The position numbers and the translations under genes were made by a program. A DNA stretch of 64,000 nucleotides from Bacteroidales bacterium (lineage in GTDB: Bacteria; Bacteroidota; Bacteroidia; Bacteroidales; GCA-2748055): NCBI GenBank assembly GCA_029210725.1, contig JARGFM010000007.1, positions 62,001 to 126,000 of the forward strand. Direction: 5' to 3'. Shown here piece after piece: positions 1 through 64,000 of the stretch (position 1 is its first letter; the number at the start of each line of letters is the position of its first letter). The notes under the pieces were generated by a model. That model saw only the letters and a program-made list of their open reading frames with translations, was not told the DNA's origin and did not search any database.

Positions 1-35
1 ATCAGCTTCAGGCAGCTGCGCAGGAAATCCCCGGC

Positions 36-581
36 CTAAAACTGATAACGGATCCCCGTGTGAAGCAGCAAGGAAATGGGGATGGCACTTCCAAATACAG
101 GTTCAACCCTGAAACCAAGGGGTATCCTGATATGATCTGTGGGCTCCAGTTCGTAACCTGCAGCCAGTACTAATCCCAATACCGTTCCTGAACCATCATT
201 AAAGATATGAAAGCCCGGGCCCGCCTGCAGATACATGGACTCACCCAACATCCTTTTGAAACTCATCCCGATGTTGGTGGTCCATTCCGAACGCCAGCGG
301 GAGCCTGAATAATACCCGTCCGTCCATCGGTATTCCCAGTAATAGAGACGGTTCGATCCAATTTCTCCCACAAGAAATAATCCGGGTTTCAGTTCATACT
401 CAGCCACCGCCTTGATAATAACCCCGGTATTGTCCCACTCCTCCAGGGGACTGTAGTTGATGGCATCTTCTATGTCCACCATGGTATACCCCGCTCCGGC
501 CACCAGACCTGCCGACCTGAACTGGGCGCCGGCCGCGGAGAGGGTAAGAAGACCGGCCAGAATAAATCCAACTCGTTTCAT
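36..581 (-). CDS. Small outer-membrane beta-barrel-like protein
   Basis: This is a secreted protein of about 181 residues. The chosen ATG gives MKRVGFILAG followed by a short hydrophobic stretch ending near SAAGAQ, a good Sec signal peptide; an ATG four codons upstream is less likely. The mature part alternates polar and aromatic residues in short strands separated by turns, and ends in the aromatic pattern GIRYQF, as in porin-like outer-membrane barrels. No enzymatic motif is visible. It is transcribed away from the DUF1080 lipoprotein gene, with about 110 bp between the two starts. I infer an outer-membrane location; the specific role is unknown. Confidence 0.7.
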   Translation of the reverse strand: MKRVGFILAGLLTLSAAGAQFRSAGLVAGAGYTMVDIEDAINYSPLEEWDNTGVIIKAVAEYELKPGLFLVGEIGSNRLYYWEYRWTDGYYSGSRWRSEWTTNIGMSFKRMLGESMYLQAGPGFHIFNDGSGTVLGLVLAAGYELEPTDHIRIPLGFRVEPVFGSAIPISLLLHTGIRYQF

Positions 582-691
582 AATAAGCATATTGATTCCA
601 GTAAATGTATGCAAATGGCGCAATTAAGTCAAGCTGGACTAATTGATACTCATTTCGTATCTTGCAACAAACAACCCTGAAAACTAAACTC

Positions 692-1507
692 ATGAAAAAG
701 ATCTGTATACTCCTTTTCCTTCTTTCTGTTCTTTGTTCCTGCAAGCAGAATCCGGGCAACAACAAGGTGACTCAAAATGTCAAAGCTGCCGAAGCTCAGG
801 AATGGATCCAGCTGTTTAACGGCCAGAACCTGGATGGCTGGGTCATTAAAATGACCAAACACCCCCTGGGTGAAAATTACAACAACACCTTCCGGGTGGA
901 AGACGGGATGATGGTAACCCGCTACGACCAGTATGAATCCTTTGACGGGGAGTACGGACATATCTTTTATAAAACCCCTTACTCCCACTACAGGCTTCGC
1001 GTCGAATACCGGGTGGTGGGGGAACAGGTGCCCGGCGGAGCCGGATGGGCCATCAGGAACAGTGGGGTCATGTTTCATGCCCAGGCGCCCGAAAGCATGC
1101 TGGTGGACCAGGAGTTTCCGGTAAGTATAGAGGCACAGTTTCTCGGCGGACTGGGCGATGGTCCGCGGCCAACGGGTAATCTCTGCACCCCGGGGACCAA
1201 TGTGGTAATTGATGGCCAGTTGATTACCGACCATTGTATCAACTCCGGCTCGGATACCTTTGACGGTGAAGAGTGGGTTTACTTTGAACTTATTGTCCAT
1301 GGAGACAGCATTATTCACCATCTGGTGAACGGGGATACGGTGCTCAGCTATATGAAACCTCAGATTGGCGGCGGCAACGGTCCGGAAGATTATCCGGTTC
1401 CCTTGGGAACCTTGATCAGCTCCGGATATATCGCCCTGCAGGCCGAGAGCCACCCCTTCGATTTCAGGAAAGTGGAACTGCTTGACCTCTCACTTGTTCC
1501 GAATTGA
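692..1507 (+). CDS. DUF1080 (3-keto-disaccharide hydrolase family) lipoprotein
   Basis: A lipoprotein of about 271 residues. The ATG at 692 gives MKKICILLFLLSVLCSC, a signal peptide with a lipobox ending in Cys. The body starts with EWIQLFNGQNLDGWV, the characteristic opening of the DUF1080/laminin-G-like fold, and has RNSGVMFHAQ and the late strand YIALQAESHPFDFRKVELLDL, both typical of the family. Family members bind or hydrolyse 3-keto-glycosides and other plant or bacterial glycosides in the periplasm of Bacteroidota; the substrate here cannot be read from the sequence. It stands alone ahead of the acyl carrier protein gene. The family call is firm and the activity is inferred. Confidence 0.85.
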   Translation: MKKICILLFLLSVLCSCKQNPGNNKVTQNVKAAEAQEWIQLFNGQNLDGWVIKMTKHPLGENYNNTFRVEDGMMVTRYDQYESFDGEYGHIFYKTPYSHYRLRVEYRVVGEQVPGGAGWAIRNSGVMFHAQAPESMLVDQEFPVSIEAQFLGGLGDGPRPTGNLCTPGTNVVIDGQLITDHCINSGSDTFDGEEWVYFELIVHGDSIIHHLVNGDTVLSYMKPQIGGGNGPEDYPVPLGTLISSGYIALQAESHPFDFRKVELLDLSLVPN

Positions 1508-1547
1508 AAGTTTTTATATCTTATCAGCTTACTTAAATTTTCTCATA

Positions 1548-1787
1548 ATGGAAAGAAATGAAATCCTGACGCGCGTCAAGGACGTGGTAAGTAGTGTGCT
1601 AAATGTCGACAGTTCCGAGATCACCGAGAAATCCAACTTTATTTTCGACCTGGGAGCCGATTCCATGCAGAGTATTGAGCTGGTGGCCGGATTTGAGGAG
1701 GAATTTAATATCGAGATGGACCAGGACAAGGCACTTGAAGTTCAGAGTATTGACGATGCAGTAAATTTCATTGCCGGATATCTTTAA
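1548..1787 (+). CDS. Acyl carrier protein
   Basis: A 79-residue protein with the acyl carrier signature FDLGADSMQSIEL; Ser39 is the expected phosphopantetheine attachment site. It is acidic and helical throughout, at the normal length for the family. The ATG at 1548 was preferred because residues upstream of it in the open frame do not match the family. The central motif reads DSMQ rather than the DSLD of the usual fatty-acid AcpP, so it may be a specialised carrier rather than the housekeeping one. The next gene, 25 bp downstream, is an ADP-forming acyl-CoA synthetase, suggesting joint acyl-group handling; this is inference. Confidence 0.9.
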   Translation: MERNEILTRVKDVVSSVLNVDSSEITEKSNFIFDLGADSMQSIELVAGFEEEFNIEMDQDKALEVQSIDDAVNFIAGYL

Positions 1788-1812
1788 TCAAACCGGACCC
1801 TGACCCAGCCCC

Positions 1813-3957
1813 ATGGAAGATTTAAGACAACTGCGCCAGCAAAACCTGGAGACGATTTTTCATCCGAAATCGGTAGCCATTGTTGGAACGAATAAAGTAA
1901 AAGGTACCGTTCCGCACGACATCCTTGACAATATCCTGAAAGCTGACTTTAATGGTATTGTTTACCCTGTAAGCCCGGGAGAAAAGAGCATCAAAGGAAT
2001 CAAAGCCTATAAATATGTGGTGGATATCCCCGACGATGTGGACCTGGCCATCCTGGTATTTCCAAGCTCGGTTTGCCATATGGCCCTGGAACAGTGCGGG
2101 CAGAAGGGCATCAAATCCGTGATCATCATCTCTGCAGGATACAAGGAGGTAGGTGAAGCGGGACTGAGAAGAGAGCAGCAGCTGGTAGAGATTGCCAGGA
2201 AATATGATATTTCCTTTATCGGCCCCAACTGCCTGGGAGTCATCAATACGGCTCCCGGCACCATGCTGAACGCCTCCTTTGCCAGAGAGATGCCGGAACA
2301 GGGCAATATCGGGTTCCTCTCCCAGAGCGGGGCTCTCTGCACGGCGGTGCTGGACTATGCCAGTGCCAAGCATATCGGTTTTTCCAAATTCATCAGTTTT
2401 GGGAACAAAGCGGATATCAGTGAGATAGACCTCCTGTACTACCTGATGAATGACGAAGAGACCAAAGTGATCCTGATGTACCTGGAGGAGGTCAGCGATG
2501 GCACTGCTTTGATGCAGGCAGCCCGCGATGTAATTGAGAAAAGCGGAAAACCCATTCTTGTGATTAAATCGGGACGGACCGACGAAGGGGCTTCAGCTGC
2601 CGCCTCTCACACAGGGTCCATGACCGGTAAGGATGAGGTCTGTGATGCAGCCTTTGAACAGGCCGGGATCATTCGTTGCAATAACATTGAAGAGATGTTT
2701 AATAAGGCCATTGCCTTTGCCTATCAGGCTCCCCCAGCTTCGGAAAAAGTAGCCATTATCACCAATGCAGGAGGACCGGGGGTACTGACCACCGATGCAG
2801 CGATCACCACCGGACTGAAACTGGCGAAGTTCTCTGAAAAGACCACTGCCATACTGAAAAAAGCTCTTCCGGCTACCGCAAACATCCATAACCCGGTGGA
2901 TGTGATCGGAGATGCCCGTTCGGATCGCTATCTGGCGGCCATCCAGGCAGCCTTCGAAGATCCGGACGTAGCCGGTGTCTTTGTGATCCTGACCCCGCAG
3001 TCCATGACAGATATCGATGCCATTGCGGCGGATGTGGCCAGGATTGCACATGCTCAGACCAAGCCGATTTACACCTCCTTTATGGGTGAAAAGGATGTGG
3101 CCTCCGGAATCGACCTGCTTCAGAGGCACAGGATTCCTCACTATATCCTGCCCGAATCCATGTGCACTTCCTGCCAGGCCGTATATCATTTTCATAAGAA
3201 TATAAAAACACAAGTGCGCCGGCTTTCCGCCCTGACAAATATTCAGGAAGATCTGGCCAGGAAGCTGATGGATAAAGTGCACTCCAATGGCAGGAGCTAT
3301 ATCCCGGAGGTGGAGAGCATTGAATTACTGAAAACCTACGGCCTGCCCGTTCCCCGGGGAAAACTGGCCACCTCAGCCAGTGAAGCAGTTAAGATTGCGG
3401 AAGAGATCGGATACCCGGTTGTTTTGAAGGTGGTCTCCGACGACATCGTCCATAAATCGGATGTGAAGGGAGTGGAACTCAACCTGGGCAATGCCGGCGA
3501 GCTCACAGCTGCCTGGGACAGAATTCACAAACAGGTGGAAAAAACCATGCCTGATGCCTCCATTAGCGGCCTGTATGTCGTCAGGATGATCACCGGAAGC
3601 GAGGAGATCATCCTGGGAATTAAAAGAGATCCTTCCTTCGGCCCCGTTCTGATGTTTGGACTGGGAGGGATCTTTGTGGAGATATTCCGCGATGTAAGCT
3701 TTGGCATTGCTCCCCTCAGCCGGGAGGAGGCCAGAAAAATGATAGAGCGGACCCGGGCCTTTAAGATCCTCAGAGGAACCAGGGGCAGGAATCCCAGAGA
3801 TATTGAATCTATCGTGGATGCACTGCAGAGACTGGGACAACTGGCTCTGGACTTCCCTGAAATAGAGGAGCTGGATATTAATCCGCTTTTCGTTATGGAT
3901 GAAGGACAGGGCAGTGTGATAGGCGATGCAAGAATGATACTGACTAAAAGCAATTAA
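1813..3957 (+). CDS. ADP-forming acetate/acyl-CoA ligase, fused alpha-beta subunits
   Basis: A 714-residue NDP-forming acyl-CoA synthetase that interconverts an acyl-CoA plus ADP and phosphate with a free acid plus ATP. Domains in order: an N-terminal CoA-binding Rossmann domain (FHPKSVAIVGTN), a succinyl-CoA-ligase-like flavodoxin domain (GFLSQSGALCTAVLDYA), a second ligase-CoA domain with the phosphorylated-His loop ASHTGS (His266), and a C-terminal ATP-grasp domain (YPVVLKVVSDDIVHKSDVKG, then ELDINPLFV). The length matches one-chain fusions of the archaeal AcdA and AcdB subunits. It can conserve energy by substrate-level phosphorylation in fermentation or amino-acid catabolism. The substrate is not predictable from sequence. 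The gene follows the acyl carrier protein closely and was probably co-transcribed with it. Confidence 0.88.
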   Translation: MEDLRQLRQQNLETIFHPKSVAIVGTNKVKGTVPHDILDNILKADFNGIVYPVSPGEKSIKGIKAYKYVVDIPDDVDLAILVFPSSVCHMALEQCGQKGIKSVIIISAGYKEVGEAGLRREQQLVEIARKYDISFIGPNCLGVINTAPGTMLNASFAREMPEQGNIGFLSQSGALCTAVLDYASAKHIGFSKFISFGNKADISEIDLLYYLMNDEETKVILMYLEEVSDGTALMQAARDVIEKSGKPILVIKSGRTDEGASAAASHTGSMTGKDEVCDAAFEQAGIIRCNNIEEMFNKAIAFAYQAPPASEKVAIITNAGGPGVLTTDAAITTGLKLAKFSEKTTAILKKALPATANIHNPVDVIGDARSDRYLAAIQAAFEDPDVAGVFVILTPQSMTDIDAIAADVARIAHAQTKPIYTSFMGEKDVASGIDLLQRHRIPHYILPESMCTSCQAVYHFHKNIKTQVRRLSALTNIQEDLARKLMDKVHSNGRSYIPEVESIELLKTYGLPVPRGKLATSASEAVKIAEEIGYPVVLKVVSDDIVHKSDVKGVELNLGNAGELTAAWDRIHKQVEKTMPDASISGLYVVRMITGSEEIILGIKRDPSFGPVLMFGLGGIFVEIFRDVSFGIAPLSREEARKMIERTRAFKILRGTRGRNPRDIESIVDALQRLGQLALDFPEIEELDINPLFVMDEGQGSVIGDARMILTKSN

Positions 3958-3973
3958 CTAAAACTGAAACACT

Positions 3974-4792
3974 ATGAGAATTGTAATCAAAGACACCCGA
4001 AAGGAAACAGGAAAATGGACCGCCGACTATATATGGAAGAAGATCGAAGCATTTGGTCCCACGCCCGAAAAACCCTTTGTGCTGGGGCTTCCGACAGGTT
4101 CCTCTCCCAAGCCTGTTTACCAGGAGTGGATCAACATGTACAAAGCAGGCAAAATCTCCTTCAAAAACGTGGTAACCTTTAACATGGATGAGTATGTAAA
4201 AATCCCCGAGGACCACCCGGAGAGCTATCATTCCTTCATGTATGAAAATCTCTTTAATCATATTGACATTCCCGCTGAAAACATCCATATCCTGAATGGC
4301 AACGCGCCCGATCTGCAGAAGGAATGCAGGGAGTACGAAGAGAAGATAGAAAAATACGGAGGCATTGAACTGTTTCTCGGGGGGATCGGACCGGACGGGC
4401 ACATTGCTTTCAACGAGCCGGGATCGTCCCTGGCTTCCCGTACCAGGGTAAAAACCCTCAGCTACGATACCATTCTGGCAAACTCCAGGTTCTTTGATAA
4501 CGATATGTCAAAGGTTCCCACCCAGGCGCTGACCGTGGGGGTGGGTACCGTGATGGACGCCAGGGAGGTGGTCATCATCATTACCGGCTTCAATAAGGCC
4601 CGGGCGGTCCGGGAGGTGATTGAAGGCGGAGTGAGCCATATGTGGACCGTTTCCATGCTGCAGCTGCACCAGCATGCAGTGATCGCCATGGACGAACCTG
4701 CCACCATGGAGCTGCAGGTCGAATCTGTAAAATACTTCAAGGATATTGAAGAGATTGCCGGTGATAAAATGCCCAACCATAACCAAGAATGA
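3974..4792 (+). CDS. nagB: Glucosamine-6-phosphate deaminase
   Basis: A 272-residue NagB. It converts glucosamine-6-phosphate to fructose-6-phosphate and ammonia, linking amino-sugar use to glycolysis. Diagnostic motifs are all present: the phosphate loop [13 protein letters not shown] near residue 38, FNMDEYV with the proton-abstracting Asp, [17 protein letters not shown] with the ring-opening Asp/His pair, and SRTRVKTL. The length is typical. Its stop codon overlaps the start of the DUF4954 gene by 4 bp (ATGA), so the two are translationally coupled. Confidence 0.95.
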
Positions 4793-6777
4793 GCTATCGT
4801 CCTTTAAACAATTCCGAAATAACAGCCCTTCAGAACCAGGGCTGTTTTTCTTCCGATTGGTCCAGGATTGAGGTGGCCGAACCCTTCTCTGTCGAATCCA
4901 TATACCAGGTCCGGTTTATGGGGGCGGTCCGACTGGGAAGACTGGGTGGCCTCATTGAAACCAGTACGGGAGAGCATCTGAGCTCGGGTCTCTACCACTG
5001 TAAAATCGAAAACTGTGAGATCGGTAACGATGTCCTGATCGACAATGTACAGGTATTGAAGAACTACCGGATCATGGATCGGGTGATCATAGAGCATACA
5101 CATTCCCTTTCTGTAAACGCTGCTTCCTCTTTCGGGAACGGATTTGAGATTGAAGTGCTCAACGAAGGCGGAGGAAGGGAATTGAAGATCTTTGACCGGC
5201 TCTCTTCCCAGCTGGCCTATATGCTGGTTTGCTACCGGCACGACACCGCTTTTATCGAAACGGTGAACAGCATGATTGATGCCTATGCAGCGGAGTGCCT
5301 TTCGGGGACCGGGACCATTGGAACCGGAACCAGGATCATCCATGCCGGCACCATCTCGGAAGTAAACATCGGGGAACACGCTTTGATCCACGGAGCCACT
5401 CTTCTGAAAAATGGCACCATCGCCTCCAAAGCAGAGGCTCCTGCCATCGTGGGAGAAAATGTGATCGCGAAAAACTTTATCCTGCTGTCCGGTTCCAAGG
5501 TTGATGGCGGAGCATTGATAGATAAGAGCTTTGTGGGACAGGGGGTGGAGATCGGCAAACAGTTTTCAGCCGAAAACAGCCTCTTTTTTGCAAATTCTGA
5601 AGCCTTTCACGGCGAGGCGGTCAGCATCTTTGGCGGGCCCTACACGGTCTCTCACCACAAATCCTCTCTCCTGATTGCCGGCATGTACTCCTTTTACAAT
5701 GCAGGCAGCGGTACCAATCAGAGTAATCACATGTACAAACTGGGACCCGTGCATCAGGGCATCCTGGAGCGGGGCTCCAAAACCGGCTCCTTTGCCTACC
5801 TGCTCTGGCCCTGCCGCATTGGTGCATACTCGGTGGTAATGGGCAAGAACCTGGCCAGTTTCGATGCCAGTGATTTTCCCTTCTCGTATATCAACGTGGA
5901 TCACGAAAGGAGCATCCTGACACCCGGGATGAATCTTTTTACGGTGGGAACCCGCCGGGACAGTGAAAAATGGCCCAAACGGGACAAGCGGAAGGATCCG
6001 GTGAAGTATGATCTGATCAATTTTGACTTCCTGAGTCCCTATATAATTGAGAAAGTCCTGGCTGCGCTGGACACTCTGGGTGAACTGTACGAGAAAGCGG
6101 CCAAGAAACAGGAGAGCGTTTTTTACAAAGGGATCCGGATCAAACGGCTGATGCTAAAATCGACCCGGAAGTTCTATGAAATGGCGGTAAACATCTTCCT
6201 GGGGAACCAGTTAATCCGGAAACTGGCCCTGGCCGCTGAGGCTCCTGACCTGGAAAGCATACAGAAACTGCTGGCACCCGGTCCGGGCCCCGTTCCGGAG
6301 AAATGGCTGGACCTCTCCGGGATGATCGCTTCGGAGCAGGCTGTTCAGCAACTGCTTGCGGATATCCAGTCGGACCGGGTGAATACCCTGGATAAGATCT
6401 CCACCGCCATGGAACATATACATGCGGCGTATGAGGACCAGGCCTGGACCTGGACCACCCGTATACTCGGAGAACGCTTTGGGGTGAATGTCGAACAGAT
6501 TAACGCCGCTGAGCTCCTGAAGCTGGTGGAAAGCTGGGAGAGTGAAACCATCAAGCTGGACAAAATGATCCTGAACGATGCAGGCAAGGAGTTTGATAAC
6601 AGCAGCAAGATCGGATTCGGACCGGACGGGGATGAGGAGGTGCGCGACCTGGACTTCGAAGCGGTCCGGGGAGTCCCCGACGAAAACAAGTTTATTATCG
6701 GTATCAGGGAGGAGATCAGGCAGACGGAGCGCAAAGCCGCTGTGCTGAAAGAGATGATTCAGGGACTGACGGATTAA
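4789..6777 (+). CDS. DUF4954 family protein (left-handed beta-helix, GlmU-like)
   Basis: A 662-residue protein of the Bacteroidota DUF4954 family. The first two thirds show many hexapeptide-type turns (for example [20 protein letters not shown] and [20 protein letters not shown]), indicating a left-handed beta-helix like the acetyl/nucleotidyl-transferases of sugar metabolism. The last third is helical and acidic. No signal peptide is seen, so it should be cytoplasmic. It overlaps nagB by 4 bp, tying it to glucosamine-phosphate metabolism. The biochemical activity of the family is not known to me, and the helix fold alone does not prove an acyltransferase. Confidence 0.75.
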
Positions 6778-6784
6778 TTCCCTT

Positions 6785-6803
6785 CTGCCGGGTATCCCGG
6801 CAG
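6785..6803. terminator. Hairpin between convergent genes
   Basis: A perfect 8-bp stem (ctgccggg / cccggcag) with a 3-nt loop lies just after the DUF4954 stop and before the tail of the oppositely oriented gene. No strong T-run follows on either side, so it may be a weak or bidirectional terminator. Confidence 0.4.
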
Positions 6804-6843
6804 TATGGAACGAAGTCCTGCTCTGATGGTGAATTCCTCTTTT

Positions 6844-8163
6844 CTACCTTCTTTTTGACGGTTCTGCAGACCGGCCGGGGGCTGACCTGGACGGCGCTGC
6901 TGAGCGTGTGGAGGGTTTTGTCGCAGCGGGCCTGCTCGGCTGGTATTGCGGTTTGCTGCGCTGGTATTGCTGCGACCTGGCCGCTCCCTGGCTTCTGGAG
7001 TTATATTCCCTGTTCAGAATGCTGGCCGGTGATGAAGCAGGCCGGGTATAACTACTGGTGGAGCTGTTCGCCGGCGAAGCTTGCTGCCTGGTGGCGGGCT
7101 GTTGACCCACCGGGGGCCTGACATTCTCAGGGGAAGTCCTGTTATCTCTCTGGATAGCACCACGTCCATTATTCACCCGGTTCCAGTCGTTCCCGTCCTT
7201 GCGGTAAACATTGCCCTGGCGATCGGTATAGACGTTGTTGGGGGTATTGGAGGGCCTGGCCACAGGCCTGCTTGAATAAGCGGCCGTTGAAACTCTGTTG
7301 CCCGTCCCTGGATCATAGACTTTGTTCCCGGTCCTTCTGACCCCCTGGGCCCGGTTATTATAGACATTGCTGGTCGGCCTTGCTCTGTAGGCATAAGGGG
7401 CGGGCCTGCCAGAGGAAGACCGGCTGCCCTCATAATATCCTGCCCGGTAGCCACTGGAATAGCTATGGCGGTATCCATAGTGATAACCGGACCTGTAACC
7501 GATGGGACCCCACCAGCCTCTGTACGGCGATCCCCATCCATAGGTCATCCAGTTGTAGGAGTATCCAAAGGAAAATCCCCACCCTGTGTACGGATTCCAA
7601 AAAGCCCGGTAGCCGTAGGTAAGCGGTCTGGAATAGTAACGAACCCCGTACCAGGGTCTGTAATAGTATCCTGTTCCGTAATAAACACAGCCCCTGTAGG
7701 CGTAGGAGTGGATGTAGCCTGGCGTATATCCCACATAAACCACCTCGGGCGTCGAATCGTAGATATAGACATACTTCACATTGTAAACCGGCGATTCCGG
7801 GGGAATCTCCTGAACCATGGCCGGAACCTCGGTACTAACCATCCACGGGCCCAGGGCAGAACCCGATTCAAACCAGATCGCGTTGTCGCAGCAATAATAG
7901 AGCTTGTCAATCTGGAGAACGGACTTATCCGTATTCACGGCATAATTCATCCGGGTATTCCCCACCTGCTCAAACCTGGGTTGTCCATCATAGTTCACAT
8001 CCAGTCTGGCCTCCCAGCGATCCACCTCAGCAGTCTGGGGGATCTGGTTCTCCAGGATCGCCTCTTTTGCCTCCCTGGTGCCTGCAATACTGGAACGAAC
8101 CGATCCCATATCCGAATCGGCTGGTATACTGGTAAATCCTTCCGGGATCTTATCGGGATCCAC
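6844..8163 (-). CDS. Tyr/Gly-rich 'carbohydrate-binding family V/XII'-type protein, 5'-truncated
   Basis: A frame of 439 codons from a GTG. It resembles a family often annotated as carbohydrate-binding family V/XII: IPEGFTSIPADSDMGSVRSS, LYYCCDNAIWF, a segment full of Tyr, Gly and Trp with YGTGYYYRPWYGVRYY, then a disordered Ser/Arg/Pro-rich tail. Family-like residues continue upstream of the GTG without a start codon (SGRWYRSNSLTNGPWTF, and before that EYYILA), back to an in-frame TAA at about 8244. The real protein therefore began further upstream, and its N-terminus and signal peptide are missing. The function is unknown; similar proteins are exported. It faces a second gene that also lacks its 5' end, so the join near 8.23 kb looks like a breakpoint or an assembly error. 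Confidence 0.6.
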   Translation of the reverse strand: MDPDKIPEGFTSIPADSDMGSVRSSIAGTREAKEAILENQIPQTAEVDRWEARLDVNYDGQPRFEQVGNTRMNYAVNTDKSVLQIDKLYYCCDNAIWFESGSALGPWMVSTEVPAMVQEIPPESPVYNVKYVYIYDSTPEVVYVGYTPGYIHSYAYRGCVYYGTGYYYRPWYGVRYYSRPLTYGYRAFWNPYTGWGFSFGYSYNWMTYGWGSPYRGWWGPIGYRSGYHYGYRHSYSSGYRAGYYEGSRSSSGRPAPYAYRARPTSNVYNNRAQGVRRTGNKVYDPGTGNRVSTAAYSSRPVARPSNTPNNVYTDRQGNVYRKDGNDWNRVNNGRGAIQRDNRTSPENVRPPVGQQPATRQQASPANSSTSSYTRPASSPASILNREYNSRSQGAARSQQYQRSKPQYQPSRPAATKPSTRSAAPSRSAPGRSAEPSKRR

Positions 8164-8186
8164 AAAGGTCCACGGTCCGTTTGTAA

Positions 8187-10073
8187 GTGAATTTGACCGG
8201 TACCATCTTCCTGATGCCAGGATATAGTATTCCTGTTAAGGGAGAGATCCTGAATCAAAAGGGAGCCGTGGTAGCCACCTTCGACACGGGCTATAAAGGG
8301 ATGGGATCGATCCTCTTTGAACCGGTCCCGGGAGAATCCTACCAGATCAGGATACCTGGCTATCCCACTTTTCACCAGGACATTAAGGGAATCCGGGAAG
8401 AGGGGGTCAAGCTGGAGTTTTGTGAAACTTCGGAGGAGGAGCTGTTATTCCGCGTTGCCAGTAATTCCCGTTCAAACCTTGGAAAAAATTATCTTTTTGC
8501 CATTTTGCACCGTGGATCGGTGATTTTTCAAAAAAACTTTACTTTAAAGGAAGATGAATTTCCGGTCCGAGTTTCTCCTCTGGCCCTCCCGGCCGGTATT
8601 AACCGTTTTGTGTTGCTGGATGAGGCTCTGATTCCGGTATCGGAGCGCTTATATTTTTCAAACAAGCTGAATATCCATGAGATACAGATTGAGCCTGACC
8701 GGGAGACTTACAGCACCCGGAGTCCGGTCACCCTCCGCCTGAGCGCCATAGAGGACCCGGGAAGTGTGTCCTGGTCCAGTCTTTCCCTGAGTGTCGTAGC
8801 TTCAAATGCTGTAGATGATCAGAAAACGAATATGGATATCCGCTCCTGGCTGCTGATTAACTCGGAGCTGAAAGGTCACCTGGAATCACCTTCGGAGTTC
8901 TTTGAGGACGATCAGAAGCGAACTTCAGAGGAGAAACTGGAGCTACTGATGTTAACCCAGGGATGGAGCTCTTACCTTTGGAACTCCATACCACAGGAGG
9001 AGCTGCCCTTGGATATGGAAAAAACAGCCGGTATCACGTTGACCGGAAGCGTCCGGAAAGCCTTCAGCAAGAATCCGGTGGTGGACGGACTGGTATTTTG
9101 CCACCTCTTCAACAGCCAGGGATATTACAGCGAACAGACCTCCACGGATGAACAGGGAAGATTCTCCTTTCAGGGGCTCAATTTTCCTGATACGACCCGA
9201 CTGTTTCTCCAGGGATATAACAGCAGGGGGAAGCTTTATACCGAGGTCTTCCTGGATCCGGTGAAGCAAAAGGAGGCAGCTGTTCATGATTCCTTTCTCC
9301 CCGTATCCAGGCAACCAGGTGATTTCCCGGTCAGGCTCTACCAGCAAAAGTATTATAACGAACAAGCGCTGCGTGAATACGCCTTTAAGACAGGCTCCAT
9401 CCTGCTGGAAGAGGTCACTGTGAAAAACAGATTCACTCCCGTCAGTGACGGTCATTTCCGGCTATATGGAAAACCCAGGGACTCTTTTCTGATCACCGAA
9501 AAGGATTACCAGTATCATCATGTTTTTGACTTTCTTCAAGCCCATGTTGGCGGCATCGTAAACCCTACCATAAGCTTCACAGGGGCATCTTCAGGTTATC
9601 TCCTGTTATTGGATGGATTTCCTGCTGAACTAGATATGATTCAGTCCATCCCCATGAGTGATATAGATGTGATTGAATACGTCAACCACTTTAATGTTAC
9701 CGCAACAGCTATGTATGGTAGCAGGGGCGCCAATGGCATCATCTCGGTATTTACAAAGAAAGGGGGTATCCATCTGGGAATGAAAACCTATGTCCAGGGC
9801 ACCCTGGCCCGTCATATTATGGGATTCTCCTCCTATCGCGAATTCTATTCCCCGGTTTACACTCCCAGGAACAAAGATTCGGAACAACCCGACCGCCGGA
9901 TCACTCTTTACTGGGACCCTGAAATTGAAATCACAGATGGAGAATTAACGGTCTCCTTCTTTACTTCTGATGATGAATCCGGCTATAGTATTATCATAGA
10001 GGGGATAAGCAGTACCGGGCAAATTTGCCTGGGAAGAGCCAGGTTCCGGGTAAGCAGTCTCTCTTCATTATAA
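8187..10073 (+). CDS. MG2/TonB-plug-domain protein, 5'-truncated
   Basis: An open frame of 628 codons from a GTG. The middle contains beta-sandwich segments of the macroglobulin (MG2)-like type seen in large Bacteroidota surface proteins (IHEIQIEPDRETYSTRSPVT), then a carboxypeptidase-regulatory-like segment (ITLTGSVRKAFSKNPVVDGL) and a TonB-receptor plug-like end (DVIEYVNHFNVTATAMYGSR followed by GANGIISVFTKKGG). Full members normally start with a signal peptide and further MG domains, which are absent. Residues from the GTG to about 8226 are simply the antisense of the opposite gene; recognisable sequence begins at about GYSIPVKGEI. A fragment or pseudogene is likely. It ends 5 bp from the tail of the next gene, which is on the minus strand. 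Confidence 0.6.
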   Translation: MNLTGTIFLMPGYSIPVKGEILNQKGAVVATFDTGYKGMGSILFEPVPGESYQIRIPGYPTFHQDIKGIREEGVKLEFCETSEEELLFRVASNSRSNLGKNYLFAILHRGSVIFQKNFTLKEDEFPVRVSPLALPAGINRFVLLDEALIPVSERLYFSNKLNIHEIQIEPDRETYSTRSPVTLRLSAIEDPGSVSWSSLSLSVVASNAVDDQKTNMDIRSWLLINSELKGHLESPSEFFEDDQKRTSEEKLELLMLTQGWSSYLWNSIPQEELPLDMEKTAGITLTGSVRKAFSKNPVVDGLVFCHLFNSQGYYSEQTSTDEQGRFSFQGLNFPDTTRLFLQGYNSRGKLYTEVFLDPVKQKEAAVHDSFLPVSRQPGDFPVRLYQQKYYNEQALREYAFKTGSILLEEVTVKNRFTPVSDGHFRLYGKPRDSFLITEKDYQYHHVFDFLQAHVGGIVNPTISFTGASSGYLLLLDGFPAELDMIQSIPMSDIDVIEYVNHFNVTATAMYGSRGANGIISVFTKKGGIHLGMKTYVQGTLARHIMGFSSYREFYSPVYTPRNKDSEQPDRRITLYWDPEIEITDGELTVSFFTSDDESGYSIIIEGISSTGQICLGRARFRVSSLSSL

Positions 10074-10078
10074 GGACC

Positions 10079-10540
10079 TTATTCAAACACCAGTTCTGCG
10101 GAAGCACTGATCCAGTCCGGACTTCTTTTATCCCGGATCCGGACCATACAGCTCACCGGGTTTGCTATTTGTGATCCTGTAAGTATGAAATTGGAAGCCA
10201 CCTGAGTATGCACATCCTCCATGCTCAGAGGGGAATCTCCCAGCAGATCGGCCTCATCCAGGATCACATTCCCATCTGCATCTTTTACCACCATGCTCAA
10301 ACCCAGGAGAAGCTGCCCGGCATCCGCAGAAAAACCTTCCAGCCCTTCAAAGAGAAGATAGATATTCTCATTAAAAGCTGCCTTGCCATCCGTAATGGTA
10401 TGCTCCCGTTGCTGAGAAAAAAGATAGATCTCCCTGGCGGTGACCTTCCCTCCGTTTACCTGGATCCGTTCATCCCTGATTATGGAGAAATCAAGCGTCG
10501 CTCTGAAGGTTCCATCCCCCTTTTTATCTTTAATGTTCAC
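10079..10540 (-). CDS. Beta-rich repeat protein, 5'-truncated, unknown function
   Basis: A frame of 153 codons starting at a GTG. It ends with VRIRDKRSPDWISASAELVF, and its first residues, VNIKDKKGDGTFRATLDFSI, look like the same closing strand pair. The frame thus seems to hold the last strands of one repeat domain plus one complete repeat, so at least one domain and a signal peptide are missing. Upstream the frame reads NQTLF and then hits TAA. No catalytic motif is visible and I do not recognise the family. It is tail-to-tail with the plug protein, and its 5' end abuts a lipoprotein gene that has a broken start. Confidence 0.5.
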   Translation of the reverse strand: MNIKDKKGDGTFRATLDFSIIRDERIQVNGGKVTAREIYLFSQQREHTITDGKAAFNENIYLLFEGLEGFSADAGQLLLGLSMVVKDADGNVILDEADLLGDSPLSMEDVHTQVASNFILTGSQIANPVSCMVRIRDKRSPDWISASAELVFE

Positions 10541-10966
10541 AAAAAGGGTCTGATTTTACCTCTGCTATTAGGAAGCTGTGTCCCGGAAAAAGCCTCTCCC
10601 ATGGAGGGCGCCTGGAAACTGGCTTATGAATATGAAGTGAGCGGAGACCAGACCACTCTTTTGTTCCCGGGCGAATCCAGAGGCAGTGAAATTAAGATGT
10701 GGACAGGAGACAGATGGGCCCTGGTGGGTGTGTTTATAGAGGACTCCACGCTTACAGATAACTTTGGCGGAGGAAAGTTCACCCTGGATGGCACCGACTA
10801 CCGGGAGATTGTGGAATATCACAGCGCCCCGGAATACCTGGGCCAGACCGTAAAACTATTTCTGGAAATCCGGAACGACACCCTGACTCAGATCTGGCCG
10901 GTGGATGAACAGGGAGTACCCGTTCAAAGTCACTATTACATGGAGAAATGGGTAAGATTTGATTAG
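10533..10966 (+). CDS. Lipocalin-like lipoprotein with disrupted start
   Basis: About 140 residues are convincing: a lipobox LPLLLGSC, then SPMEGAWKLAYEYE, FGGGKFTL, LFLEIRNDTLTQIWPVDEQG and MEKWVRFD. This pattern belongs to small lipocalin-like lipoproteins of Bacteroidota with no known function. The long frame running upstream to about 10208 is antisense to another gene. An ATG at 10533 lies one base out of frame: adding one A to the A5 run at 10541 would give MFTKKGLILPLLLGSC, a perfect lipoprotein signal. Either a base is missing from the sequence or the gene is frameshifted at its start. The whole 5' area is part of a suspicious junction. Confidence 0.55.
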
Positions 10967-10983
10967 CTGGCCCCTATCATCCA

Positions 10984-11015
10984 AAAGGGGCTGTACCTTA
11001 TGATACAACCCCTTT
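10984..11015. terminator. Hairpin between convergent lipoprotein genes
   Basis: A 12-bp imperfect stem (aaaggggctgta / tacaaccccttt, one mismatch) with an 8-nt loop lies midway between the tails of two converging genes. A-rich and T-rich flanks fit a bidirectional intrinsic terminator. Confidence 0.55.
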
Positions 11016-11053
11016 GATAAAGATCCGTAAGTTTACGCTTGCTATTCCCCGGT

Positions 11054-11914
11054 TTACTCTTCAGGCTCTTCCAGCCTGGTAAGGGTAAAGTCCTGAACGG
11101 TGAGGTTTCCGGCTGTAATTTCCAGACCTTCTACACGGACCGTATCAAAACCCTCAAAAGTAGCCGATAAGGTATATAATCCAGCTGGCAGTCCGGGTAT
11201 GGCATAATAGCCCTCCTCATCGCTATAGGCAGTGGTAATCACTTCTTCCTGCTCAATCCAGACCGAAGCATTATGAATAGCTGTGTCTGAATTTATTACC
11301 ACTCCTGCAACCGTTCCTGCTGTAGTATTATTTACTGCCCTGATCACCGGTTTGAAATTAAAGCCTTTAATTCCTGCAGGCGACTGGGTGTTTCCTTTGA
11401 GTATAAAGGAACTGTCTACATTAAAATCCAGTAACACGTCCGTGCTTAATCCTCCCGCCACCTGCAAGGCAGGTTCCATGAAGATCTTAATCCCCGTCTG
11501 CGCGCCACTGGGTACCTTAAGGCTGTATTCCTGCCCCCCTGTGACTACGATGCCAGCCTGGTCGACGTAAAGCCGGATCAGATCATAATTACCCGGCTCA
11601 ATTTCTATTTCAAGCAGATCGGCAGTAACCCCATTTCTCAACTCAAGAAGATTGAAGCTGGCCGTATCATTTTCAAACAGGGTAATAAAGGGATATTCCA
11701 GTTCTGTTCCTTCACTCAGCTTTCTGATTTCCACCTTTACGATATCCACCGTTGCGGCCTCCACCATATCAATGGGGAATGGCGCGTCGGTTAATTTAAT
11801 GACCAGCTTACCGTTCTGATCACTAATACCGTCATTCTCCATATCCTGACATCCCGCAAAAAAGAGTATTCCCAGAATAGCAATAATTCCCGGTAAAAGC
11901 TTTCGTTTTTTCAT
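11054..11914 (-). CDS. DUF4382 lipoprotein with carboxypeptidase-regulatory-like C-terminal domain
   Basis: About 286 residues from the ATG at 11914. The N-terminus MKKRKLLPGIIAILGILFFAGC is a lipoprotein signal. Residues from about 35 to 190 fit DUF4382 (GKLVIKLTDAPFPIDMVEAA, then VDIVKVEIRKL and LRNGVTADLLEIEIEPGNYD). The C-terminal 70 residues form a CarboxypepD_reg-like Ig fold (TVAGVVINSDTAIHNASVWI, GLPAGLYTLSATFEGF). Such proteins sit at the cell surface or periplasm and are presumed to bind ligands or act as structural parts; no enzyme motif is seen. Its upstream region contains two direct GGTAACG repeats that may be regulatory. Confidence 0.8.
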   Translation of the reverse strand: MKKRKLLPGIIAILGILFFAGCQDMENDGISDQNGKLVIKLTDAPFPIDMVEAATVDIVKVEIRKLSEGTELEYPFITLFENDTASFNLLELRNGVTADLLEIEIEPGNYDLIRLYVDQAGIVVTGGQEYSLKVPSGAQTGIKIFMEPALQVAGGLSTDVLLDFNVDSSFILKGNTQSPAGIKGFNFKPVIRAVNNTTAGTVAGVVINSDTAIHNASVWIEQEEVITTAYSDEEGYYAIPGLPAGLYTLSATFEGFDTVRVEGLEITAGNLTVQDFTLTRLEEPEE

Positions 11915-11949
11915 ATCTATCATTTTTAGGTTAATAAGAGCTTTAATAA

Positions 11950-11975
11950 CGTTACCGCACGAGAGAACCGTTACC
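11950..11975 (-). promoter_or_regulatory. Direct repeat upstream of the DUF4382 gene
   Basis: Two copies of GGTAACG (read on the minus strand) lie 19 bp apart, about 36 and 55 bp upstream of the start codon. The spacing is close to two helical turns, which would suit an operator or a promoter element. No regulator can be named. Confidence 0.3.
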
Positions 11976-12102
11976 CTACCATAAAACTGTCTTTTTTTTC
12001 ACTTAGAACAGAAAACACCTCTCTCCATCCGAACTTTCCGGGATACAAAGATATCCTGTCGTTTCTATTGGTCTTTTGGCCTGCGGGTCTTAACTTGCAG
12101 AC

Positions 12103-12915
12103 ATGAAGCCTGTTCCCATCCCCGGTAAAATCAGTCTCCTTCTGAATGACCGTGAATCCGGATCGATTGCCCTGCTCAAGCGCTTAATTGCCGCACTGGA
12201 GGAAGAAATGCATGGTCCGGATCTGAATGCGGAGGCTTTTGGCAATCTGCTGCTTCATATACGAGAAAAACTAAATCACTTTGCTGCCATTGATAATTTT
12301 CTGGCATCGCTGATTTTGCATGCCGGGCAGAAGGATGCCTTTCCCGGGGAAACCCTCAGGTATATCAAGGATTACCGCCTGTACTGGCAGGATAGTGCCG
12401 GGAAGATCGCAGAAAATTTTCTGAGACAATGCAACCCGGTCGGCCTCACCCTACTCACCCACAGTCACAGTGAAACAGTTATCTCTCTGCTAAAAAAACT
12501 GCATGTAAGGCAGATTCCGTTCCGGGTCCTTCAAACCCTTTCCTCTCCCGGGGAAGAAGGAAAAATATCGCATGAAAGAATGCTCCGGATGAAGCTCCGC
12601 GCCGATTTAATTGATGAGGCAAACATCACAGAGGCTGTCGGTCAAAGCGATCTTGTCCTGATGGCTTGTGATGCCCTCCTGTACAACGAATTCCTGAACA
12701 AGACCGGAACCCGCGCCATCCTCGAGCAGGCCAGGATACTCCGGAAACGCTCTTTTTTGGTCACAGAATCCAGAAAAAAAATCACCCGCCCGGACTGGCA
12801 ACAAGAATGGACTGAGCAAGCCTTATTTGAGTGGGTACCCCTTAATCTGATAGACGGGATTGTTACTGAAACGGGTTTCTCTGCTTACTCTGCTGGGGGT
12901 ATGAGAACCGGATAG
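12103..12915 (+). CDS. eIF-2B alpha/ribose-1,5-bisphosphate isomerase-like protein
   Basis: A cytoplasmic protein of 270 residues. An N-terminal helical bundle is followed from about residue 100 by a Rossmann-like domain with LTHSHSETVISLLKKL, DLVLMACDALLYNEFLNKTG and the closing VPLNLIDGIVTETG, the pattern of the IF-2B-like fold shared by eIF2B subunits, methylthioribose-1-phosphate isomerase and ribose-1,5-bisphosphate isomerase. The isomerase catalytic Cys and Asp cannot be assigned with certainty, so I give only the fold. It appears monocistronic, is followed by an intrinsic terminator, and has no nearby nucleotide-salvage gene to indicate a substrate. Confidence 0.7.
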   Translation: MKPVPIPGKISLLLNDRESGSIALLKRLIAALEEEMHGPDLNAEAFGNLLLHIREKLNHFAAIDNFLASLILHAGQKDAFPGETLRYIKDYRLYWQDSAGKIAENFLRQCNPVGLTLLTHSHSETVISLLKKLHVRQIPFRVLQTLSSPGEEGKISHERMLRMKLRADLIDEANITEAVGQSDLVLMACDALLYNEFLNKTGTRAILEQARILRKRSFLVTESRKKITRPDWQQEWTEQALFEWVPLNLIDGIVTETGFSAYSAGGMRTG

Positions 12916-12935
12916 TCTGTTTTCAATAAATCCGG

Positions 12936-12976
12936 ATGTAACAAACTGATTGCTTTTCTCAGATTTGTTACATTTT
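12936..12976 (+). terminator. Intrinsic terminator after the eIF-2B-like gene
   Basis: A stem atgtaacaaa / tttgttacat continues inward as ctga / tcag with a single bulged A, and is followed by TTTT. It starts about 20 bp after the stop codon at 12915. Confidence 0.65.
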
Positions 12977-13213
12977 CGTTTTAATCCAAAGTTTTTGATT
13001 CCGCTATAACAAATTGAATAACAACATTATAAAAGTAAATAAACAAATATGCAATTTTGACCTGTGTGTCAGATACTTGTTAAGATGTTGCAACTTTGTT
13101 ATATGCCAAAAATCCGAAAAGAGGATATGCTCTTTTGTCAGATTTGATGGAACTCGTAGTCCATAAAGGCAGACTCCTTACAAGAATAAATTCCTGACGG
13201 ACCCTCATAAAGC
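12977..13213. other. AT-rich stretch without a recognised gene
   Basis: This part of the 340-bp gap between the eIF-2B-like gene and tRNA-Val has no credible open frame. It contains a 7-bp hairpin (aaaagag / ctctttt, 13117-13136). I recognise no riboswitch or conserved ncRNA here. Confidence 0.4.
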
Positions 13214-13250
13214 ACAAAGCCCGTCCACTTGCATGGACAGGCTTTGTTTT
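13214..13250. terminator. Strong hairpin next to tRNA-Val
   Basis: An 8-bp outer stem (acaaagcc / ggctttgt) is extended by gtcca / tggac after one mismatch, with a 6-nt loop and TTTT on the plus-strand side. It lies just 3' of the minus-strand tRNA and probably ends its transcript, or acts in both directions. Confidence 0.55.
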
Positions 13251-13256
13251 GTGGAG

Positions 13257-13331
13257 TGGGGACTGCTGGATTCGAACCAGCGACCCCCTGCTTGTAAGGC
13301 AGGTGCTCTGAACCAGCTGAGCTAAGCCCCC
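13257..13331 (-). tRNA. tRNA-Val (anticodon TAC)
   Basis: Read on the minus strand, a full cloverleaf is present: the acceptor stem GGGGGCT pairs with AGTCCCC (one G-T pair), the D arm is GCTC...GAGC, the anticodon stem CCTGC/GCAGG holds the loop CTTACAA with anticodon TAC, and the T arm has GGTTCGAATCC. CCA is not encoded. It reads the Val codon GTA. Confidence 0.93.
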
Positions 13332-13427
13332 TTTAGCGGCTGCAAATATAGATGATCTCGTTGAATTCCCAAAAAAATGAATTGCTTTTTTTGTATATTA
13401 CAGCTGTTTAAGCCAAAACCTGTTGCT

Positions 13428-15143
13428 ATGTCCGAACTTTGCCTGACTCACAGAGGGATACGAGTGTTCCTCCTCTCCGTTTTTGTACTGCTGACTGCTG
13501 CTTCCTGTCAAAATCACGGCCCTGAGAGGGGCGATGGACCTGAAGTTCTGGTGGAGATCGACTCCAGCTACCAGGCCATGAATCCCATGGACCTGCATTT
13601 CGATTCCCTGGAACAGGTGATGATTGATTCCGGGATGGCAGAACTGATCGATGCCTACCGGGCCATCAGGGCCTATGACCTTCCCAACACCACCCCGCCG
13701 GCCATCCAGTTTAATCCCCTGCCCTACGGCTTTCAGATTCCCCGGCCAACACCAAAGCTGACCTGGGACATTCCTGAAGGAGTGACCCGGCCCACCTGGG
13801 AAGCCGACCTGGCTTTCATGTCCATCCCCGAGCTGGCTTCTTTGCTGCGTTCCGGTGAAATATCATGCCTGGCCCTTACCGAGTTTTTCCTGAACCGGCT
13901 GAGGAAATTCGACCCGCAACTGCACTGTGTGCTTACACTTACAGAGGAATACGCCATTGAACAGGCAAAAAAGATGGATGCTGAACTGGCGGCAGGAAAA
14001 GACCGGGGGATCCTTCACGGCATCCCTTATGGTGCCAAGGACCTGTTTTCTTTCCCGGGATATCCCACCACCTGGGGAGCCGGGGCCTACAAGGAGCAAG
14101 TGCTGGATGAAACGGCAGGGATCATTCAGAAACTGGAAGAAGCCGGAGCTATCCTGGTGGCAAAAACCACCCTGGGAGCCCTGGCCATGGGGGATGTCTG
14201 GTTTGCCGACACCACCCGCAATCCCTGGAATCTGGAAGAGGGCTCCAGTGGTTCCTCTGCAGGTTCGGCTTCTGCAACGGCAGCCGGACTGCTGCCCTTT
14301 GCCATAGGAACGGAAACCTGGGGCTCCATTGTCTCACCTTCCACGCGCTGCGGCACCACCGGATTAAGGCCTACCTACGGCAGGGTGACCCGTTCCGGGG
14401 CCATGGCCCTGAGCTGGAGTATGGATAAGGTGGGGCCTGTCTGCCGGAGAGCTACCGACTGTGCCATTGTGTTTGATGCCATCCGGGGATTGGACCCGGC
14501 CGATAAGACCCTGCTGGATGCCGGGTTTACCTACCCGGGAAAGGTGGATCTCTCTGCTCTCAGGATCGGCTACTTCGAACGAGCTTTTGAGGAGGAATAC
14601 GGGGTTTCCCGGTTTGATAAACAGACCCTCCGGGTGCTGAAAAAACTGGGGGCCGAGCTGATCCCGGTGGAACTGGAAAACGAGGAACTCCCCTATTATG
14701 CCCTGTCCATCATCCTGGAAGCCGAAGCTGCAGCCGCATTTGATGAGCTTACCCGATCCAACCGGGATACCCTGCTGGTGAGGCAGCACCGCTATGCCTG
14801 GCCCAATTTGTTCCGGACTGCCAGGTATATTCCTGCGGTTGAATACATACAGGCCAACCGGATCAGGCACGATCTGATCGAAGACTACCACAGGCGCCTG
14901 AAGGAGTTCGATGTGATAGTCACACCCTCCTTTCAGGGAGGGAACCAGCTGCTGGCCACCAACCTTACCGGTCACCCGGTGGTGGTCCTGCCCAATGGAT
15001 TTAAAGATTCAGGTTCCCCCACCAGTATCTCCTTCCTGGGAAATCTGTTTGATGAGGGAACCATCCTTGCTGTGGCAGCTGCCTACCAGGAGGCCACCGG
15101 CTTCCATCTGAAACGGCCCGGGACCTTCAACAGGGCAGATTAG
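13428..15143 (+). CDS. Amidase-signature lipoprotein
   Basis: About 571 residues from the ATG at 13428, which gives a signal peptide ending VLLTAASC, a lipobox. The amidase-signature Ser-cisSer-Lys triad is visible: Lys in GIPYGAKDLFSFPG, the Gly/Ser-rich EGSSGSSAGSASATAAG with the cis-Ser, and the nucleophile Ser in IGTETWGSIVSPS. The family hydrolyses amides such as aryl amides, amidated peptides or Glu/Asp amides. Because it is exported and not next to gatB or gatC, it is not the tRNA amidotransferase GatA. The substrate is unknown. Its 3' end overlaps the tail of the opposing DoxX gene by 4 bp. Confidence 0.88.
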   Translation: MSELCLTHRGIRVFLLSVFVLLTAASCQNHGPERGDGPEVLVEIDSSYQAMNPMDLHFDSLEQVMIDSGMAELIDAYRAIRAYDLPNTTPPAIQFNPLPYGFQIPRPTPKLTWDIPEGVTRPTWEADLAFMSIPELASLLRSGEISCLALTEFFLNRLRKFDPQLHCVLTLTEEYAIEQAKKMDAELAAGKDRGILHGIPYGAKDLFSFPGYPTTWGAGAYKEQVLDETAGIIQKLEEAGAILVAKTTLGALAMGDVWFADTTRNPWNLEEGSSGSSAGSASATAAGLLPFAIGTETWGSIVSPSTRCGTTGLRPTYGRVTRSGAMALSWSMDKVGPVCRRATDCAIVFDAIRGLDPADKTLLDAGFTYPGKVDLSALRIGYFERAFEEEYGVSRFDKQTLRVLKKLGAELIPVELENEELPYYALSIILEAEAAAAFDELTRSNRDTLLVRQHRYAWPNLFRTARYIPAVEYIQANRIRHDLIEDYHRRLKEFDVIVTPSFQGGNQLLATNLTGHPVVVLPNGFKDSGSPTSISFLGNLFDEGTILAVAAAYQEATGFHLKRPGTFNRAD

Positions 15144-15628
15144 CCTTCAGTGACCATCTCTGGCTTAGCTTCTTGCTGTACAGGATGCTTCTGAGCCTGC
15201 TGTTTCCGTTCCAGAAGGAAATCCAGGCTGAACTTCCCTGATCCGTAAGCCACCAGGGCCAATAACATCAGGAAATAATACAAGGGGATCTCAAAGCCGT
15301 TATCGCCGGCAGCAAAGCCGTTGGAGATATGGGTGGTAAAAACCGCCACTACCATCACAAACATCAGGGGCAGTGCAATGATCCTGGTCCCAAGTCCCAG
15401 GGTCAGCAACACGATTCCCAGTACTTCGGTGGCCATGGCAAGAAAGGCACTGACCATAGGGAAAGGGTAGCTCATGCTTTCAAACCATTGGGCTACTCCT
15501 GAAAGGTTCTTTACTTTCATCATGGCCGGACTGAAAAAGCCGATGACCAGGATCAGGCGGAATAAAAGCAGCTGTAAATCGCGCAGCTTCTCCGCTCTTT
15601 CTACAAATTTTCTGTACAAAGTTCTCAT
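15140..15628 (-). CDS. DoxX-family membrane protein of the bufferin operon (HvfX-like)
   Basis: A protein of 162 residues with four hydrophobic helices (around LLLFRLILVIGFF, FLAMATEVLGIVLLTL, IIALPLMFVMVVAVF and YYFLMLLALVAYG) and a short charged cytoplasmic tail. It fits the DoxX family. DoxX proteins next to DUF692/DUF2063 genes (called HvfX or TQO-like) are standing members of copper-binding RiPP operons; their exact role is unclear and may be electron transfer or membrane anchoring. It is the last gene of the minus-strand operon, 18 bp after the DUF2063 gene. Confidence 0.85.
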   Translation of the reverse strand: MRTLYRKFVERAEKLRDLQLLLFRLILVIGFFSPAMMKVKNLSGVAQWFESMSYPFPMVSAFLAMATEVLGIVLLTLGLGTRIIALPLMFVMVVAVFTTHISNGFAAGDNGFEIPLYYFLMLLALVAYGSGKFSLDFLLERKQQAQKHPVQQEAKPEMVTEG

Positions 15629-15646
15629 TTTATGTATGTTAATTGA

Positions 15647-16402
15647 TTAATTCCGAATAAATCCAAGAATCAGTTTACGCTTTAGCAGATCCTTGAGAAA
15701 GACCTCCAGTGCTTCGTCGAGGCATCTGCTGCTCTCAATACCTGAAACCAGGGAAATCTCATTTTTAATGAAGTTCAGGGGCACTTTCTCCTCATCCAGA
15801 CGTGTAATAAGGTATACATTCAGGGCAGAAAGGGCCAGGAACTGTACATGGCCCGTATCTGGCATGCGGTACAGAAGGGCATAATACTCCCCTTCCATAT
15901 CAAGGGCCTCCGCTGCCGGATGTGTATGTACCGGGTACCGGAGTTTCAGGATTTCATACTCGGGATTAAAAGCCAGGGGGTCCCTGAACAGGTCCCCCTC
16001 TTCCGTAAAATCCGGACAGGGCCTGTCCGGCATGGTATGAATCTCAATCTCCATCCACTCAAAATAGAGCAGATCATCCAGAAAAGGCAGGCCTGTCTTT
16101 TTCCCGGTCTCCCTGGCCGCATGGTACTGGCAGAACTCAAGGGGCAGCTTCCAAACCTGCGGGGTTTGAGGAATTCCTTCCGCGAAAAAATCCTGAACCA
16201 GCAGATTCCACGGCTCCTCACCCAGGGCGGCCATGGTGATCGGGAAAGCCGTACGGAGTGTGTCAGACACCACATTGGAAACAAGGCGGCGGTAATGATG
16301 AATCCTGCCGGGGGTAAGACCTGGCATTTTTGCTTCCACACCGGTCCTGCAGTATTCCCCCAGCTGCTCCTGTATCTGTATGGTCTCTTTACGCAGTGGC
16401 AT
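15647..16402 (-). CDS. hvfC: DUF2063 RiPP maturation partner (HvfC/BufC-like)
   Basis: A protein of 251 residues. The N-terminal half contains the DUF2063 pattern GRIHHYRRLVSNVVSDTLRT followed by AFPITMAALG and QDFF, and the C-terminal half has the HPAAEALDMEGEYYALLYRM segment common in HvfC-type proteins. Such proteins pair with DUF692 oxidases and bring the precursor peptide to them, resembling a RiPP recognition element. The start overlaps the end of the DUF692 gene by 14 bp, indicating coupled translation. The family is reliable from both sequence and context; direct precursor binding is inferred from studied homologues. Confidence 0.85.
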   Translation of the reverse strand: MPLRKETIQIQEQLGEYCRTGVEAKMPGLTPGRIHHYRRLVSNVVSDTLRTAFPITMAALGEEPWNLLVQDFFAEGIPQTPQVWKLPLEFCQYHAARETGKKTGLPFLDDLLYFEWMEIEIHTMPDRPCPDFTEEGDLFRDPLAFNPEYEILKLRYPVHTHPAAEALDMEGEYYALLYRMPDTGHVQFLALSALNVYLITRLDEEKVPLNFIKNEISLVSGIESSRCLDEALEVFLKDLLKRKLILGFIRN

Positions 16403-17231
16403 GTTTCACCTCCCAGTGCCTGTTTAATATGGTCTTAATCCGGATGAGCTCGCCCTTAATCTGCTCCAGATCCTGAAAATTAAAATCCCTCTCCAGCAGG
16501 ACAGGTACCGGATCCATCTTTTGGATAGTCCACTCGAAAAGCTCATAAACCGGGTCGATGATGGGCTGGCCATGCGTGTCGATAATCAGGTCGGGTTCCA
16601 CCTGTTCATGGCCGGCCATATGGATATATGCGACCCGGTCCAGGGGGATGCCCCCGATATACTCCCGGGGATCGTAACGATGATTAAATGCATTGACAAA
16701 CACATTGTTTACATCCAGCAGAAGCTTGCAACCGGCCCGTTCCACAATTTCGTTTACAAATTCGATTTCTGACATCTCGGCAGCTACCGGGGTGTAGTAG
16801 GATACATTCTCAATGGCCAGAGGCCTTTCCAGGTAATCCTGTACCCTGCGGATCCGGTCGACCACATGGTCGATGGCATCCCTGCGAAAAGGGATGGGCA
16901 GCAGGTCATAAAGGTGGGCATTCCGGCTTTTGGTATAGCTCAGATGTTCCGAATAGATACTTACCCGGTTATCATTCAGGAAGGCTTTCAGTTCACGGAT
17001 AAACCTCCAGTCCAGTTCCTCCGGACTGCCCAGTGACAGGGAGAGGCCATGACAGGTAATGGGAAAACTTTCCACGGCCCGGTCCAGGACCCGTTTCCAG
17101 GCGCCTCCCATTCCCATCCAGTTCTCCGGCGCAAACTCCAGAAAATCCGGAGTAAGGATCCTGCTGTCCAGAATCTCCTCAGCAATATCCCTTCGGAGTC
17201 CCAATCCTACTTTAACTCTCTTGCCTTCCAT
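16389..17231 (-). CDS. hvfB: DUF692 multinuclear non-heme iron oxidase (MNIO), HvfB/BufB-like
   Basis: A TIM-barrel protein of 280 residues of the DUF692/MNIO family. Candidate iron ligands are all visible in order: the Glu of FAPENW, the His of TCHGLSLSLG, the His of SEHLSYT, the Glu of AIENVSYY, the Asp/Asn of LLLDVNNVFVNAFNH, the His of YIHMAGH, the Asp-x-His of IIDTHGQP and the Glu of LLERDFN. Studied relatives use O2 and two or three iron atoms to convert Cys residues of a precursor peptide into thiooxazole or oxazolone/thioamide groups that bind copper. The start at 17231 gives MEGKRVKVGLGLR, the typical family opening. It lies 125 bp after the precursor gene and overlaps the DUF2063 gene. 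Confidence 0.92.
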   Translation of the reverse strand: MEGKRVKVGLGLRRDIAEEILDSRILTPDFLEFAPENWMGMGGAWKRVLDRAVESFPITCHGLSLSLGSPEELDWRFIRELKAFLNDNRVSIYSEHLSYTKSRNAHLYDLLPIPFRRDAIDHVVDRIRRVQDYLERPLAIENVSYYTPVAAEMSEIEFVNEIVERAGCKLLLDVNNVFVNAFNHRYDPREYIGGIPLDRVAYIHMAGHEQVEPDLIIDTHGQPIIDPVYELFEWTIQKMDPVPVLLERDFNFQDLEQIKGELIRIKTILNRHWEVKHATA

Positions 17232-17250
17232 CTTCTGATATTTTTAAAGA

Positions 17251-17275
17251 GGAACCCCGGAAAATCCGGGGTTCC
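17251..17275 (-). terminator. Hairpin between RiPP precursor and modifying-enzyme genes
   Basis: A perfect 11-bp stem (ggaaccccgga / tccggggttcc) with a 3-nt loop. Read on the minus strand it is followed by TCTTT, a weak T-run. It lies between the precursor stop and the DUF692 start, where a leaky terminator or RNA-stabilising hairpin would give much more precursor than enzyme. Confidence 0.6.
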
Positions 17276-17356
17276 TTCCGTTCCGGCTCAACCAAATTGA
17301 TAACAAGCTACTCTGATCAATCCACTAACCCTGCCGGTCCGAACTCCTGGTTCCAA

Positions 17357-17737
17357 TTATTTTTTTTCACTTTTCTTTTTAGTTGACTTCTTCTCACCTT
17401 CTCCACATTTACCTTCTCCGCATTTGGCCTCGGTGCTTTTTGATTCAGTGGCTTTTTCCGAGGTGGACTCACTCTTTTTAGCGTCCGCTTTCTTATCGCC
17501 TTCGCCGCACTTTCCTTCGCCGCATTTCAGTTCTCCGAACTTTACCGCAGAGGCTTCCAATGGATTTACCTGCATGCTGTTCATATCGATCAGGTGACTG
17601 CGGACCTGTGCACCGGAACCCAGGTGATTATAGGCCAGGATATCAGCACCAAAGGAAGGTGAAGCCGCCAGGCCGGTGGTCAATAAAGCTCCCGCAAGCA
17701 TAGTAGCGGATTTTAAGATCTTTTTGTCTGTTTTCAT
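17357..17737 (-). CDS. hvfA: Secreted Cys-rich RiPP precursor (bufferin/HvfA-like)
   Basis: A 126-residue peptide. Residues 1-30 form a Sec signal (MKTDKKILKS..., cleavage near SPSFGA). A neutral segment, LAYNHLGSGAQVRSHLID, follows and may be the enzyme recognition part. The rest is low-complexity Lys/Ser/Glu sequence holding two identical cassettes CGEGKCGEG (Cys 72, 77 and Cys 106, 111), each preceded by Lys. EGKCG repeats are the known modification sites of HvfA/bufferin peptides. I infer that the four Cys are oxidatively modified by the DUF692 enzyme and that the exported product binds copper. The gene comes first after the regulators and has its own candidate ECF promoter. Confidence 0.88.
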   Translation of the reverse strand: MKTDKKILKSATMLAGALLTTGLAASPSFGADILAYNHLGSGAQVRSHLIDMNSMQVNPLEASAVKFGELKCGEGKCGEGDKKADAKKSESTSEKATESKSTEAKCGEGKCGEGEKKSTKKKSEKK

Positions 17738-17777
17738 GATATTACGAATTTTGATTAATATTGAATCTGGGAGTTTT

Positions 17778-17803
17778 GACGAGGGCGGGAAGATATCCTT
17801 ACA
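17778..17803 (-). promoter_or_regulatory. Candidate ECF sigma promoter for the RiPP operon
   Basis: Minus-strand TGTAAGG (17797-17803), then 15 nt, then CGTC (17778-17781), about 40 bp upstream of the precursor start. A CGTC-type -10 with a spacing of 15-17 nt is typical of ECF sigma promoters. The same two blocks at the same spacing occur upstream of porU. Confidence 0.55.
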
Positions 17804-17834
17804 AGAATTCTGAAGGATGCCGGAATTTTAACAC

Positions 17835-18143
17835 CTATTTAGCATTTAACCTGCGGCCTATCTCCCGGCCGATTCTGGAGCCGGCTTCCGCCGAGAGATG
17901 GTGGGTGCACGACTGCTCGCTGCAATGATCACGGTATACTTTCATGCTGAGATTTAGCTCACCAATCTGATGGGCATACTTCCTGCAGAGATGACAGGTC
18001 AGCAGGTGCATGTTTAACTGCCACCATTGCTTTAGGCTCAGGCGCCGGTCTTCGCGTAAGGAGATCAGAAAACTCGACTGGTCGCAGGCGATCATCCGCT
18101 TACTCATATATACCATTATTCTGTAGCCAGGTCCCTTTTTCAT
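17835..18143 (-). CDS. Small ZAS-type anti-sigma factor
   Basis: A protein of 102 residues without membrane helices. It contains MHLLTCHLCRKY, the H-x3-C-x2-C zinc motif of ZAS anti-sigma domains (zf-HC2 type), and a further HCSEQSCTHH cluster near residues 74-83 that could bind a metal. Its start lies one base after the stop of the ECF sigma gene, the normal order for a sigma/anti-sigma pair. As a soluble ZAS protein with extra Cys and His it could sense metal or redox state and release the sigma factor. The pairing is well supported by context; the signal is inference. Confidence 0.75.
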   Translation of the reverse strand: MKKGPGYRIMVYMSKRMIACDQSSFLISLREDRRLSLKQWWQLNMHLLTCHLCRKYAHQIGELNLSMKVYRDHCSEQSCTHHLSAEAGSRIGREIGRRLNAK

Positions 18144-18144
18144 A

Positions 18145-18735
18145 TCACTTCAACCAGTTTTTTTCCAGACAATCTCTCATTTTCAGCCTCGCCCGGTGGA
18201 GCATAACCCATAAGTTAGACGGAGTGATCCCAAGCTCCTTACAGATGCTGTCCGACTCCTCCTCATCGATCATCTTCATGCTGAAAGCAAGAGCCAGTTG
18301 CGGTTGTAAATGCTCCATGCAGAGCCTGATGTATTCCATAAGTTCGGCCTGCTCCAGCTCTCCTTCCGGTAAGAGCGAGTGCGAATGGGGGCCCCTGCCC
18401 TCCAGCCAGTGTCCCCTGAAAGGTTCTTCACTGCGGTAGAAGTCCCCGTCAAAAACGGTTTGTTCATGCTCCCCGAAAGAGCTCTCCCTGGAAGAATACT
18501 TTTTTCTGTAGGTATCAACGATCTTCCTTCTGAGAATGGAGGTAAGCCAGGTTCTTTCGGTACTCTCCCCCCTGAACTGCTCCTGCGCTTTCAGTCCTGC
18601 CAGAAAAGTCTCCTGAACCAGATCCTCTGCTTTACCGTCATCATTGACCCTGACAATGGCATAGTTATACAGATAGTCCCCGTATTTTTCAAGCCAGCGA
18701 TTTGGATCCAGTTTATGATCTTTCGCCTTGGACAT
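18145..18735 (-). CDS. ECF-type RNA polymerase sigma factor
   Basis: A protein of 196 residues. Region 2 is seen at YLYNYAIVRVNDDGKAEDLV followed by QETFLAGLKA, then the region 2.4-like TWLTSILRRKIVDTYRKK. After an acidic linker, region 4 carries an HTH around ESDSICKELGITPSNLWVML followed by HRARLKMRDCL. Size and two-domain plan are those of ECF factors. It heads the minus-strand operon with an anti-sigma partner and the RiPP genes. A partly matching copy of the TGTAAGG element (at about 18760-18766 on the minus strand) lies just upstream of its own start, so weak autoregulation is possible. Confidence 0.88.
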   Translation of the reverse strand: MSKAKDHKLDPNRWLEKYGDYLYNYAIVRVNDDGKAEDLVQETFLAGLKAQEQFRGESTERTWLTSILRRKIVDTYRKKYSSRESSFGEHEQTVFDGDFYRSEEPFRGHWLEGRGPHSHSLLPEGELEQAELMEYIRLCMEHLQPQLALAFSMKMIDEEESDSICKELGITPSNLWVMLHRARLKMRDCLEKNWLK

Positions 18736-18800
18736 GCATGATACCTTAGAAAGAAGCCCTTACAAGATAGAAAAATATACCTTGATTCATGCGGATTGTG

Positions 18801-18808
18801 TATTTTTG
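18801..18808 (+). promoter_or_regulatory. Bacteroidota -7 element for yedF
   Basis: TATTTTTG fits TAnnTTTG, with a TTG block about 17 bp upstream. It ends only 4 bp before the ATG at 18813, so the transcript would be leaderless or nearly so. Confidence 0.45.
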
Positions 18809-18812
18809 CGGA

Positions 18813-19415
18813 ATGAAAATACTAGATACCACAGGACTGCTTTGCCCACAACCCCTCATTTTGCTTAAGGAGGCACTGATGGAACTGGAAGAGGGTGAAC
18901 AGCTGCAGGTGGAGACCGACAACAAAACCTCGCTGAAAAACCTGCTCAGCTATCTGAAGGACCAGGGTGTGGAGCCTGAAGTAAGCACGAAAGGTAAAGT
19001 ACATACCCTGGTTGCTGTAAAACCGGAAGAGGATCTGACCGCCTCCGATCCCGCCCTCTACTGCAGCACAGAACGGCCCGCCGCTTATGTGGTATGCATT
19101 AAAGGCGAGCTGATGGGTGAGGGCGATCCCGAACTGGGGAGGCTGCTGATGGAGACCTTTGTAAATAACCTGAAATTGCAGGAGAAACTACCCTCCCATG
19201 TGGTACTTTATAACTCGGGAGTAAAACTGGCCATGAAACAATCGCCCGTGTGCAGCTCCCTGACCGAACTGGAGGAACTGGGGACCCGCATTATGCTGTG
19301 CGGCACCTGCATCGACCACTATGGCTTGCAATATGATATCGCCGTGGGAATGATCTCCAACATGGTGGTCATTACCGAAACTCTGGCTTCGGCCGGACAT
19401 GTCCTTACTCCCTGA
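18813..19415 (+). CDS. yedF: YedF family selenium-metabolism protein
   Basis: About 200 residues from the ATG at 18813. Residues 1-70 form a TusA-like domain with the LLCPQPLILLKEAL motif (Cys11), used for sulfur or selenium relay in this superfamily. The C-terminal half is a DsrE-like domain ending in MLCGTCIDHYGLQYDI, a CxxC-type site. This two-domain layout defines YedF, which commonly sits next to selD in bacteria that use selenium. The earlier in-frame ATG at 18789 would add residues absent from the family. selD begins 10 bp after the stop. Confidence 0.9.
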   Translation: MKILDTTGLLCPQPLILLKEALMELEEGEQLQVETDNKTSLKNLLSYLKDQGVEPEVSTKGKVHTLVAVKPEEDLTASDPALYCSTERPAAYVVCIKGELMGEGDPELGRLLMETFVNNLKLQEKLPSHVVLYNSGVKLAMKQSPVCSSLTELEELGTRIMLCGTCIDHYGLQYDIAVGMISNMVVITETLASAGHVLTP

Positions 19416-19425
19416 GTCCGGGTAA

Positions 19426-20472
19426 ATGAATAAGAAATTCGATCTGTTGTCCACTATCGAGTATGGTGGTTGCTCCGCAAAACTGCCGGCCGGCCTGCTG
19501 TCGCAGGTCTTACGTGAACTGCCGCTTGCTGCAGATCCCCGGCTGCTGGTGGATGTGGATACCCACGACGATGCCGGGGTCTACCAGATCAACGGGGAGA
19601 CAGCCCTGATCTTTACGACGGATTTCTTTCCGCCCATCTGTTCGGACGGATATGAATTCGGGGAGATTGCAGCAGCCAATTCCCTTTCGGATGTATATGC
19701 CATGGGCGGAACACCTCTTATAGCACTGAACCTGATGATGTTTTCATCGGAAAAAATTCCTCTGGAGGTATTTGGAGAAATTCTTAAAGGCGGGAATGAC
19801 AAGGTGAGAGAAGCGGGAGCCCTGATCGTGGGCGGACATACCATCGACGACCACCCTCCCAAGTATGGGCTGGCAGTAGTGGGAACAGTGCATCCCGACC
19901 GTCTGATCACCAATGCCGGGGCCCGGCCCAACGATCTGCTTGTGCTGACAAAATCCATTGGGACCGGGGCGCTGGTTTCCGGGGAGAAGAACGGGCTTTG
20001 CAGTACAGGCGATTACAGGCGGGCCCTGAAGCAGATGAAACATCTGAACAGGGAGGGAGCAAGCCTGGCTGTGAAATACGGGATACGAAGCATGACTGAT
20101 ATCACCGGATTTGGACTGGCAGGACATGCCCTGAAGATGGCAGAAGCCAGCAAAGTGAGCTTCCGGATAAAAAGCACTCAAATTCCCCTGCTCCCGGGAG
20201 CTTACCAGGTATATGAAAAGGGCAGCATACCGGGAGCAACTTTCAGGAACCTGGAATTTACCGGACAGCAGCTCCATTGCCTGCGCGGGGTGGATTATAA
20301 TCTGAAGATGCTGGTTCACGATGCGCAGACTTCGGGCGGACTTCTTATGTCGGTGAATCCCGATCATGCCACAGCCCTTGTCGGGGAGTTAAAGCAGATC
20401 GACCCGGGGCTTAAGGCTGCAGTGATCGGTGAAGTTTTACCCGAAAGTCCCCGCCGCATTTACCTGGAATAA
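19426..20472 (+). CDS. selD: Selenide, water dikinase
   Basis: A 348-residue SelD, which makes selenophosphate from selenide and ATP for selenocysteine or selenouridine. The N-terminal catalytic loop reads EYGGCSAKLP, with Cys16 as the catalytic residue and Lys19; some SelD proteins have selenocysteine at this position, but here the codon is TGC. The metal/ATP-binding Asp motifs (DVDTHDDAGVYQI, FTTDFFPPI, VGGHTIDDHPPKYGLAVVGT) and the late SGGLLMSVNP motif are intact. It is co-directional with yedF. No selA, selB or ybbB is present in the window, so the end product cannot be told from here. Confidence 0.95.
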   Translation: MNKKFDLLSTIEYGGCSAKLPAGLLSQVLRELPLAADPRLLVDVDTHDDAGVYQINGETALIFTTDFFPPICSDGYEFGEIAAANSLSDVYAMGGTPLIALNLMMFSSEKIPLEVFGEILKGGNDKVREAGALIVGGHTIDDHPPKYGLAVVGTVHPDRLITNAGARPNDLLVLTKSIGTGALVSGEKNGLCSTGDYRRALKQMKHLNREGASLAVKYGIRSMTDITGFGLAGHALKMAEASKVSFRIKSTQIPLLPGAYQVYEKGSIPGATFRNLEFTGQQLHCLRGVDYNLKMLVHDAQTSGGLLMSVNPDHATALVGELKQIDPGLKAAVIGEVLPESPRRIYLE

Positions 20473-20500
20473 TTCAAAGCGTTTTTTATACCTTTAAAGC

Positions 20501-21172
20501 ATGAACAGGCACCGTTCCTACAGTATGATATACAGGCTGCAGCGTATTATCCTGCTGGTTTTTTATACCACCACCTGCATGGCCCTCGCCATACTCCTGG
20601 CCCTTCTGGTCATGAAACTTTTGCCCGGTCAGCCTTTCGCCCTGGTGATCACCCTGCTGATCTACATCATCCTGGTGATCATCGCAGGATCTATGATCCA
20701 TGTGATCAGCTACATACCTTTTAATCTTTCCACCGCATTCGATCCCATAAAAAACGACATAGCCTCAGGCCGCATAGCCAGTTTGGAGGAGCTCGCAGAA
20801 CGCATTACCCGCTTTACCGTGGAGTTTTACAATTTCTCCTTTCTCGACATCTCTCATGCCTTTCTGGAGACCGAAAAGAGTGGTGTGATCGGATTTGAGA
20901 ATAACAACCAGGTGGATAAAGTGCTCAGAGACCAGGGGATACTTCATCAAAGCAAAGTGCTGGAGGAAATCAGCCCGGCTGGCAAAATTTCCCTTCCGGA
21001 ACGGGACTACCATCTCTATATCCTGCCCCTCCGGATGGGAGAAACCTGGCTGGGATATATGGCCTTACTCTCCGAAAAACGAATCAGCCGCTTTTTCCTG
21101 CGCTTTCTGGAGGAATACGAAGAGAACTTTCTTGACGATCAGATTTTGCATCTGGTCAAATTAAAAAAATAG
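20501..21172 (+). CDS. Two-helix membrane protein of unknown function
   Basis: A protein of 223 residues that I do not recognise. Two hydrophobic helices near the N-terminus (LLVFYTTTCMALAILLALLV and LVITLLIYIILVIIAGSMI) are followed by about 140 soluble residues. The soluble part has alternating strands and helices and ends DQILHLVKLKK; it might be a small sensor-like domain, but no motif supports that. It follows selD by 28 bp and precedes the cation exchanger gene by 9 bp, so it is likely in one transcript with both. Confidence 0.6.
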   Translation: MNRHRSYSMIYRLQRIILLVFYTTTCMALAILLALLVMKLLPGQPFALVITLLIYIILVIIAGSMIHVISYIPFNLSTAFDPIKNDIASGRIASLEELAERITRFTVEFYNFSFLDISHAFLETEKSGVIGFENNNQVDKVLRDQGILHQSKVLEEISPAGKISLPERDYHLYILPLRMGETWLGYMALLSEKRISRFFLRFLEEYEENFLDDQILHLVKLKK

Positions 21173-21181
21173 CCGGGAAAG

Positions 21182-22330
21182 ATGCTCTTATCACTCCTGT
21201 ATATCTCCATCAGCTGTCTCATCATCTGGCGCTCATCAAACGGCTTTGAGCTTGCTTCTGACTTTCTGGGCAGAAAAATGCCCCTGGGCATCAAAGGAGC
21301 TACCATCAATGCCGTAGCCAGTTCTATGCCCGAGTTTCTGACCACCATTTTCTTCCTGTTCTACCTGCGGGATGCGGAAGGATTTTCGGGCGGACTTGGC
21401 GTCAGTTCGGGAAGTGCCCTGTTTAACCTTCTGATTATTCCTGCCCTGGTGGTACTGATGCTTTTCAGTGGCGAAAAGCGGAATAGAATTGAATTAAACA
21501 AGAAAGTGCTCCTTCGTGAAGGGAGTGTACTTCTTATCACACAACTCATCTTTGTCAGTTTTCTCTTCACCGGGGAGCTGCTGGGCAGGCACGGACTGGT
21601 CCTGGTCCTGGTCTACCTGTTGTACCTGGGAATGCTCTATGTCATATACAGAAAGCGCCCGAAGACCACGCAAAATTATGTAAGGCCCCTCTCAGCCCCG
21701 AAAAAGAACATCCTGCGCACCCTGCTTTCCCTGGATATGATCGCGCTGGTGTTAAATGGCAGGAGGATCACTCCCCTGAGGGCATGGATGCTGCTGGGAG
21801 TCAGCACGCTGGTAATGACCTTCGGGACCTGGCTGCTGGTCTATGGAACCGATCTGTTCGGCGAAGCCACCCACATCCCGCTGATCTTCGTGGCCGTGGT
21901 CCTTTCGGCGGCAGCCACATCGGTGCCCGACACCATTATTTCCGTCAAAGATGCCCGGAAGGGAAATTACGATGATGCAGTGAGCAATGCCCTGGGCAGT
22001 AATATTTTCGATATTGCGTTTGCACTGGGCTTTCCCCTGCTTCTGTACAATTTGATCTACTCGGAAAGTATAACACTTAAACAGGATCTTCTAGCCTTTA
22101 CCCAGGAAGTATGGGTCTTTCTGCTCCTCGCCACCTTTCTGGCCCTGGCCATTATGCTGACCGGAAAAAGTTTTACCAGGGTAAAAGCTTACTTCCTGCT
22201 GGGCATCTACCTGATATTCCTTTTATTTGTAGGGACCCAGGTAAATGAAGAATTGCGCCAGGGCATCGGGGGGCCCGTTGGTCAGTTTCTGAAGAATGTG
22301 GCCAACTGGATCGGACAAGTGCTCAACTAG
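21182..22330 (+). CDS. Sodium/calcium-exchanger family transporter
   Basis: A membrane protein of 382 residues of the CaCA superfamily. Two inverted repeats are visible: alpha-1 GATINAVASSMPEFLTTIFF near residue 39 and alpha-2 VVLSAAATSVPDTIISVKDA near residue 238, the latter followed by SNALGSNIFDIAFALG. About ten hydrophobic helices flank them. Such proteins exchange Na+ or H+ for Ca2+ or other cations. Alpha-1 has ASSMPEF where many members have GTSLPEL, so ion choice may differ. The gene is closely linked to the two-helix membrane protein upstream; its tail overlaps the opposing Nudix gene by 4 bp. Confidence 0.85.
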   Translation: MLLSLLYISISCLIIWRSSNGFELASDFLGRKMPLGIKGATINAVASSMPEFLTTIFFLFYLRDAEGFSGGLGVSSGSALFNLLIIPALVVLMLFSGEKRNRIELNKKVLLREGSVLLITQLIFVSFLFTGELLGRHGLVLVLVYLLYLGMLYVIYRKRPKTTQNYVRPLSAPKKNILRTLLSLDMIALVLNGRRITPLRAWMLLGVSTLVMTFGTWLLVYGTDLFGEATHIPLIFVAVVLSAAATSVPDTIISVKDARKGNYDDAVSNALGSNIFDIAFALGFPLLLYNLIYSESITLKQDLLAFTQEVWVFLLLATFLALAIMLTGKSFTRVKAYFLLGIYLIFLLFVGTQVNEELRQGIGGPVGQFLKNVANWIGQVLN

Positions 22331-22722
22331 TGGTAACGATTCAGCGATTCAAGGACCTCCATATCTGCCTCCAGCCAGTCGATCTGTTTCAGTTCTGAGC
22401 GATGCACCCAGCGGTATGAACGGTGTTCCGAAAGGCTTATATCTCCCTGCCTGATGGTACAGACAAAGGGGATCAGTTTAATACGCATGTGACCGTAGTT
22501 ATGGAGAACGGAAGGAAGCAGTTGCCTTACCGTAATTTCCACCCCGAGTTCCTCACTGATCTCCCTGATAATACAGGTCTCCGGAGTCTCTCCTGCTTTC
22601 ATTTTCCCTCCGGGGAACTCCCATTTCAGAGGGTGAGGCATCTCCGGACTTCGCTGTGTGACAAGAACCATTTCCCCGTCCATAATGATAGCACAGCTAA
22701 CTTCTGTCAGCGGCTTCACCAT
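22327..22722 (-). CDS. MutT-like Nudix pyrophosphohydrolase
   Basis: About 131 residues. It carries the Nudix box GGKMKAGETPETCIIREISE followed by ELGV, preceded by WEFP, the standard MutT arrangement. MutT-type enzymes hydrolyse oxidised or modified (d)NTPs such as 8-oxo-dGTP. The start at 22722 (MVKPLTEVSCAII) was chosen because it sits just after the stop of the upstream phosphatase gene and matches the usual family N-terminus; an earlier in-frame start would overlap that gene. Confidence 0.9.
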   Translation of the reverse strand: MVKPLTEVSCAIIMDGEMVLVTQRSPEMPHPLKWEFPGGKMKAGETPETCIIREISEELGVEITVRQLLPSVLHNYGHMRIKLIPFVCTIRQGDISLSEHRSYRWVHRSELKQIDWLEADMEVLESLNRYH

Positions 22723-22726
22723 CCCC

Positions 22727-23221
22727 CTATCTTCTTTTAGGGTAGTCCACATGGGCCTCTCTGACATCTCTTCTTCCAATTCCGCTCCAGCTCTCCGAAT
22801 CCAGCGTCACCACCACCACCCCCGCAGTAGTAAGGTTGTCCAGGGGGGATGCCAGAAACTGATTGGCAAACAGGGTGAATGAGGGATTGTGACCAAAAAC
22901 AGCCAGCTTCCTGATCTCCGGAGGGACACCCGCTATGACCTGCTCTATCTCCCCGGTGCCGGCCGAATACAGGGATTCATGAATCTGTAGGCTGCCGGGC
23001 GCGAGCTCCCAGACCTTTGACATAAGCAGGGCCGTATTCAGGGCCCTGCTGGCCGGACTGCTCAGGATCAGCTCAGGCACCAGATTCAGTGCCAGCAGTC
23101 GTGCTGCCATCTCCCCGGCATTCCGGGTTCCACGAGATGCAAGGGGACGGTCGATATCGGCCAGGCCCTCATGGTCCCAGCTCGACTTTCCATGCCGTAT
23201 GATAAATAGTTTCCGTTCCAT
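22727..23221 (-). CDS. SixA-like histidine phosphatase
   Basis: A protein of 164 residues of the histidine-phosphatase superfamily. The N-terminal LFIIRHGKSSWD holds the phospho-accepting His, SSPASRALNTA the second catalytic region and AVFGHNPSFT the second catalytic His. The small size without extra insertions resembles SixA phosphohistidine phosphatases. It starts 1 bp after the PhoH gene and ends 4 bp before the Nudix gene, so all three are probably co-transcribed. Confidence 0.88.
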   Translation of the reverse strand: MERKLFIIRHGKSSWDHEGLADIDRPLASRGTRNAGEMAARLLALNLVPELILSSPASRALNTALLMSKVWELAPGSLQIHESLYSAGTGEIEQVIAGVPPEIRKLAVFGHNPSFTLFANQFLASPLDNLTTAGVVVVTLDSESWSGIGRRDVREAHVDYPKRR

Positions 23222-24565
23222 CTATAACAGATTACTGGCCAGATCGGCCAGGTAGCTCCTTTCTCCTTTAACCAGGTGAACATGGGCAAAAATATCCTGT
23301 CCCTTCATGCGATCGGCCAGATAGGTGAGCCCGTTGGATTTAGTATCCAGGTAGGGTGAATCGATTTGTTGTATATCCCCGGTGAAGACCATTTTTGTTC
23401 CCTCTCCTGCCCGGGTAATAATGGTCTTAACCTCATGGGGAGTCAGATTCTGGGCCTCATCCACAATAAAGAAGACCCTGGACAGGCTTCGGCCCCGGAT
23501 ATAGGCCAACGGGGTTATCAACAGCTTCTCGGTCTGCAACATTTCTTCGATGCGACTGTATTCTTTGCTCTGAAGCTTAAACTTCTGCTTGATCACCGAG
23601 AGGTTATCAAAGAGGGGTTGCATATAAGGACCGATTTTTTCACCTACATCCCCGGGAAGGTAACCGATATCGCGGTTACCAAGCGGAACAATCGGCCTGG
23701 CCAGGAAGATCTGCGTATACATTTTCCGCTGGTGTATGGCTGCTGCAAGAGCAAGCAGGGTTTTCCCCGTGCCCGCTTTCCCTGTCAGGGCAACCAGTTG
23801 TACTTCAGGCCGGAGAAGCGCATCCAGGGCGAAAGTCTGCTCCGCGTTACGCGGATCAATGCCATAAGTCCTGGTCTTCTCCACACGGTTCACCATTTTA
23901 TTAAAGGGATCGTAATGCCCCAATCCACTTTTGGAATTGTTCTTAAAGATAAAATACTGGTGAGCCAGGGGTTGCTTTGTGAGACCGAAACGCTTCACCG
24001 GAACACCCTCCGTGGACTCATACATATCGGAGATTACCGTGTCGTCGCTTACCTCGCTTGATTTTACATTCTCGAAAATATCATCGATATTCTGCACCAT
24101 ATCGTTGTGATAGTCCTGTGCCATGATCCCCAGCGATTTGGCCTTCATTCTCAGGTTGATATCCTTGGTGATCAGGATCACGGGCCTGGCCGATCCGTTC
24201 TTCTGGTGCAGGTAATCGGCGATGGCCAGTATCCGGTGGTCGGGTGTGTTTTCGGGGAAGGAAGCGGTAAGCTGACCGGAGGGTTTCTGGCCGGTGCAGA
24301 TACTCAGTTTACCCTTTCCCCTGCCCAGCGATAATCCGCCGTTAAACAGTTTATCCCCACTGAGTTTATCCAGCTCCCTGGTAAATTCCCGGGCATGAAA
24401 ATTGATAATATCGTTGCCCTTTTTAAAGCGGTCCAACTCCTCCAGAACTGTAATGGGTACTACGATATCGTGCTCATCGAAGTTATGGATGCATTTGTAG
24501 TCGTGGAGCAGGACGTTGGTATCCAGAACGAAGATTTTACGAATTTTTTTCTCAGCAGTTGCCAT
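23222..24565 (-). CDS. PIN-domain/PhoH-family ATPase (PhoH2 type)
   Basis: A protein of 447 residues with two domains. Residues 1-150 are a PIN ribonuclease domain (KIFVLDTNVLLHD, later VILITKDINLRMKA). The second half is a PhoH ATPase with Walker A LTGKAGTGKTLLALAAA and Walker B FFIVDEAQNLTPHEVKTII. Proteins of this PhoH2 architecture have RNA-unwinding and RNA-cleaving activity in mycobacteria. No toxin-antitoxin partner is seen upstream; the opposite neighbour is a nitroreductase transcribed away with a 155-bp gap. Confidence 0.92.
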   Translation of the reverse strand: MATAEKKIRKIFVLDTNVLLHDYKCIHNFDEHDIVVPITVLEELDRFKKGNDIINFHAREFTRELDKLSGDKLFNGGLSLGRGKGKLSICTGQKPSGQLTASFPENTPDHRILAIADYLHQKNGSARPVILITKDINLRMKAKSLGIMAQDYHNDMVQNIDDIFENVKSSEVSDDTVISDMYESTEGVPVKRFGLTKQPLAHQYFIFKNNSKSGLGHYDPFNKMVNRVEKTRTYGIDPRNAEQTFALDALLRPEVQLVALTGKAGTGKTLLALAAAIHQRKMYTQIFLARPIVPLGNRDIGYLPGDVGEKIGPYMQPLFDNLSVIKQKFKLQSKEYSRIEEMLQTEKLLITPLAYIRGRSLSRVFFIVDEAQNLTPHEVKTIITRAGEGTKMVFTGDIQQIDSPYLDTKSNGLTYLADRMKGQDIFAHVHLVKGERSYLADLASNLL

Positions 24566-24720
24566 ATTTCCCCTCTCATTACACTAACTTTACTTCAGTT
24601 GAGATTCATCTGAAGTTATTATTGTATCTGGCTTCAAAAATAGGTTTTTTTGCCCCTGCCGGGGCATCAAATTATTCACATTGAACCAAGTTTTACACAC
24701 AGTTATGAACCGCTGCTGAG

Positions 24721-25251
24721 ATGGAAAAACTGGACTATATACTGGATAGAAGAAGCATCCGCCGCTTTACCGGCAGGAAGATTGAAAGAAGTGAGATAAA
24801 AGCCCTTCTTACTGCTGCTATGTATGCCCCTTCGGCCGTCAACAGGCAACCCTGGCATTTTGTGGTCATCGATGAGCCCCGCCTGATGGAAAAGATCATG
24901 GAGATCCACCCCCATGCCCGCATGCTGCAAAGCGCTTCCCATGCCCTGGTGGTCTGCGGCGACGAGCAGCTGCAGCACGACGACGGATACGGGGTGGTAG
25001 ACTGCGGTGCAGCCACTCAAAACATCCTGCTGGCGGCCCATACACTGGGCCTGGGTGCATGCTGGGTGGGACTTCATCCCAGGGAAGAGAGAAAGCGGTC
25101 TTTCTCCAGGCTGCTGCAACTTCCCTCCCATGTCTTCCCCTTTGCCATGGTTGCCCTGGGATATCCGGAAGAACAAAAACCAAGGCCGGAACGTTTTCAT
25201 GCTGAAAAAGTAAAATACAACAGCTGGGACTCAGCCTATTTCCAGGAATGA
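24721..25251 (+). CDS. Nitroreductase-family FMN oxidoreductase
   Basis: A protein of 176 residues. It shows the nitroreductase opening LDYILDRRSIRRFTGRKIER, the FMN-contact segment AAMYAPSAVNRQPWHFVVI, and late GACWVGLHP and VALGYPEEQ segments. The family uses FMN and NAD(P)H to reduce nitro, quinone or related compounds. Its substrate is not predictable. The stop overlaps the start of folC by 4 bp. Confidence 0.9.
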   Translation: MEKLDYILDRRSIRRFTGRKIERSEIKALLTAAMYAPSAVNRQPWHFVVIDEPRLMEKIMEIHPHARMLQSASHALVVCGDEQLQHDDGYGVVDCGAATQNILLAAHTLGLGACWVGLHPREERKRSFSRLLQLPSHVFPFAMVALGYPEEQKPRPERFHAEKVKYNSWDSAYFQE

Positions 25252-26549
25252 CCTACCAGGAAGCCATAGAATTTCTTTTCACTTCCCTGCCCATGTATCA
25301 GCGACTGGGCAAAGCGGCCTATAAAGACAATCTGGACAACACCCATAAACTGGATCAGGCCCTGGGGCATCCTCACCTTTCCTATCCCACCATCCACGTG
25401 GCAGGAACAAATGGCAAGGGATCGGTGAGCCATATGATCGCATCGGTCCTGCAGGCTTCCGGGTTAAAAACCGGTCTCTACACTTCGCCCCACCTGCTTG
25501 ATTTCAGGGAGCGGATCCGGATCAACGGCCGGTGCATTCCCGAAAATGAGGTCACCGGCTTTGTCTCGGTGAACCAGGAGACCATCCGGAAGATCGAACC
25601 CTCCTTCTTTGAGATGACCGTAGCCATGGCTTTTGACTATTTCGCCAGGGAGCAGGTGGATGTGGCAGTGATCGAGACCGGACTGGGCGGCAGGCTGGAC
25701 TCCACCAATATCATTACACCCGTCCTTTCCGTGATCACCAATATCTCCATGGATCATACAGAATTCCTGGGAACTCATCCCACCTCCATCGCCAGGGAAA
25801 AAGGGGGGATCATCAAGGAAAAAGTGCCGCTGATCATTGGGCGGGCCGAGTCGCCCACAGAGGAGGTATTGCTCTCCATGGCCAGGGAACGGAAGGCGGA
25901 GGTTACCTGTGCCAACCGGATCTACGAACCGCGGTTCAGGACTCTGAATAAGGATGGCAGCATGCAGCTCCGGATCGGAAAACCCATCAATGCCAGCCTG
26001 AGAACCATTAGCTGCGATCTGACCGGCGAGTACCAGCAGGAGAATATTATCACCGCACTTACAGCCCTCGAACGGCTACAGAAGCTGGACTGGAAGATCA
26101 GCGAAGCTCATTACCGGGAAGGATTCGCCTCGGTCACAAGCTCGACAGGGATCAAAGGCAGGTGGCAAACCATAGGCTACAACCCCAGAACAATCTGCGA
26201 TACAGCTCATAACGTGGACGGAATCGCAACGGTGATCCGGCAGATCAAAGAGCTCCCGTGGCTCAGGCTCCATATGGTCTGGGGCATGGTTAGCGGTAAA
26301 GATCTGGATATGATTCTCCCCCTCCTCCCCGAAGAAGCTACCTACTATTTCACTCCTTCCTCCGTGCCAAGGTCCATGGATGCCCTGGAGCTCTCCCGGC
26401 GGGCACGGGAATTTGGTCTGAAAGGAAATCACTATTCAAAGGTGACAGAGGCCTTCGGAGCCGCGAAAACAGCGGCCGGCGTCAATGATTTGATCTTCAT
26501 CGGGGGAAGTACCTTCGTGGTGGCGGACCTGCTGTTAATGAAAATTTAA
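25248..26549 (+). CDS. folC: Folylpolyglutamate synthase / dihydrofolate synthase
   Basis: A 433-residue Mur-ligase-type enzyme. Features in order: VAGTNGKGSVSHMIASVL (P-loop), TSPHLLDFRERIRING, DVAVIETGLGGRLDSTNII and the C-terminal DTAHNVDG ligase segment. These identify FolC, which adds glutamate to dihydropteroate and to folates. It is translationally coupled to the nitroreductase gene and followed by an inositol-phosphatase-family gene after a short gap. Confidence 0.94.
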   Translation: MTYQEAIEFLFTSLPMYQRLGKAAYKDNLDNTHKLDQALGHPHLSYPTIHVAGTNGKGSVSHMIASVLQASGLKTGLYTSPHLLDFRERIRINGRCIPENEVTGFVSVNQETIRKIEPSFFEMTVAMAFDYFAREQVDVAVIETGLGGRLDSTNIITPVLSVITNISMDHTEFLGTHPTSIAREKGGIIKEKVPLIIGRAESPTEEVLLSMARERKAEVTCANRIYEPRFRTLNKDGSMQLRIGKPINASLRTISCDLTGEYQQENIITALTALERLQKLDWKISEAHYREGFASVTSSTGIKGRWQTIGYNPRTICDTAHNVDGIATVIRQIKELPWLRLHMVWGMVSGKDLDMILPLLPEEATYYFTPSSVPRSMDALELSRRAREFGLKGNHYSKVTEAFGAAKTAAGVNDLIFIGGSTFVVADLLLMKI

Positions 26550-26583
26550 CTTACTTTGCCTCGCAAATCAGTGGGTGAGTCCT

Positions 26584-27381
26584 ATGCCATATAAAGAGAT
26601 ATGCTTCAGTGCCATGGAGGCGGTCAAAAAGGCAGCTGCCTATGTCAGGGAGCAGCACGAAAACCGGGCGGATCTGACCATTGAAGTGAAGGGAAGACAG
26701 AATTTTGTCACTGAAGTGGATAAAAAGGCCGAAGAGATCCTGGTATCGGAACTTTCGGATTTGCTGCCCGAGGCGGGATTCATCGCCGAAGAAGGGACGG
26801 CCAGCAGGCAGGGGGACAGGTACAACTGGGTGATCGACCCCGTCGATGGTACCACCAACTTTATTCATGGCGTTTTCCCTTTTGCCATAAGCTTGGGACT
26901 CACCGAGTACGGGGAAGTGGTAGCCGGGATCATTTACGAATTTGGCCTGGATGAATTCTTTTATGCCTGGAAAAACGGAGGAGCCTGGCTCAATGGATCC
27001 CCGGTCCGGGTAAGTGCGGTGGACCTGGTGGATCAGGCGCTTATAGCCACAGGTTTCCCCTATACCAATTTCAAGTACCTGGAGCAATTTATGCGGAGCA
27101 TGGAGCACTTCATGAAAAACTCTCACGGGCTCCGGCGACTGGGTTCCGCGGCCACGGACATGGCCTATGTGGCCTGTGGCCGTTACGACGCTTTCTACGA
27201 GTACGGGCTCCATCCCTGGGATGTGGCCGCCGGCATCCTCCTGGTCAAAGAAGCCGGCGGGGTGGCCTCCGACTTCACGGGCCAGGGGGATCCGCTGTTC
27301 GGGGAACATCTTGTTTGCAGCAACCAAAAGATATTCAAAGAGTTCCAGTCGGTCATCCAGAAAATTATGCTGTCGCCATGA
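26584..27381 (+). CDS. Inositol-monophosphatase family protein
   Basis: About 265 residues from the ATG at 26584 (an upstream GTG is also possible). Metal-binding motifs of the family are present: the first Glu in GFIAEEGT, then NWVIDPVDGTTNFIHG, and the C-terminal HPWDVAAGILLVKEAGG. The family removes phosphate from myo-inositol phosphate, histidinol phosphate, fructose bisphosphate or adenosine bisphosphate. The length and motif spacing favour the SuhB/IMPase branch. The ATGA overlap with the next glycosyltransferase gene shows coupling. Confidence 0.9.
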   Translation: MPYKEICFSAMEAVKKAAAYVREQHENRADLTIEVKGRQNFVTEVDKKAEEILVSELSDLLPEAGFIAEEGTASRQGDRYNWVIDPVDGTTNFIHGVFPFAISLGLTEYGEVVAGIIYEFGLDEFFYAWKNGGAWLNGSPVRVSAVDLVDQALIATGFPYTNFKYLEQFMRSMEHFMKNSHGLRRLGSAATDMAYVACGRYDAFYEYGLHPWDVAAGILLVKEAGGVASDFTGQGDPLFGEHLVCSNQKIFKEFQSVIQKIMLSP

Positions 27382-28415
27382 AATTAGTATCCATTGTTAT
27401 CCTGAACTGGAACGGAAAAAGATACCTGGAACAGTTTTTACCGGCTCTGGTGCAGCATTCTTCTTATCCCGGGGCCGAGATCGTTGTGGCCGATAATGGT
27501 TCGGACGACGGCTCCCTCTCCTTCCTGAACAAAGAGTATCCCGCCATCCGGATCATCGAACTGGGGAAGAACTTCGGATTCAGCGGGGGATATAACCGGG
27601 CGCTGGAGCAGGTCGATGCCAGCTACGTGCTTCTGCTGAACTCCGATATTGAGGTCACCGAAGGCTGGCTGGAACCATTGCTGGAGCAGATGCAAGGGGA
27701 TTCGTCCGTGGCAGCCTGTACCCCCAAGATCCTGGATTTCAAACGAAAAACCTTTTTTGAATACGCCGGCGCTGCAGGCGGGTATCTGGACAGGTACGGC
27801 TACCCCTTCTGCCGGGGACGCATCTTCGACCACCTGGAGGAGGACCGTGGCCAGTATAACCATGCCAGCGATATATTCTGGGGGTCCGGTGCCTGCCTGA
27901 TGATCCGGACAAATCTGTACAGAGAATCGGGGGGACTGGATGAACAGTTTTTTGCCCATATGGAGGAGATCGATCTCTGCTGGAGGCTCCAGCGGATGGG
28001 GTACCGGATCCGTTTTGTTCCCTCCTCCCGCGTATACCACGTGGGCGGAGCCACCCTTCAGCGGGAAAATCCTTTCAAAACCTTCCTCAATTTCAGAAAT
28101 AACCTGCTTCTGCTCTATAAAAACCTTCCCGCCCAGGGCCGGGGCAGAACGCTTTTTATCAGGATGGTCCTGGATGGCATTTCGGCCCTCCGCTTCCTGT
28201 TCCGGGGAGCATTCAAAGACTTCGGGGCCGTAGTTCGGGCTCATCTGGCCTTTTATGGGATGAAATCTTCCTATAAAGGGATGAAAAACAAGAACAAATA
28301 CAAGGAAAATCGCGTTATTGTTAGCGGAATCTATCCGGGTAGCATCGTGCTGGACTTTTTCCTGAAAAACAAAAGAAAATTTAGTGATCTGGACCAGCAG
28401 TTCAGATCCCTTTAA
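27378..28415 (+). CDS. Family 2 glycosyltransferase
   Basis: About 345 residues from the ATG that overlaps the previous stop. The GT-A fold shows VSIVILNWNGKRYLEQFLPA, VVADNGSDDGS, LLLNSDIEV (DxD-type nucleotide-sugar site) and FFAHMEEIDLCWRLQRMGYR, all usual for rhamnosyl- or mannosyl-type GT2 enzymes of cell-envelope glycans. The C-terminal 80 residues are basic and amphipathic, suggesting membrane association. The sugar and acceptor are unknown. Confidence 0.9.
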   Translation: MKLVSIVILNWNGKRYLEQFLPALVQHSSYPGAEIVVADNGSDDGSLSFLNKEYPAIRIIELGKNFGFSGGYNRALEQVDASYVLLLNSDIEVTEGWLEPLLEQMQGDSSVAACTPKILDFKRKTFFEYAGAAGGYLDRYGYPFCRGRIFDHLEEDRGQYNHASDIFWGSGACLMIRTNLYRESGGLDEQFFAHMEEIDLCWRLQRMGYRIRFVPSSRVYHVGGATLQRENPFKTFLNFRNNLLLLYKNLPAQGRGRTLFIRMVLDGISALRFLFRGAFKDFGAVVRAHLAFYGMKSSYKGMKNKNKYKENRVIVSGIYPGSIVLDFFLKNKRKFSDLDQQFRSL

Positions 28416-28456
28416 CCTGCAGAACTGCTTCCAGATAAAACGAATAAAATGACTTG

Positions 28457-30172
28457 ATGGACGCTTATAAAAAATACATACCGGAAGAAGTTACCAATCT
28501 TCCCCTGATGCTGAAAAACAGTGTAAAACTCTATCCGTCCCGTCCGGCCCTGACCAGCGTGGATGGCACCTCCTATAGCTATGAGGAGCTGGACGTCGCG
28601 TCTCAGCATGTGGCCGTGATGTTGAAAAGCGCCGGTGTCAGCAATGGTGACAACGTGGCTATCCTGGCCGAGAACAATCCCCACTGGGGAATCGCCTATT
28701 TTGGCACCCTGATCTGCGGGGCAACCACCGTGCCCATCCTTCCCGATTTCCAGGCCTCCGAAGTGCGTCCCATCCTGGAGCATGCCGCGGTAAAAACAGT
28801 GTTTATTTCCGGAAAACTGATCTCCCGGCTGAACGAGGGACTGCCTCCGACCGTGGAGATGGTGATTAATACGGACGATTTTCAGCTGCTGAGTATTCAG
28901 AAAGGGGTGGTTTCAGATGCTTCAGGAAAACCGGGTAAATTAAAAAAACTGAAGGAAGAGACCAGGATTTCAGCAGGACAGAAAGGCTTTTATGAGGCTG
29001 AAGGAGAGGCGCTGGCATCCATCATCTATACTTCGGGAACTACCGGGCGCTCCAAGGGAGTGATGCTGACCCACACCAATATTCTGAGCAACGCGGTGCA
29101 ATCGGGCACCGTCCACCAGGTGGTGTACGAGGATCGCTTTCTCTCCGTACTGCCGCTGGCACATACCTATGAATGTACCATTGGCATGATGGTTCCGCTG
29201 CTCAACGGAGCTTTGGTCCAATACATCGACAAGGCCCCTACCGCTGCCGTGCTGGGTCCGGTATTGAAAAAGCTGAAACCGACCACCATGCTGACGGTTC
29301 CGTTGATTATTGAAAAAATTTACCGCTCCACCATCAAACCCAAACTTACCAAGTCGGCCCCCATGCGCCTGCTTATGAAATTCGGGCCCACCCGGAAGTT
29401 GCTCTCCAGAGCGGCCGCCTCCAAGCTAATGGCTTTCTTTGGCGGAGAGCTGCGTTTCTTTGGCGTAGGGGGCGCTCCCCTGGCTCCTGACGTGGAAAAG
29501 TTCCTTCTGGAAGGTGGTTTTCCCTATGCCATCGGCTACGGACTTACCGAAACATCGCCCTTGGTGGCGGGATTTAGTCCCGCCAATGCGGTCTTCCATT
29601 CGGTCGGGAAAGCGATGGAAGGGGTGACTGTCCGGATTGAAAATCCCGATCCTGTTACCAAAGAGGGTGAAATTGTGGTACGTGGCTCCAATGTTATGAA
29701 GGGCTACTATAAGGATGAAGAGAAGACCCGCGAAGTATTCACAAAGGATGGATATTTCCGCACGGGCGATCTGGGCATCATCGATAGCAAGGGTATTATC
29801 TATATCAAGGGACGTTCCAAAAATATGATCCTGGGCCCCAATGGCGAGAATATCTATCCGGAGGAGATCGAAGCGGTACTCAACAGCAGGGAGATTGTCA
29901 GTGAATCACTGGTTATGGAATACAAAGGAAAACTGACAGCCAGGGTGCACCTGAAGATGGATGCACTTGAGGAGCAGCTTCATCACCTGAAAGAGAATGC
30001 GGGTGAATTTCAGAAGCAACTTCAGAAAAAAGTCGACGAGGTGCTGAACGAGCTGAGGAACCATGTCAACCAGCATGTAGCCCGAAACTCAAAACTGCAC
30101 ATGATCATACAGCAGGTGAAACCCTTCGAAAAGACTGCCACTCAAAAGATCAAAAGATTCCTTTACAAATAG
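28457..30172 (+). CDS. Long-chain fatty-acid--CoA ligase (AMP-binding)
   Basis: About 571 residues. AMP-binding motifs: SIIYTSGTTGRSKGVMLTH (P-loop), GYGLTETSPLV, and the adenylation-end motif FRTGDLGIIDSKGIIYIKGR with the catalytic-Lys region near the C-terminus (TATQKIKRFLYK). This resembles the long-chain acyl-CoA synthetases of Bacteroidota that lack a carrier domain. A helical insertion near residue 500 (HHLKENAGEFQKQLQKKVDE) looks like a coiled coil. The ATG at 28457 was preferred to the TTG one codon earlier. Confidence 0.9.
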   Translation: MDAYKKYIPEEVTNLPLMLKNSVKLYPSRPALTSVDGTSYSYEELDVASQHVAVMLKSAGVSNGDNVAILAENNPHWGIAYFGTLICGATTVPILPDFQASEVRPILEHAAVKTVFISGKLISRLNEGLPPTVEMVINTDDFQLLSIQKGVVSDASGKPGKLKKLKEETRISAGQKGFYEAEGEALASIIYTSGTTGRSKGVMLTHTNILSNAVQSGTVHQVVYEDRFLSVLPLAHTYECTIGMMVPLLNGALVQYIDKAPTAAVLGPVLKKLKPTTMLTVPLIIEKIYRSTIKPKLTKSAPMRLLMKFGPTRKLLSRAAASKLMAFFGGELRFFGVGGAPLAPDVEKFLLEGGFPYAIGYGLTETSPLVAGFSPANAVFHSVGKAMEGVTVRIENPDPVTKEGEIVVRGSNVMKGYYKDEEKTREVFTKDGYFRTGDLGIIDSKGIIYIKGRSKNMILGPNGENIYPEEIEAVLNSREIVSESLVMEYKGKLTARVHLKMDALEEQLHHLKENAGEFQKQLQKKVDEVLNELRNHVNQHVARNSKLHMIIQQVKPFEKTATQKIKRFLYK

Positions 30173-30178
30173 AACTTT

Positions 30179-30850
30179 CTATACCGTTGAGAGCAGATTA
30201 TCGAGGTTTTCAAAGCGGGTCTGATAATCGTCCATGGATCGCCGAATCAGATCCATGGCCTCTTCCCTCCCATAGACGTGGGTAATCTCCACGTCGGCAG
30301 GATTACCCGGCAGGTCCTTATAGGTTAGAAAATAGTGTCTGAGCCTGTTGACCACCTTTGGAGGCAGATCCGATACATCCCGGTAATCCTCGTAAAGTGC
30401 ATCGTTATTCATCACGGCGATTAACTTGTCATCGGCCTGGTTATTGTCGATCATCCGGAATCCGCCTATGGGGCGGGCCCTGACCAGGATATCCCCGTGA
30501 GAGATCTGTTTTTCGGTCAGCACACAGATATCCAGGGGATCCGAATCGCCCACAATCATCTCATTCCCGGTCTTTTCCCGGCTAAGCTCTGCCACCCGCT
30601 CACCACTGAAGGTCTGTGGAATAAAGCCATAGAGGGCAGGAACAGAATTGGAGTATTTCTGGGGCCGGTCGATTTTCAGATAGCCCGAGACCTTGTCCAC
30701 CTCATACTTTACCGTATCGGTGGGTACCATTTCAATAAAGCTTATCACAAGCTCGGGGGCATCCGGCCCGATCTCCACTCCGTGCCAGGGATGACTCTTG
30801 TAACGCAGTCCCATCAGCTTTCCGATGGGATCCATCAATTTGTTCGCCAT
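30179..30850 (-). CDS. ppa: Inorganic pyrophosphatase
   Basis: A soluble family I pyrophosphatase of about 223 residues. The signature DSDPLDICVL supplies the metal-binding Asp residues, and KVSGYLKIDRPQKYSN and YGFIPQTF fit the active-site region. It drives biosynthesis by removing pyrophosphate. The start at MANKLMDP (30850) agrees with the usual Bacteroidota N-terminus; an upstream in-frame ATG would add nine unusual residues. Confidence 0.93.
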   Translation of the reverse strand: MANKLMDPIGKLMGLRYKSHPWHGVEIGPDAPELVISFIEMVPTDTVKYEVDKVSGYLKIDRPQKYSNSVPALYGFIPQTFSGERVAELSREKTGNEMIVGDSDPLDICVLTEKQISHGDILVRARPIGGFRMIDNNQADDKLIAVMNNDALYEDYRDVSDLPPKVVNRLRHYFLTYKDLPGNPADVEITHVYGREEAMDLIRRSMDDYQTRFENLDNLLSTV

Positions 30851-30887
30851 AATAGTATTTGTTTGCCTGCCATGCAAGCCTCGTTCC

Positions 30888-32189
30888 TTATTCGGTAAGC
30901 AGTGATCTCAAAGCTTCCAGTTCCATAACCCGGCTCCCTTTTAGCAGGATATGATATCCTTCGGGTCTCTCCTGCCTGAGACTTTCCTCCAGTTCACTTC
31001 TCCTGCGAAAAACAGACAGCTTGCCGGAAGGTTCACCCGCTTCGTAAAAATTTGGTCCCACCAGCAACACCCGGTCCACCTTCAGGGTAGCAATCCACCT
31101 CAGCAAATCCTGGTGTTCGGACAGGGAGGCCTCACCCAGCTCAGCCATATCTCCCAGGATGAGCATCACCGGAGAGGTGGCAAACTCCAGCAGCCCCCCG
31201 ATGGCCTCCCTCATGCTGCTGGGATTTGCATTGTAGGAATCCAGAATCACCTGGTTTCGCCCCCCTTCAAGCATCTGGGATCTTTGATTTTCAGGGATAT
31301 AAGCCGAAATGGAATCTGCAATGGCAGCTCCCGGGATTCCAAAATATAAACCGGTACCTGCTGCATAAAGGATGTTCTGCAGGTTGTAAGCCCCCACCAG
31401 CCGGGTAGAGAAGGAGTAGATCTGATCCCCGATCACCAGTTCCACTTCCAGAAAGGGGTTCTGCTTCACCAGCTTCACCTCCACAGGCAACTCTCCGCCT
31501 GGAGCAATCACTCTGCGCTTCACACCCATCTCCTCCGCCCGGCGGATCAGGTCCTTGTCTCCACCATCGATAATGGCATCCCCCCCGTGTCCGGCCAGGT
31601 AGGAATAGAGCTCACTCTTGGCATCAAGAACCCCCTGCAGGGAACCAAAGCCCTCCAGATGCGCCTTGCCCACATTGGTAATCAATCCGACATCCGGAGC
31701 TGCAATCCTGGCCAGTTGTGCAATCTCTCCCGGATGATTGGCCCCCATCTCCACAATGGCCAGCTCCTCCCTGTCCAGTGTAAGCAGTGTAAGCGGCACA
31801 CCGATATGATTATTCAGATTACCCCGGGTGGCTATCAGGCTATAGCCCTTCGACAGCACGGAAGCCAGGAGCTCCTTCGTTGTTGTTTTCCCGTTGCTGC
31901 CTGTAATGGCTACCAAGCGGGGTGCACGATGCTTTCGATGGTACCAGGCCAGTTTCTGAAGCTCCAGAAGAACAGATGGCACCAGCAAAACCCGGTCCGA
32001 TCCTTCTAAATCATCCCGCTCCGTGACGGCCAGCCTGCACCCCTTACTCAGTGCCTCTTTCACAAAAATATTCCCGTCAAACTGCTCCCCCCGGAGTGCA
32101 AAGAAGATAGATCCTTCGGGATTCCTGCGAGTATCGGTACATATACCCGTGGATTCAAGAAACGCCTTATAAATGTTCTCTGTGGACAT
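30888..32189 (-). CDS. murF: UDP-N-acetylmuramoyl-tripeptide--D-Ala-D-Ala ligase
   Basis: A Mur ligase of about 433 residues. The N-terminal substrate domain has ICTDTRRNPEGSIFFALRGE, the central domain the P-loop AITGSNGKTTTKELLASVL and IVEMGANHPGEIAQLARIA, and the C-terminal domain DSYNANPSSMREAIGGL and LILGDMAELGE. These are specific to MurF, which adds D-Ala-D-Ala in peptidoglycan synthesis. The start at 32189 matches family length; it lies just after the terminator of gldJ. The adjacent murF-gldJ order is familiar from other Bacteroidota. Confidence 0.95.
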   Translation of the reverse strand: MSTENIYKAFLESTGICTDTRRNPEGSIFFALRGEQFDGNIFVKEALSKGCRLAVTERDDLEGSDRVLLVPSVLLELQKLAWYHRKHRAPRLVAITGSNGKTTTKELLASVLSKGYSLIATRGNLNNHIGVPLTLLTLDREELAIVEMGANHPGEIAQLARIAAPDVGLITNVGKAHLEGFGSLQGVLDAKSELYSYLAGHGGDAIIDGGDKDLIRRAEEMGVKRRVIAPGGELPVEVKLVKQNPFLEVELVIGDQIYSFSTRLVGAYNLQNILYAAGTGLYFGIPGAAIADSISAYIPENQRSQMLEGGRNQVILDSYNANPSSMREAIGGLLEFATSPVMLILGDMAELGEASLSEHQDLLRWIATLKVDRVLLVGPNFYEAGEPSGKLSVFRRRSELEESLRQERPEGYHILLKGSRVMELEALRSLLTE

Positions 32190-32203
32190 CTTGTTGTGAT
32201 CAT

Positions 32204-32239
32204 AAAAACGGGGGCTGCTTTTCGAAAAAACAGCCCCCG
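32204..32239 (-). terminator. Intrinsic terminator after gldJ
   Basis: Read on the minus strand, a 9-bp GC-rich stem (cgggggctg / cagcccccg) is followed, one base later, by TTTTT. It follows the gldJ stop by about 22 bp and ends 14 bp before the murF start codon. Confidence 0.85.
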
Positions 32240-32261
32240 GATCTCTTTGATTCAAGTATCT

Positions 32262-33746
32262 TTAAAACCCTGTTGGCGTTCCCACGCGGATCATGGCGCA
32301 CCGGAATCCAAGATCATCTCTGGATTCTGTTTCTACCAGGAAGCGGCGCTCGCCGGGACTCAACCAGTAGGCCCTGTCTCTCCACGATCCTCCTTTATAT
32401 ACCCGGGTCTGGTCGTTCAGCAAGGACATTCTCTCCGATTCCGTATTGACGTACATGCTGCTTGAACCATCGTATTCTGCCTGACTTCTCTCCCCCTGCT
32501 CAAATACCGATTCCTTGTCTCCGTCCCTGTAGTTCCGGTAATCTGATTTACGGTAGTTCATACGTCCCTGGAGGTCTGCCTCTTCAACGGGCTCCCTTTG
32601 TATATGTCCAAGACTGTCAATCATGGGAGATCCGTTGGCATCCAGAGCTAGCTGATCGAACTGATTTCCTCTGTAGGGCCTGAAATCCGAAACATCCTGG
32701 GAGGAGAGCGGACGATATACATCCTGAACCCATTCATTTACGTTCCCTGCCATACAGTAGAGCCCGTAATCATTGGGCCAGTAAGACTTCACCGGAACGG
32801 TGATAGAACCTCCGTCGTTCAGGCTTCCTGCTATACCCATCATATCTCCCTTGCCCCGAACGAAATTTGCTCGCATTTTTCCCATATCCCTGGGATTATC
32901 ATTCCTCAGGTTATGTCCGTTCCATGGGTAGGTTCTGCGCTCCCAGAGCAGTTCATCCACGGTGTTCCCGACAAGTCCAAGGGCGGCATACTCCCACTCT
33001 GCCTCGGTTGGCAGCCGGTACCTGGGAAGCAGGATTCCATCTTCCATATTGATCAGCCTCGACTCCACGTTGGGATTCAGGCTGGGCTGGGGATTAATGA
33101 TATTGGGAGTGTAGAGCCCATAAATATAGGCCTCCGTATTAAAGTTCCTTTCATCCTGCTGGTCGGTCGATAACTCAATATGACCCATATCCACCAGGAG
33201 CATTTCATTGACCCGGTCGGTCCTCCAGATGCAGTAATCCTGTGCCTGGAGCCAGTTAACCCCCACCACCGGATACTCATTAAATGAAGGATGGCGATAG
33301 TAGTACTCCACGTAGGGCTCATTAAAAGCCATGGGATCGCGCCATACCAGCGTATCGGGCATGGCAGCTCTTACTACCTGGGGATTATTCATCCCGAAAA
33401 CACGACTTAACCAGTTAACATACTCCCTGTAATCCACATTGCGTACTTCTGTGATATCAATGTAAAAGGAACTTATAGTCACCCTGCGGGGCATATTGTT
33501 CCATTCAAACAACACATCATCCTGGGTCTTGCCCATGGTAAAAGTACCTCCTTCAATGAGGGTCAGGCCCGGGCCAGTCTCTTGTTCTGCGGCAGTTTTA
33601 ACCTCGAATCCTCCGTTTTCCGGATCATTATAATCCCATCCGGTGGTTGTCGAGACATTGCCTGATGAGGTCAGATCCTTTCCTCCACATCCCCAAAGCA
33701 TCAGTGCAATTAGCAATACAGGGAACAGTCTCATCATCATTTTCAT
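32262..33746 (-). CDS. gldJ: Gliding/T9SS lipoprotein GldJ
   Basis: A protein of 494 residues. The signal peptide ends LIALMLWGC, a lipobox. The body is a SUMF1/formylglycine-generating-enzyme-like fold: LIEGGTFTMGKTQDDV, VDITEV-like contact FYIDITEVRNVDYREYVNWL, YRLPTEAEWEYAALG and VYKGGSWRDRAYWLSPGERR. The segment NNMPRRVTISSFYIDITEV and RHPSFNEYPVVGVNW are characteristic of GldJ rather than true sulfatase-activating enzymes. GldJ stabilises GldK and is needed for type IX secretion and gliding. Its neighbours porP/sprF and porU/porV support the assignment. Confidence 0.9.
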   Translation of the reverse strand: MKMMMRLFPVLLIALMLWGCGGKDLTSSGNVSTTTGWDYNDPENGGFEVKTAAEQETGPGLTLIEGGTFTMGKTQDDVLFEWNNMPRRVTISSFYIDITEVRNVDYREYVNWLSRVFGMNNPQVVRAAMPDTLVWRDPMAFNEPYVEYYYRHPSFNEYPVVGVNWLQAQDYCIWRTDRVNEMLLVDMGHIELSTDQQDERNFNTEAYIYGLYTPNIINPQPSLNPNVESRLINMEDGILLPRYRLPTEAEWEYAALGLVGNTVDELLWERRTYPWNGHNLRNDNPRDMGKMRANFVRGKGDMMGIAGSLNDGGSITVPVKSYWPNDYGLYCMAGNVNEWVQDVYRPLSSQDVSDFRPYRGNQFDQLALDANGSPMIDSLGHIQREPVEEADLQGRMNYRKSDYRNYRDGDKESVFEQGERSQAEYDGSSSMYVNTESERMSLLNDQTRVYKGGSWRDRAYWLSPGERRFLVETESRDDLGFRCAMIRVGTPTGF

Positions 33747-33815
33747 GGCTTCTTGTTTTTCAATTATAACTTTACTACAAATTAACTTTCAAAAAAAAAC
33801 TTCTAACAAAACTAA

Positions 33816-34805
33816 CTAAATTTTAGGACATTTTATTGCCCTGTGTTTCGTCGATTTGTTAAGGTTTTCAAATATAACCACCATCGATAATTCATGCGCC
33901 CCAAGCGCCGGAATATGCAAATCGGGTGGTGAGAGTTTGGCATCATAACTGTACCGGATCCTGAATTGTCCGTTACCATAGCCTGCAGAGAAGATTACGG
34001 TGCCATAAGAGAACAGAAGGTCCTGCCTGAACCAGGCACCTAAAACAAGCCCCCTGTAAAGTACTTCCAATCCATAATTCAATTGTTGATAAATATCCTG
34101 TTGAATGAAAACCAGGTTGGGTGACAGCTCCAATATTTCTTTCCCCAATCGTCTTTCATATACCGGAATCAGAGCTCCGAAATGAGCCGTATATCTTCTC
34201 GACAACCTGGTGTTTGGATCCTCTGAAGGAGAGGAATAGGGCTCCAGAAGATGATGAACAGCCACGCCTCCGAAAAAACTCTTGTAAAAAGCACCAAAAC
34301 CCAGGGCAAAATCCGGAAATAATTTTGAATACGGGGTAAGTATCGTGGTTCCTGCTCCGCTCAGATCCGAAGGCAGCACCAGATCTGTGGGATCCATGTT
34401 CCTCTGCCCCACCGAAGCCTGAAATCCTCCGCTAACCATCAGAGCAGAAGAGACTCGAAGGTGATAGGCATAAATGGCATCCAGCGAAAGCGTATTGAAT
34501 ACTCCACCTCCCTGACGGTCGTTGTTCAGATGGACTCCGACCCCGCCCTGCAGGGCTTCTATATATTTATCAAAGGATGCATGGTAGGTCACATAGGGAT
34601 TGGTGGCTCCCGGCCATTGATTCCGGTATCCCAGATACACTTTTGCAGGTCCCTCTACCCCTGCCATGGCAGGATTCATATAAAGTGGATTGGCATAGAA
34701 TTGCGAAAAAGCAGGATCCTGAGAATCGGCATCGGTGTAGAGCATGATCAGGATTCCTGCCATCCATATCCATAAACCTTGTTCTTCTGCAACCTTTCTC
34801 ACCAT
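33816..34805 (-). CDS. PorP/SprF family type IX secretion membrane protein
   Basis: About 329 residues. The mature part starts DPAFSQFYANPLYMNPAMAG, the hallmark opening of the PorP/SprF family, followed by WPGATNPYVTYHASFDKYIE and repeated amphipathic strands of an outer-membrane barrel. PorP/SprF proteins help secrete or anchor T9SS substrates; several paralogues per genome are usual, often paired with giant adhesins. Here the partner is gldJ downstream, not an adhesin. The ATG at 34805 was chosen over the TTG at 34832 because it gives a cleaner signal peptide. Confidence 0.88.
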   Translation of the reverse strand: MVRKVAEEQGLWIWMAGILIMLYTDADSQDPAFSQFYANPLYMNPAMAGVEGPAKVYLGYRNQWPGATNPYVTYHASFDKYIEALQGGVGVHLNNDRQGGGVFNTLSLDAIYAYHLRVSSALMVSGGFQASVGQRNMDPTDLVLPSDLSGAGTTILTPYSKLFPDFALGFGAFYKSFFGGVAVHHLLEPYSSPSEDPNTRLSRRYTAHFGALIPVYERRLGKEILELSPNLVFIQQDIYQQLNYGLEVLYRGLVLGAWFRQDLLFSYGTVIFSAGYGNGQFRIRYSYDAKLSPPDLHIPALGAHELSMVVIFENLNKSTKHRAIKCPKI

Positions 34806-34891
34806 TAATCTGTTATAAACTACAGGACTCAAATTTCCTTATGATCTTCCATTCTATCATGCTTTCAAAACATACATCCGGCCTGCTATCT

Positions 34892-34917
34892 TGTAAGGTT
34901 CATATACTATCAACGTC
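34892..34917 (+). promoter_or_regulatory. Candidate ECF sigma promoter upstream of porU
   Basis: TGTAAGG (34892-34898), a 15-nt spacer, then CGTC (34914-34917), about 48 bp before the porU ATG. It matches the element upstream of the RiPP precursor gene in both blocks and spacing, and both copies are preceded by CT or TCT. Confidence 0.5.
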
Positions 34918-34964
34918 AGAATCACCGTTTAAATACATATTTTAGCAGCTGTTTGCACTTTTTT

Positions 34965-37900
34965 ATGAGAAAACTCTTTTTCCTCATACTTTTTCACCCT
35001 GTAATCCTGCTCTATTCTCAGTCTGAAACTATTAATATTCAGTGGAATAGAGAGGATGCTTCCCCAAGCTTTCCCTTTGCATTATACGAGGAATGTGAGA
35101 ATACGTTACCATATTTCACAAGAAAAATCAATTGGACTGCCCCGGGAATGCTTCCAAAGGTTGATATAAGGGTTGAGAAAACCACTAAAATAGAGGAAAC
35201 GATCCTCGGCCAAATGGATATATCCCATCTGACCGAGCGTCCGCTGCTGGAGTATTCCCTGGTCAGGGAAGCCGGGTTTCCCCGGGTAATTATAAAGGTA
35301 CTGCCATTTGTGAGGATGGCCGACGGTAGCGTGCACCGGGTCGACTCTTTTGAGATCGATCTGGAGCAGGAAGCTGCCCTGGCACCTCTGAAGAGTGCCA
35401 GGGCCGGAAGCTGGGCAGAACACTCCCTGCTGGCCTCGGGCAGGTGGTTCCGGGTTTCGGTCGGGGAAAGCGGCATTCATAAATTAAGCTATGAACAGCT
35501 CCTGGAAATAGGGCTCGACAATCCCGCCTCGGTCAGGGTATTTGGTTCTGGTGCCAGTTTGCTTCCGGAGCAGTATTCGCTGGGCTGCACAGACGACCTG
35601 GAAGCGGTTCCCCTCCATATCCACAAAGGGACGGATGGGATATTCGGACCCGGCGATCATATTCTCTTCTACGCTACAGGGCCTGTGCACTGGCAGTATG
35701 ATGAAATGAGCGGCATGTACCTGCACCACCTGCACAGCTATTCCCGGAAAGGTCATTATTTCCTGACCGACAGCCAGGGAGCCTCTGCTCCTCCCGAAGA
35801 TGCTGAACTGAGTACCGGCGCATCCACCCATACAGTAAGCTCCTATGATTACCGTGATTATCACGAAGAAGAGACCTATAACCTGATTCAATCGGGCAGA
35901 GAGTGGTACGGTGATGTATTCAGTGTAAACCTTTCCGGGCTTTATCCCTTTCACCTGGAAGGAAGGATGGAAGGGGAGCCGGTCCGCATCCGGACCGTTG
36001 CCGCTGCCCGGTCGGGGGTCAGCTCCACCTTTTCCATCAGCGCACACAATGAATTACTGGGAACCATTTCCGTGAGCGGTACAAACCTGAGTCATTATAC
36101 TTCCACCTATGCCTATGAATCGGCCGGAACCTTCAGCTATCTGCCCGAATGGGATGAGCTGGACGTGAAAGTAAGCTACAACCGTCCCGATTCCAACTCG
36201 GAGGGCTGGCTGAACTCCATCTGCATCAATGGCCGGTCGGAGCTGTCATTCTCAGGCAGTCAGCTTGCCTTCAGAGACTCCCGGAGCGCCGGGCCCGGAA
36301 ATATCAGTCAGTTCCTGCTGGACGAAGCCACAGAAGACATCCTCATCTGGGAGATCACCGATCCGCAGCACCCGAAAAACATTGGCTATGCCCTGGAGGG
36401 CTCTGTGGCCCGGTTTACCATGGAAACCAATGATCACAGAGAATTTATTGCTTTCAGGCCGGAGGGAAATTATCCGGTCCCTGACTTTACAGGTGACGGG
36501 CTGGGACTGTTGGGAAACCAGGACCTCCACGGATTGAGTCACCCGGAAATGGTCATTCTTACACCGGAGCTGTTTCTTGAAGAGGCAAACAGGCTTGCCA
36601 TGTTCCGCAGGGATAACGACGGGATGGAGGTGGCGGTAGTCACACAGCAGCAGGTATTCAATGAGTTCTCATCAGGAACGCCCGATGTGACGGCCATACG
36701 TAATTTCATGAAGATGTTTTACGACCGTTCCGGAGCGACGGGCAACAGCTGCCGTTATCTCCTCCTGCTGGGCGACGGATCCTATGACAACCGTGGCAGT
36801 GATGAGAAACAGTACAACACCAACCTGATTCTCACCTACCAGTCGGAAGAGTCCCTCTCCCCCACCGGCTCTTATGTTTCCGATGATTACTTTGGACTGC
36901 TCGATACCGATGAACGGATGTATGACGGACTCCTGGACATAGGGATCGGACGTCTCCCGGCATCTGACCGGGAAGAGGCCGCCGCCCTGGTGGATAAAAT
37001 CATAGCCTATGGGGATCCCGACAGGCAGGGGAGCTGGAGAAACCAGCTCTGCTTTATCGGAGACGATGAAGATTCCAACATCCATATGCGGCAGGCCGAT
37101 GAGCTGGCCACCTATGTAAACGATCGATACTCCGCCTATAACATCCAGAAGATTTATCTGGATGCCTATCCCCAGGAGGAGCTCTCCACCGGTCCCAGTT
37201 ATCCGGAAGTAACCCGGGCCGTGAACGACCAGGTACACCGGGGAGCGCTGATCATCAACTATACCGGGCATGGGGGAACCCAGGGGCTGGCCCATGAGAA
37301 GATCCTTACCTCCAATGACATTCGTGACTGGAAGAATAAAAAGATGCTGCCCCTGTTTATGACTGCCACCTGCGAATTCAGCAGGTATGACCAGTACAAC
37401 CGGGCCGAAGATCTGGAGATCACTTCGGGAGGCGAACAAATACTCCACAACACGGAGGGCGGCGGAATCGGATTGTTTACGACCACCCGGCTGGTTTACT
37501 CCGGACCCAACCACGCGCTGAATGAACGCTTCTATGAAGTGGTGTTTGAGAAAAATGCGGACCAGCAGAACTACCGGCTGGGCGATATCATTGTTTATAG
37601 TAAGAACAACACCGGGGCGGGGATCAACAAACGTAACTTTACCCTGCTGGGAGATCCCTCCCTGCGACTCAGCTATCCCGGGAACAGGGTCTTAACCGAC
37701 TCCATCAATGGCTCTCCGGTATCCATGGAGATCGACACCCTGTCCGCCCTGCAGTGGGTAAGCATTGCGGGTCACCTGGAAAGCCAGGACAGTCTCCTTT
37801 TATCCGGTTTTGAGGGCAAGATCTACCCAAGAATATTTGATAAGGAGAGAAGCATAGAGACCCTTTCCAACGACGGCGGACCGGTGTTTACCTTCAGCGC

Positions 37901-38759
37901 CCGGAACAATATCCTTTACAGCGGAGAAGCCACGGTGAGCCAGGGCCGTTTCAACTTCGGGTTCTACATGCCCAAGGATATCAACTATGCATACGGACCG
38001 GGGAAGATCTCCTACTACAGCACGAACCAGGAGATCGACGCCCACGGATCCTTCGAAGATTTCAGCGTGGGAGGAATCAGCAGCGGCCATGTCACGGATA
38101 GTGAGCCCCCTGTCGTCGATCTTTTTTTGAATGACTCCTTTTTTATATCCGGAGGGATCACCGACCCCGATCCGCTTCTGCTGGCTTATGTTTCAGACAG
38201 CTACGGGATCAATACCACCGGGAACGGCATCGGTCACGACCTGACAGCCACCCTGGATGATGATCGTATCTCCTCGGTTATCCTTAATGAATTTTACCAG
38301 GCAAATACCAACAGCTACAATTCAGGGATCGTCAGCTACCCCTACAGCAATCTGGAGCCTGGAAAGCATACGGTCACTTTGAAAATCTGGGACATCCATA
38401 ATAACTCCACCGAAAAGAGCATCGATTTTATGGTGGTGGACTCGGAGGAGATGCTCATGGAGCAGATTTACAACTACCCCAACCCCTTTTTCGACCGTAC
38501 CTGGTTCAGTATCGCCCATAACCGGCCCGACAGCCAGCTCAGGCTGGTGCTGAGCATCTACAGTCTCTCCGGGGAGATGGTCCGGCTTATCGATATGCAG
38601 GTCAACTCCCCGGGTTACCGGCTGGAACCGCTGATGTGGGATGGTACCTCCTCCGGGGGAACGGAGATGGGAGGTGGTGTTTATATCTACCGGGCGACAC
38701 TGAGCACGGAAGAAGGAGAAGTAGCAAGCTCTTCCGGAAAACTGATTATTGCACGTTAA
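34965..38759 (+). CDS. porU: Type IX secretion system sortase PorU
   Basis: About 1264 residues from MRKLFFLILFHPV (an ATG four codons earlier is possible). A signal peptide is followed by a large N-terminal region, then a gingipain-like C25 peptidase domain with the catalytic pair: His769 in NYTGHGGTQGLAHEK and Cys803 in MTATCEFSRYDQYNRAE. The C-terminus has the FlgD-like segment YNYPNPFFDRTWF and ends GKLIIAR, a T9SS C-terminal-domain pattern that PorU itself keeps. PorU cleaves C-terminal signals of T9SS cargo at the cell surface and attaches A-LPS. porV lies directly downstream, the usual pairing. Confidence 0.95.
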   Translation: MRKLFFLILFHPVILLYSQSETINIQWNREDASPSFPFALYEECENTLPYFTRKINWTAPGMLPKVDIRVEKTTKIEETILGQMDISHLTERPLLEYSLVREAGFPRVIIKVLPFVRMADGSVHRVDSFEIDLEQEAALAPLKSARAGSWAEHSLLASGRWFRVSVGESGIHKLSYEQLLEIGLDNPASVRVFGSGASLLPEQYSLGCTDDLEAVPLHIHKGTDGIFGPGDHILFYATGPVHWQYDEMSGMYLHHLHSYSRKGHYFLTDSQGASAPPEDAELSTGASTHTVSSYDYRDYHEEETYNLIQSGREWYGDVFSVNLSGLYPFHLEGRMEGEPVRIRTVAAARSGVSSTFSISAHNELLGTISVSGTNLSHYTSTYAYESAGTFSYLPEWDELDVKVSYNRPDSNSEGWLNSICINGRSELSFSGSQLAFRDSRSAGPGNISQFLLDEATEDILIWEITDPQHPKNIGYALEGSVARFTMETNDHREFIAFRPEGNYPVPDFTGDGLGLLGNQDLHGLSHPEMVILTPELFLEEANRLAMFRRDNDGMEVAVVTQQQVFNEFSSGTPDVTAIRNFMKMFYDRSGATGNSCRYLLLLGDGSYDNRGSDEKQYNTNLILTYQSEESLSPTGSYVSDDYFGLLDTDERMYDGLLDIGIGRLPASDREEAAALVDKIIAYGDPDRQGSWRNQLCFIGDDEDSNIHMRQADELATYVNDRYSAYNIQKIYLDAYPQEELSTGPSYPEVTRAVNDQVHRGALIINYTGHGGTQGLAHEKILTSNDIRDWKNKKMLPLFMTATCEFSRYDQYNRAEDLEITSGGEQILHNTEGGGIGLFTTTRLVYSGPNHALNERFYEVVFEKNADQQNYRLGDIIVYSKNNTGAGINKRNFTLLGDPSLRLSYPGNRVLTDSINGSPVSMEIDTLSALQWVSIAGHLESQDSLLLSGFEGKIYPRIFDKERSIETLSNDGGPVFTFSARNNILYSGEATVSQGRFNFGFYMPKDINYAYGPGKISYYSTNQEIDAHGSFEDFSVGGISSGHVTDSEPPVVDLFLNDSFFISGGITDPDPLLLAYVSDSYGINTTGNGIGHDLTATLDDDRISSVILNEFYQANTNSYNSGIVSYPYSNLEPGKHTVTLKIWDIHNNSTEKSIDFMVVDSEEMLMEQIYNYPNPFFDRTWFSIAHNRPDSQLRLVLSIYSLSGEMVRLIDMQVNSPGYRLEPLMWDGTSSGGTEMGGGVYIYRATLSTEEGEVASSSGKLIIAR

Positions 38760-38857
38760 AGCCAGAAAAATAATGCCAGCAACAAATAATAAAACAAGCC
38801 GGATTACGTACTAATAAACATGGGCCCGATACCCGTGTACAACATTTATGATTATGC

Positions 38858-38865
38858 TATATTTG
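38858..38865 (+). promoter_or_regulatory. Bacteroidota -7 element for porV
   Basis: TATATTTG fits TAnnTTTG and lies 18 bp before the ATG at 38884. It supports that start over the one at 38848, which would lie upstream of the transcription start. Confidence 0.5.
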
Positions 38866-38883
38866 CAGACAGATACCTTAAAG

Positions 38884-40122
38884 ATGGGATTAAAAATAAA
38901 AGCAGCGTCGATAGCGCTTGCAGGCGCTTTGTTTATACTGTTTAACACGAATATATCAGCACAGATAACCACCGGTGAACTTGGAGGGGCCGAACCCGTG
39001 CTCAATGCCATTCAGACGGCCGTACCCTTTCTGACCATTGCTCCCGACTCCCGGTCCGGAGCCATGGGAGATGTGGGAGCCGCCACCACCCCGGATGTCA
39101 ATTCTCAACACTGGAACATAGGGAAATACGCCTTCGTCGACAGCAAAGGGGGCTTTGCCATCTCCTATACCCCCTGGCTGCGGAACCTGATCCCCGATAT
39201 TAACCTGGCTTACCTGACCGGCTTCTTCCGGGTGGATGAACAGCAGGTGATCAGTACCTCGCTGCGCTATTTTTCCCTGGGAAATATCACCTTTACCAAT
39301 ATTGACGGGAGTTTCGCCGGACAGCACAATCCCAACGAATTTGCCGTGGATGCCGGGTATTCCAGGCTCTTTACCGATAACTTTTCCGGGGGGATCGCCT
39401 TTCGCTTTATCCGCTCCGATCTCACCAGCGGTCAGCAGACCTCGGACGGACAGGCCACCCGGGCAGGGATCTCCTTTGCAGCAGACCTGGGATTCTACTA
39501 TCAGAACCAGGTGAATATAGGCAGCAGCGACGGGGAGTGGGCTGCGGGGATCAGCCTGACCAATATGGGAACCCCGATCTCCTACTCGGTGGATGCCGAT
39601 AAAACCCCCATTCCCACTAACATGCGGATCGGCGGACGATTCAGCTACAACATTGACGAATACAATACCATCTCCTTTAACATGGACCTGAATAAGCTGC
39701 TGGTCCCCTCCCCTCCGGCATTTAACGATTCCATATACGCGGAAACCGGTGAGCTGGTGGTGGAACGGGGAAAAGAAACCCCGGGCTCCACCGTACTTGG
39801 GATGGTTCAGTCCTTTTACGACGCTCCGGGAGTACTCCGCAACAACGGCAACTACAGTACCCTGGTCGAGGAGTTGAATGAAATTTCCTACAGTGCCGGT
39901 GTGGAATACTGGTACCGGAGCCAGTTTGCCCTCCGGACAGGCTACTTTCACGAGCACTCCACCAAAGGGAACCGGAAATACTTCACTCTGGGTGTGGGCC
40001 TGCAGCTTAATGTGTTCGCCCTCGATTTTGCCTACCTGGTGCCGACCAACGGACAGAACAGTCCGCTGGCCAATACCCTCCGCTTTACGCTGAGCTTTAA
40101 CTTTGCGGACCTGGACCTATAA
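38884..40122 (+). CDS. porV: Type IX secretion outer-membrane protein PorV (LptO)
   Basis: About 412 residues. A signal peptide ends NISAQ. The mature protein begins with NAIQTAVPFLTIAPDSRSGA followed by MGDVGAATTPDVNSQHWNIG, highly characteristic of PorV/LptO, then a FadL-like barrel ending LRFTLSFNFADLDL. PorV carries cargo from the translocon to PorU and takes part in LPS deacylation and attachment. It follows porU by about 120 bp with its own promoter element. Confidence 0.95.
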   Translation: MGLKIKAASIALAGALFILFNTNISAQITTGELGGAEPVLNAIQTAVPFLTIAPDSRSGAMGDVGAATTPDVNSQHWNIGKYAFVDSKGGFAISYTPWLRNLIPDINLAYLTGFFRVDEQQVISTSLRYFSLGNITFTNIDGSFAGQHNPNEFAVDAGYSRLFTDNFSGGIAFRFIRSDLTSGQQTSDGQATRAGISFAADLGFYYQNQVNIGSSDGEWAAGISLTNMGTPISYSVDADKTPIPTNMRIGGRFSYNIDEYNTISFNMDLNKLLVPSPPAFNDSIYAETGELVVERGKETPGSTVLGMVQSFYDAPGVLRNNGNYSTLVEELNEISYSAGVEYWYRSQFALRTGYFHEHSTKGNRKYFTLGVGLQLNVFALDFAYLVPTNGQNSPLANTLRFTLSFNFADLDL

Positions 40123-40132
40123 ACACAGAGTC

Positions 40133-40612
40133 ATGAATTTCCGGGTTGGTTTCGGATATGATGTACATCGTCTGGAGAAGGGGATCCCCTTCTGGCTGGG
40201 AGGAGTTCAGATTGAACATGATAAAGGATCCGTGGGCCACTCCGATGCCGATGTTTTGCTCCATGCCATTTGTGATGCCATCCTGGGGGCAGCGGCCCTG
40301 GGGGATATAGGAACTCATTTCCCCGATACCGATCCGGCTTACAAGGGAATTGCCAGTTCCAGGCTGCTGCGTAAAACCGGAGAACTTCTGGCCTCCAGGG
40401 GATTCGCCATCGGAAATATCGACAGTACCATCTGTCTGCAGGTCCCAAAAGTAAAGCCCTATATTCCCCGAATGCAAAAGGAAATTGCGAGACAGCTCGG
40501 CCTTCAGGAGAGCCAGGTATCCGTCAAGGCCACCACCGAGGAGAAGCTGGGATTCACCGGAAGCGAAGAAGGGGTTTCGGCCTATGCGGTGGTGCTGATC
40601 CACATCCCCTGA
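40133..40612 (+). CDS. ispF: 2-C-methyl-D-erythritol 2,4-cyclodiphosphate synthase
   Basis: A 159-residue IspF of the MEP isoprenoid pathway. Motifs: RVGFGYDVHRLEKG (metal-binding Asp and His), the signature GHSDADVLLHAICDAILGA, DIGTHFPDTDPAYKG and VKATTEEKLGFTGSEEG. The start at 40133 gives normal length; the longer frame overlaps porV. It begins 10 bp after porV and may share its transcript. Confidence 0.96.
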   Translation: MNFRVGFGYDVHRLEKGIPFWLGGVQIEHDKGSVGHSDADVLLHAICDAILGAAALGDIGTHFPDTDPAYKGIASSRLLRKTGELLASRGFAIGNIDSTICLQVPKVKPYIPRMQKEIARQLGLQESQVSVKATTEEKLGFTGSEEGVSAYAVVLIHIP

Positions 40613-40696
40613 CCGGCCGGTACCAGCCTGCTTACCGCCTGTTAATAATGGTTCCAAATTATCTGTTTCCCTGTTTCCCGATTGCGCGGGATTGGC

Positions 40697-40704
40697 TATC
40701 TTTG
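40697..40704 (+). promoter_or_regulatory. Bacteroidota -7 element
   Basis: TATCTTTG fits TAnnTTTG and lies 24 bp upstream of the TTG start of the CoA-binding protein gene, supporting that unusual start. Confidence 0.45.
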
Positions 40705-40728
40705 TCGGATTAAAATCAACAAGTCATT

Positions 40729-41097
40729 TTGTCAGTATCAAAAAAAACAGTGGTTCTGGGTGCCAGTCCCAATCCGGTCAGGTTTTCACATAAGGCTGTA
40801 AAAAGCCTGTTGCGGCACGACCAGGAAGTGGTGGCCGTGGGCTTCCGGGAGGGTCTGATCGTGGATCAGGAAATCCTGGTGGGCCAGCCACCTGTTGAAG
40901 GGGTTCACACGGTATCCGTCTACATTGGCTCGTCGAGGCAGGCCGACTACTATGATTATATCATTTCCCTGAAACCCAAACGGGTGATTTTTAATCCGGG
41001 AACAGTCAATCCGGAGTTTATGGCCCGCCTGAAAAGGGAAGGGATCGAACCGGTGGCCGAGTGCATGCTGGTTTTGCTTAACGAGGATGAGTATTAA
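40729..41097 (+). CDS. CoA-binding (YccU-like) protein
   Basis: A protein of 122 residues starting at TTG. It is a single Rossmann-type CoA_binding domain: KTVVLGASPNPVRFSHKAV, PVEGVHTVSVYIGSSRQADY, and PKRVIFNPGTVNPEFMARLK. Such YccU-like proteins bind CoA or a related nucleotide and have no settled function. It overlaps or abuts the thioredoxin-like gene, depending on the start chosen there. Confidence 0.85.
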   Translation: MSVSKKTVVLGASPNPVRFSHKAVKSLLRHDQEVVAVGFREGLIVDQEILVGQPPVEGVHTVSVYIGSSRQADYYDYIISLKPKRVIFNPGTVNPEFMARLKREGIEPVAECMLVLLNEDEY

Positions 41098-41431
41098 TAT
41101 GGAAGCCATTTACCATCTCCGGGAGCTGCAGGATAAGATTGCAGATCAGAAAGGGGTCTTGATTTATTTCTCCAGCGAGGCCTGCTCAGTTTGCAAGGTG
41201 CTCAGGCCCAAAGTGAAAGAGCTCCTGAAAAAGCACTTTCCCCGGATGACGGCCCTCTATGTGGATATCGAAAAGAGCCCGGTAATCTCCGGTCAGTTCA
41301 GGGTTTTTACCATTCCCACCATCCTGATATATTTTGACGGGAAAGAGCAGGTCCGCTACAGCAGGAACATCAGCATGCAACAGCTGGAACAATCTCTTTC
41401 CAGGCCCTATCAACTGGTTTTTGAAGATTGA
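41087..41431 (+). CDS. Thioredoxin-like protein
   Basis: A protein of 114 residues (a second ATG at 41099 is equally good). It has a thioredoxin fold with the active site SSEACSVCKVLRPKV (CxxC) and the cis-Pro segment FTIPTILIYFDGKE. No signal peptide is present, so it should be a cytoplasmic disulfide reductase or a redox partner. It is probably co-transcribed with the CoA-binding protein. Its tail overlaps that of the opposing hutU by 22 bp. Confidence 0.88.
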   Translation: MSINMEAIYHLRELQDKIADQKGVLIYFSSEACSVCKVLRPKVKELLKKHFPRMTALYVDIEKSPVISGQFRVFTIPTILIYFDGKEQVRYSRNISMQQLEQSLSRPYQLVFED

Positions 41432-43452
41432 TCAGTCTCTTCCAGCAGCTTCTCGTCCACCAGGTTTGGCAGAGTAACCTGTAACAGCGGAGTGCGTTCC
41501 ATCTCCCTTTTGATAGCCCGGATCGCTCCTTCATTTCTGGCCCAGCTTCTTCTGGCAATACCGTTGTTCACATCCCAGTGAAGCATGCCATCCAGCCTGC
41601 GGTCCGCCTCGGGTGTCCCATCCAGTAAGATCCCAAATCCACCGTTGATAACCTCCCCCCAGCCTACTCCGCCTCCATTGTGCAGGGAAACCCAGGTAGC
41701 TCCCCGGAAGGCATCCCCGATCACATTCTGAACAGCCATATCGGCGGTAAAAGCCGAACCGTCGTAAATGTTGGAAGTCTCCCGGTAAGGAGAATCCGTG
41801 CCTGAAACATCGTGATGATCTCGTCCCAGGACTACCGGTCCCGAGATCTCCCCCTCCCGGATGGCGCGGTTGAATGCTTTTGCGATGGCAATTCGTCCCT
41901 GACTGTCGGCATAAAGGATCCGGGCCTGGGAGCCCACCACCAGGCGATGACCCTCGGCCTCCCTGATCCAGTGCAGATTGTCCTCCATCTGAGTGCGGAT
42001 CTCATCGGGAGCCTCCACTGCCAGCTGCTCCAGCACCCCGGCCGCAATACGGTCGCTAAGCGCCAGATCCCGGGGGTCCGACGAGGTGCAGACCCACCTG
42101 AAAGGGCCAAATCCATAGTCAAAGAAAAGCGGTCCCATGATGGCCTGTACATAGGACTGGTAGCGGTAGCTTCCATCCTCCCTGAATACATCGGCCCCGG
42201 CCCTCCCCGACTCCAGCAAAAAGGCATTTCCGTAGTCCCAGAAGTACATGCCCTTTTTCACCAAGCCGTTAACCGCCCTGACATGCCTCCGAAGCGACTT
42301 ATATACCTCCTCTTTAAAGCGTCCTGGTTCCCCGGCCATCATCCGGTTTGCCTCATCAAAATCCATTCCAGCCGGATAGTATCCACCGGCAAAGGGATTG
42401 TGCAGGGAGGTCTGGTCGGATCCCAGTTCCACCGGAATATTTTCTTCCAGAAAATACTCCAGCAGGTCCACCACATTCCCCTGATAGGCCAGGGAAACTG
42501 CCTCCTTCTTTTGCCGTGCCTTCTTCACTCTTTTTGCCAGAAGATCCAGATCCGTAAAAACCTCATCCACCCAGCCCTGGGAAAAACGCATGGCTGTAGC
42601 CCTGGGGTTCACTTCTGCCACCACACATATCCCCCCCGCAATCACGGTGGCTTTAGGCTGTGCACCCGACATCCCGCCCAGTCCTGAGCTCACAAAAACC
42701 TTTCCCCTCAGACTTCCATCTCCCCCTTTTAACATAAGCCTGGCCGCATTCATGACTGTAATGGTCGTTCCATGAACGATGCCCTGGGGCCCGATATACA
42801 TAAAAGAGCCGGCGGTCATCTGGCCATACTGGGATACCCCCAGAGCATTCATCCGCTCGTACTCATCCTGTCCCGAATAATTGGGGATTACCATCCCGTT
42901 GGTCACCACCACCCTGGGGGCTTCCCGGTGCGAAGGGAAGAGCCCCATGGGATGTCCGGAATAAAGCACCAGGGTCTGTTCGTCGCTCATTTCCGCCAGG
43001 TACTTCATGACAAGACGGTACTGGGCCCAGTTCTGAAAGACCGCTCCGTTGCCTCCGTAAGTGATCAGCTCGTCGGGATGTTGAGCCACCCTGGGATCCA
43101 GGTTGTTATTCAGCATCATCATAATGGCTCCTGCCTGCCTGGATCTCCAGGGATAAGCTTCCAGGTTCCGGGCCGAAATAGCATAGGCAGGTTTGTAACG
43201 GTACATGTAAATCCTTCCATAGCGCTCCAGTTCCTCTGAAAACTCCCTGACCAGGAGAGCATGCTGCTGCCCGGGAATATACCGGAGGGCGTTGCGCAAT
43301 GCCAGCTTCTTCTCCCCGGCTGTTAGAATATTTTTTCTTTTGGGGGCATGATTCAGACCGGGACCGGGCCCTTGCTCCGGCGGCAGCTGTGCGGGGATCC
43401 CTTCCAGAACTGCAGCCTTGAATTCATCACTGTTCATCTCCTTTAGTTTCAT
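41410..43452 (-). CDS. hutU: Urocanate hydratase
   Basis: A 680-residue UROC, the second step of histidine degradation (urocanate to imidazolone propionate). Typical features: ITYGGNGAVFQNWAQYRLVM, SGHPMGLFPSH, the NAD-binding loop SSGLGGMSGAQPKATVIAGG, GSDQTSLHNPFAGGYYPAGM and TWVSLHNGGGVGWGEVINGG. It is about 100 residues longer than the Pseudomonas/Bacillus form, mostly at the N-terminus and between domains, as in other Bacteroidota. No hutH, hutI or formiminotransferase is in the window, so the pathway is split. Confidence 0.94.
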   Translation of the reverse strand: MKLKEMNSDEFKAAVLEGIPAQLPPEQGPGPGLNHAPKRKNILTAGEKKLALRNALRYIPGQQHALLVREFSEELERYGRIYMYRYKPAYAISARNLEAYPWRSRQAGAIMMMLNNNLDPRVAQHPDELITYGGNGAVFQNWAQYRLVMKYLAEMSDEQTLVLYSGHPMGLFPSHREAPRVVVTNGMVIPNYSGQDEYERMNALGVSQYGQMTAGSFMYIGPQGIVHGTTITVMNAARLMLKGGDGSLRGKVFVSSGLGGMSGAQPKATVIAGGICVVAEVNPRATAMRFSQGWVDEVFTDLDLLAKRVKKARQKKEAVSLAYQGNVVDLLEYFLEENIPVELGSDQTSLHNPFAGGYYPAGMDFDEANRMMAGEPGRFKEEVYKSLRRHVRAVNGLVKKGMYFWDYGNAFLLESGRAGADVFREDGSYRYQSYVQAIMGPLFFDYGFGPFRWVCTSSDPRDLALSDRIAAGVLEQLAVEAPDEIRTQMEDNLHWIREAEGHRLVVGSQARILYADSQGRIAIAKAFNRAIREGEISGPVVLGRDHHDVSGTDSPYRETSNIYDGSAFTADMAVQNVIGDAFRGATWVSLHNGGGVGWGEVINGGFGILLDGTPEADRRLDGMLHWDVNNGIARRSWARNEGAIRAIKREMERTPLLQVTLPNLVDEKLLEETDQSSKTS

Positions 43453-43466
43453 GGTAGAATTGATTC

Positions 43467-43488
43467 TCCTCGCAGCAAGCTGCGAGGA
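43467..43488. repeat. Palindromic element copy 1
   Basis: A perfect 10-bp inverted repeat (tcctcgcagc / gctgcgagga) separated by 2 nt, 15 bp upstream of hutU. A related element lies 39 bp further on. Confidence 0.5.
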
Positions 43489-43526
43489 ATCATCGATTAA
43501 TTGTTTATTTTAAATGTGCTCGCTTA

Positions 43527-43547
43527 CCCCGCAGCAGAGCTACGGGG
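43527..43547. repeat. Palindromic element copy 2
   Basis: A 9-bp inverted repeat with one mismatch (ccccgcagc / gctacgggg) and a 3-nt loop, sharing the gcagc core with the neighbouring palindrome. Both look like small REP-like intergenic elements. Confidence 0.45.
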
Positions 43548-43649
43548 AATGCGCTCGCGCAATTCAAAAGTACAAAATTCGAAATCCTGTCCGGCCGGTA
43601 AAACGGGGTTTTACAACAGGTGTTTCAGGCATAGCCTGGCAGGAAGTCT

Positions 43650-44051
43650 TCAGGACCGGGGGATATAACAGCTGGCTTCCTCCCCGAACCAGGCTTTTCT
43701 GTTCCTGGCAAGCAGCCTGTAAACCGCATCTCTGATCAAAGGGGGGACCAGAAAGAAAATTCCCAGCATGGGCCAGGGAAAACGCAGATAAAGCGCGATC
43801 CTCAGAATGGCCCCCGAGCGTTCGTACTTTTTCCCGTTCATGATCAGAAGAAGCGTATCACTCCGATGGCCGCTCCCCCGGGGCTTATCGGGATCTCCCT
43901 CCGGGTTCCCCACCGGCGGAACAGGCAGCAGCTGCAAGGGAACAAAAGAGAAACGTTTCCGTGGATCATTCCGGATGATCCATCGGACCGACCTGCTGCA
44001 GAGCCTGCAATAGCCATCATAATATACCGTCCGGCCCTCCTTCATAAACAA
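43650..44051 (-). CDS. DCC-family (DUF393) thiol-disulfide oxidoreductase-like protein
   Basis: A protein of 133 residues. The N-terminal motif VYYDGYCRLCSRSVRWI matches the DCC family, which normally reads YDGxCxxC; both Cys residues are kept. The C-terminal half has LRIALYLRFPWPMLGIFFLV and LIRDAVYRLLARNRKAWFG, as in the family. Function is unknown; a redox role is assumed from the CxxC. A longer insert of Pro, Gly and Asp between the halves is unusual. Confidence 0.8.
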   Translation of the reverse strand: MFMKEGRTVYYDGYCRLCSRSVRWIIRNDPRKRFSFVPLQLLPVPPVGNPEGDPDKPRGSGHRSDTLLLIMNGKKYERSGAILRIALYLRFPWPMLGIFFLVPPLIRDAVYRLLARNRKAWFGEEASCYIPRS

Positions 44052-44180
44052 ATAACAAGTGTGCCGGTCAAAGGTTGTTTTAATCGATTTTTCACCGATA
44101 TTTTACCTTTCCCGGAAGCTATCGCGGGACATTGTATATATTTACTCTTTCTAAACTGCAAACGATAAATACAGATTCAT

Positions 44181-44771
44181 ATGAAAAAGAAGAACAGAAC
44201 CTGGCTTATTATTGGCATTGTTGTTGTAATTGCCATTCTCTGGGGAGTACAGAAATACAACGGATTCGTGGTCCTGGAAGAGGGTGTAACCGGTCAGTGG
44301 GCCAACGTGGAGAATGTCTACCAGCGCCGGGGCGACCTGATCCCTAACCTGGTCAATACCGTCAGGGGCTATGCCGATTTTGAACAGGAGACCCTTACGC
44401 AGGTTATTGAGGCACGTGCCAAAGCCACCAGTGTGACTATCGATCCGGGCAACCTGAGCCCGGAATCACTGGCTTCCTTTCAGCAGGCCCAGGATGGATT
44501 GAGTTCTGCCCTGTCCAGGCTGCTGGTTACCATTGAACGCTATCCCGATCTGAAGGCCAATCAGAATTTCATGGATCTTCAGAAACAGCTTGAAGGTACC
44601 GAGAACCGGATTGCCGTAGAGCGGAGAAAATTTAATGAGATCACCCGGGGCTTCAACACCGCTGTCCGGAGATTTCCCGCCAGTGTGGTCGCCGGGATCA
44701 CCGGTTTTGATCAAAAAGGATATTTTGAAGCTGTGGAAGGCAGCGAAACTGCTCCGGTGGTGGAGTTTTAG
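44181..44771 (+). CDS. lemA: LemA family protein
   Basis: A protein of 196 residues. One N-terminal membrane helix (WLIIGIVVVIAILWG) is followed by the LemA signature GQWANVENVYQRRGDLIPNL followed by VNTVRGYADFEQETL, and long helices to the end. LemA proteins are membrane-bound and of unknown function, and are often next to TPM-domain proteins, as here. The gene heads a plus-strand group lemA-TPM-TPM-capA with gaps of 5 to 21 bp. Confidence 0.93.
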   Translation: MKKKNRTWLIIGIVVVIAILWGVQKYNGFVVLEEGVTGQWANVENVYQRRGDLIPNLVNTVRGYADFEQETLTQVIEARAKATSVTIDPGNLSPESLASFQQAQDGLSSALSRLLVTIERYPDLKANQNFMDLQKQLEGTENRIAVERRKFNEITRGFNTAVRRFPASVVAGITGFDQKGYFEAVEGSETAPVVEF

Positions 44772-44776
44772 CGATC

Positions 44777-45235
44777 ATGCAGGGAACTATGAATGCGGTA
44801 AATTTTTTTTCCAAAGAGGAGAAAGAGCTGATCAAATCGGCTGTGAAAAAGGCCGAGCAAAACACTTCCGGGGAGATCCGGGTTCATCTGGACACGCGCT
44901 GCAGGGAGGATGTGATGGACCGGGCAGCCTGGTGGTTTAAAAAACTGTCCATGCACCTGACAGAGCAGCGCAACGGAGTGCTTTTCTACCTGGCTGTAAA
45001 AGACCGGAAATTTGCCATCCTGGGCGATGCCGGGATCAATGCGGTCACACCCGGCCACTTCTGGGACAAGATCAAGGAGAAGATGGCGGAACATTTTTCC
45101 GAAGGGGATTTTTCGGGAGGACTCCAGGAAGGCATCCTGATGGCCGGGCAAGCCCTGAAAGAGAAGTTCCCATACCAGGACGGGGATGTGAATGAGTTGA
45201 CGGACGAAATATCTTTTGGAGGAGATGATAAATAA
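44777..45235 (+). CDS. TPM-domain protein, cytoplasmic
   Basis: A protein of 152 residues. The TPM (TLP18.3/Psb32/MOLO-1) domain is recognised by SKEEKELIKSAVKKAEQNTS and GEIRVHLDTRC, then GVLFYLAVKDRKFAILGDAG and DFSGGLQEGILMAGQALKE. It has no signal peptide or membrane helix, unlike the next gene. The ATG at 44777 starts 5 bp after lemA; a second ATG lies four codons later. Function is unknown; the family is often found in sets of two beside lemA. Confidence 0.85.
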   Translation: MQGTMNAVNFFSKEEKELIKSAVKKAEQNTSGEIRVHLDTRCREDVMDRAAWWFKKLSMHLTEQRNGVLFYLAVKDRKFAILGDAGINAVTPGHFWDKIKEKMAEHFSEGDFSGGLQEGILMAGQALKEKFPYQDGDVNELTDEISFGGDDK

Positions 45236-45250
45236 ATTAAAAAATTACTT

Positions 45251-46045
45251 GTGAAAAAGACTCTGATTATTACCCTCTCTCTCCTTTTTGTCCTGCCCCT
45301 GTGGAGCAGTGCACAGGAAGAGCTTCCGGTACCGCCGGCTCCCCAGTCGTGGGTAAACGACTTTGCCGGAGTATTTAACAGCACCGAGGCTGCTTCCCTG
45401 GAGCGAAAACTGGGTGAATTTGAATTCCGCTCCTCCACACAGATATTCATCGTCACCCTGGACGACAACGGGGGCTATTCCGCCTCCGATCTGGCCCCGA
45501 GGATCGGGGAGCAGTGGGGCATCGGCCAGCAGGGCCGTGATAACGGCCTGCTGGTATTGATGGATATGCAGAAAAATGATGTTTTTATCTCCACCGGCTA
45601 TGGCCTGGAAGAGTATATCCCCGATATCACTGCCTCGCGGATCGTCCAGAATGAAATGATTCCCAATTTTAAAAACGGGGACTTCTATGTGGGTATCGAT
45701 GCAGCTACCGATGTCATGATCTCCCTGCTGGATGGTAAATTCACTGCCGATCAGTACAGGAAACAGAGCTCATCGGGCGGCTCCACCATCGGTGGAATCA
45801 TCTTTATGATCATCCTCTTTTCCATCATATTCGGAGGCAGGAGAAGAAGTGCGGGCATGGGGCGCAGCAACCTGCCCTTGTGGCTGGCCCTTGGAATGCT
45901 GTCAGGCGGCCGGCACTCAGGCAGCTTTGGAAACTTTTCGTCCGGCGGGGGCGGATTTGGAGGCGGAGGCGAAGGCGGATTTGGAGGCTTCTCCGGGGGC
46001 GGCGGCGGCTCCTTTGGTGGAGGGGGTGCCGGCGGAAGCTGGTAA
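45251..46045 (+). CDS. TPM-domain protein with membrane anchor and Gly-rich tail
   Basis: A protein of 264 residues. The signal peptide MKKTLIITLSLLFVLPLWSS AQ is followed by the TPM domain (WVNDFAGVFNSTEAASLERK, RDNGLLVLMDMQKNDVFIST, GYGLEEYIPDITASRIVQNE), then a hydrophobic helix GGIIFMIILFSIIFGG, a basic segment and a tail of Gly, Ser and Phe repeats (FGGGGEGGFGGFSGGGGGSF). This is the usual form of the second TPM protein in lemA clusters. The domain faces the periplasm and the tail lies on the other side of the membrane. Function is unknown. Confidence 0.88.
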   Translation: MKKTLIITLSLLFVLPLWSSAQEELPVPPAPQSWVNDFAGVFNSTEAASLERKLGEFEFRSSTQIFIVTLDDNGGYSASDLAPRIGEQWGIGQQGRDNGLLVLMDMQKNDVFISTGYGLEEYIPDITASRIVQNEMIPNFKNGDFYVGIDAATDVMISLLDGKFTADQYRKQSSSGGSTIGGIIFMIILFSIIFGGRRRSAGMGRSNLPLWLALGMLSGGRHSGSFGNFSSGGGGFGGGGEGGFGGFSGGGGGSFGGGGAGGSW

Positions 46046-46066
46046 GTTTTTGCTATATTAATCCCC

Positions 46067-47134
46067 GTGAAAAGAAGCTTCCTTATGCTGGCCGGGCTAA
46101 TTCTCTGCCTGGCTGCCCTGGCACAACAAGAGCAGCTGAAGCTGGTCTTTACTGGCGATATCATGGGTCATGACAGCCAGATAGCCTCCGCCCTGGCCAC
46201 CGGTGAACCTGCTTATGATTATAAGCCCTGTTTTCAATATCTCAGGTCCTACCTGCAGGAGGCCGACCTGGTGATCGGGAACCTGGAGGTCACTTTTGCC
46301 GGAGAGCCTTTTACCGGCTATCCGGCCTTTTCCAGTCCGGATGAACTGGCTGAGGCCCTGAAATGGGCGGGTTTTGATATCCTGGTAAATGCCAACAACC
46401 ATGCCCTGGACAGGGGAAGAAAGGGACTGGTAAGGACCCTGGAGGTGCTCGACAGGCAGGAGATCATCCAGACCGGCACCTTTCCCGATACCGCTTCCCG
46501 TTCCTCCTTCTATCCCCTGATCGTCGAGAAGAAAGGGATCCGGATCGCTTTGCTCAACTACACTTACGGGACCAACGGGATCAGGGACCAGCCCCCCGCC
46601 GTGGTGAACCGCATCGACAAAGTCCAGATCAGGAAAGATCTTCAGAAAGCCCGGAGTGCTCAACCCGATTTTATTCTGGCGATCATGCACTGGGGCCAGG
46701 AGTACCAGCTTACCCAGAACAGGGAGCAGGAGGAGCTGGCTGCCTTCCTCTTTCAACACGGGGCCCATGCGGCTATCGGTTCACACCCCCATGTGGTCCA
46801 GCCCATCCGGGGTGAAGGAGCCGGGAACCTGGTGGTCTATTCCCTGGGGAACCTGATATCCAACCAGCGCAGCAGGTACCGCGATGGAGGCATCATCTTC
46901 GAGATGGTGATATCAAAAGAACCACAGGAAGTCAGCAGCTTTGCCTACCTTCCCGTATGGGTCTGGAAACCGCAAACAAAAAAAGGCACCGGCTTTACGC
47001 TGGTGCCTGCTAATCTTGATCCTGCTTCCCCGGACCTTCCCGATATGCCTGCGAAAGACCGGGCTGACATGGAGCTGTTTCTGGAAGATACCCGTTCCCG
47101 CCTCTCAGGCTGCAGGGAGGTAATCACTCCATAG
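46067..47134 (+). CDS. CapA-like PGA-capsule metallophosphatase-fold protein
   Basis: A protein of 355 residues starting at GTG, with a signal peptide ending LAALAQ. The PGA_cap fold is shown by LKLVFTGDIMGHDSQIASAL, LVIGNLEVTFAG, DILVNANNHALDRGRKGL, IALLNYTYGTNG, and IGSHPHVVQPI followed by YSLGNLIS. The family is named after CapA of poly-gamma-glutamate capsules, but most members have no capsule genes nearby and none are seen here. The calcineurin-like fold may bind metal. A second family member is encoded on the opposite strand 2 kb downstream. Confidence 0.88.
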   Translation: MKRSFLMLAGLILCLAALAQQEQLKLVFTGDIMGHDSQIASALATGEPAYDYKPCFQYLRSYLQEADLVIGNLEVTFAGEPFTGYPAFSSPDELAEALKWAGFDILVNANNHALDRGRKGLVRTLEVLDRQEIIQTGTFPDTASRSSFYPLIVEKKGIRIALLNYTYGTNGIRDQPPAVVNRIDKVQIRKDLQKARSAQPDFILAIMHWGQEYQLTQNREQEELAAFLFQHGAHAAIGSHPHVVQPIRGEGAGNLVVYSLGNLISNQRSRYRDGGIIFEMVISKEPQEVSSFAYLPVWVWKPQTKKGTGFTLVPANLDPASPDLPDMPAKDRADMELFLEDTRSRLSGCREVITP

Positions 47135-47147
47135 AGGACTGCCGAAG

Positions 47148-47906
47148 CTAGCCGGTATCCCCGGAGTCTACCAGAATTCGCCCGCAGTATTCACAAACAA
47201 TAATCTTTTTCTTGGAAGCGATATCCAGTTGACGCTGCGGAGGTATCTTATTAAAACAACCGCCACAGGCATCCCTTTCAACCGGCACAACAGCCAGACC
47301 ATTCCGGGCATTCCCCCTGATCTTCTTGTAGGCCGTTAGCAAACGCTCCTCGATAATACTCTCCAGTTCGGCGGATTTTTTCTCCATCACACTCTCCTCC
47401 TTCTGGGTCTCATCGATGATATCATCCAGTTCTTTCTTCTTATTCTCCAGATCCAGTTTGCGTCCTTCCAGCACCTCGGTCGACTCGGCGATGATTCCCT
47501 TTTTTTCATCAATCTGGACGGTAAACTCCCGAATACGCTTTTCTGCCAGTTCAATTTCAAGAGTCTGGAATTCAATCTCTTTGGACAGGGAGTCGTATTC
47601 CCGGTTGTTCCTTACATTGTTCTGCTGCTCCTGGTATTTCTTAATAAGCTCCTGGGACTTGGCAATCTCCTGCTTCTTCCCGCTGATGGATCTCTGCAGT
47701 CCATCAATATCATCCTCATATTTGGAAACCCTGGTTTGCAGTCCCTCAATTTCATCCTCCAGATCCTGTACCTCCAGGGGCAACTCACCGCGCAGGATTC
47801 TGATTCTGTCTATGGCAGTATCGACCAGCTGCAGGTCATATAAGGCTTTTAATTTCTCTGCAACTGTCATCTCAACGACCTCTGCATCTTTTTTTGCTTT
47901 CGCCAT
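47148..47906 (-). CDS. Coiled-coil zinc-ribbon protein (C4-type)
   Basis: A protein of 252 residues. Residues 10-190 form a long antiparallel coiled coil (VQDLEDEIEGLQTRVSKYED and similar), and the C-terminus is a zinc ribbon with ACGGCFNKIPPQRQ and CEYCGRIL, two CxxC pairs. It fits the CT398/zf-RING_7 family of presumed nucleic-acid or secretion-linked adaptor proteins. The gene follows the Nif3-like gene by 3 bp, a common pairing in bacteria, and is the last of the minus-strand group. Confidence 0.88.
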   Translation of the reverse strand: MAKAKKDAEVVEMTVAEKLKALYDLQLVDTAIDRIRILRGELPLEVQDLEDEIEGLQTRVSKYEDDIDGLQRSISGKKQEIAKSQELIKKYQEQQNNVRNNREYDSLSKEIEFQTLEIELAEKRIREFTVQIDEKKGIIAESTEVLEGRKLDLENKKKELDDIIDETQKEESVMEKKSAELESIIEERLLTAYKKIRGNARNGLAVVPVERDACGGCFNKIPPQRQLDIASKKKIIVCEYCGRILVDSGDTG

Positions 47907-47909
47907 TTA

Positions 47910-49007
47910 CTAAAAATATTTAATTGGATTTTTTTCAGTTTCCGATAAACGGACTGCAAATTTAGGGAATTTTTTTCTAAGTAGATCATAAAAAAGCTCC
48001 CGTGTAAACTGCTCACCTTCAAAATGACCGATATCCATCACCACGATCTTTCCATCAGCTTCCAAAAACTGATGGTATTTCATATCGCCTGTCACAAAAA
48101 CATCCGCCCCGACTGCTTTAGCCTTTCCCAGCAGAAAACTGCCCGATCCTCCGCAAAGCGCCACCTTTTTCACCCCTTTTCCCAGAAGCTTGCTGTGCCT
48201 GACAACACTGGCCCGGCACCGGTCTTTCAGAAATCCCAGGAAGGCCTCCTCATCCATGGGATGCTCCAGTCTGCCGATCATCCCCATGCCCCTCCGGGGA
48301 TCCTTGTTTTCCAGGGGATAAAGATCATAGGCCACCTCTTCGTAGGGGTGGGAAGAGCTCATGGCCCTGACCACCGCGGAAGCCAGTTCAGCCGGAACAA
48401 TGGTCTCCAGTCTGGTTTCTGCTTCCTGGTGAAAAACCCCGCTTTCTCCGGCAAAGGGATGGCTTCCCTCCCCCCCCCTGAAGGTTCCGGTGCCCTCGAG
48501 ATTGAAGCTGCAGTGGTCGTAGGCTCCTATTTCTCCCGCTCCGGCATCAAACATAGCCTGACGAACCCGTTCCAACTGTGCATGGGGAACAAAGACCACC
48601 AGCTTTTTCAGGGCTCCCCCGACCGGATCCAGAATCTCCTGATCCACCAGCCCCAGCCGGTTTGCCAGTGCGCTGTTCACTCCTCCCCTGATGGCATCAA
48701 AGTTGGTATGGCCGCTGTAGATCGCTATCTCTTTTTGAATGGCCAGTTTCACAATCCGTTCGGGCATGGAAGAGCCTGTCACAGATTTCAGTCCACCGAA
48801 AATGACCGGATGATGCGAAACCACCAGGTTTAATCCCAGTTTTTCCGCTTCGAGCACCAGCTCCTCGCTTACATCCAGAGCTACCAGAATCCCGCTTACC
48901 TTCATGCCCGGATCACCTACCTGCAATCCTGAATTATCGTATGATTCCTGCAGCGAGAGTGGCGCCAGGCCCTCCAGGTAAGCGGTAATCTCTCTGAGTG
49001 TGATCAT
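47910..49007 (-). CDS. Nif3-like dinuclear metal-centre protein
   Basis: A protein of 365 residues. The N- and C-terminal halves supply the Nif3 metal site: LVVSHHPVIFGGLKSVTG, IYSGHTNFDAIRGGVN and near the end VVMDIGHFEGEQFTRELFYD. A roughly 100-residue insertion in the middle (VVFVPHAQLERVRQAMFDAG) is the YqfO-type domain. It is known in other bacteria as a hexameric toroid; a GTP cyclohydrolase activity was proposed but is not established. The start overlaps the stop of the MerR gene by 4 bp. Confidence 0.92.
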   Translation of the reverse strand: MITLREITAYLEGLAPLSLQESYDNSGLQVGDPGMKVSGILVALDVSEELVLEAEKLGLNLVVSHHPVIFGGLKSVTGSSMPERIVKLAIQKEIAIYSGHTNFDAIRGGVNSALANRLGLVDQEILDPVGGALKKLVVFVPHAQLERVRQAMFDAGAGEIGAYDHCSFNLEGTGTFRGGEGSHPFAGESGVFHQEAETRLETIVPAELASAVVRAMSSSHPYEEVAYDLYPLENKDPRRGMGMIGRLEHPMDEEAFLGFLKDRCRASVVRHSKLLGKGVKKVALCGGSGSFLLGKAKAVGADVFVTGDMKYHQFLEADGKIVVMDIGHFEGEQFTRELFYDLLRKKFPKFAVRLSETEKNPIKYF

Positions 49008-49333
49008 GTAACCAGGTCAGTGAGCATGTCCTTGATTTGTTCCAGGGACCTGATGATTTCAAAATTATGTTCCGTATCCTCCTTATTCTCTTTCATCTTC
49101 TTACTGGCCCCTTTAAGGGTCATTCCTTTCTCCTTCACCAGGTGGTAGATAATATGAAAATTTTCAATATCCTTCTTTGTAAAAAGCCGGTTGCCCTTCT
49201 TATTCTTTTTTGGCTTAATGATATCAAATTCCTTCTCCCAGAACCTGATCAGGGAAGTGTTGACATCAAACATTTTCGCCACCTCCCCGATGGAGTAATA
49301 AAGCTTTTCCACTCTGGCTTCCTTATAAGGCAT
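49004..49333 (-). CDS. MerR-family transcriptional regulator
   Basis: A protein of 109 residues with an N-terminal MerR HTH (YYSIGEVAKMFDVNTSLIRF followed by WEKEF) and a wing at NRLFTKKDIENFHIIYHLVK. The rest is a short coiled coil without a metal-binding Cys motif. It is the small Bacteroidota type that usually sits next to nif3 and the zinc-ribbon gene. No specific signal can be named. Confidence 0.9.
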   Translation of the reverse strand: MPYKEARVEKLYYSIGEVAKMFDVNTSLIRFWEKEFDIIKPKKNKKGNRLFTKKDIENFHIIYHLVKEKGMTLKGASKKMKENKEDTEHNFEIIRSLEQIKDMLTDLVT

Positions 49334-49366
49334 GGGACACTGGTTTTCAGTTAAACAGAGTTCAAT

Positions 49367-50578
49367 TTAATCATTTTTCCAGAGAATTCCATCACTGTCC
49401 ACCACCAGCTCCTGTTCAGGAAAATCAGCTTCGCTCAGCTCCCTGAGTCTTGCCAGAGCCCTGGCAGACGGATCAATTCTTGGTCCACCCTCTCCAGGCT
49501 GGTAGATGGAGACCACCTCTCCCTGCAGAAATCCACCCTCCCGGTCCACAGTGACCTTTATAATGGGGGCGATTCCGTTGGGCCCGCTGAGGTTAAATCG
49601 CCTGTAGGTGGCAAAATTCCCGAGGCTGTAACAAATCAAACGGTCTTTGTAGAGCTCCACCGCCCTGGTCACATGCGGTCCGTGCCCGAATACCACATCG
49701 GCACCCGCATCCACCACCCGGTGTGCAAAGTGGTATACACTGCCCCGGTTGTACCCCAGGTACTCCTCGTCACCCCGTACCACATGCTGGTGATCTTTTC
49801 CCTCCGCGCCTCCGTGAAAAGAGATAATCACCACATCGGCCAGAGAATCCAGCATGGCTGTAATTTCAGCGGCCCTGTCATAATCCTTCAGGTCCATGGT
49901 GCCCTTGTTGGGAGCAAAAGCAGCAAATCCATATACGACCCCCTCCTTTTCAAACAGGGTCCATGGATAACCTACAAATCCGGCAAAAGCAAGGCCTGCC
50001 GAATCAAGCAATGCGGCGGTGGATGCTCTGCCCGCCGGTCCGAAATCGTTCACATGATTATTAGCCACACTCAGCACATCATAGCCCGCATGCACGATAC
50101 AGGATAAGAAGTGTTCCGGCATCCGGAACACATAGCACTGACTCAGGTTCCTGCATTTTTTCGGGCTGCCTCCCTGTGGACAGAATACCCCCTCCAGGTT
50201 TCCGAAAAGCAGGTCGCCCGACTGAAGAACTTCATGCACCGGCCTGAGAATGGGGCTGCAGTCGGCTCCCGGGGGAAGATAACTCTCTGATGGATAGTTT
50301 GTCCCCAGCATAATATCCCCTGTTCCGATAATGGTCAGGGAGCCCTCGCGGAGCGAGTCTTCCAGGTAGAGATAACTCCAGAGCATGGAATCGCTCAGGG
50401 CCGGGGCAGCAAGTTCCGGGGGAATGGTATCGGCCAGAGACTCTTCTTCAGGGTGAAGGGCCAGACTGTCCTGAATCCAGTAATCCGGGGTGGGACGGGG
50501 AAGAAAGACCGGCCCGGGCTTTTGCGCCTGCAGGGTGAACACCAGTAAGACCATTAAACCTGCAAACACCAGCCTCAT
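49367..50578 (-). CDS. CapA-like PGA-capsule metallophosphatase-fold protein, second copy
   Basis: A protein of 403 residues with a signal peptide ending TLQAQ. It shows the PGA_cap motifs TIIGTGDIMLGTNYPSESYL, LLFGNLEGVFCPQG, DVLSVANNHVNDFGPAG, VIISFHGGAEG and VFGHGPHVTRAVEL followed by CYSLGNFATY. A loop of about 15 residues with two Cys (KKCRNLSQC) is extra compared with the copy at 46067. It sits 33 bp upstream of the merR gene and 15 bp downstream of an M23 gene, inside the minus-strand run. Function is unknown. Confidence 0.87.
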   Translation of the reverse strand: MRLVFAGLMVLLVFTLQAQKPGPVFLPRPTPDYWIQDSLALHPEEESLADTIPPELAAPALSDSMLWSYLYLEDSLREGSLTIIGTGDIMLGTNYPSESYLPPGADCSPILRPVHEVLQSGDLLFGNLEGVFCPQGGSPKKCRNLSQCYVFRMPEHFLSCIVHAGYDVLSVANNHVNDFGPAGRASTAALLDSAGLAFAGFVGYPWTLFEKEGVVYGFAAFAPNKGTMDLKDYDRAAEITAMLDSLADVVIISFHGGAEGKDHQHVVRGDEEYLGYNRGSVYHFAHRVVDAGADVVFGHGPHVTRAVELYKDRLICYSLGNFATYRRFNLSGPNGIAPIIKVTVDREGGFLQGEVVSIYQPGEGGPRIDPSARALARLRELSEADFPEQELVVDSDGILWKND

Positions 50579-50593
50579 AGCCTGTACCCTGTA

Positions 50594-51559
50594 TCAGTTA
50601 ATATCAAAGGAGGGATCAGCCTGGGAGAGCATGTCAATCATTTTCTCAAACTCTTTGGCCGAAAGATCGTTGGTATAATAGTTAATCGGATCCACCGGGC
50701 GTCCGTTCACATGAACCTCGTAATGGAGATGGGGCGACTTGGAGAGCCCTGTGCTCCCTACCCTGGCAATTACCTCACCCCGCTTAACCTTCTGTCCGAC
50801 CTCCACGAGAACTTCATCGCAGTGACCATAGACGGTGCGGAATCCAAATCCATGATCAATCAATACCTTTTTCCCGAAGCCGCCTGCCCGGTACCCCGCC
50901 TGGAGCACCTCTCCGTCTGCAGTGGCATAGATATTGGTTCCCCTCGGCGCAGTCAGATCGATGCCTTCATGGGGCCTGACCACCTTCAGTATGGGATGCA
51001 TTCGTGTTCCGAAAGAAGATCCGAAGCGAACCAGATCCTTCATCCCGATAGGCTGAATTGCCGGTCGCGCTGCCATCCACTCCTCCTTGTCCCAGGCCAG
51101 GTCAATGACTTCATCAAAGGAGGTGGACTGCATCACCAGCTTACGCTCGATCTGATCTATGTTCATATAGGTCTCCCGGAGAAGATCTTCATATTTTTGC
51201 TGCTCCAGCCAACTGTATTTTTCCGATCCCCCCACACCCACGCTCCGGATAGCCCAGGGCCGGACCTCAAAATATACCCGGTAAATATGGTCGTCATTAA
51301 AAGCCATTTGATCAAGTTTTTGCTCATAACTTGCAAAATCCCTGTTCATCAGGCTTAGTTCATAGGTGATTTTCTGCTGCTTGGCCTCCAGGTTTTCTGT
51401 TCGGGGAGAGCTTATAAAAAAGTCCCTGAAAAACAGAAATGCTGCAGATATAGAGAGAGTTAACCCTAAAAAAACCAGGAAACGCACAAATTTTTGCCTC
51501 TGGCTGAATTCGATCTTCTGGTAGCTTAGTGTTTGAGGGTTAAACCGGAATCTCTCCAT
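50594..51559 (-). CDS. M23 metallopeptidase, copy 1 (membrane-anchored)
   Basis: About 321 residues from MERFRFNPQTLSYQKIEF. One N-terminal membrane helix (FVRFLVFLGLTLSISAAFLF) and a periplasmic coiled coil are followed by an M23 domain with RMHPILKVVRPHEGIDLTAP (His-x3-Asp) and SPHLHYEVHVNG (HxH). It should cut peptidoglycan cross-bridges or activate amidases in the envelope. It is one of three tandem relatives; its upstream in-frame ATG would overlap the neighbouring gene. Confidence 0.9.
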   Translation of the reverse strand: MERFRFNPQTLSYQKIEFSQRQKFVRFLVFLGLTLSISAAFLFFRDFFISSPRTENLEAKQQKITYELSLMNRDFASYEQKLDQMAFNDDHIYRVYFEVRPWAIRSVGVGGSEKYSWLEQQKYEDLLRETYMNIDQIERKLVMQSTSFDEVIDLAWDKEEWMAARPAIQPIGMKDLVRFGSSFGTRMHPILKVVRPHEGIDLTAPRGTNIYATADGEVLQAGYRAGGFGKKVLIDHGFGFRTVYGHCDEVLVEVGQKVKRGEVIARVGSTGLSKSPHLHYEVHVNGRPVDPINYYTNDLSAKEFEKMIDMLSQADPSFDIN

Positions 51560-51587
51560 ACGGAACGCAATATACCAAAAAAGTGTA

Positions 51588-52550
51588 TTAATCAAAAGAC
51601 TGGCCCGACATCATCGAAATAACGATCGCCCGGTCATATTTTTCCGGGGTCAGATCCAGAAAAAAGTAGTTAATGGGATTCATGGGCTCACCATTCAGAT
51701 GTACTTCATAATGAAGGTGGGGGGCCACGCTCAGTCCCGAATCGCCCACTGTTCCGATCTGATCGCCCCGCTTTACCCGGGCCCCCTGCCTCACCATCAA
51801 TTCGTCCAGACAGGCATAGAAGGTGCTGTAGCCAAAGTCGTGTTCAATCCGTATCTGGTTTCCAAGTCCGCGTTCTGAGCGGACAGCCGACTCTACCTGG
51901 CCATCCGCAGCAGCAAATACAGGAGTCCCCACCGGGGCAGAAAAATCGATCCCGTTGTGCATCTTGAAAATCTTATAGATGGGATGGATGCGATTACCAA
52001 ATCCTGAGGCGATGAGGGTCAGGTCCTGATTCTCGATGGGCTGAATGGCCGGAATGAAAGGAAGCATCTCCAACTGCTTCTCTCCCCTGATCATCAGGAT
52101 ATCGTACTGCGTTTTGCTTTGTTTCAGATGAAGCATCAGGGAATCCAGTTTCCGGGCCGAATGGTGAACAATCTCTTTATCCGGGGTCTTCAGCAGTTTC
52201 TGATAGTCCAGGCCTGTAAGCTGGTTACCGGCTGTCTGTACAGGTTCTGTTTCGAAGATCACCCGGTAAATATCCTTGTCAATCTGCTCCACTTCCTGGA
52301 TGACCGTATCCACCATCTGCTTTCTCTCACTGAGTGCCTCATACTGTTCCAGGAGCATTTCGTTCTCTCTCCGGATCTGCCGCTCCCTTGGAGTATCAAA
52401 AAAGAGTGAATAGACTACATTCAGGAGCACGGCAATCACCACTATGGCTGCCATATAGATAACAAAACGCCATATACGGGCTCCCAGACTGTCATCCAGC
52501 TTCCTGTAATCCAGATTTTCCGGGTTGAATTTAAACTTCGAATGCTCCAT
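51588..52550 (-). CDS. M23 metallopeptidase, copy 2 (membrane-anchored)
   Basis: A protein of 320 residues with the same plan as its neighbours: an N-terminal KFNPENLDYRKLDDSL segment, one membrane helix (WRFVIYMAAIVVIAVLLNVV), a coiled coil and an M23 domain with NRIHPIYKIFKMHNGIDFSA (H-x3-D) and APHLHYEVHLNG (HxH). The zinc and catalytic residues are intact. Its stop lies 28 bp before the start of copy 1. Confidence 0.9.
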   Translation of the reverse strand: MEHSKFKFNPENLDYRKLDDSLGARIWRFVIYMAAIVVIAVLLNVVYSLFFDTPRERQIRRENEMLLEQYEALSERKQMVDTVIQEVEQIDKDIYRVIFETEPVQTAGNQLTGLDYQKLLKTPDKEIVHHSARKLDSLMLHLKQSKTQYDILMIRGEKQLEMLPFIPAIQPIENQDLTLIASGFGNRIHPIYKIFKMHNGIDFSAPVGTPVFAAADGQVESAVRSERGLGNQIRIEHDFGYSTFYACLDELMVRQGARVKRGDQIGTVGDSGLSVAPHLHYEVHLNGEPMNPINYFFLDLTPEKYDRAIVISMMSGQSFD

Positions 52551-52593
52551 TCACACGTCTCAGTCAAACAATTGAGTGCAAAAATAGGAAATA

Positions 52594-52664
52594 TTTCCGG
52601 CTCAGGGGTACTAATTCCGGATCGAGGTACTAATTCCGGCTCAGGGGTATTATTTCTGGCTCAG
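52594..52664. repeat. Short tandem repeat, 19-20 bp unit
   Basis: Three full imperfect units of attccggctcaggggtacta and a fourth partial one lie between two M23 genes and run into the 3' end of the third, supplying its stop codon. Unit starts are about 52594, 52614, 52633 and 52653. Confidence 0.75.
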
Positions 52665-53642
52665 CGCCAGGGAGTGATATGCGTTGTCCGGAGCTCCTGC
52701 ATTGGAAGCCAGGAGGGAATACTCATCCCTGGAGAGATTTTCGTAGAAGAAATAAGTGGGATTTACTGCCCTGCCGTCCTTCCGGATTTCGTAATGAAGG
52801 TGCGGACCGGTCGATCGTCCGGTACAGCCCAGGGTCCCGATAACTTCACCCCGCTTCAGTTCCTGCCCTGGTTTCACAAAGATGTCATCCAGATGCGCAT
52901 AACGGGAAGTATATCCGTAACCATGATCTATAAGCACTTCTTTCCCGTATCCGTACAGGCTCATCTTTGCAAATACGACCGTTCCGGCTCCGCTGCTGTG
53001 AATATCAAGTCCGGTGGGACCTGCCAGGTCAATTCCATGATGTGCTGTGCGCTGACCGGTGAAGGGATCGTTCCGGTATCCGTAGCTGGAAGTAAGCCAG
53101 TAAGGATCTGCAGGTGAAATGGGGTTGATCGATGGTCTGCATGCCAGAAAATGCTGCTTCTCCACAGCCTCCTCCAGGATCGCATTCAGACTGGAGTTCT
53201 GGATTCTTACCTTGTTTGAGATCTTATCGATTCGCTGCGAAACGTCCAGGACCATCCCTGGTTCCCTCAGGTTTCTCAGGTGCTGATCACGAAGCGCCCC
53301 CCCCGTACCCACCCCGCGGATGGAATTAGGAATCGGATCCAGGCTCAGAATGGCCCTGTAGAAGCGGTCGTCCCTGTTTTGCAGGTCGGCCAGTTGAGCT
53401 TCCACCTCCTTCAACTCCGAATTCAGAGCAGCATATTCGGCCCTTAAAGTGTTATTTTCTTGTTCATAAATAATCTGACGGGGAGTAGGGTATATCCTCT
53501 CAAAACCAAATCTCATCAAAATCGCGATGGAAATAAGTCCGAATGAAAAAAGACCCAGGTAGCGGATACGCTGTTTTTGCGTTAATTTAACTCGCTCATA
53601 ACGAAGTGTTTCCAGATTTATATAATACTTCTTACCAAACAT
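52650..53642 (-). CDS. M23 metallopeptidase, copy 3 (membrane-anchored)
   Basis: A protein of 330 residues, first in the minus-strand run. N-terminal KKYYINLETLRYERVKLTQK, one helix (IRYLGLFSFGLISIAILMRF), a coiled coil, and an M23 domain with GYRNDPFTGQRTAHHGIDLA (the H-x3-D is HHGID) and GPHLHYEIRKDG (HxH). In place of the His-Pro seen in the other two copies it reads Asn-Asp-Pro, a variation also common in active M23 proteins. Its last codons and stop lie in a short tandem repeat. alaS is transcribed away from it with a 148-bp gap. Confidence 0.9.
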   Translation of the reverse strand: MFGKKYYINLETLRYERVKLTQKQRIRYLGLFSFGLISIAILMRFGFERIYPTPRQIIYEQENNTLRAEYAALNSELKEVEAQLADLQNRDDRFYRAILSLDPIPNSIRGVGTGGALRDQHLRNLREPGMVLDVSQRIDKISNKVRIQNSSLNAILEEAVEKQHFLACRPSINPISPADPYWLTSSYGYRNDPFTGQRTAHHGIDLAGPTGLDIHSSGAGTVVFAKMSLYGYGKEVLIDHGYGYTSRYAHLDDIFVKPGQELKRGEVIGTLGCTGRSTGPHLHYEIRKDGRAVNPTYFFYENLSRDEYSLLASNAGAPDNAYHSLALSQK

Positions 53643-53790
53643 CCGCTAGCTTATGGGGGCTAAAAATAGACAATGACAGTTAATTACCCAAATATTCGTC
53701 AAAAAAGTTATTTTTTGTTCATAACACGGTTTTATTTACGAAATTTGCGCCCCAGGGTTACCTTTTTAATCAACAAACTCAAAATATTCA

Positions 53791-56421
53791 ATGACATCGC
53801 AGGAGATCAGACAGGCATTTTTGGATTTTTTTAAGGAGAAAGAACACCAGATTCTGCCCTCCGCCCCCATGGTTCTGAAGAACGATCCAACGCTGATGTT
53901 TACCAATGCGGGGATGAACCAGTTCAAGGACTATTTCCTGGGAACCCGCAAGCCCTCCTTCCAAAGGGTATGCGACACCCAAAAATGCCTGCGGGTAGCC
54001 GGCAAGCACAACGACCTGGAGGAGGTAGGTCACGATACCTATCATCATACCATGTTTGAGATGCTGGGCAACTGGTCCTTTGGGGACTATTTCAAAAAAG
54101 AAGCCATTGGCTGGGCCTGGGAGTTTCTTACCGAACGTATGAAGCTGAAGAGCGACCGTATCTTCGTCACTGTATTCGAAGGCGATCCCCTGGACGGGGT
54201 CGATCGCGATCAGGAAGCCTTTGATTACTGGAGGGAGCTGCTTCCTTCCAATCGGATTCTGAATGGCTCCAAGAAAGATAACTTCTGGGAGATGGGCGAT
54301 ACCGGACCCTGCGGACCCTGTTCCGAGATTCATCTGGACCTGCGCGATGAAGCAGACCGGAAAAAGGTGCCGGGCGTGGAACTGGTCAACCGCAACCATC
54401 CCCTGGTAATCGAGATCTGGAACCTGGTTTTCATCCAGTTCAACCGGAAAGCCGGCGGAGAGCTGGAGAACCTCCCTGAAAAGCACGTCGACACCGGGAT
54501 GGGCTTTGAAAGGCTCTGCATGGCCATCCAGCAAAAAAAATCCAATTACGATACCGACCTCTTTCAGGCTCTTATCGGGGAGATCGCCAGGCTCTCCGGC
54601 ACTCCGTACGGTTCGGATCCATCCTCCGATGTGGCCATGCGGGTGGTGGCCGACCACCTGAGGGCCATTTCCTTCTCCATTGCCGATGGCCAGCTTCCCT
54701 CGAACAACAAGGCAGGTTACGTAATCCGCCGGATCCTGCGCAGGGCCGTCCGTTACGGCTTTACCTATCTGGGGCAGAAGGAAGCCTTTATGCACACCCT
54801 GATCCCCACCCTGGTTCAAACTATGGGGAAGGCTTTCCCTGAGCTGGACGCCCAGCAAGAGCTGATCATGCGTGTTATCAGAGAGGAGGAACTCTCCTTT
54901 CTCTCCACCCTGGAAACCGGCATAGGCCTTCTGGACCGGCTCGTGGAGACAGCAAAGGCCGGACAGAGCAATATCATTCATGGAAAAGAGGCCTTTACAC
55001 TCTACGACACCTTTGGATTTCCGCTGGATCTGACCCAGCTGATCCTCAGCGAGAAGGGTATGAAAGTAAACCTGGAGGAATTCCAGGTCGAAATGGAGAA
55101 ACAGAAAAGCCGTTCCAGGAAAGCGGCCGAAACAGAGTCGGGCGACTGGACGATACTTCTGGAGGATAAAAACGAAGAGTTCGTGGGCTATGACCGGCTT
55201 TCCACAGAGGTGAAAATCAGCCGCTACCGCAAGGTGCTTGTCCAGAAGAAGGAACAATACCACCTGGTTTTTAACATCACCCCTTTTTATGCCGAAAGCG
55301 GCGGACAGGTGGGCGACCGGGGATTCATCGAAAATGAAAGGGAGAAGGTGGAGATCATCGATACCCGGAAGGAAAATGAACTGATCATTCATGTGAGCAA
55401 AAAGCTGCCGGAAGATCCGGCAGCCAGCTTTATCGCTAAAGTTGACCTGGCTCGCAGAACCCGGGTGGCCAACAATCATACGGCCACCCACCTGATGCAC
55501 CATGCGCTCAGGGAGGTCCTGGGCGAACATGTGGAGCAGAAAGGCTCCCTGGTCGAACCGGATTACCTTCGTTTTGATTTCAGCCATTTTCAAAAGGTGA
55601 GTGATGAGGAACTCCGCAGGGTGGAGCATCTGGTCAACCGGATGATCCGCCAAAACAGCAGCATGGAGGAGCATCGGGCGGTTCCCAAAAGTAAAGCAGA
55701 GGAGATGGGGGCCCTGGCACTCTTTGGCGAAAAATACGGGGATGCCGTCCGGGTCATTAAATTCGGGGAATCGGTGGAACTCTGTGGAGGAACCCATGTG
55801 GCTGCCACCGGACAGATCGGGATCTTCCGGATCTTCCGGGAATCCTCCGTTGCTGCCGGCATCCGGCGCATCGAGGCCTTTACCGGCGAGGCGGCTGAAC
55901 GCTACCTGGACGAACATGTGGAGATCGTCAGGCAGATCGCTGAAAATTTTGAGAATCAGAAGGACGTGGTCAGGGCAGTCAGATCTGTACTCAGTGAGCA
56001 CGGCGAACTGGTCAGACAGGTGGGTAAATTCCAGAAAAACATGCTGGGTATCCTCGCCAGGAACCTGGAAGACCGCAGGAAACGAATCGGGGATATTTCC
56101 CTGGTCACCTCCCGGGTCGAGCTGGACAACCCGGGTCTTCTGCGCGACCTGGCCTTCCAGGTGCGCTCCAGGCACCCCGGGATATGCCTGATCCTGGGTG
56201 CGGAAATTGACGGAAAGGCGCACCTGGCCTTTATGCTTTCTGAGGTGGCCACAGAGTCCTACGGTCTGAATGCCTCCACCCTGATCCGGGAGGTGGCCGG
56301 AGAGATCCGGGGCGGTGGCGGCGGTCAGCCCTTTTTTGCCACCGCCGGAGGGAAAAATCCCTCAGGAATCGATAAGGCCCTGAGCCGGGCTGATAAAATT
56401 ATCAGGGAAGCTGTCGGGTAA
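53791..56421 (+). CDS. alaS: Alanyl-tRNA synthetase
   Basis: An 876-residue AlaRS. The class II core starts IRQAFLDFFKEKEHQILPSA with LMFTNAGMNQFKDYFLG and the Gly-rich DTGPCGPCSEIH motif. The editing domain has NHTATHLMHHALREVLGEHV (H-x3-H) and ELCGGTHVAATGQIGIF (C-x3-H), and the C-terminal domain ends GGGGGQPFFATAGG. All zinc residues of the editing site are kept. The length is standard. Confidence 0.97.
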   Translation: MTSQEIRQAFLDFFKEKEHQILPSAPMVLKNDPTLMFTNAGMNQFKDYFLGTRKPSFQRVCDTQKCLRVAGKHNDLEEVGHDTYHHTMFEMLGNWSFGDYFKKEAIGWAWEFLTERMKLKSDRIFVTVFEGDPLDGVDRDQEAFDYWRELLPSNRILNGSKKDNFWEMGDTGPCGPCSEIHLDLRDEADRKKVPGVELVNRNHPLVIEIWNLVFIQFNRKAGGELENLPEKHVDTGMGFERLCMAIQQKKSNYDTDLFQALIGEIARLSGTPYGSDPSSDVAMRVVADHLRAISFSIADGQLPSNNKAGYVIRRILRRAVRYGFTYLGQKEAFMHTLIPTLVQTMGKAFPELDAQQELIMRVIREEELSFLSTLETGIGLLDRLVETAKAGQSNIIHGKEAFTLYDTFGFPLDLTQLILSEKGMKVNLEEFQVEMEKQKSRSRKAAETESGDWTILLEDKNEEFVGYDRLSTEVKISRYRKVLVQKKEQYHLVFNITPFYAESGGQVGDRGFIENEREKVEIIDTRKENELIIHVSKKLPEDPAASFIAKVDLARRTRVANNHTATHLMHHALREVLGEHVEQKGSLVEPDYLRFDFSHFQKVSDEELRRVEHLVNRMIRQNSSMEEHRAVPKSKAEEMGALALFGEKYGDAVRVIKFGESVELCGGTHVAATGQIGIFRIFRESSVAAGIRRIEAFTGEAAERYLDEHVEIVRQIAENFENQKDVVRAVRSVLSEHGELVRQVGKFQKNMLGILARNLEDRRKRIGDISLVTSRVELDNPGLLRDLAFQVRSRHPGICLILGAEIDGKAHLAFMLSEVATESYGLNASTLIREVAGEIRGGGGGQPFFATAGGKNPSGIDKALSRADKIIREAVG

Positions 56422-56489
56422 AAATAAGAGATGACCCCACGATGAGGCCATCTCCGTAAAACTATATAAATCCTTAATGCTCATGCATA

Positions 56490-57431
56490 TTAATCATCAG
56501 TGAATGTAGAAGCATCGAATGTAAATTCGTTTTCACAAATATTATTTTCATAGTGCCAATCAACTTTGTAAGCGGGACAAGAATTTTCATCTAACTCAGA
56601 CTCATCCCCCACAAATACACTGGCCGAAAAGATTTTATCATCATTCATTGTAATTGTAATAGCTCCATCAACTACCGTAATTTCACCTACTCCACCAAGG
56701 TCTACAGGAACACCATCGGTATCCTCATAAATACTGTACCCTAATCCATTACACCAACCGGCGTTTTCATGAGGGAATATTGAACCTTTACTTAATGCAT
56801 AGGATTCCTCTCCACAATCATCACCTGTATAATACCATACTTTCACACCAAATATTTCATCCTCAGGCTCTTCAAGATCACAAGGCACAAAACAGAAGGT
56901 CAGGTTGCTGACCATGTGCTTGTCGCCCGGTGCAGCAAGTCCTCCGTCAAAAGTGGTGCCTCCATCATAGAAATAGACATTGGCTGCATTGGAACCCTTC
57001 ACGATCACCGCTCCTACCTTATAGAATTCCCCATTGATCTCCAAGCACCCATCGATGGAGAATGCGATGTGGATACCATCAACGCTTACATTCAGGCCAG
57101 ACGGAAAACTGGAGGCAAAACCCTCAGCATCATCATCCCAATCCACCTTGTCGCCACAGAGATAATCAACTCCACATTCAGCGTCCGGGGCAAAATAATC
57201 AAAGACCTCAATACAGGTCCTGTTTCCGCCCTTGTTCTCTCCGGGGATGACCTGAGGAATAACTTCCTGATCCAGACTCGTAGGAATGTTATCTCCTATA
57301 TCTACGACTACTTTTGAAGCATTGGCAGCTTTAAGTGCATCGATCCCCAGATCTTGTTTGTCTTGCTTTTCGCAGGAAACCATGACTAAAGCCATAATTA
57401 ATCCTGCCATAATGTACAATAGTTTTCTCAT
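56490..57431 (-). CDS. Lipoprotein of unknown function, Cys- and acid-rich
   Basis: A protein of 313 residues. The signal MRKLLYIMAGLIMALVMVSC ends in a lipobox Cys. The mature part is acidic and rich in Cys (about nine), with strands such as GVDYLCGDKVDWDDDAEGFA, VGAVIVKGSNAANVYFYDGG and MVSNLTFCFVPC. The KVGAVIVKGSNAANVY-to-THFC pattern recurs in secreted Bacteroidota proteins but has no assigned role. The 3' half (56490-56830) is clearly more AT-rich than the 5' half and its neighbours, suggesting a composite or recently gained gene. No binding motif is seen. Confidence 0.65.
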   Translation of the reverse strand: MRKLLYIMAGLIMALVMVSCEKQDKQDLGIDALKAANASKVVVDIGDNIPTSLDQEVIPQVIPGENKGGNRTCIEVFDYFAPDAECGVDYLCGDKVDWDDDAEGFASSFPSGLNVSVDGIHIAFSIDGCLEINGEFYKVGAVIVKGSNAANVYFYDGGTTFDGGLAAPGDKHMVSNLTFCFVPCDLEEPEDEIFGVKVWYYTGDDCGEESYALSKGSIFPHENAGWCNGLGYSIYEDTDGVPVDLGGVGEITVVDGAITITMNDDKIFSASVFVGDESELDENSCPAYKVDWHYENNICENEFTFDASTFTDD

Positions 57432-57738
57432 AGCATTTCCATTTTAGTTAGACCTTAAGTAATATACATAAAAATAGACTTTATGCATAAGATTATCAAT
57501 GCATAACAGGTCCTATTTGATTAATCCTTAAAATTCATAGACAGGCGCATAAATTCTAACTCTAAATCAGATTCCTGAAAATAAGTTCGGTTCCTTTTTT
57601 GATTAATCTAAAACCTAAGCTGACAAACAAAGAGGAATTAAGGTCAAAAGTATTTTGCAAAAGGCTTAACACCAAGTCATCCCTTACCTGAAGATGTCAA
57701 AACCCCTTTATGTTGTCAATAAGTCTGGTTGTTTGTCC
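57432..57738. other. AT-rich intergenic region
   Basis: About 307 bp between the unknown lipoprotein gene and the symporter tail. It holds no credible open frame, no clear repeat and no convincing hairpin followed by T. It should include the promoter of the lipoprotein gene, but no TAnnTTTG match is obvious. Confidence 0.4.
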
Positions 57739-59202
57739 TCAGCGGCCTGATTGTTTTGTGGTTTTCCTGCTGGTCAGTAACAATGCCCCGAACATAATGG
57801 CACCGTTCACTATCAGCAGTTCAAAGCCAAACTGGTAAGCCCGGAAGAGCTGCTCCGAATAGTGACTCAGCAGGAAGGAAAACAGGGGCGACAGAATGGC
57901 GAGCAGGGGAACCAGCCGGTCTCGTACCTGCAGGCGGGTGAACAGACCAAAGGCATACAAGCCCAGCAGGGGGCCGTAAGTATATCCGGCCACCCGGAAA
58001 ATGGCCGAGATCACACTTTCGTCGTTGATGGCCCGGAACAGCATGATCACCAGCCCGAGAATCACTGAGATGGCCAGATGCACCGTCCGGCGTGTGCGCG
58101 TCAGCTTCCCGTCCTCCCACTTCTGTGCCTCCAGGATATCCACGGTAAATGAGGTGGTCAGGGCAGTCAGGGCCGAGTCGGCACTGGAGTAGGCCGCGGC
58201 AACCAGTCCCACGATAAAGAAAACCCCTACCACCTGGGGCAGGTAACCTCCGGTGGCCACCACGGGGAAGAAATGATCGGTGGTTTCAGGTATGGCCATC
58301 CCGCTGAACTGTGCAAACTGGATCAGGACCGCCCCCAGAAAGAGAAAGACCAGGTTCACCGGAACCAGCGAGATACTCATCAGGTACATGTTCTTTTTGG
58401 CTTCCCGGATATTCCTGCAGCTCAGGTTCTTCTGCATCATATCCTGATCCAGTCCGGTCATTACGATGGTGATAAAGGCACCGCTCAGAAAGTGCTTGAA
58501 AAAATGGTTCTCCCTGTGCCAGTCATCAAGGATCCAGATCTTTGCATCCCCTCCGGCCACCACCCGCCCGATCATCTCTCCCAGTGAAAGGTCCATATGG
58601 CGGGTGATCAGCAGAATGGAGACCACCACGGCAGTCAGCATGCTGAAGGTCTGCAGGGTATCGGTCCAGATAATGGTCTTGATCCCCCCGCGAAAGGTGT
58701 ACAGCCAGATCAGGCCGATGGTCACCATCACCGTCACATAAAAGGGGATGTTCCAGGTATCAAATACGGTGAGCTGGAGGACGCTGGCAACCAGGAAGAG
58801 GCGAAAGGAGGCCCCTATAATACGCGAGAGCAGGAAAAAAGAGGCCCCGGTCTTATAAGAGGACCTGCCAAAACGCTTCTCCAGGTAGCTGTAAATACTG
58901 GTCAGCTGCAAACGGTAATAAAGCGGCATCAGCAGGTTGGCTATCACTGCATAACCCAGCAGGTAACCCAGCACCATCTGCATATAAGAAAACTGGCTGT
59001 CGGCCACCCATCCCGGTACAGAAATAAAGGTCACTCCCGAAAGGGATGCCCCGATCATGCCGAAGGCCACCACATACCAGGGAGATTTGCGTTCGCCCAG
59101 GAAAAAGGCGTCGTTCCCGGCTCCCCTTCCCGAAAACCAGGAGATGATCAGCAGCAGCAGAAAGTAGGCAAGGATGATGGATATGATCAGTGTGGCTGAC
59201 AA
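57739..59202 (-). CDS. Sodium:solute symporter family transporter
   Basis: About 487 residues with roughly 13 hydrophobic helices. Typical SSS segments: FFLGERKSPWYVVAFGMIGA followed by SLSGVTFISVPGWVAD, and VAAAYSSADSALTALTTSFT. The substrate (sugar, amino acid, sialic acid or other) cannot be read; the branch looks like the Bacteroidota SLC5-like set. I chose the TTG at 59202 as start (LSATLIISIILAYFLLLL), because the upstream residues in the open frame overlap the recR start and do not resemble the family. Confidence 0.87.
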   Translation of the reverse strand: MSATLIISIILAYFLLLLIISWFSGRGAGNDAFFLGERKSPWYVVAFGMIGASLSGVTFISVPGWVADSQFSYMQMVLGYLLGYAVIANLLMPLYYRLQLTSIYSYLEKRFGRSSYKTGASFFLLSRIIGASFRLFLVASVLQLTVFDTWNIPFYVTVMVTIGLIWLYTFRGGIKTIIWTDTLQTFSMLTAVVVSILLITRHMDLSLGEMIGRVVAGGDAKIWILDDWHRENHFFKHFLSGAFITIVMTGLDQDMMQKNLSCRNIREAKKNMYLMSISLVPVNLVFLFLGAVLIQFAQFSGMAIPETTDHFFPVVATGGYLPQVVGVFFIVGLVAAAYSSADSALTALTTSFTVDILEAQKWEDGKLTRTRRTVHLAISVILGLVIMLFRAINDESVISAIFRVAGYTYGPLLGLYAFGLFTRLQVRDRLVPLLAILSPLFSFLLSHYSEQLFRAYQFGFELLIVNGAIMFGALLLTSRKTTKQSGR

Positions 59203-59276
59203 GGTGCGATGGGCGATTGGGCTAAGATGTGTGGCAAAATTGAATAAAATCGCACGAAGATGAAAATTATATATGC

Positions 59277-59284
59277 TATTTTTG
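59277..59284 (+). promoter_or_regulatory. Bacteroidota -7 element for recR
   Basis: TATTTTTG fits TAnnTTTG, 8 bp before the recR ATG at 59293, implying a very short leader. It also argues against the upstream ATG at 59260. Confidence 0.4.
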
Positions 59285-59292
59285 AGGCATCT

Positions 59293-59928
59293 ATGCAAAA
59301 CTATTCGTCAAAACTACTGGAAGAAGCGGTAGATGAGTTTGCCACACTCCCGGGGATCGGAAGAAAAACCGCCCTCAGGCTCGTACTGCACCTGCTAAAG
59401 CAGGATGACAAAGATGTGGAGCATTTTGGTCGTACCATCCTCCGGATGAAGGAGGAGATTCTCACCTGCAGGGAGTGCCACAATATTTCGGACAGCGAAG
59501 TATGTTACATCTGTTCAGATCCTTACCGGGACAAACAGACCATCTGCGTGGTAGAATCGATCCGCGATGTAATGTCCATTGAGAATACCCAGCAGTTTAC
59601 CGGGGTCTACCACGTGCTGGGGGGGATCATCTCCCCCATGGATGGCATTGGTCCGGCCGATCTGACCATTGATTCGCTGGAGCAGAAAGTAAAATCGGGC
59701 GGACGCAAAGAGGTCATTCTGGCCCTCAGCACCACCATGGAAGGCGATACGACCAATTTTTATATTTACCGCAGGCTCCAGGAATACCCGCTTACGATCA
59801 CCACGCTGGCCAGAGGGCTGGCCATCGGAGATGACCTGGAATATGCCGATGAGGTGACCCTGGGGCGTTCCCTCCTGAACCGGACCTCCTTTGAGGAGAC
59901 CTTTAAACACAGCAAACATGGAACTTAA
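59293..59928 (+). CDS. recR: Recombination protein RecR
   Basis: A 211-residue RecR. It starts with an HhH segment ([17 protein letters not shown]), then the C4 zinc finger [18 protein letters not shown] and a Toprim domain ([39 protein letters not shown]). It loads RecA with RecF and RecO at gaps. The start at 59293 matches the family. lysA begins inside its last codons in another frame. Confidence 0.96.
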
Positions 59929-61153
59929 GAAGAACCAGTATACCATAGGGGGGCTATCTGTTACCGGACTGGCAGAAAAGTACGGATCACCCCTCTACAT
60001 CTATGATACGGAGGTAATGATCCGGCAGTACAAGCGGATCACAGGCGCTTTTTCCGGGACCAGGGTAAAGATCAATTACGCCTGTAAGGCGCTGACCAAT
60101 ATTAACGTGCTGAAACTATTCCGGGGACTGGGATCGGGGCTCGATGCTGTCTCCGTGCAGGAGGTTAGCCTGGGACTGAGAGCCGGATTTGCACCACAGG
60201 ATATTCTTTACACCCCCAACTGCGTTTCCATTGAGGAGATCGAAGAAGCGGTGGAACTGGGAGTGCGGATCAATATCGATAACATAGCCATCCTGGAGGA
60301 GTTCGGGAACAGGCATGGTGCCAGTATTCCCATATGTGTCCGCATCAATCCCCATGTTCTTGGCGGGGGCCACAATAAAATCTCTACGGGTCATATTGAC
60401 TCTAAGTTCGGCATCTCCATCTACCAGATACCCCATGTGCACCGTATTGTGGAGACAAATCACATGAAGGTGGAAGGGATCCATATGCACACAGGCTCGG
60501 ACATTCTCGACATGGAGACCTTCCTGAGAGCCTCAGAGATCATGTTCGAGACCGCCGGGGAGTTCAGGGAACTCGAGTATGTCGATTTTGGGAGCGGATT
60601 CAAGGTGCCCTACAAGGCCGACGATGTATACACGGACGTGGAGGCCCTGGGGCAGGATTTGAGCAAACGCTTCAACCGCTTCTGCAAGGAGTACGGGAAA
60701 GAGCTTACCCTGGTCTTTGAACCGGGAAAATTCCTGGTCAGTGAGGCAGGCTATTTTGTAGCCCGCGTCAATGTGATCAAGCAAACCACCTCCACGGTAT
60801 TTGCAGGGCTTGATACCGGCCTCAACCACTTTATCCGGCCCATGTTTTATGATGCCTATCATGAAATTATCAATGTAAGCAAACCGGGAGGGAAAACCAG
60901 GATATACACGGTGGTGGGATATATCTGTGAGACCGATACCTTCGGATGGAACCGTAAGATCAGTGAGGCCGCCGAGGGAGACTACCTGCTCTTTAAGAAT
61001 GCCGGTGCGTACTGTTATGCCATGGCATCCAACTACAACTCCAGGTTCCGGCCTGCGGAAATAATGGTGCATCAGGGGAAGGACCACCTGATCAGGGAAA
61101 GAGAGGATATGGAGGACCTGCTCCGTAAGCAGCTCGAGATCGATACCCTGTAA
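59918..61153 (+). CDS. lysA: Diaminopimelate decarboxylase
   Basis: A 411-residue PLP enzyme of the alanine-racemase-fold decarboxylases. [18 protein letters not shown] holds the PLP Lys, [20 protein letters not shown] and [10 protein letters not shown] contribute to PLP binding, and the C-terminal domain has [14 protein letters not shown] and [13 protein letters not shown] with the partner active-site Cys. It makes lysine from meso-diaminopimelate. The start overlaps the end of recR by 11 bp. Confidence 0.93.
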
Positions 61154-61162
61154 AAGACTAAC

Positions 61163-63142
61163 ATGGATCTTTCGGTCATCATCGTCAACTACAATGTGAA
61201 GCACTTCCTTGAACAGTGCCTCCATTCGGTACACCAGGCTGTCAAAAGACTGGAAAAGGGGGAGGCCCGGGCAGAGGTTTTCGTGGTGGATAACAATTCG
61301 GTGGATGGCTCCGCAGGCGAAGTCCGGCAAAAATTTCCCTGGGTGCATCTGATCGAAAACCGTGAAAATGCAGGCTTCTCAAAGGCCAATAATCAGGCCA
61401 TCTCCCTGTCGTCGGGCCGTTATATCCTGCTTTTGAATCCGGATACCGTGGTGGAGGAGGACACTTTTACCAAATGCATCGGTTTTATGGATTCCCATCC
61501 CGGTGCAGGTGCCCTGGGTGTAAAAATGATCGATGGGAAGGGGGCATTTCTCCCCGAGTCAAAACGCGCCCTTCCCACACCACGGGTCTCCTTTTACAAA
61601 ATGTCCGGACTTGCGCGCCTTTTCCCCAGGTCCAGGCGTTTTGGCTTATACCACCTGGGCCATCTCGACAAGGACCGTACCCATGTGGTGGATGTTCTGG
61701 CAGGTGCCTTTATGTTTTTGCGGAAAGAGACCCTGGAGAAAACAGGAACCCTGGATGAGTCCTTCTTCATGTACGGGGAAGATATAGATCTCTCCTACCG
61801 GATTACAAAAGCAGGATATAAGAACTACTATTTCCCGGAAACGACCATCATCCATTACAAAGGTGAGAGTACCAAAAAAGGGAGTCTGAATTACGTGCTG
61901 ATGTTTTACCAGGCCATGATCATCTTCGCCGGTAAGCACTTTAGTTCAAAAAGGGCAAAGACCTTCAGCCGGCTGATCAATATGGCCATCTACTTCCGGG
62001 CAGCCCTTTCCCTGGGGAAGCGTTTTCTCAGCCGTATCTACAGACCCGTTCTGGACGGAACCTGCATATTCCTGGGCTACCTCTTTGTACTCCCTTTCTG
62101 GGAACAGGTCAGATTTAATACTGCAGGCTATTATCCCCCCCAGTTCCTCCGGGTCGTGGTGCCTGCCTATATCCTGATCTGGCTGCTCTCCCTCTACTAT
62201 TCGGGAGGGTATGACAAACCGCTGCGCCCGGGCTCCTTCTTTAAAGGACACCTGGTGGGCACCCTCATCATTCTGGTGATTTATGCCCTGCTGCCCCTGG
62301 ACTGGAGGTTCTCCCGGGCCCTGATCTTCCTGGGTTCCTTATGGGCCATCCTGGGAACCATGGGCCTCCGCTTGCTTCTGCACCTGGCGGGAAGCAGCGA
62401 TTACCAGATCGATCTGAACAGGCAAAAAGGTCTGCTTATCGTGGGACTGGAAGAAGAGGCCGTAAGAGTAAGCGGCCTGTTAAAGGAAACCCAGGCGCGT
62501 CCCCATATCATTGGCTTTGTCGCCCCCGGTTCAGATACCCCCGGAGGAACAGAGAGTGCCAACTATATCGGTCAGATCGACCAACTGGATGAAATCCTTG
62601 CCATTCACCGTGTAGATGAGATCGTGTTTTGCTCCAAAGACCTTCCCTCCAGGAGTATTATCAGGATCATGACACGGCTCATAGGGAGTTCTGTGGATTT
62701 TAAGATTGCGCCGCCGGAGAGCCTGTCGATCATCGGCAGCAACTCCATCAATACTTCGGGCGATCTCTACACTATTCCATTCAATTCCATCGGGAAAGAA
62801 TCGAACCGGCGAAGCAAAAGGCTTTTTGATGTGGCATCCTCGCTCCTGCTTCTGCTCACTTTCCCCCTTTGGATCCTCTTTGTGGAGGGGCACTTCAACA
62901 GTGTGGGGAATACCCTGTGGGTTCTTCTGGGATTCCGGACCTGGGTGGGATACCTTCCTTCGGGGCACCCGGATCAACCGGACCTGCCCCCGCTTAAAAA
63001 AGGAATTCTGAATCCGGGTGTCCACTACCCTCCCGGATCACTGAGCCCGGAACGGATAAACGAAATCAATATCGTCTATTCCAAAGATTACCGTCTCACT
63101 ACCGACCTGTTAATAATCACACGGAGTTTCAGAAAGATATGA
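61163..63142 (+). CDS. GT2 glycosyltransferase fused to a degenerate sugar-phosphate transferase region
   Basis: A protein of 659 residues. Residues 1-290 are a GT2 domain (SVIIVNYNVKHFLEQCLHSV, LLLNPDTVVEEDTF with the DxD-like site, FFMYGEDIDLSYRITKAGYK). Residues from about 320 to 430 have four membrane helices, then a Rossmann region (KGLLIVGLEEEAVRVSGLL, VDEIVFCSKDLPSRSIIRIM) like the N-terminal part of WbaP/PglC-like polyprenyl-phosphate sugar transferases. The final 100 residues keep the first helix (SKRLFDVASSLLLLLTFPLW) and the closing segment (DLPPLKKGILNPGVHYP and YRLTTDLLIITRSF), but the catalytic loop in between is missing. It probably acts only as a glycosyltransferase, with the C-terminus as a membrane scaffold. 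Confidence 0.85.
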   Translation: MDLSVIIVNYNVKHFLEQCLHSVHQAVKRLEKGEARAEVFVVDNNSVDGSAGEVRQKFPWVHLIENRENAGFSKANNQAISLSSGRYILLLNPDTVVEEDTFTKCIGFMDSHPGAGALGVKMIDGKGAFLPESKRALPTPRVSFYKMSGLARLFPRSRRFGLYHLGHLDKDRTHVVDVLAGAFMFLRKETLEKTGTLDESFFMYGEDIDLSYRITKAGYKNYYFPETTIIHYKGESTKKGSLNYVLMFYQAMIIFAGKHFSSKRAKTFSRLINMAIYFRAALSLGKRFLSRIYRPVLDGTCIFLGYLFVLPFWEQVRFNTAGYYPPQFLRVVVPAYILIWLLSLYYSGGYDKPLRPGSFFKGHLVGTLIILVIYALLPLDWRFSRALIFLGSLWAILGTMGLRLLLHLAGSSDYQIDLNRQKGLLIVGLEEEAVRVSGLLKETQARPHIIGFVAPGSDTPGGTESANYIGQIDQLDEILAIHRVDEIVFCSKDLPSRSIIRIMTRLIGSSVDFKIAPPESLSIIGSNSINTSGDLYTIPFNSIGKESNRRSKRLFDVASSLLLLLTFPLWILFVEGHFNSVGNTLWVLLGFRTWVGYLPSGHPDQPDLPPLKKGILNPGVHYPPGSLSPERINEINIVYSKDYRLTTDLLIITRSFRKI

Positions 63143-63180
63143 AGCGATTTTTTGATTAATTTTATTAAAATTGCTTCTGC

Positions 63181-64000
63181 ATGAAAAGAATTCTGTTATT
63201 ATCCCTCCTGATCATATTTGCTGTTCCGGCCCTGGTTTTTGCACAAAGAGATTCGATTCGTGACATTTTCCTGGATGCCGAGTCCTGGTTCCTTTTCGAA
63301 GAGTACGAGGAAGCTCTTCCCCTGTTCGAATCTCTTCTGGAATCTGATCCGGGTAACGAAAATCTCAAATACAAAATCGGAATATGCCTCATGAACGATC
63401 CTTATCAAAAGGACAGGACCATCCAGTACCTGCTGGATGCCAGCGATAACATCAATCCGGATTATAAAGAGAACAGTTATAAAGAGCGTACCGCCCCTCC
63501 CGATGTACTCTACTTCCTGGCGAATGCCTACCAGGTGAACGAGCTGCTTAACCGGGCCATCGACACCTATCAGGAATTCCTGAAGATCATGGACAATTCC
63601 GTGTACGATGAAGAATTGGTCCTGTCGCAGATTCAATCCTGTAAAAATGCACAGAGACTTCTAAACATGCCGGTGGATATTGATCTGATGCTGCTGGATT
63701 CTTTGATCAACACCCCCTATTCCGATATTCGTCCGGTCGTTTCGGGCGATGGAACTAAAATGGCCTTTGTGACCAAATTGCCCTTTTATGATGCAGCCTT
63801 CTATACGGAAAAAAGAGAGGATGGCTGGTCCTATCCCCAGATTATTACGCAAACCCTGGGCTTTGACGAGGATGTTTATCCGGTGGCCCTTTCCTGGGAT
63901 GGAAGTGAAATGATCCTCTATTACGATGACGATTACATCGGGAACCTCTATTACAGCAGATTCGAGGATGGCATGTGGCTGCCGGCCACCATCATGGATG
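63181..64000 (+). CDS. TPR and PD40 repeat protein (PorE-like), incomplete at right edge
   Basis: The first 273 codons of a gene that runs off the window. The signal peptide is MKRILLLSLLIIFAVPALVFAQ. Residues 25-160 look like TPR helices (FEEYEEALPLFESLLESDPG, LYFLANAYQVNELLNRAIDT). From about 185 there are PD40/WD40-type blades (YSDIRPVVSGDGTKMAFVTK, VYPVALSWDGSEMILYYDDD). TPR followed by PD40 and a C-terminal OmpA-like domain is the plan of PorE and of related Bacteroidota proteins; the OmpA domain would lie outside the window. Several paralogues are usual per genome, so the specific PorE identity is unproven. Confidence 0.75.
   Translation, partial: MKRILLLSLLIIFAVPALVFAQRDSIRDIFLDAESWFLFEEYEEALPLFESLLESDPGNENLKYKIGICLMNDPYQKDRTIQYLLDASDNINPDYKENSYKERTAPPDVLYFLANAYQVNELLNRAIDTYQEFLKIMDNSVYDEELVLSQIQSCKNAQRLLNMPVDIDLMLLDSLINTPYSDIRPVVSGDGTKMAFVTKLPFYDAAFYTEKREDGWSYPQIITQTLGFDEDVYPVALSWDGSEMILYYDDDYIGNLYYSRFEDGMWLPATIMD

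Follow-up and report, generated by a model that had tools for sequence, protein, structure and literature searches.

Here we describe a six-gene operon on the minus strand (18735-15140) of a 64,000-nucleotide stretch of Bacteroidales DNA, hereafter the window, which encodes in order an ECF sigma factor, a ZAS anti-sigma protein, a precursor peptide, an MNIO, a DUF2063 protein and a DoxX protein. We read it, with a probability of roughly 0.8, as a stress-inducible copper-buffering RiPP operon controlled by its ECF/ZAS pair through two ECF promoters. It is very probable that a family of ECF genes across Bacteroidota and Ignavibacteria carries its own sigma-dependent promoter in the region 4.2 codons, placed to transcribe the adjoining anti-sigma gene; if so, the domain with which the sigma factor reads promoters would be encoded by the same DNA stretch that serves as one of its promoters. 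Gene content, gene order, both promoter motifs and the DNA-level constraint are established by sequence statistics. The features are as follows.

18145..18735, minus strand: ECF sigma factor gene (196 aa; Sigma70_r2 and r4_2 matches; region 4.2 CKELGITPSNLW)
18215..18243, minus strand: proposed intragenic ECF-dependent promoter for the ZAS gene (TGTAAGG-N15-CGTCTAA; codons C165-N174 of the ECF gene)
17835..18143, minus strand: ZAS anti-sigma gene (102 aa; soluble zinc type; NF052368, anti-sigma, 51, cut-off 50)
17775..17803, minus strand: proposed ECF-dependent precursor-operon promoter (TGTAAGG-N15-CGTCAAA)
17357..17737, minus strand: RiPP precursor gene (HvfA-like, secreted; 126 aa; 4 Cys)
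17591..17635, minus strand: conserved precursor motif AYNHLGSGAQVRSHL, between the signal peptide and the Cys core
17504..17527, minus strand: first core KCGEGKCG (Cys 72 and 77; NF050137 match)
17402..17425, minus strand: second core KCGEGKCG (Cys 106 and 111; NF050137 match)
16389..17231, minus strand: MNIO gene (HvfB/DUF692; 280 aa; PF05114 E 4e-100; NF003818, HvfB, 373.5 bits, cut-off 360)
15647..16402, minus strand: DUF2063 / RRE partner gene (HvfC, PME1; 251 aa; PF09836 and NGO1945_C above gathering)
15140..15628, minus strand: DoxX membrane protein gene (HvfX; 162 aa; NF050144, HvfX, 117 bits, cut-off 80)

Coordinates and family matches agree with the gene content given in an earlier note on this DNA, as well as with the one-base gap between the ECF and ZAS genes, the 14-bp overlap of the MNIO and DUF2063 genes and the 18-bp gap between the DUF2063 and DoxX genes that it described. 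The DUF692 metal ligands that it had recognized are likewise present: the MNIO aligns with PDB 3bww (E 2e-64), and nine window residues (H61, H96, E141, D173, N175, H204, D218, H220 and E247) fall on identical residues of that structure. N175, D218 and H220 correspond, by motif and not by structure, to N175, D242 and H244 of HvfB, which are essential (PMC13419390). The nearest NCBIfam model of the ECF protein, TIGR02943, scores under its cut-off; the DUF2063 protein matches NF050145 (HvfC) over its full length at 113.5 bits, under the NCBIfam equivalog cut-off of 142, and PDB 3dee (NGO1945) with E 1e-6. At the distal end, the DoxX gene shares its final 4 bases with the end of an amidase gene that runs towards it (13377-15143).

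All four Cys of the precursor, whose signal peptide was judged by eye, sit in KCG. The protein scores 22.2 against NF050137 (KCGExKCG_twice, cut-off 19.5) and far under the cut-off of the HvfA equivalog NF050188. The pattern Y-x-x-[LM]-G-[STN]-[GA]-x-x-[VLI]-R-x-x-[LI] was found in 73 of 74 precursors, and the AYNHLGSGAQVRSHL segment is a candidate recognition site for the HvfC-like protein. Assignment to bufferin proper (Buf1/DUF2282 or Buf2) was rejected, as there is no DUF2282 match, the Cys number 4 and not 6 or 12, and the BufB model NF050167 stays under its cut-off. What had been called a bufferin/HvfABCX operon with its own ECF/ZAS pair is HvfABCX with ECF/ZAS, but from the Buf_EGKCG/oxazolin 'captophorin' branch instead of the bufferins. 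Such an HvfABCX/oxazolin operon probably makes a secreted copper-binding peptide. EGKCG-type modification is now assigned as a 5-thiooxazole on Cys (PMC13097082, PMC13419390), and the characterised products bind Cu (PMC13097082); by homology with these, the window's peptide would carry 5-thiooxazoles on its Cys and bind copper.

The ZAS protein carries the HxxxCxxC motif (MHLLTCHLC) with an upstream Cys and no membrane helix, and its gene adjoins that of the ECF factor, all of which are features of a soluble ZAS. The motif and the upstream Cys, together with the lack of any hydrophobic 17-residue stretch, recur in 55 of 55 homologues. Inhibition of the partner sigma factor has been shown for the homologue MseR (PMC2893595), and by analogy with such characterised proteins the window's ZAS would inhibit its own partner and may sense a metal or redox state. 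Its extra C-terminal CxxxxCxH is found mainly in the window's own family; a general role of these Cys/His as a metal sensor was rejected, 41 of the 55 ZAS proteins having no C-terminal Cys at all.

The nature of the trigger is where an alternative fares best. Oxidative or thiol stress (HOCl, electrophiles) could be the signal instead of copper, copper binding by the peptide being secondary, and we give this a little less than an even chance. HOCl induces the hvf operon through H. influenzae RpoE2 (PMC7907618), the ZAS motif fits that of the redox-type proteins RsrA and MseR, and related ECF-ZAS loci adjoin, by eye, peroxiredoxin-like, thioredoxin-domain and DoxX-like genes. However, it is Cu that the characterised EGKCG products bind, and copper itself attacks thiols, so that copper and thiol stress are hard to separate. 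In one study, oxidants elicited no response from sigma-E of Neisseria (PMC2893595). Copper as signal or ligand is not proven by homology and operon structure.

The promoter proposed within the ECF gene lies in the codons of region 4.2. In the window its -35 element begins precisely 100 nt ahead of the start codon of ZAS; across loci the distance is about 100 nt. Under a strict definition the motif is present in 47 of 56 ECF genes, whereas 300 synonymous-codon shuffles give a mean of 1.2 and a maximum of 5. Codon choice at the site is nearly fixed, with TGT in 55/55 (expected 28), AAG in 54/54 (expected 16), NCG in 52/53 (expected 13), though the residue varies between S, P, A and T, and TC[TA] in 49/53 (expected 18). 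P-values count related genes as independent, and a fairer control is the ranking of third positions, where the synonymous positions of the site are the top three of 184 in conservation (1.0, 1.0 and 0.98; median 0.45), in genes with a median protein identity of 44%. Relatives lacking the site mostly have other residues where it encodes Lys, so that the site seems to fix Lys there. An intragenic site occurs in 67 genes versus 3 with a site upstream of ECF, and none has both.

These codons might instead be kept for mRNA structure or for translation pausing near the sigma-ZAS junction, with a lone upstream promoter serving the operon; in Neisseria the genes are transcribed as one polycistronic unit, for which a single promoter has been mapped, and the 1-nt gap between the ECF and ZAS genes makes translational coupling plausible. 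We consider this improbable, since the constraint falls on precisely the bases of the -35 and -10 elements, at the promoter's own spacing, while the 15 bases and the codons between them vary freely, the same two blocks occur intergenically before the precursor, and the codon constraint is lost in ECF genes that carry the site upstream.

The second promoter of our reading precedes the precursor gene. A site is found there in 40 of 55 loci with an ECF gene (0.06 expected from dinucleotide shuffles) versus 1 of 17 loci without one (Fisher 9e-7), and 39 of the 40 share a TGTAAG-to-CG spacing of 16 nt. The motif across loci, TGTAAGG-N15-CGwCtAA, was counted over the 55 loci (1.03 Mb, both strands): 51 copies lie within the ECF gene, 38 precede the precursor and a single one is found anywhere else. 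The window's two sites, TGTAAGG-N15-CGTC(T/A)AA, share bases and spacing with the neisserial sigma-E consensus GTMAGBWTT-N12/13-CGTCTAAH (PMC2893595), although here the constraint beyond GTAAG is weaker. A scan of the window's genome gave 11 pattern matches versus 16 for the reversed control, so that no site beyond the two in the operon exceeds chance, and a CGACT scan for a wider regulon in the genus gave few matches. Autoregulation of ECF through an upstream copy of the motif was rejected for the genus, most members sharing AATTTTCTATCTTGT there instead; in the window, TTGTAAGGG (from 18765) stands upstream of ECF, but it lacks a CGTC element and is not conserved. Neither promoter, including the one within the ECF gene, had been noticed in the earlier note.

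We propose that stress induces the six genes as one operon, whose product is a periplasmic or secreted copper-buffering RiPP. In the resting state the ECF sigma factor would be held by the soluble ZAS protein; a thiol or metal signal at the Zn/Cys site of the latter would free it, and the freed sigma factor would fire two near-identical promoters. The one immediately preceding the precursor gene would provide the output, and the one in the region 4.2 codons, ~100 nt before the ZAS start, a negative feedback that replenishes the inhibitor. As the ECF gene has no such promoter upstream, ECF supply would be decoupled from the response. The MNIO and its DUF2063 partner would turn all four Cys in the pair of KCGEGKCG cores into 5-thiooxazoles, and DoxX (HvfX) may help at the membrane. 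The identity of the signal is conjectural, as is the view that in this organism the sigma factor uses both promoters. The intragenic promoter would represent an unusually clean DNA-level constraint on a coding sequence and predicts negative feedback via the inhibitor; with the promoter pair defined, the regulon can be sought by sequence.

The gene-order comparison with relatives that had been suggested shows that the window is not a single case: ECF-ZAS-precursor-MNIO-DUF2063 stand in one invariant order in 55 of 80 related loci of Bacteroidota and Ignavibacteria, a sample biased by its selection for closest similarity to the window's MNIO. Of 396 genomes sampled evenly across the phylum, just 7 have an HvfB above the cut-off. 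The same six genes recur in the same order within the genus as well as in distantly related Bacteroidota, which excludes chance assembly, and the cultured members Chitinophaga arvensicola and Prolixibacter bellariivorans open the system to experiment. CopA above cut-off is absent from the window's genome and from 13 of 13 MNIO-bearing members of the genus, and present in 3 of 5 members without MNIO (Fisher 0.012). That the peptide stands in for the Cu(I) ATPase was nevertheless rejected as a general rule, since 23 of 39 other genomes with homologous loci carry CopA.

Methanobactin, from a distant MNIO, acquires copper, and other MNIO peptides are termed metallophores; the peptide could thus serve acquisition, as a chalkophore, instead of protection. 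This is unlikely in our view, as no recurrent importer or receptor gene was found in the operon among the loci compared and bufferin-type peptides protect against copper excess (PMC12452194). Less likely still is a decaying or silent operon in the window's lineage: the precursor is broken and the MNIO shortened in one member of the genus (G002), and DoxX is missing from some relatives, including some in the genus, but in the window's copy each of the six genes is intact, as are the two promoter sites.

The closest precedent for the intragenic promoter is the sigH-rshA locus of Corynebacterium glutamicum, which belongs to a different phylum, has no RiPP operon and presumably differs from the window in its promoter sequence. 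There, sigH is transcribed from housekeeping promoters, and its coding region contains a sigma-dependent promoter from which the anti-sigma gene alone is expressed (PMC3489674). Fontiphorin, gonophorin and other captophorins combine an EGKCG precursor, an MNIO and PME1, as in the window, and their 5-thiooxazole product binds Cu (PMC13097082). Captophorins have been described from Pseudomonadota, Bacteroidota members and their promoters being absent from the published accounts examined. The sigF-NrsF bufferin (Buf1) system of Caulobacter is reportedly also an ECF-controlled MNIO/DUF2063/DoxX operon, with a DUF2282 precursor and NrsF in contrast to the window's EGKCG precursor and soluble ZAS. 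Sigma and NrsF genes occur in Buf1 clusters (PMC12452194).

In H. influenzae, hvfABCX with RpoE2/HrsE (oxazolin) offers HvfA-B-C-X, an ECF factor and a small ZAS like the window, and its expression depends on RpoE2 (PMC7907618, PMC13419390); unlike in the window, the ECF/ZAS pair lies at a separate locus near msrAB, and the precursor has three AEGKCGEGKCG motifs as opposed to two KCGEGKCG cores preceded by a conserved segment. The Neisseria rpoE (sigma-E)/MseR operon NMB2140-NMB2145 (NGO1948-1943) has the same six components and the same promoter consensus (PMC2893595), but its order is DoxX-precursor-MNIO-DUF2063-ECF-ZAS, with a single autoregulated promoter ahead of all six genes and no site inside the ECF gene. 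The proposed extension of an ECF-controlled version to Bacteroidota is thus upheld for the phylum and not for ECF/ZAS control as such (PMC2893595, PMC7907618): such EGKCG operons have precedents in Neisseria and, divided between two loci, in H. influenzae, so that novelty is confined to the phylum and the wiring. The ECF/ZAS copper-peptide (oxazolin/captophorin) operon thereby passes from a few Proteobacteria to a conserved system of Bacteroidota and Ignavibacteria.

The operon comprises six tightly packed minus-strand genes spanning 18735-15140, whose families were assigned by Pfam and NCBIfam and whose coordinates bear out the intergenic gaps and 14-bp overlap described in the earlier note:

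18735-18145, minus strand: ECF sigma factor
18243-18215, minus strand: intragenic motif, codons C165-N174, region 4.2 of the ECF gene
18143-17835, minus strand: ZAS anti-sigma factor; anti-sigma family match (NCBIfam) just over cut-off
17803-17775, minus strand: motif copy before the precursor
17737-17357, minus strand: precursor; KCGExKCG_twice over cut-off
17231-16389, minus strand: MNIO; HvfB over cut-off
16402-15647, minus strand: DUF2063 protein; HvfC match spans the full length but falls short of the equivalog cut-off; Pfam DUF2063 exceeds gathering
15628-15140, minus strand: DoxX; HvfX over cut-off

All four precursor cysteines lie within two KCGEGKCG cores. Among solved structures, the MNIO is closest to 3bww, and the DUF2063 protein to 3dee, which is gonococcal NGO1945. 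Between the signal peptide (judged by eye) and the Cys core, 73 of 74 precursors share Y-x-x-[LM]-G-[STN]-[GA]-x-x-[VLI]-R-x-x-[LI], which the DUF2063/RRE protein may recognise; no such segment can be seen in the three proteobacterial precursors looked at. The ZAS of the window's family carries an additional C-terminal CxxxxCxH (17835-17925, minus strand), missing from most other Bacteroidota homologues. The divergent conserved neighbours at 18789-22330, a TusA-DsrE fusion (YedF-like) and a SelD-like protein followed by a 223-aa protein and a CaX-like antiporter, suggest selenium metabolism; a relative, G005, retains the operon and lacks the fusion and the SelD-like protein. A tRNA-Val (tac) at 13256-13331 (minus strand) adjoins an amidase gene.

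The comparison of gene order proposed in the earlier note reveals a recurrent arrangement. ECF-ZAS-precursor-MNIO-DUF2063 occurs in exactly that order at 55 of 80 named genome loci (those matching the MNIO best, a sample biased toward the window's MNIO), including Bacteroidales, Chitinophaga and Ignavibacteria, with DoxX present in 39 of the 55. Within the genus, DoxX is sometimes absent and the order holds wherever the contig covers the locus, the one exception being G002 with its broken precursor. In this genus member (L028:4880-5900 and L147) the operon is decaying: its precursor has lost the signal peptide and contains an in-frame stop, the MNIO misses an internal stretch and DoxX is absent, with the proposed precursor promoter intact; an assembly fault may instead be responsible. 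L062:2801-6303 (genome G046) is rearranged, with the ECF gene first, then MNIO-DUF2063-DoxX and ZAS last, and no intragenic motif was found in its ECF gene. The system is broad but patchy, since HvfB exceeds its cut-off in only 7 of 396 genomes drawn evenly from the phylum.

Upstream of the precursor gene stands a proposed promoter, TGTAAGG-N15-CGwCtAA. It occurs at 40 of the 55 loci with a linked ECF gene, where shuffles, whose P-values treat loci as unrelated, predict 0.06, and at 1 of 17 that lack such a gene (Fisher 9e-7). Its spacing is fixed in 39 of the 40, and several remaining ECF-linked loci show close variants by eye, e.g. CGTATA.

The second copy, a proposed intragenic promoter, lies inside the ECF gene, at a median of 100 nt upstream of the ZAS start. 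The strict motif occurs in 47 of 56 operon-linked ECF genes; with synonymous codons shuffled within each gene it appears in 1.2 genes on average and in 5 at most. A better control than such P-values is the ranking of third positions within the same genes: although the proteins share a median of only 44% pairwise identity, the three most conserved of 184 belong to the motif. Codon choice there is nearly fixed (TGT 55/55, AAG 54/54, TC[TA] 49/53), NCG being kept in 52 of 53 though the encoded residue varies (Ser, Pro, Ala, Thr), and codons between the motif blocks vary freely. In the 1.03 Mb surrounding the 55 loci, 51 occurrences of the motif lie within the ECF gene and 38 in the stretch from there to the precursor core; the single remaining one is at the decayed L147, whose precursor gene is unrecognised. 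A strict scan of the 18 genus genomes places the site in about half, which are most of the operon-carrying ones. Further matches, at window 34892-34917 (plus strand), L164 and L166, do not exceed chance expectation in number and precede a 484-aa protein without Pfam match, a thioredoxin-like protein and a small protein.

With a loosened pattern, 70 of 84 ECF genes on a tree built without the motif columns carry the intragenic site; none of the three proteobacterial genes has it. Related ECF-ZAS pairs that stand apart from any RiPP operon often carry it too, so the site characterises this ECF family in the phylum. Such pairs with the motif (L216-L223, L227, L230, L233) neighbour, by eye, O-methyltransferase, CcdA-thioredoxin fusion and YHS/DM13/DoxX-like genes. 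In three related ECF genes the site lies upstream of ECF and the codon constraint is lost; no ECF gene with both intragenic and upstream sites was found. At these loci (L224, L226, L234) the motif recurs after ZAS, preceding peroxiredoxin-like genes in two.

We propose that the sigma factor would act on two targets, driving the effector operon and the gene of its inhibitor, and would not drive its own gene. Release from ZAS would raise the peptide machinery and refill the inhibitor, ending the response. The product, by analogy with characterised homologues (PMC13097082, PMC13419390), would contain 5-thiooxazole and bind copper; copper and a thiol oxidant are candidate signals. No copper P-type ATPase (TIGR01511) match exists in the window's genome (98.6% complete), in which RND heavy-metal pumps are present, and none exceeds the cut-off in the 13 MNIO-positive genus members; as a wider trend this pairing fails outside the genus.

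The same regulatory logic is known from Corynebacterium sigH-rshA, with a promoter inside sigH (PMC3489674); for the present family, a literature search covering few subscription journals found no earlier description of an intragenic promoter. Acinetobacter and Moraxella plasmids carry precursor-MNIO-DUF2063-ECF, then a ZAS-like ORF. On the small Moraxella plasmid NZ_CP135142 that ORF, 3' of the ECF gene, is unannotated, and the captophorin operon has an IS4 transposase inserted between MNIO and DUF2063 (L215:2975-4147). In H. influenzae, RpoE2 and a ZAS partner control unlinked hvf genes (PMC7907618). Neisseria NMB2140-2145 (compared as L213) is transcribed as one unit under sigma-E, with the ZAS protein MseR as inhibitor (PMC2893595); it has the same six components in a different order, and its sigma-E consensus (GTMAGBWTT, 12-13 nt, CGTCTAAH) matches the precursor-upstream motif in sequence and spacing. 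ECF control is thus not a first case here, whereas the Bacteroidota arrangement is not described in the Neisseria and H. influenzae papers.
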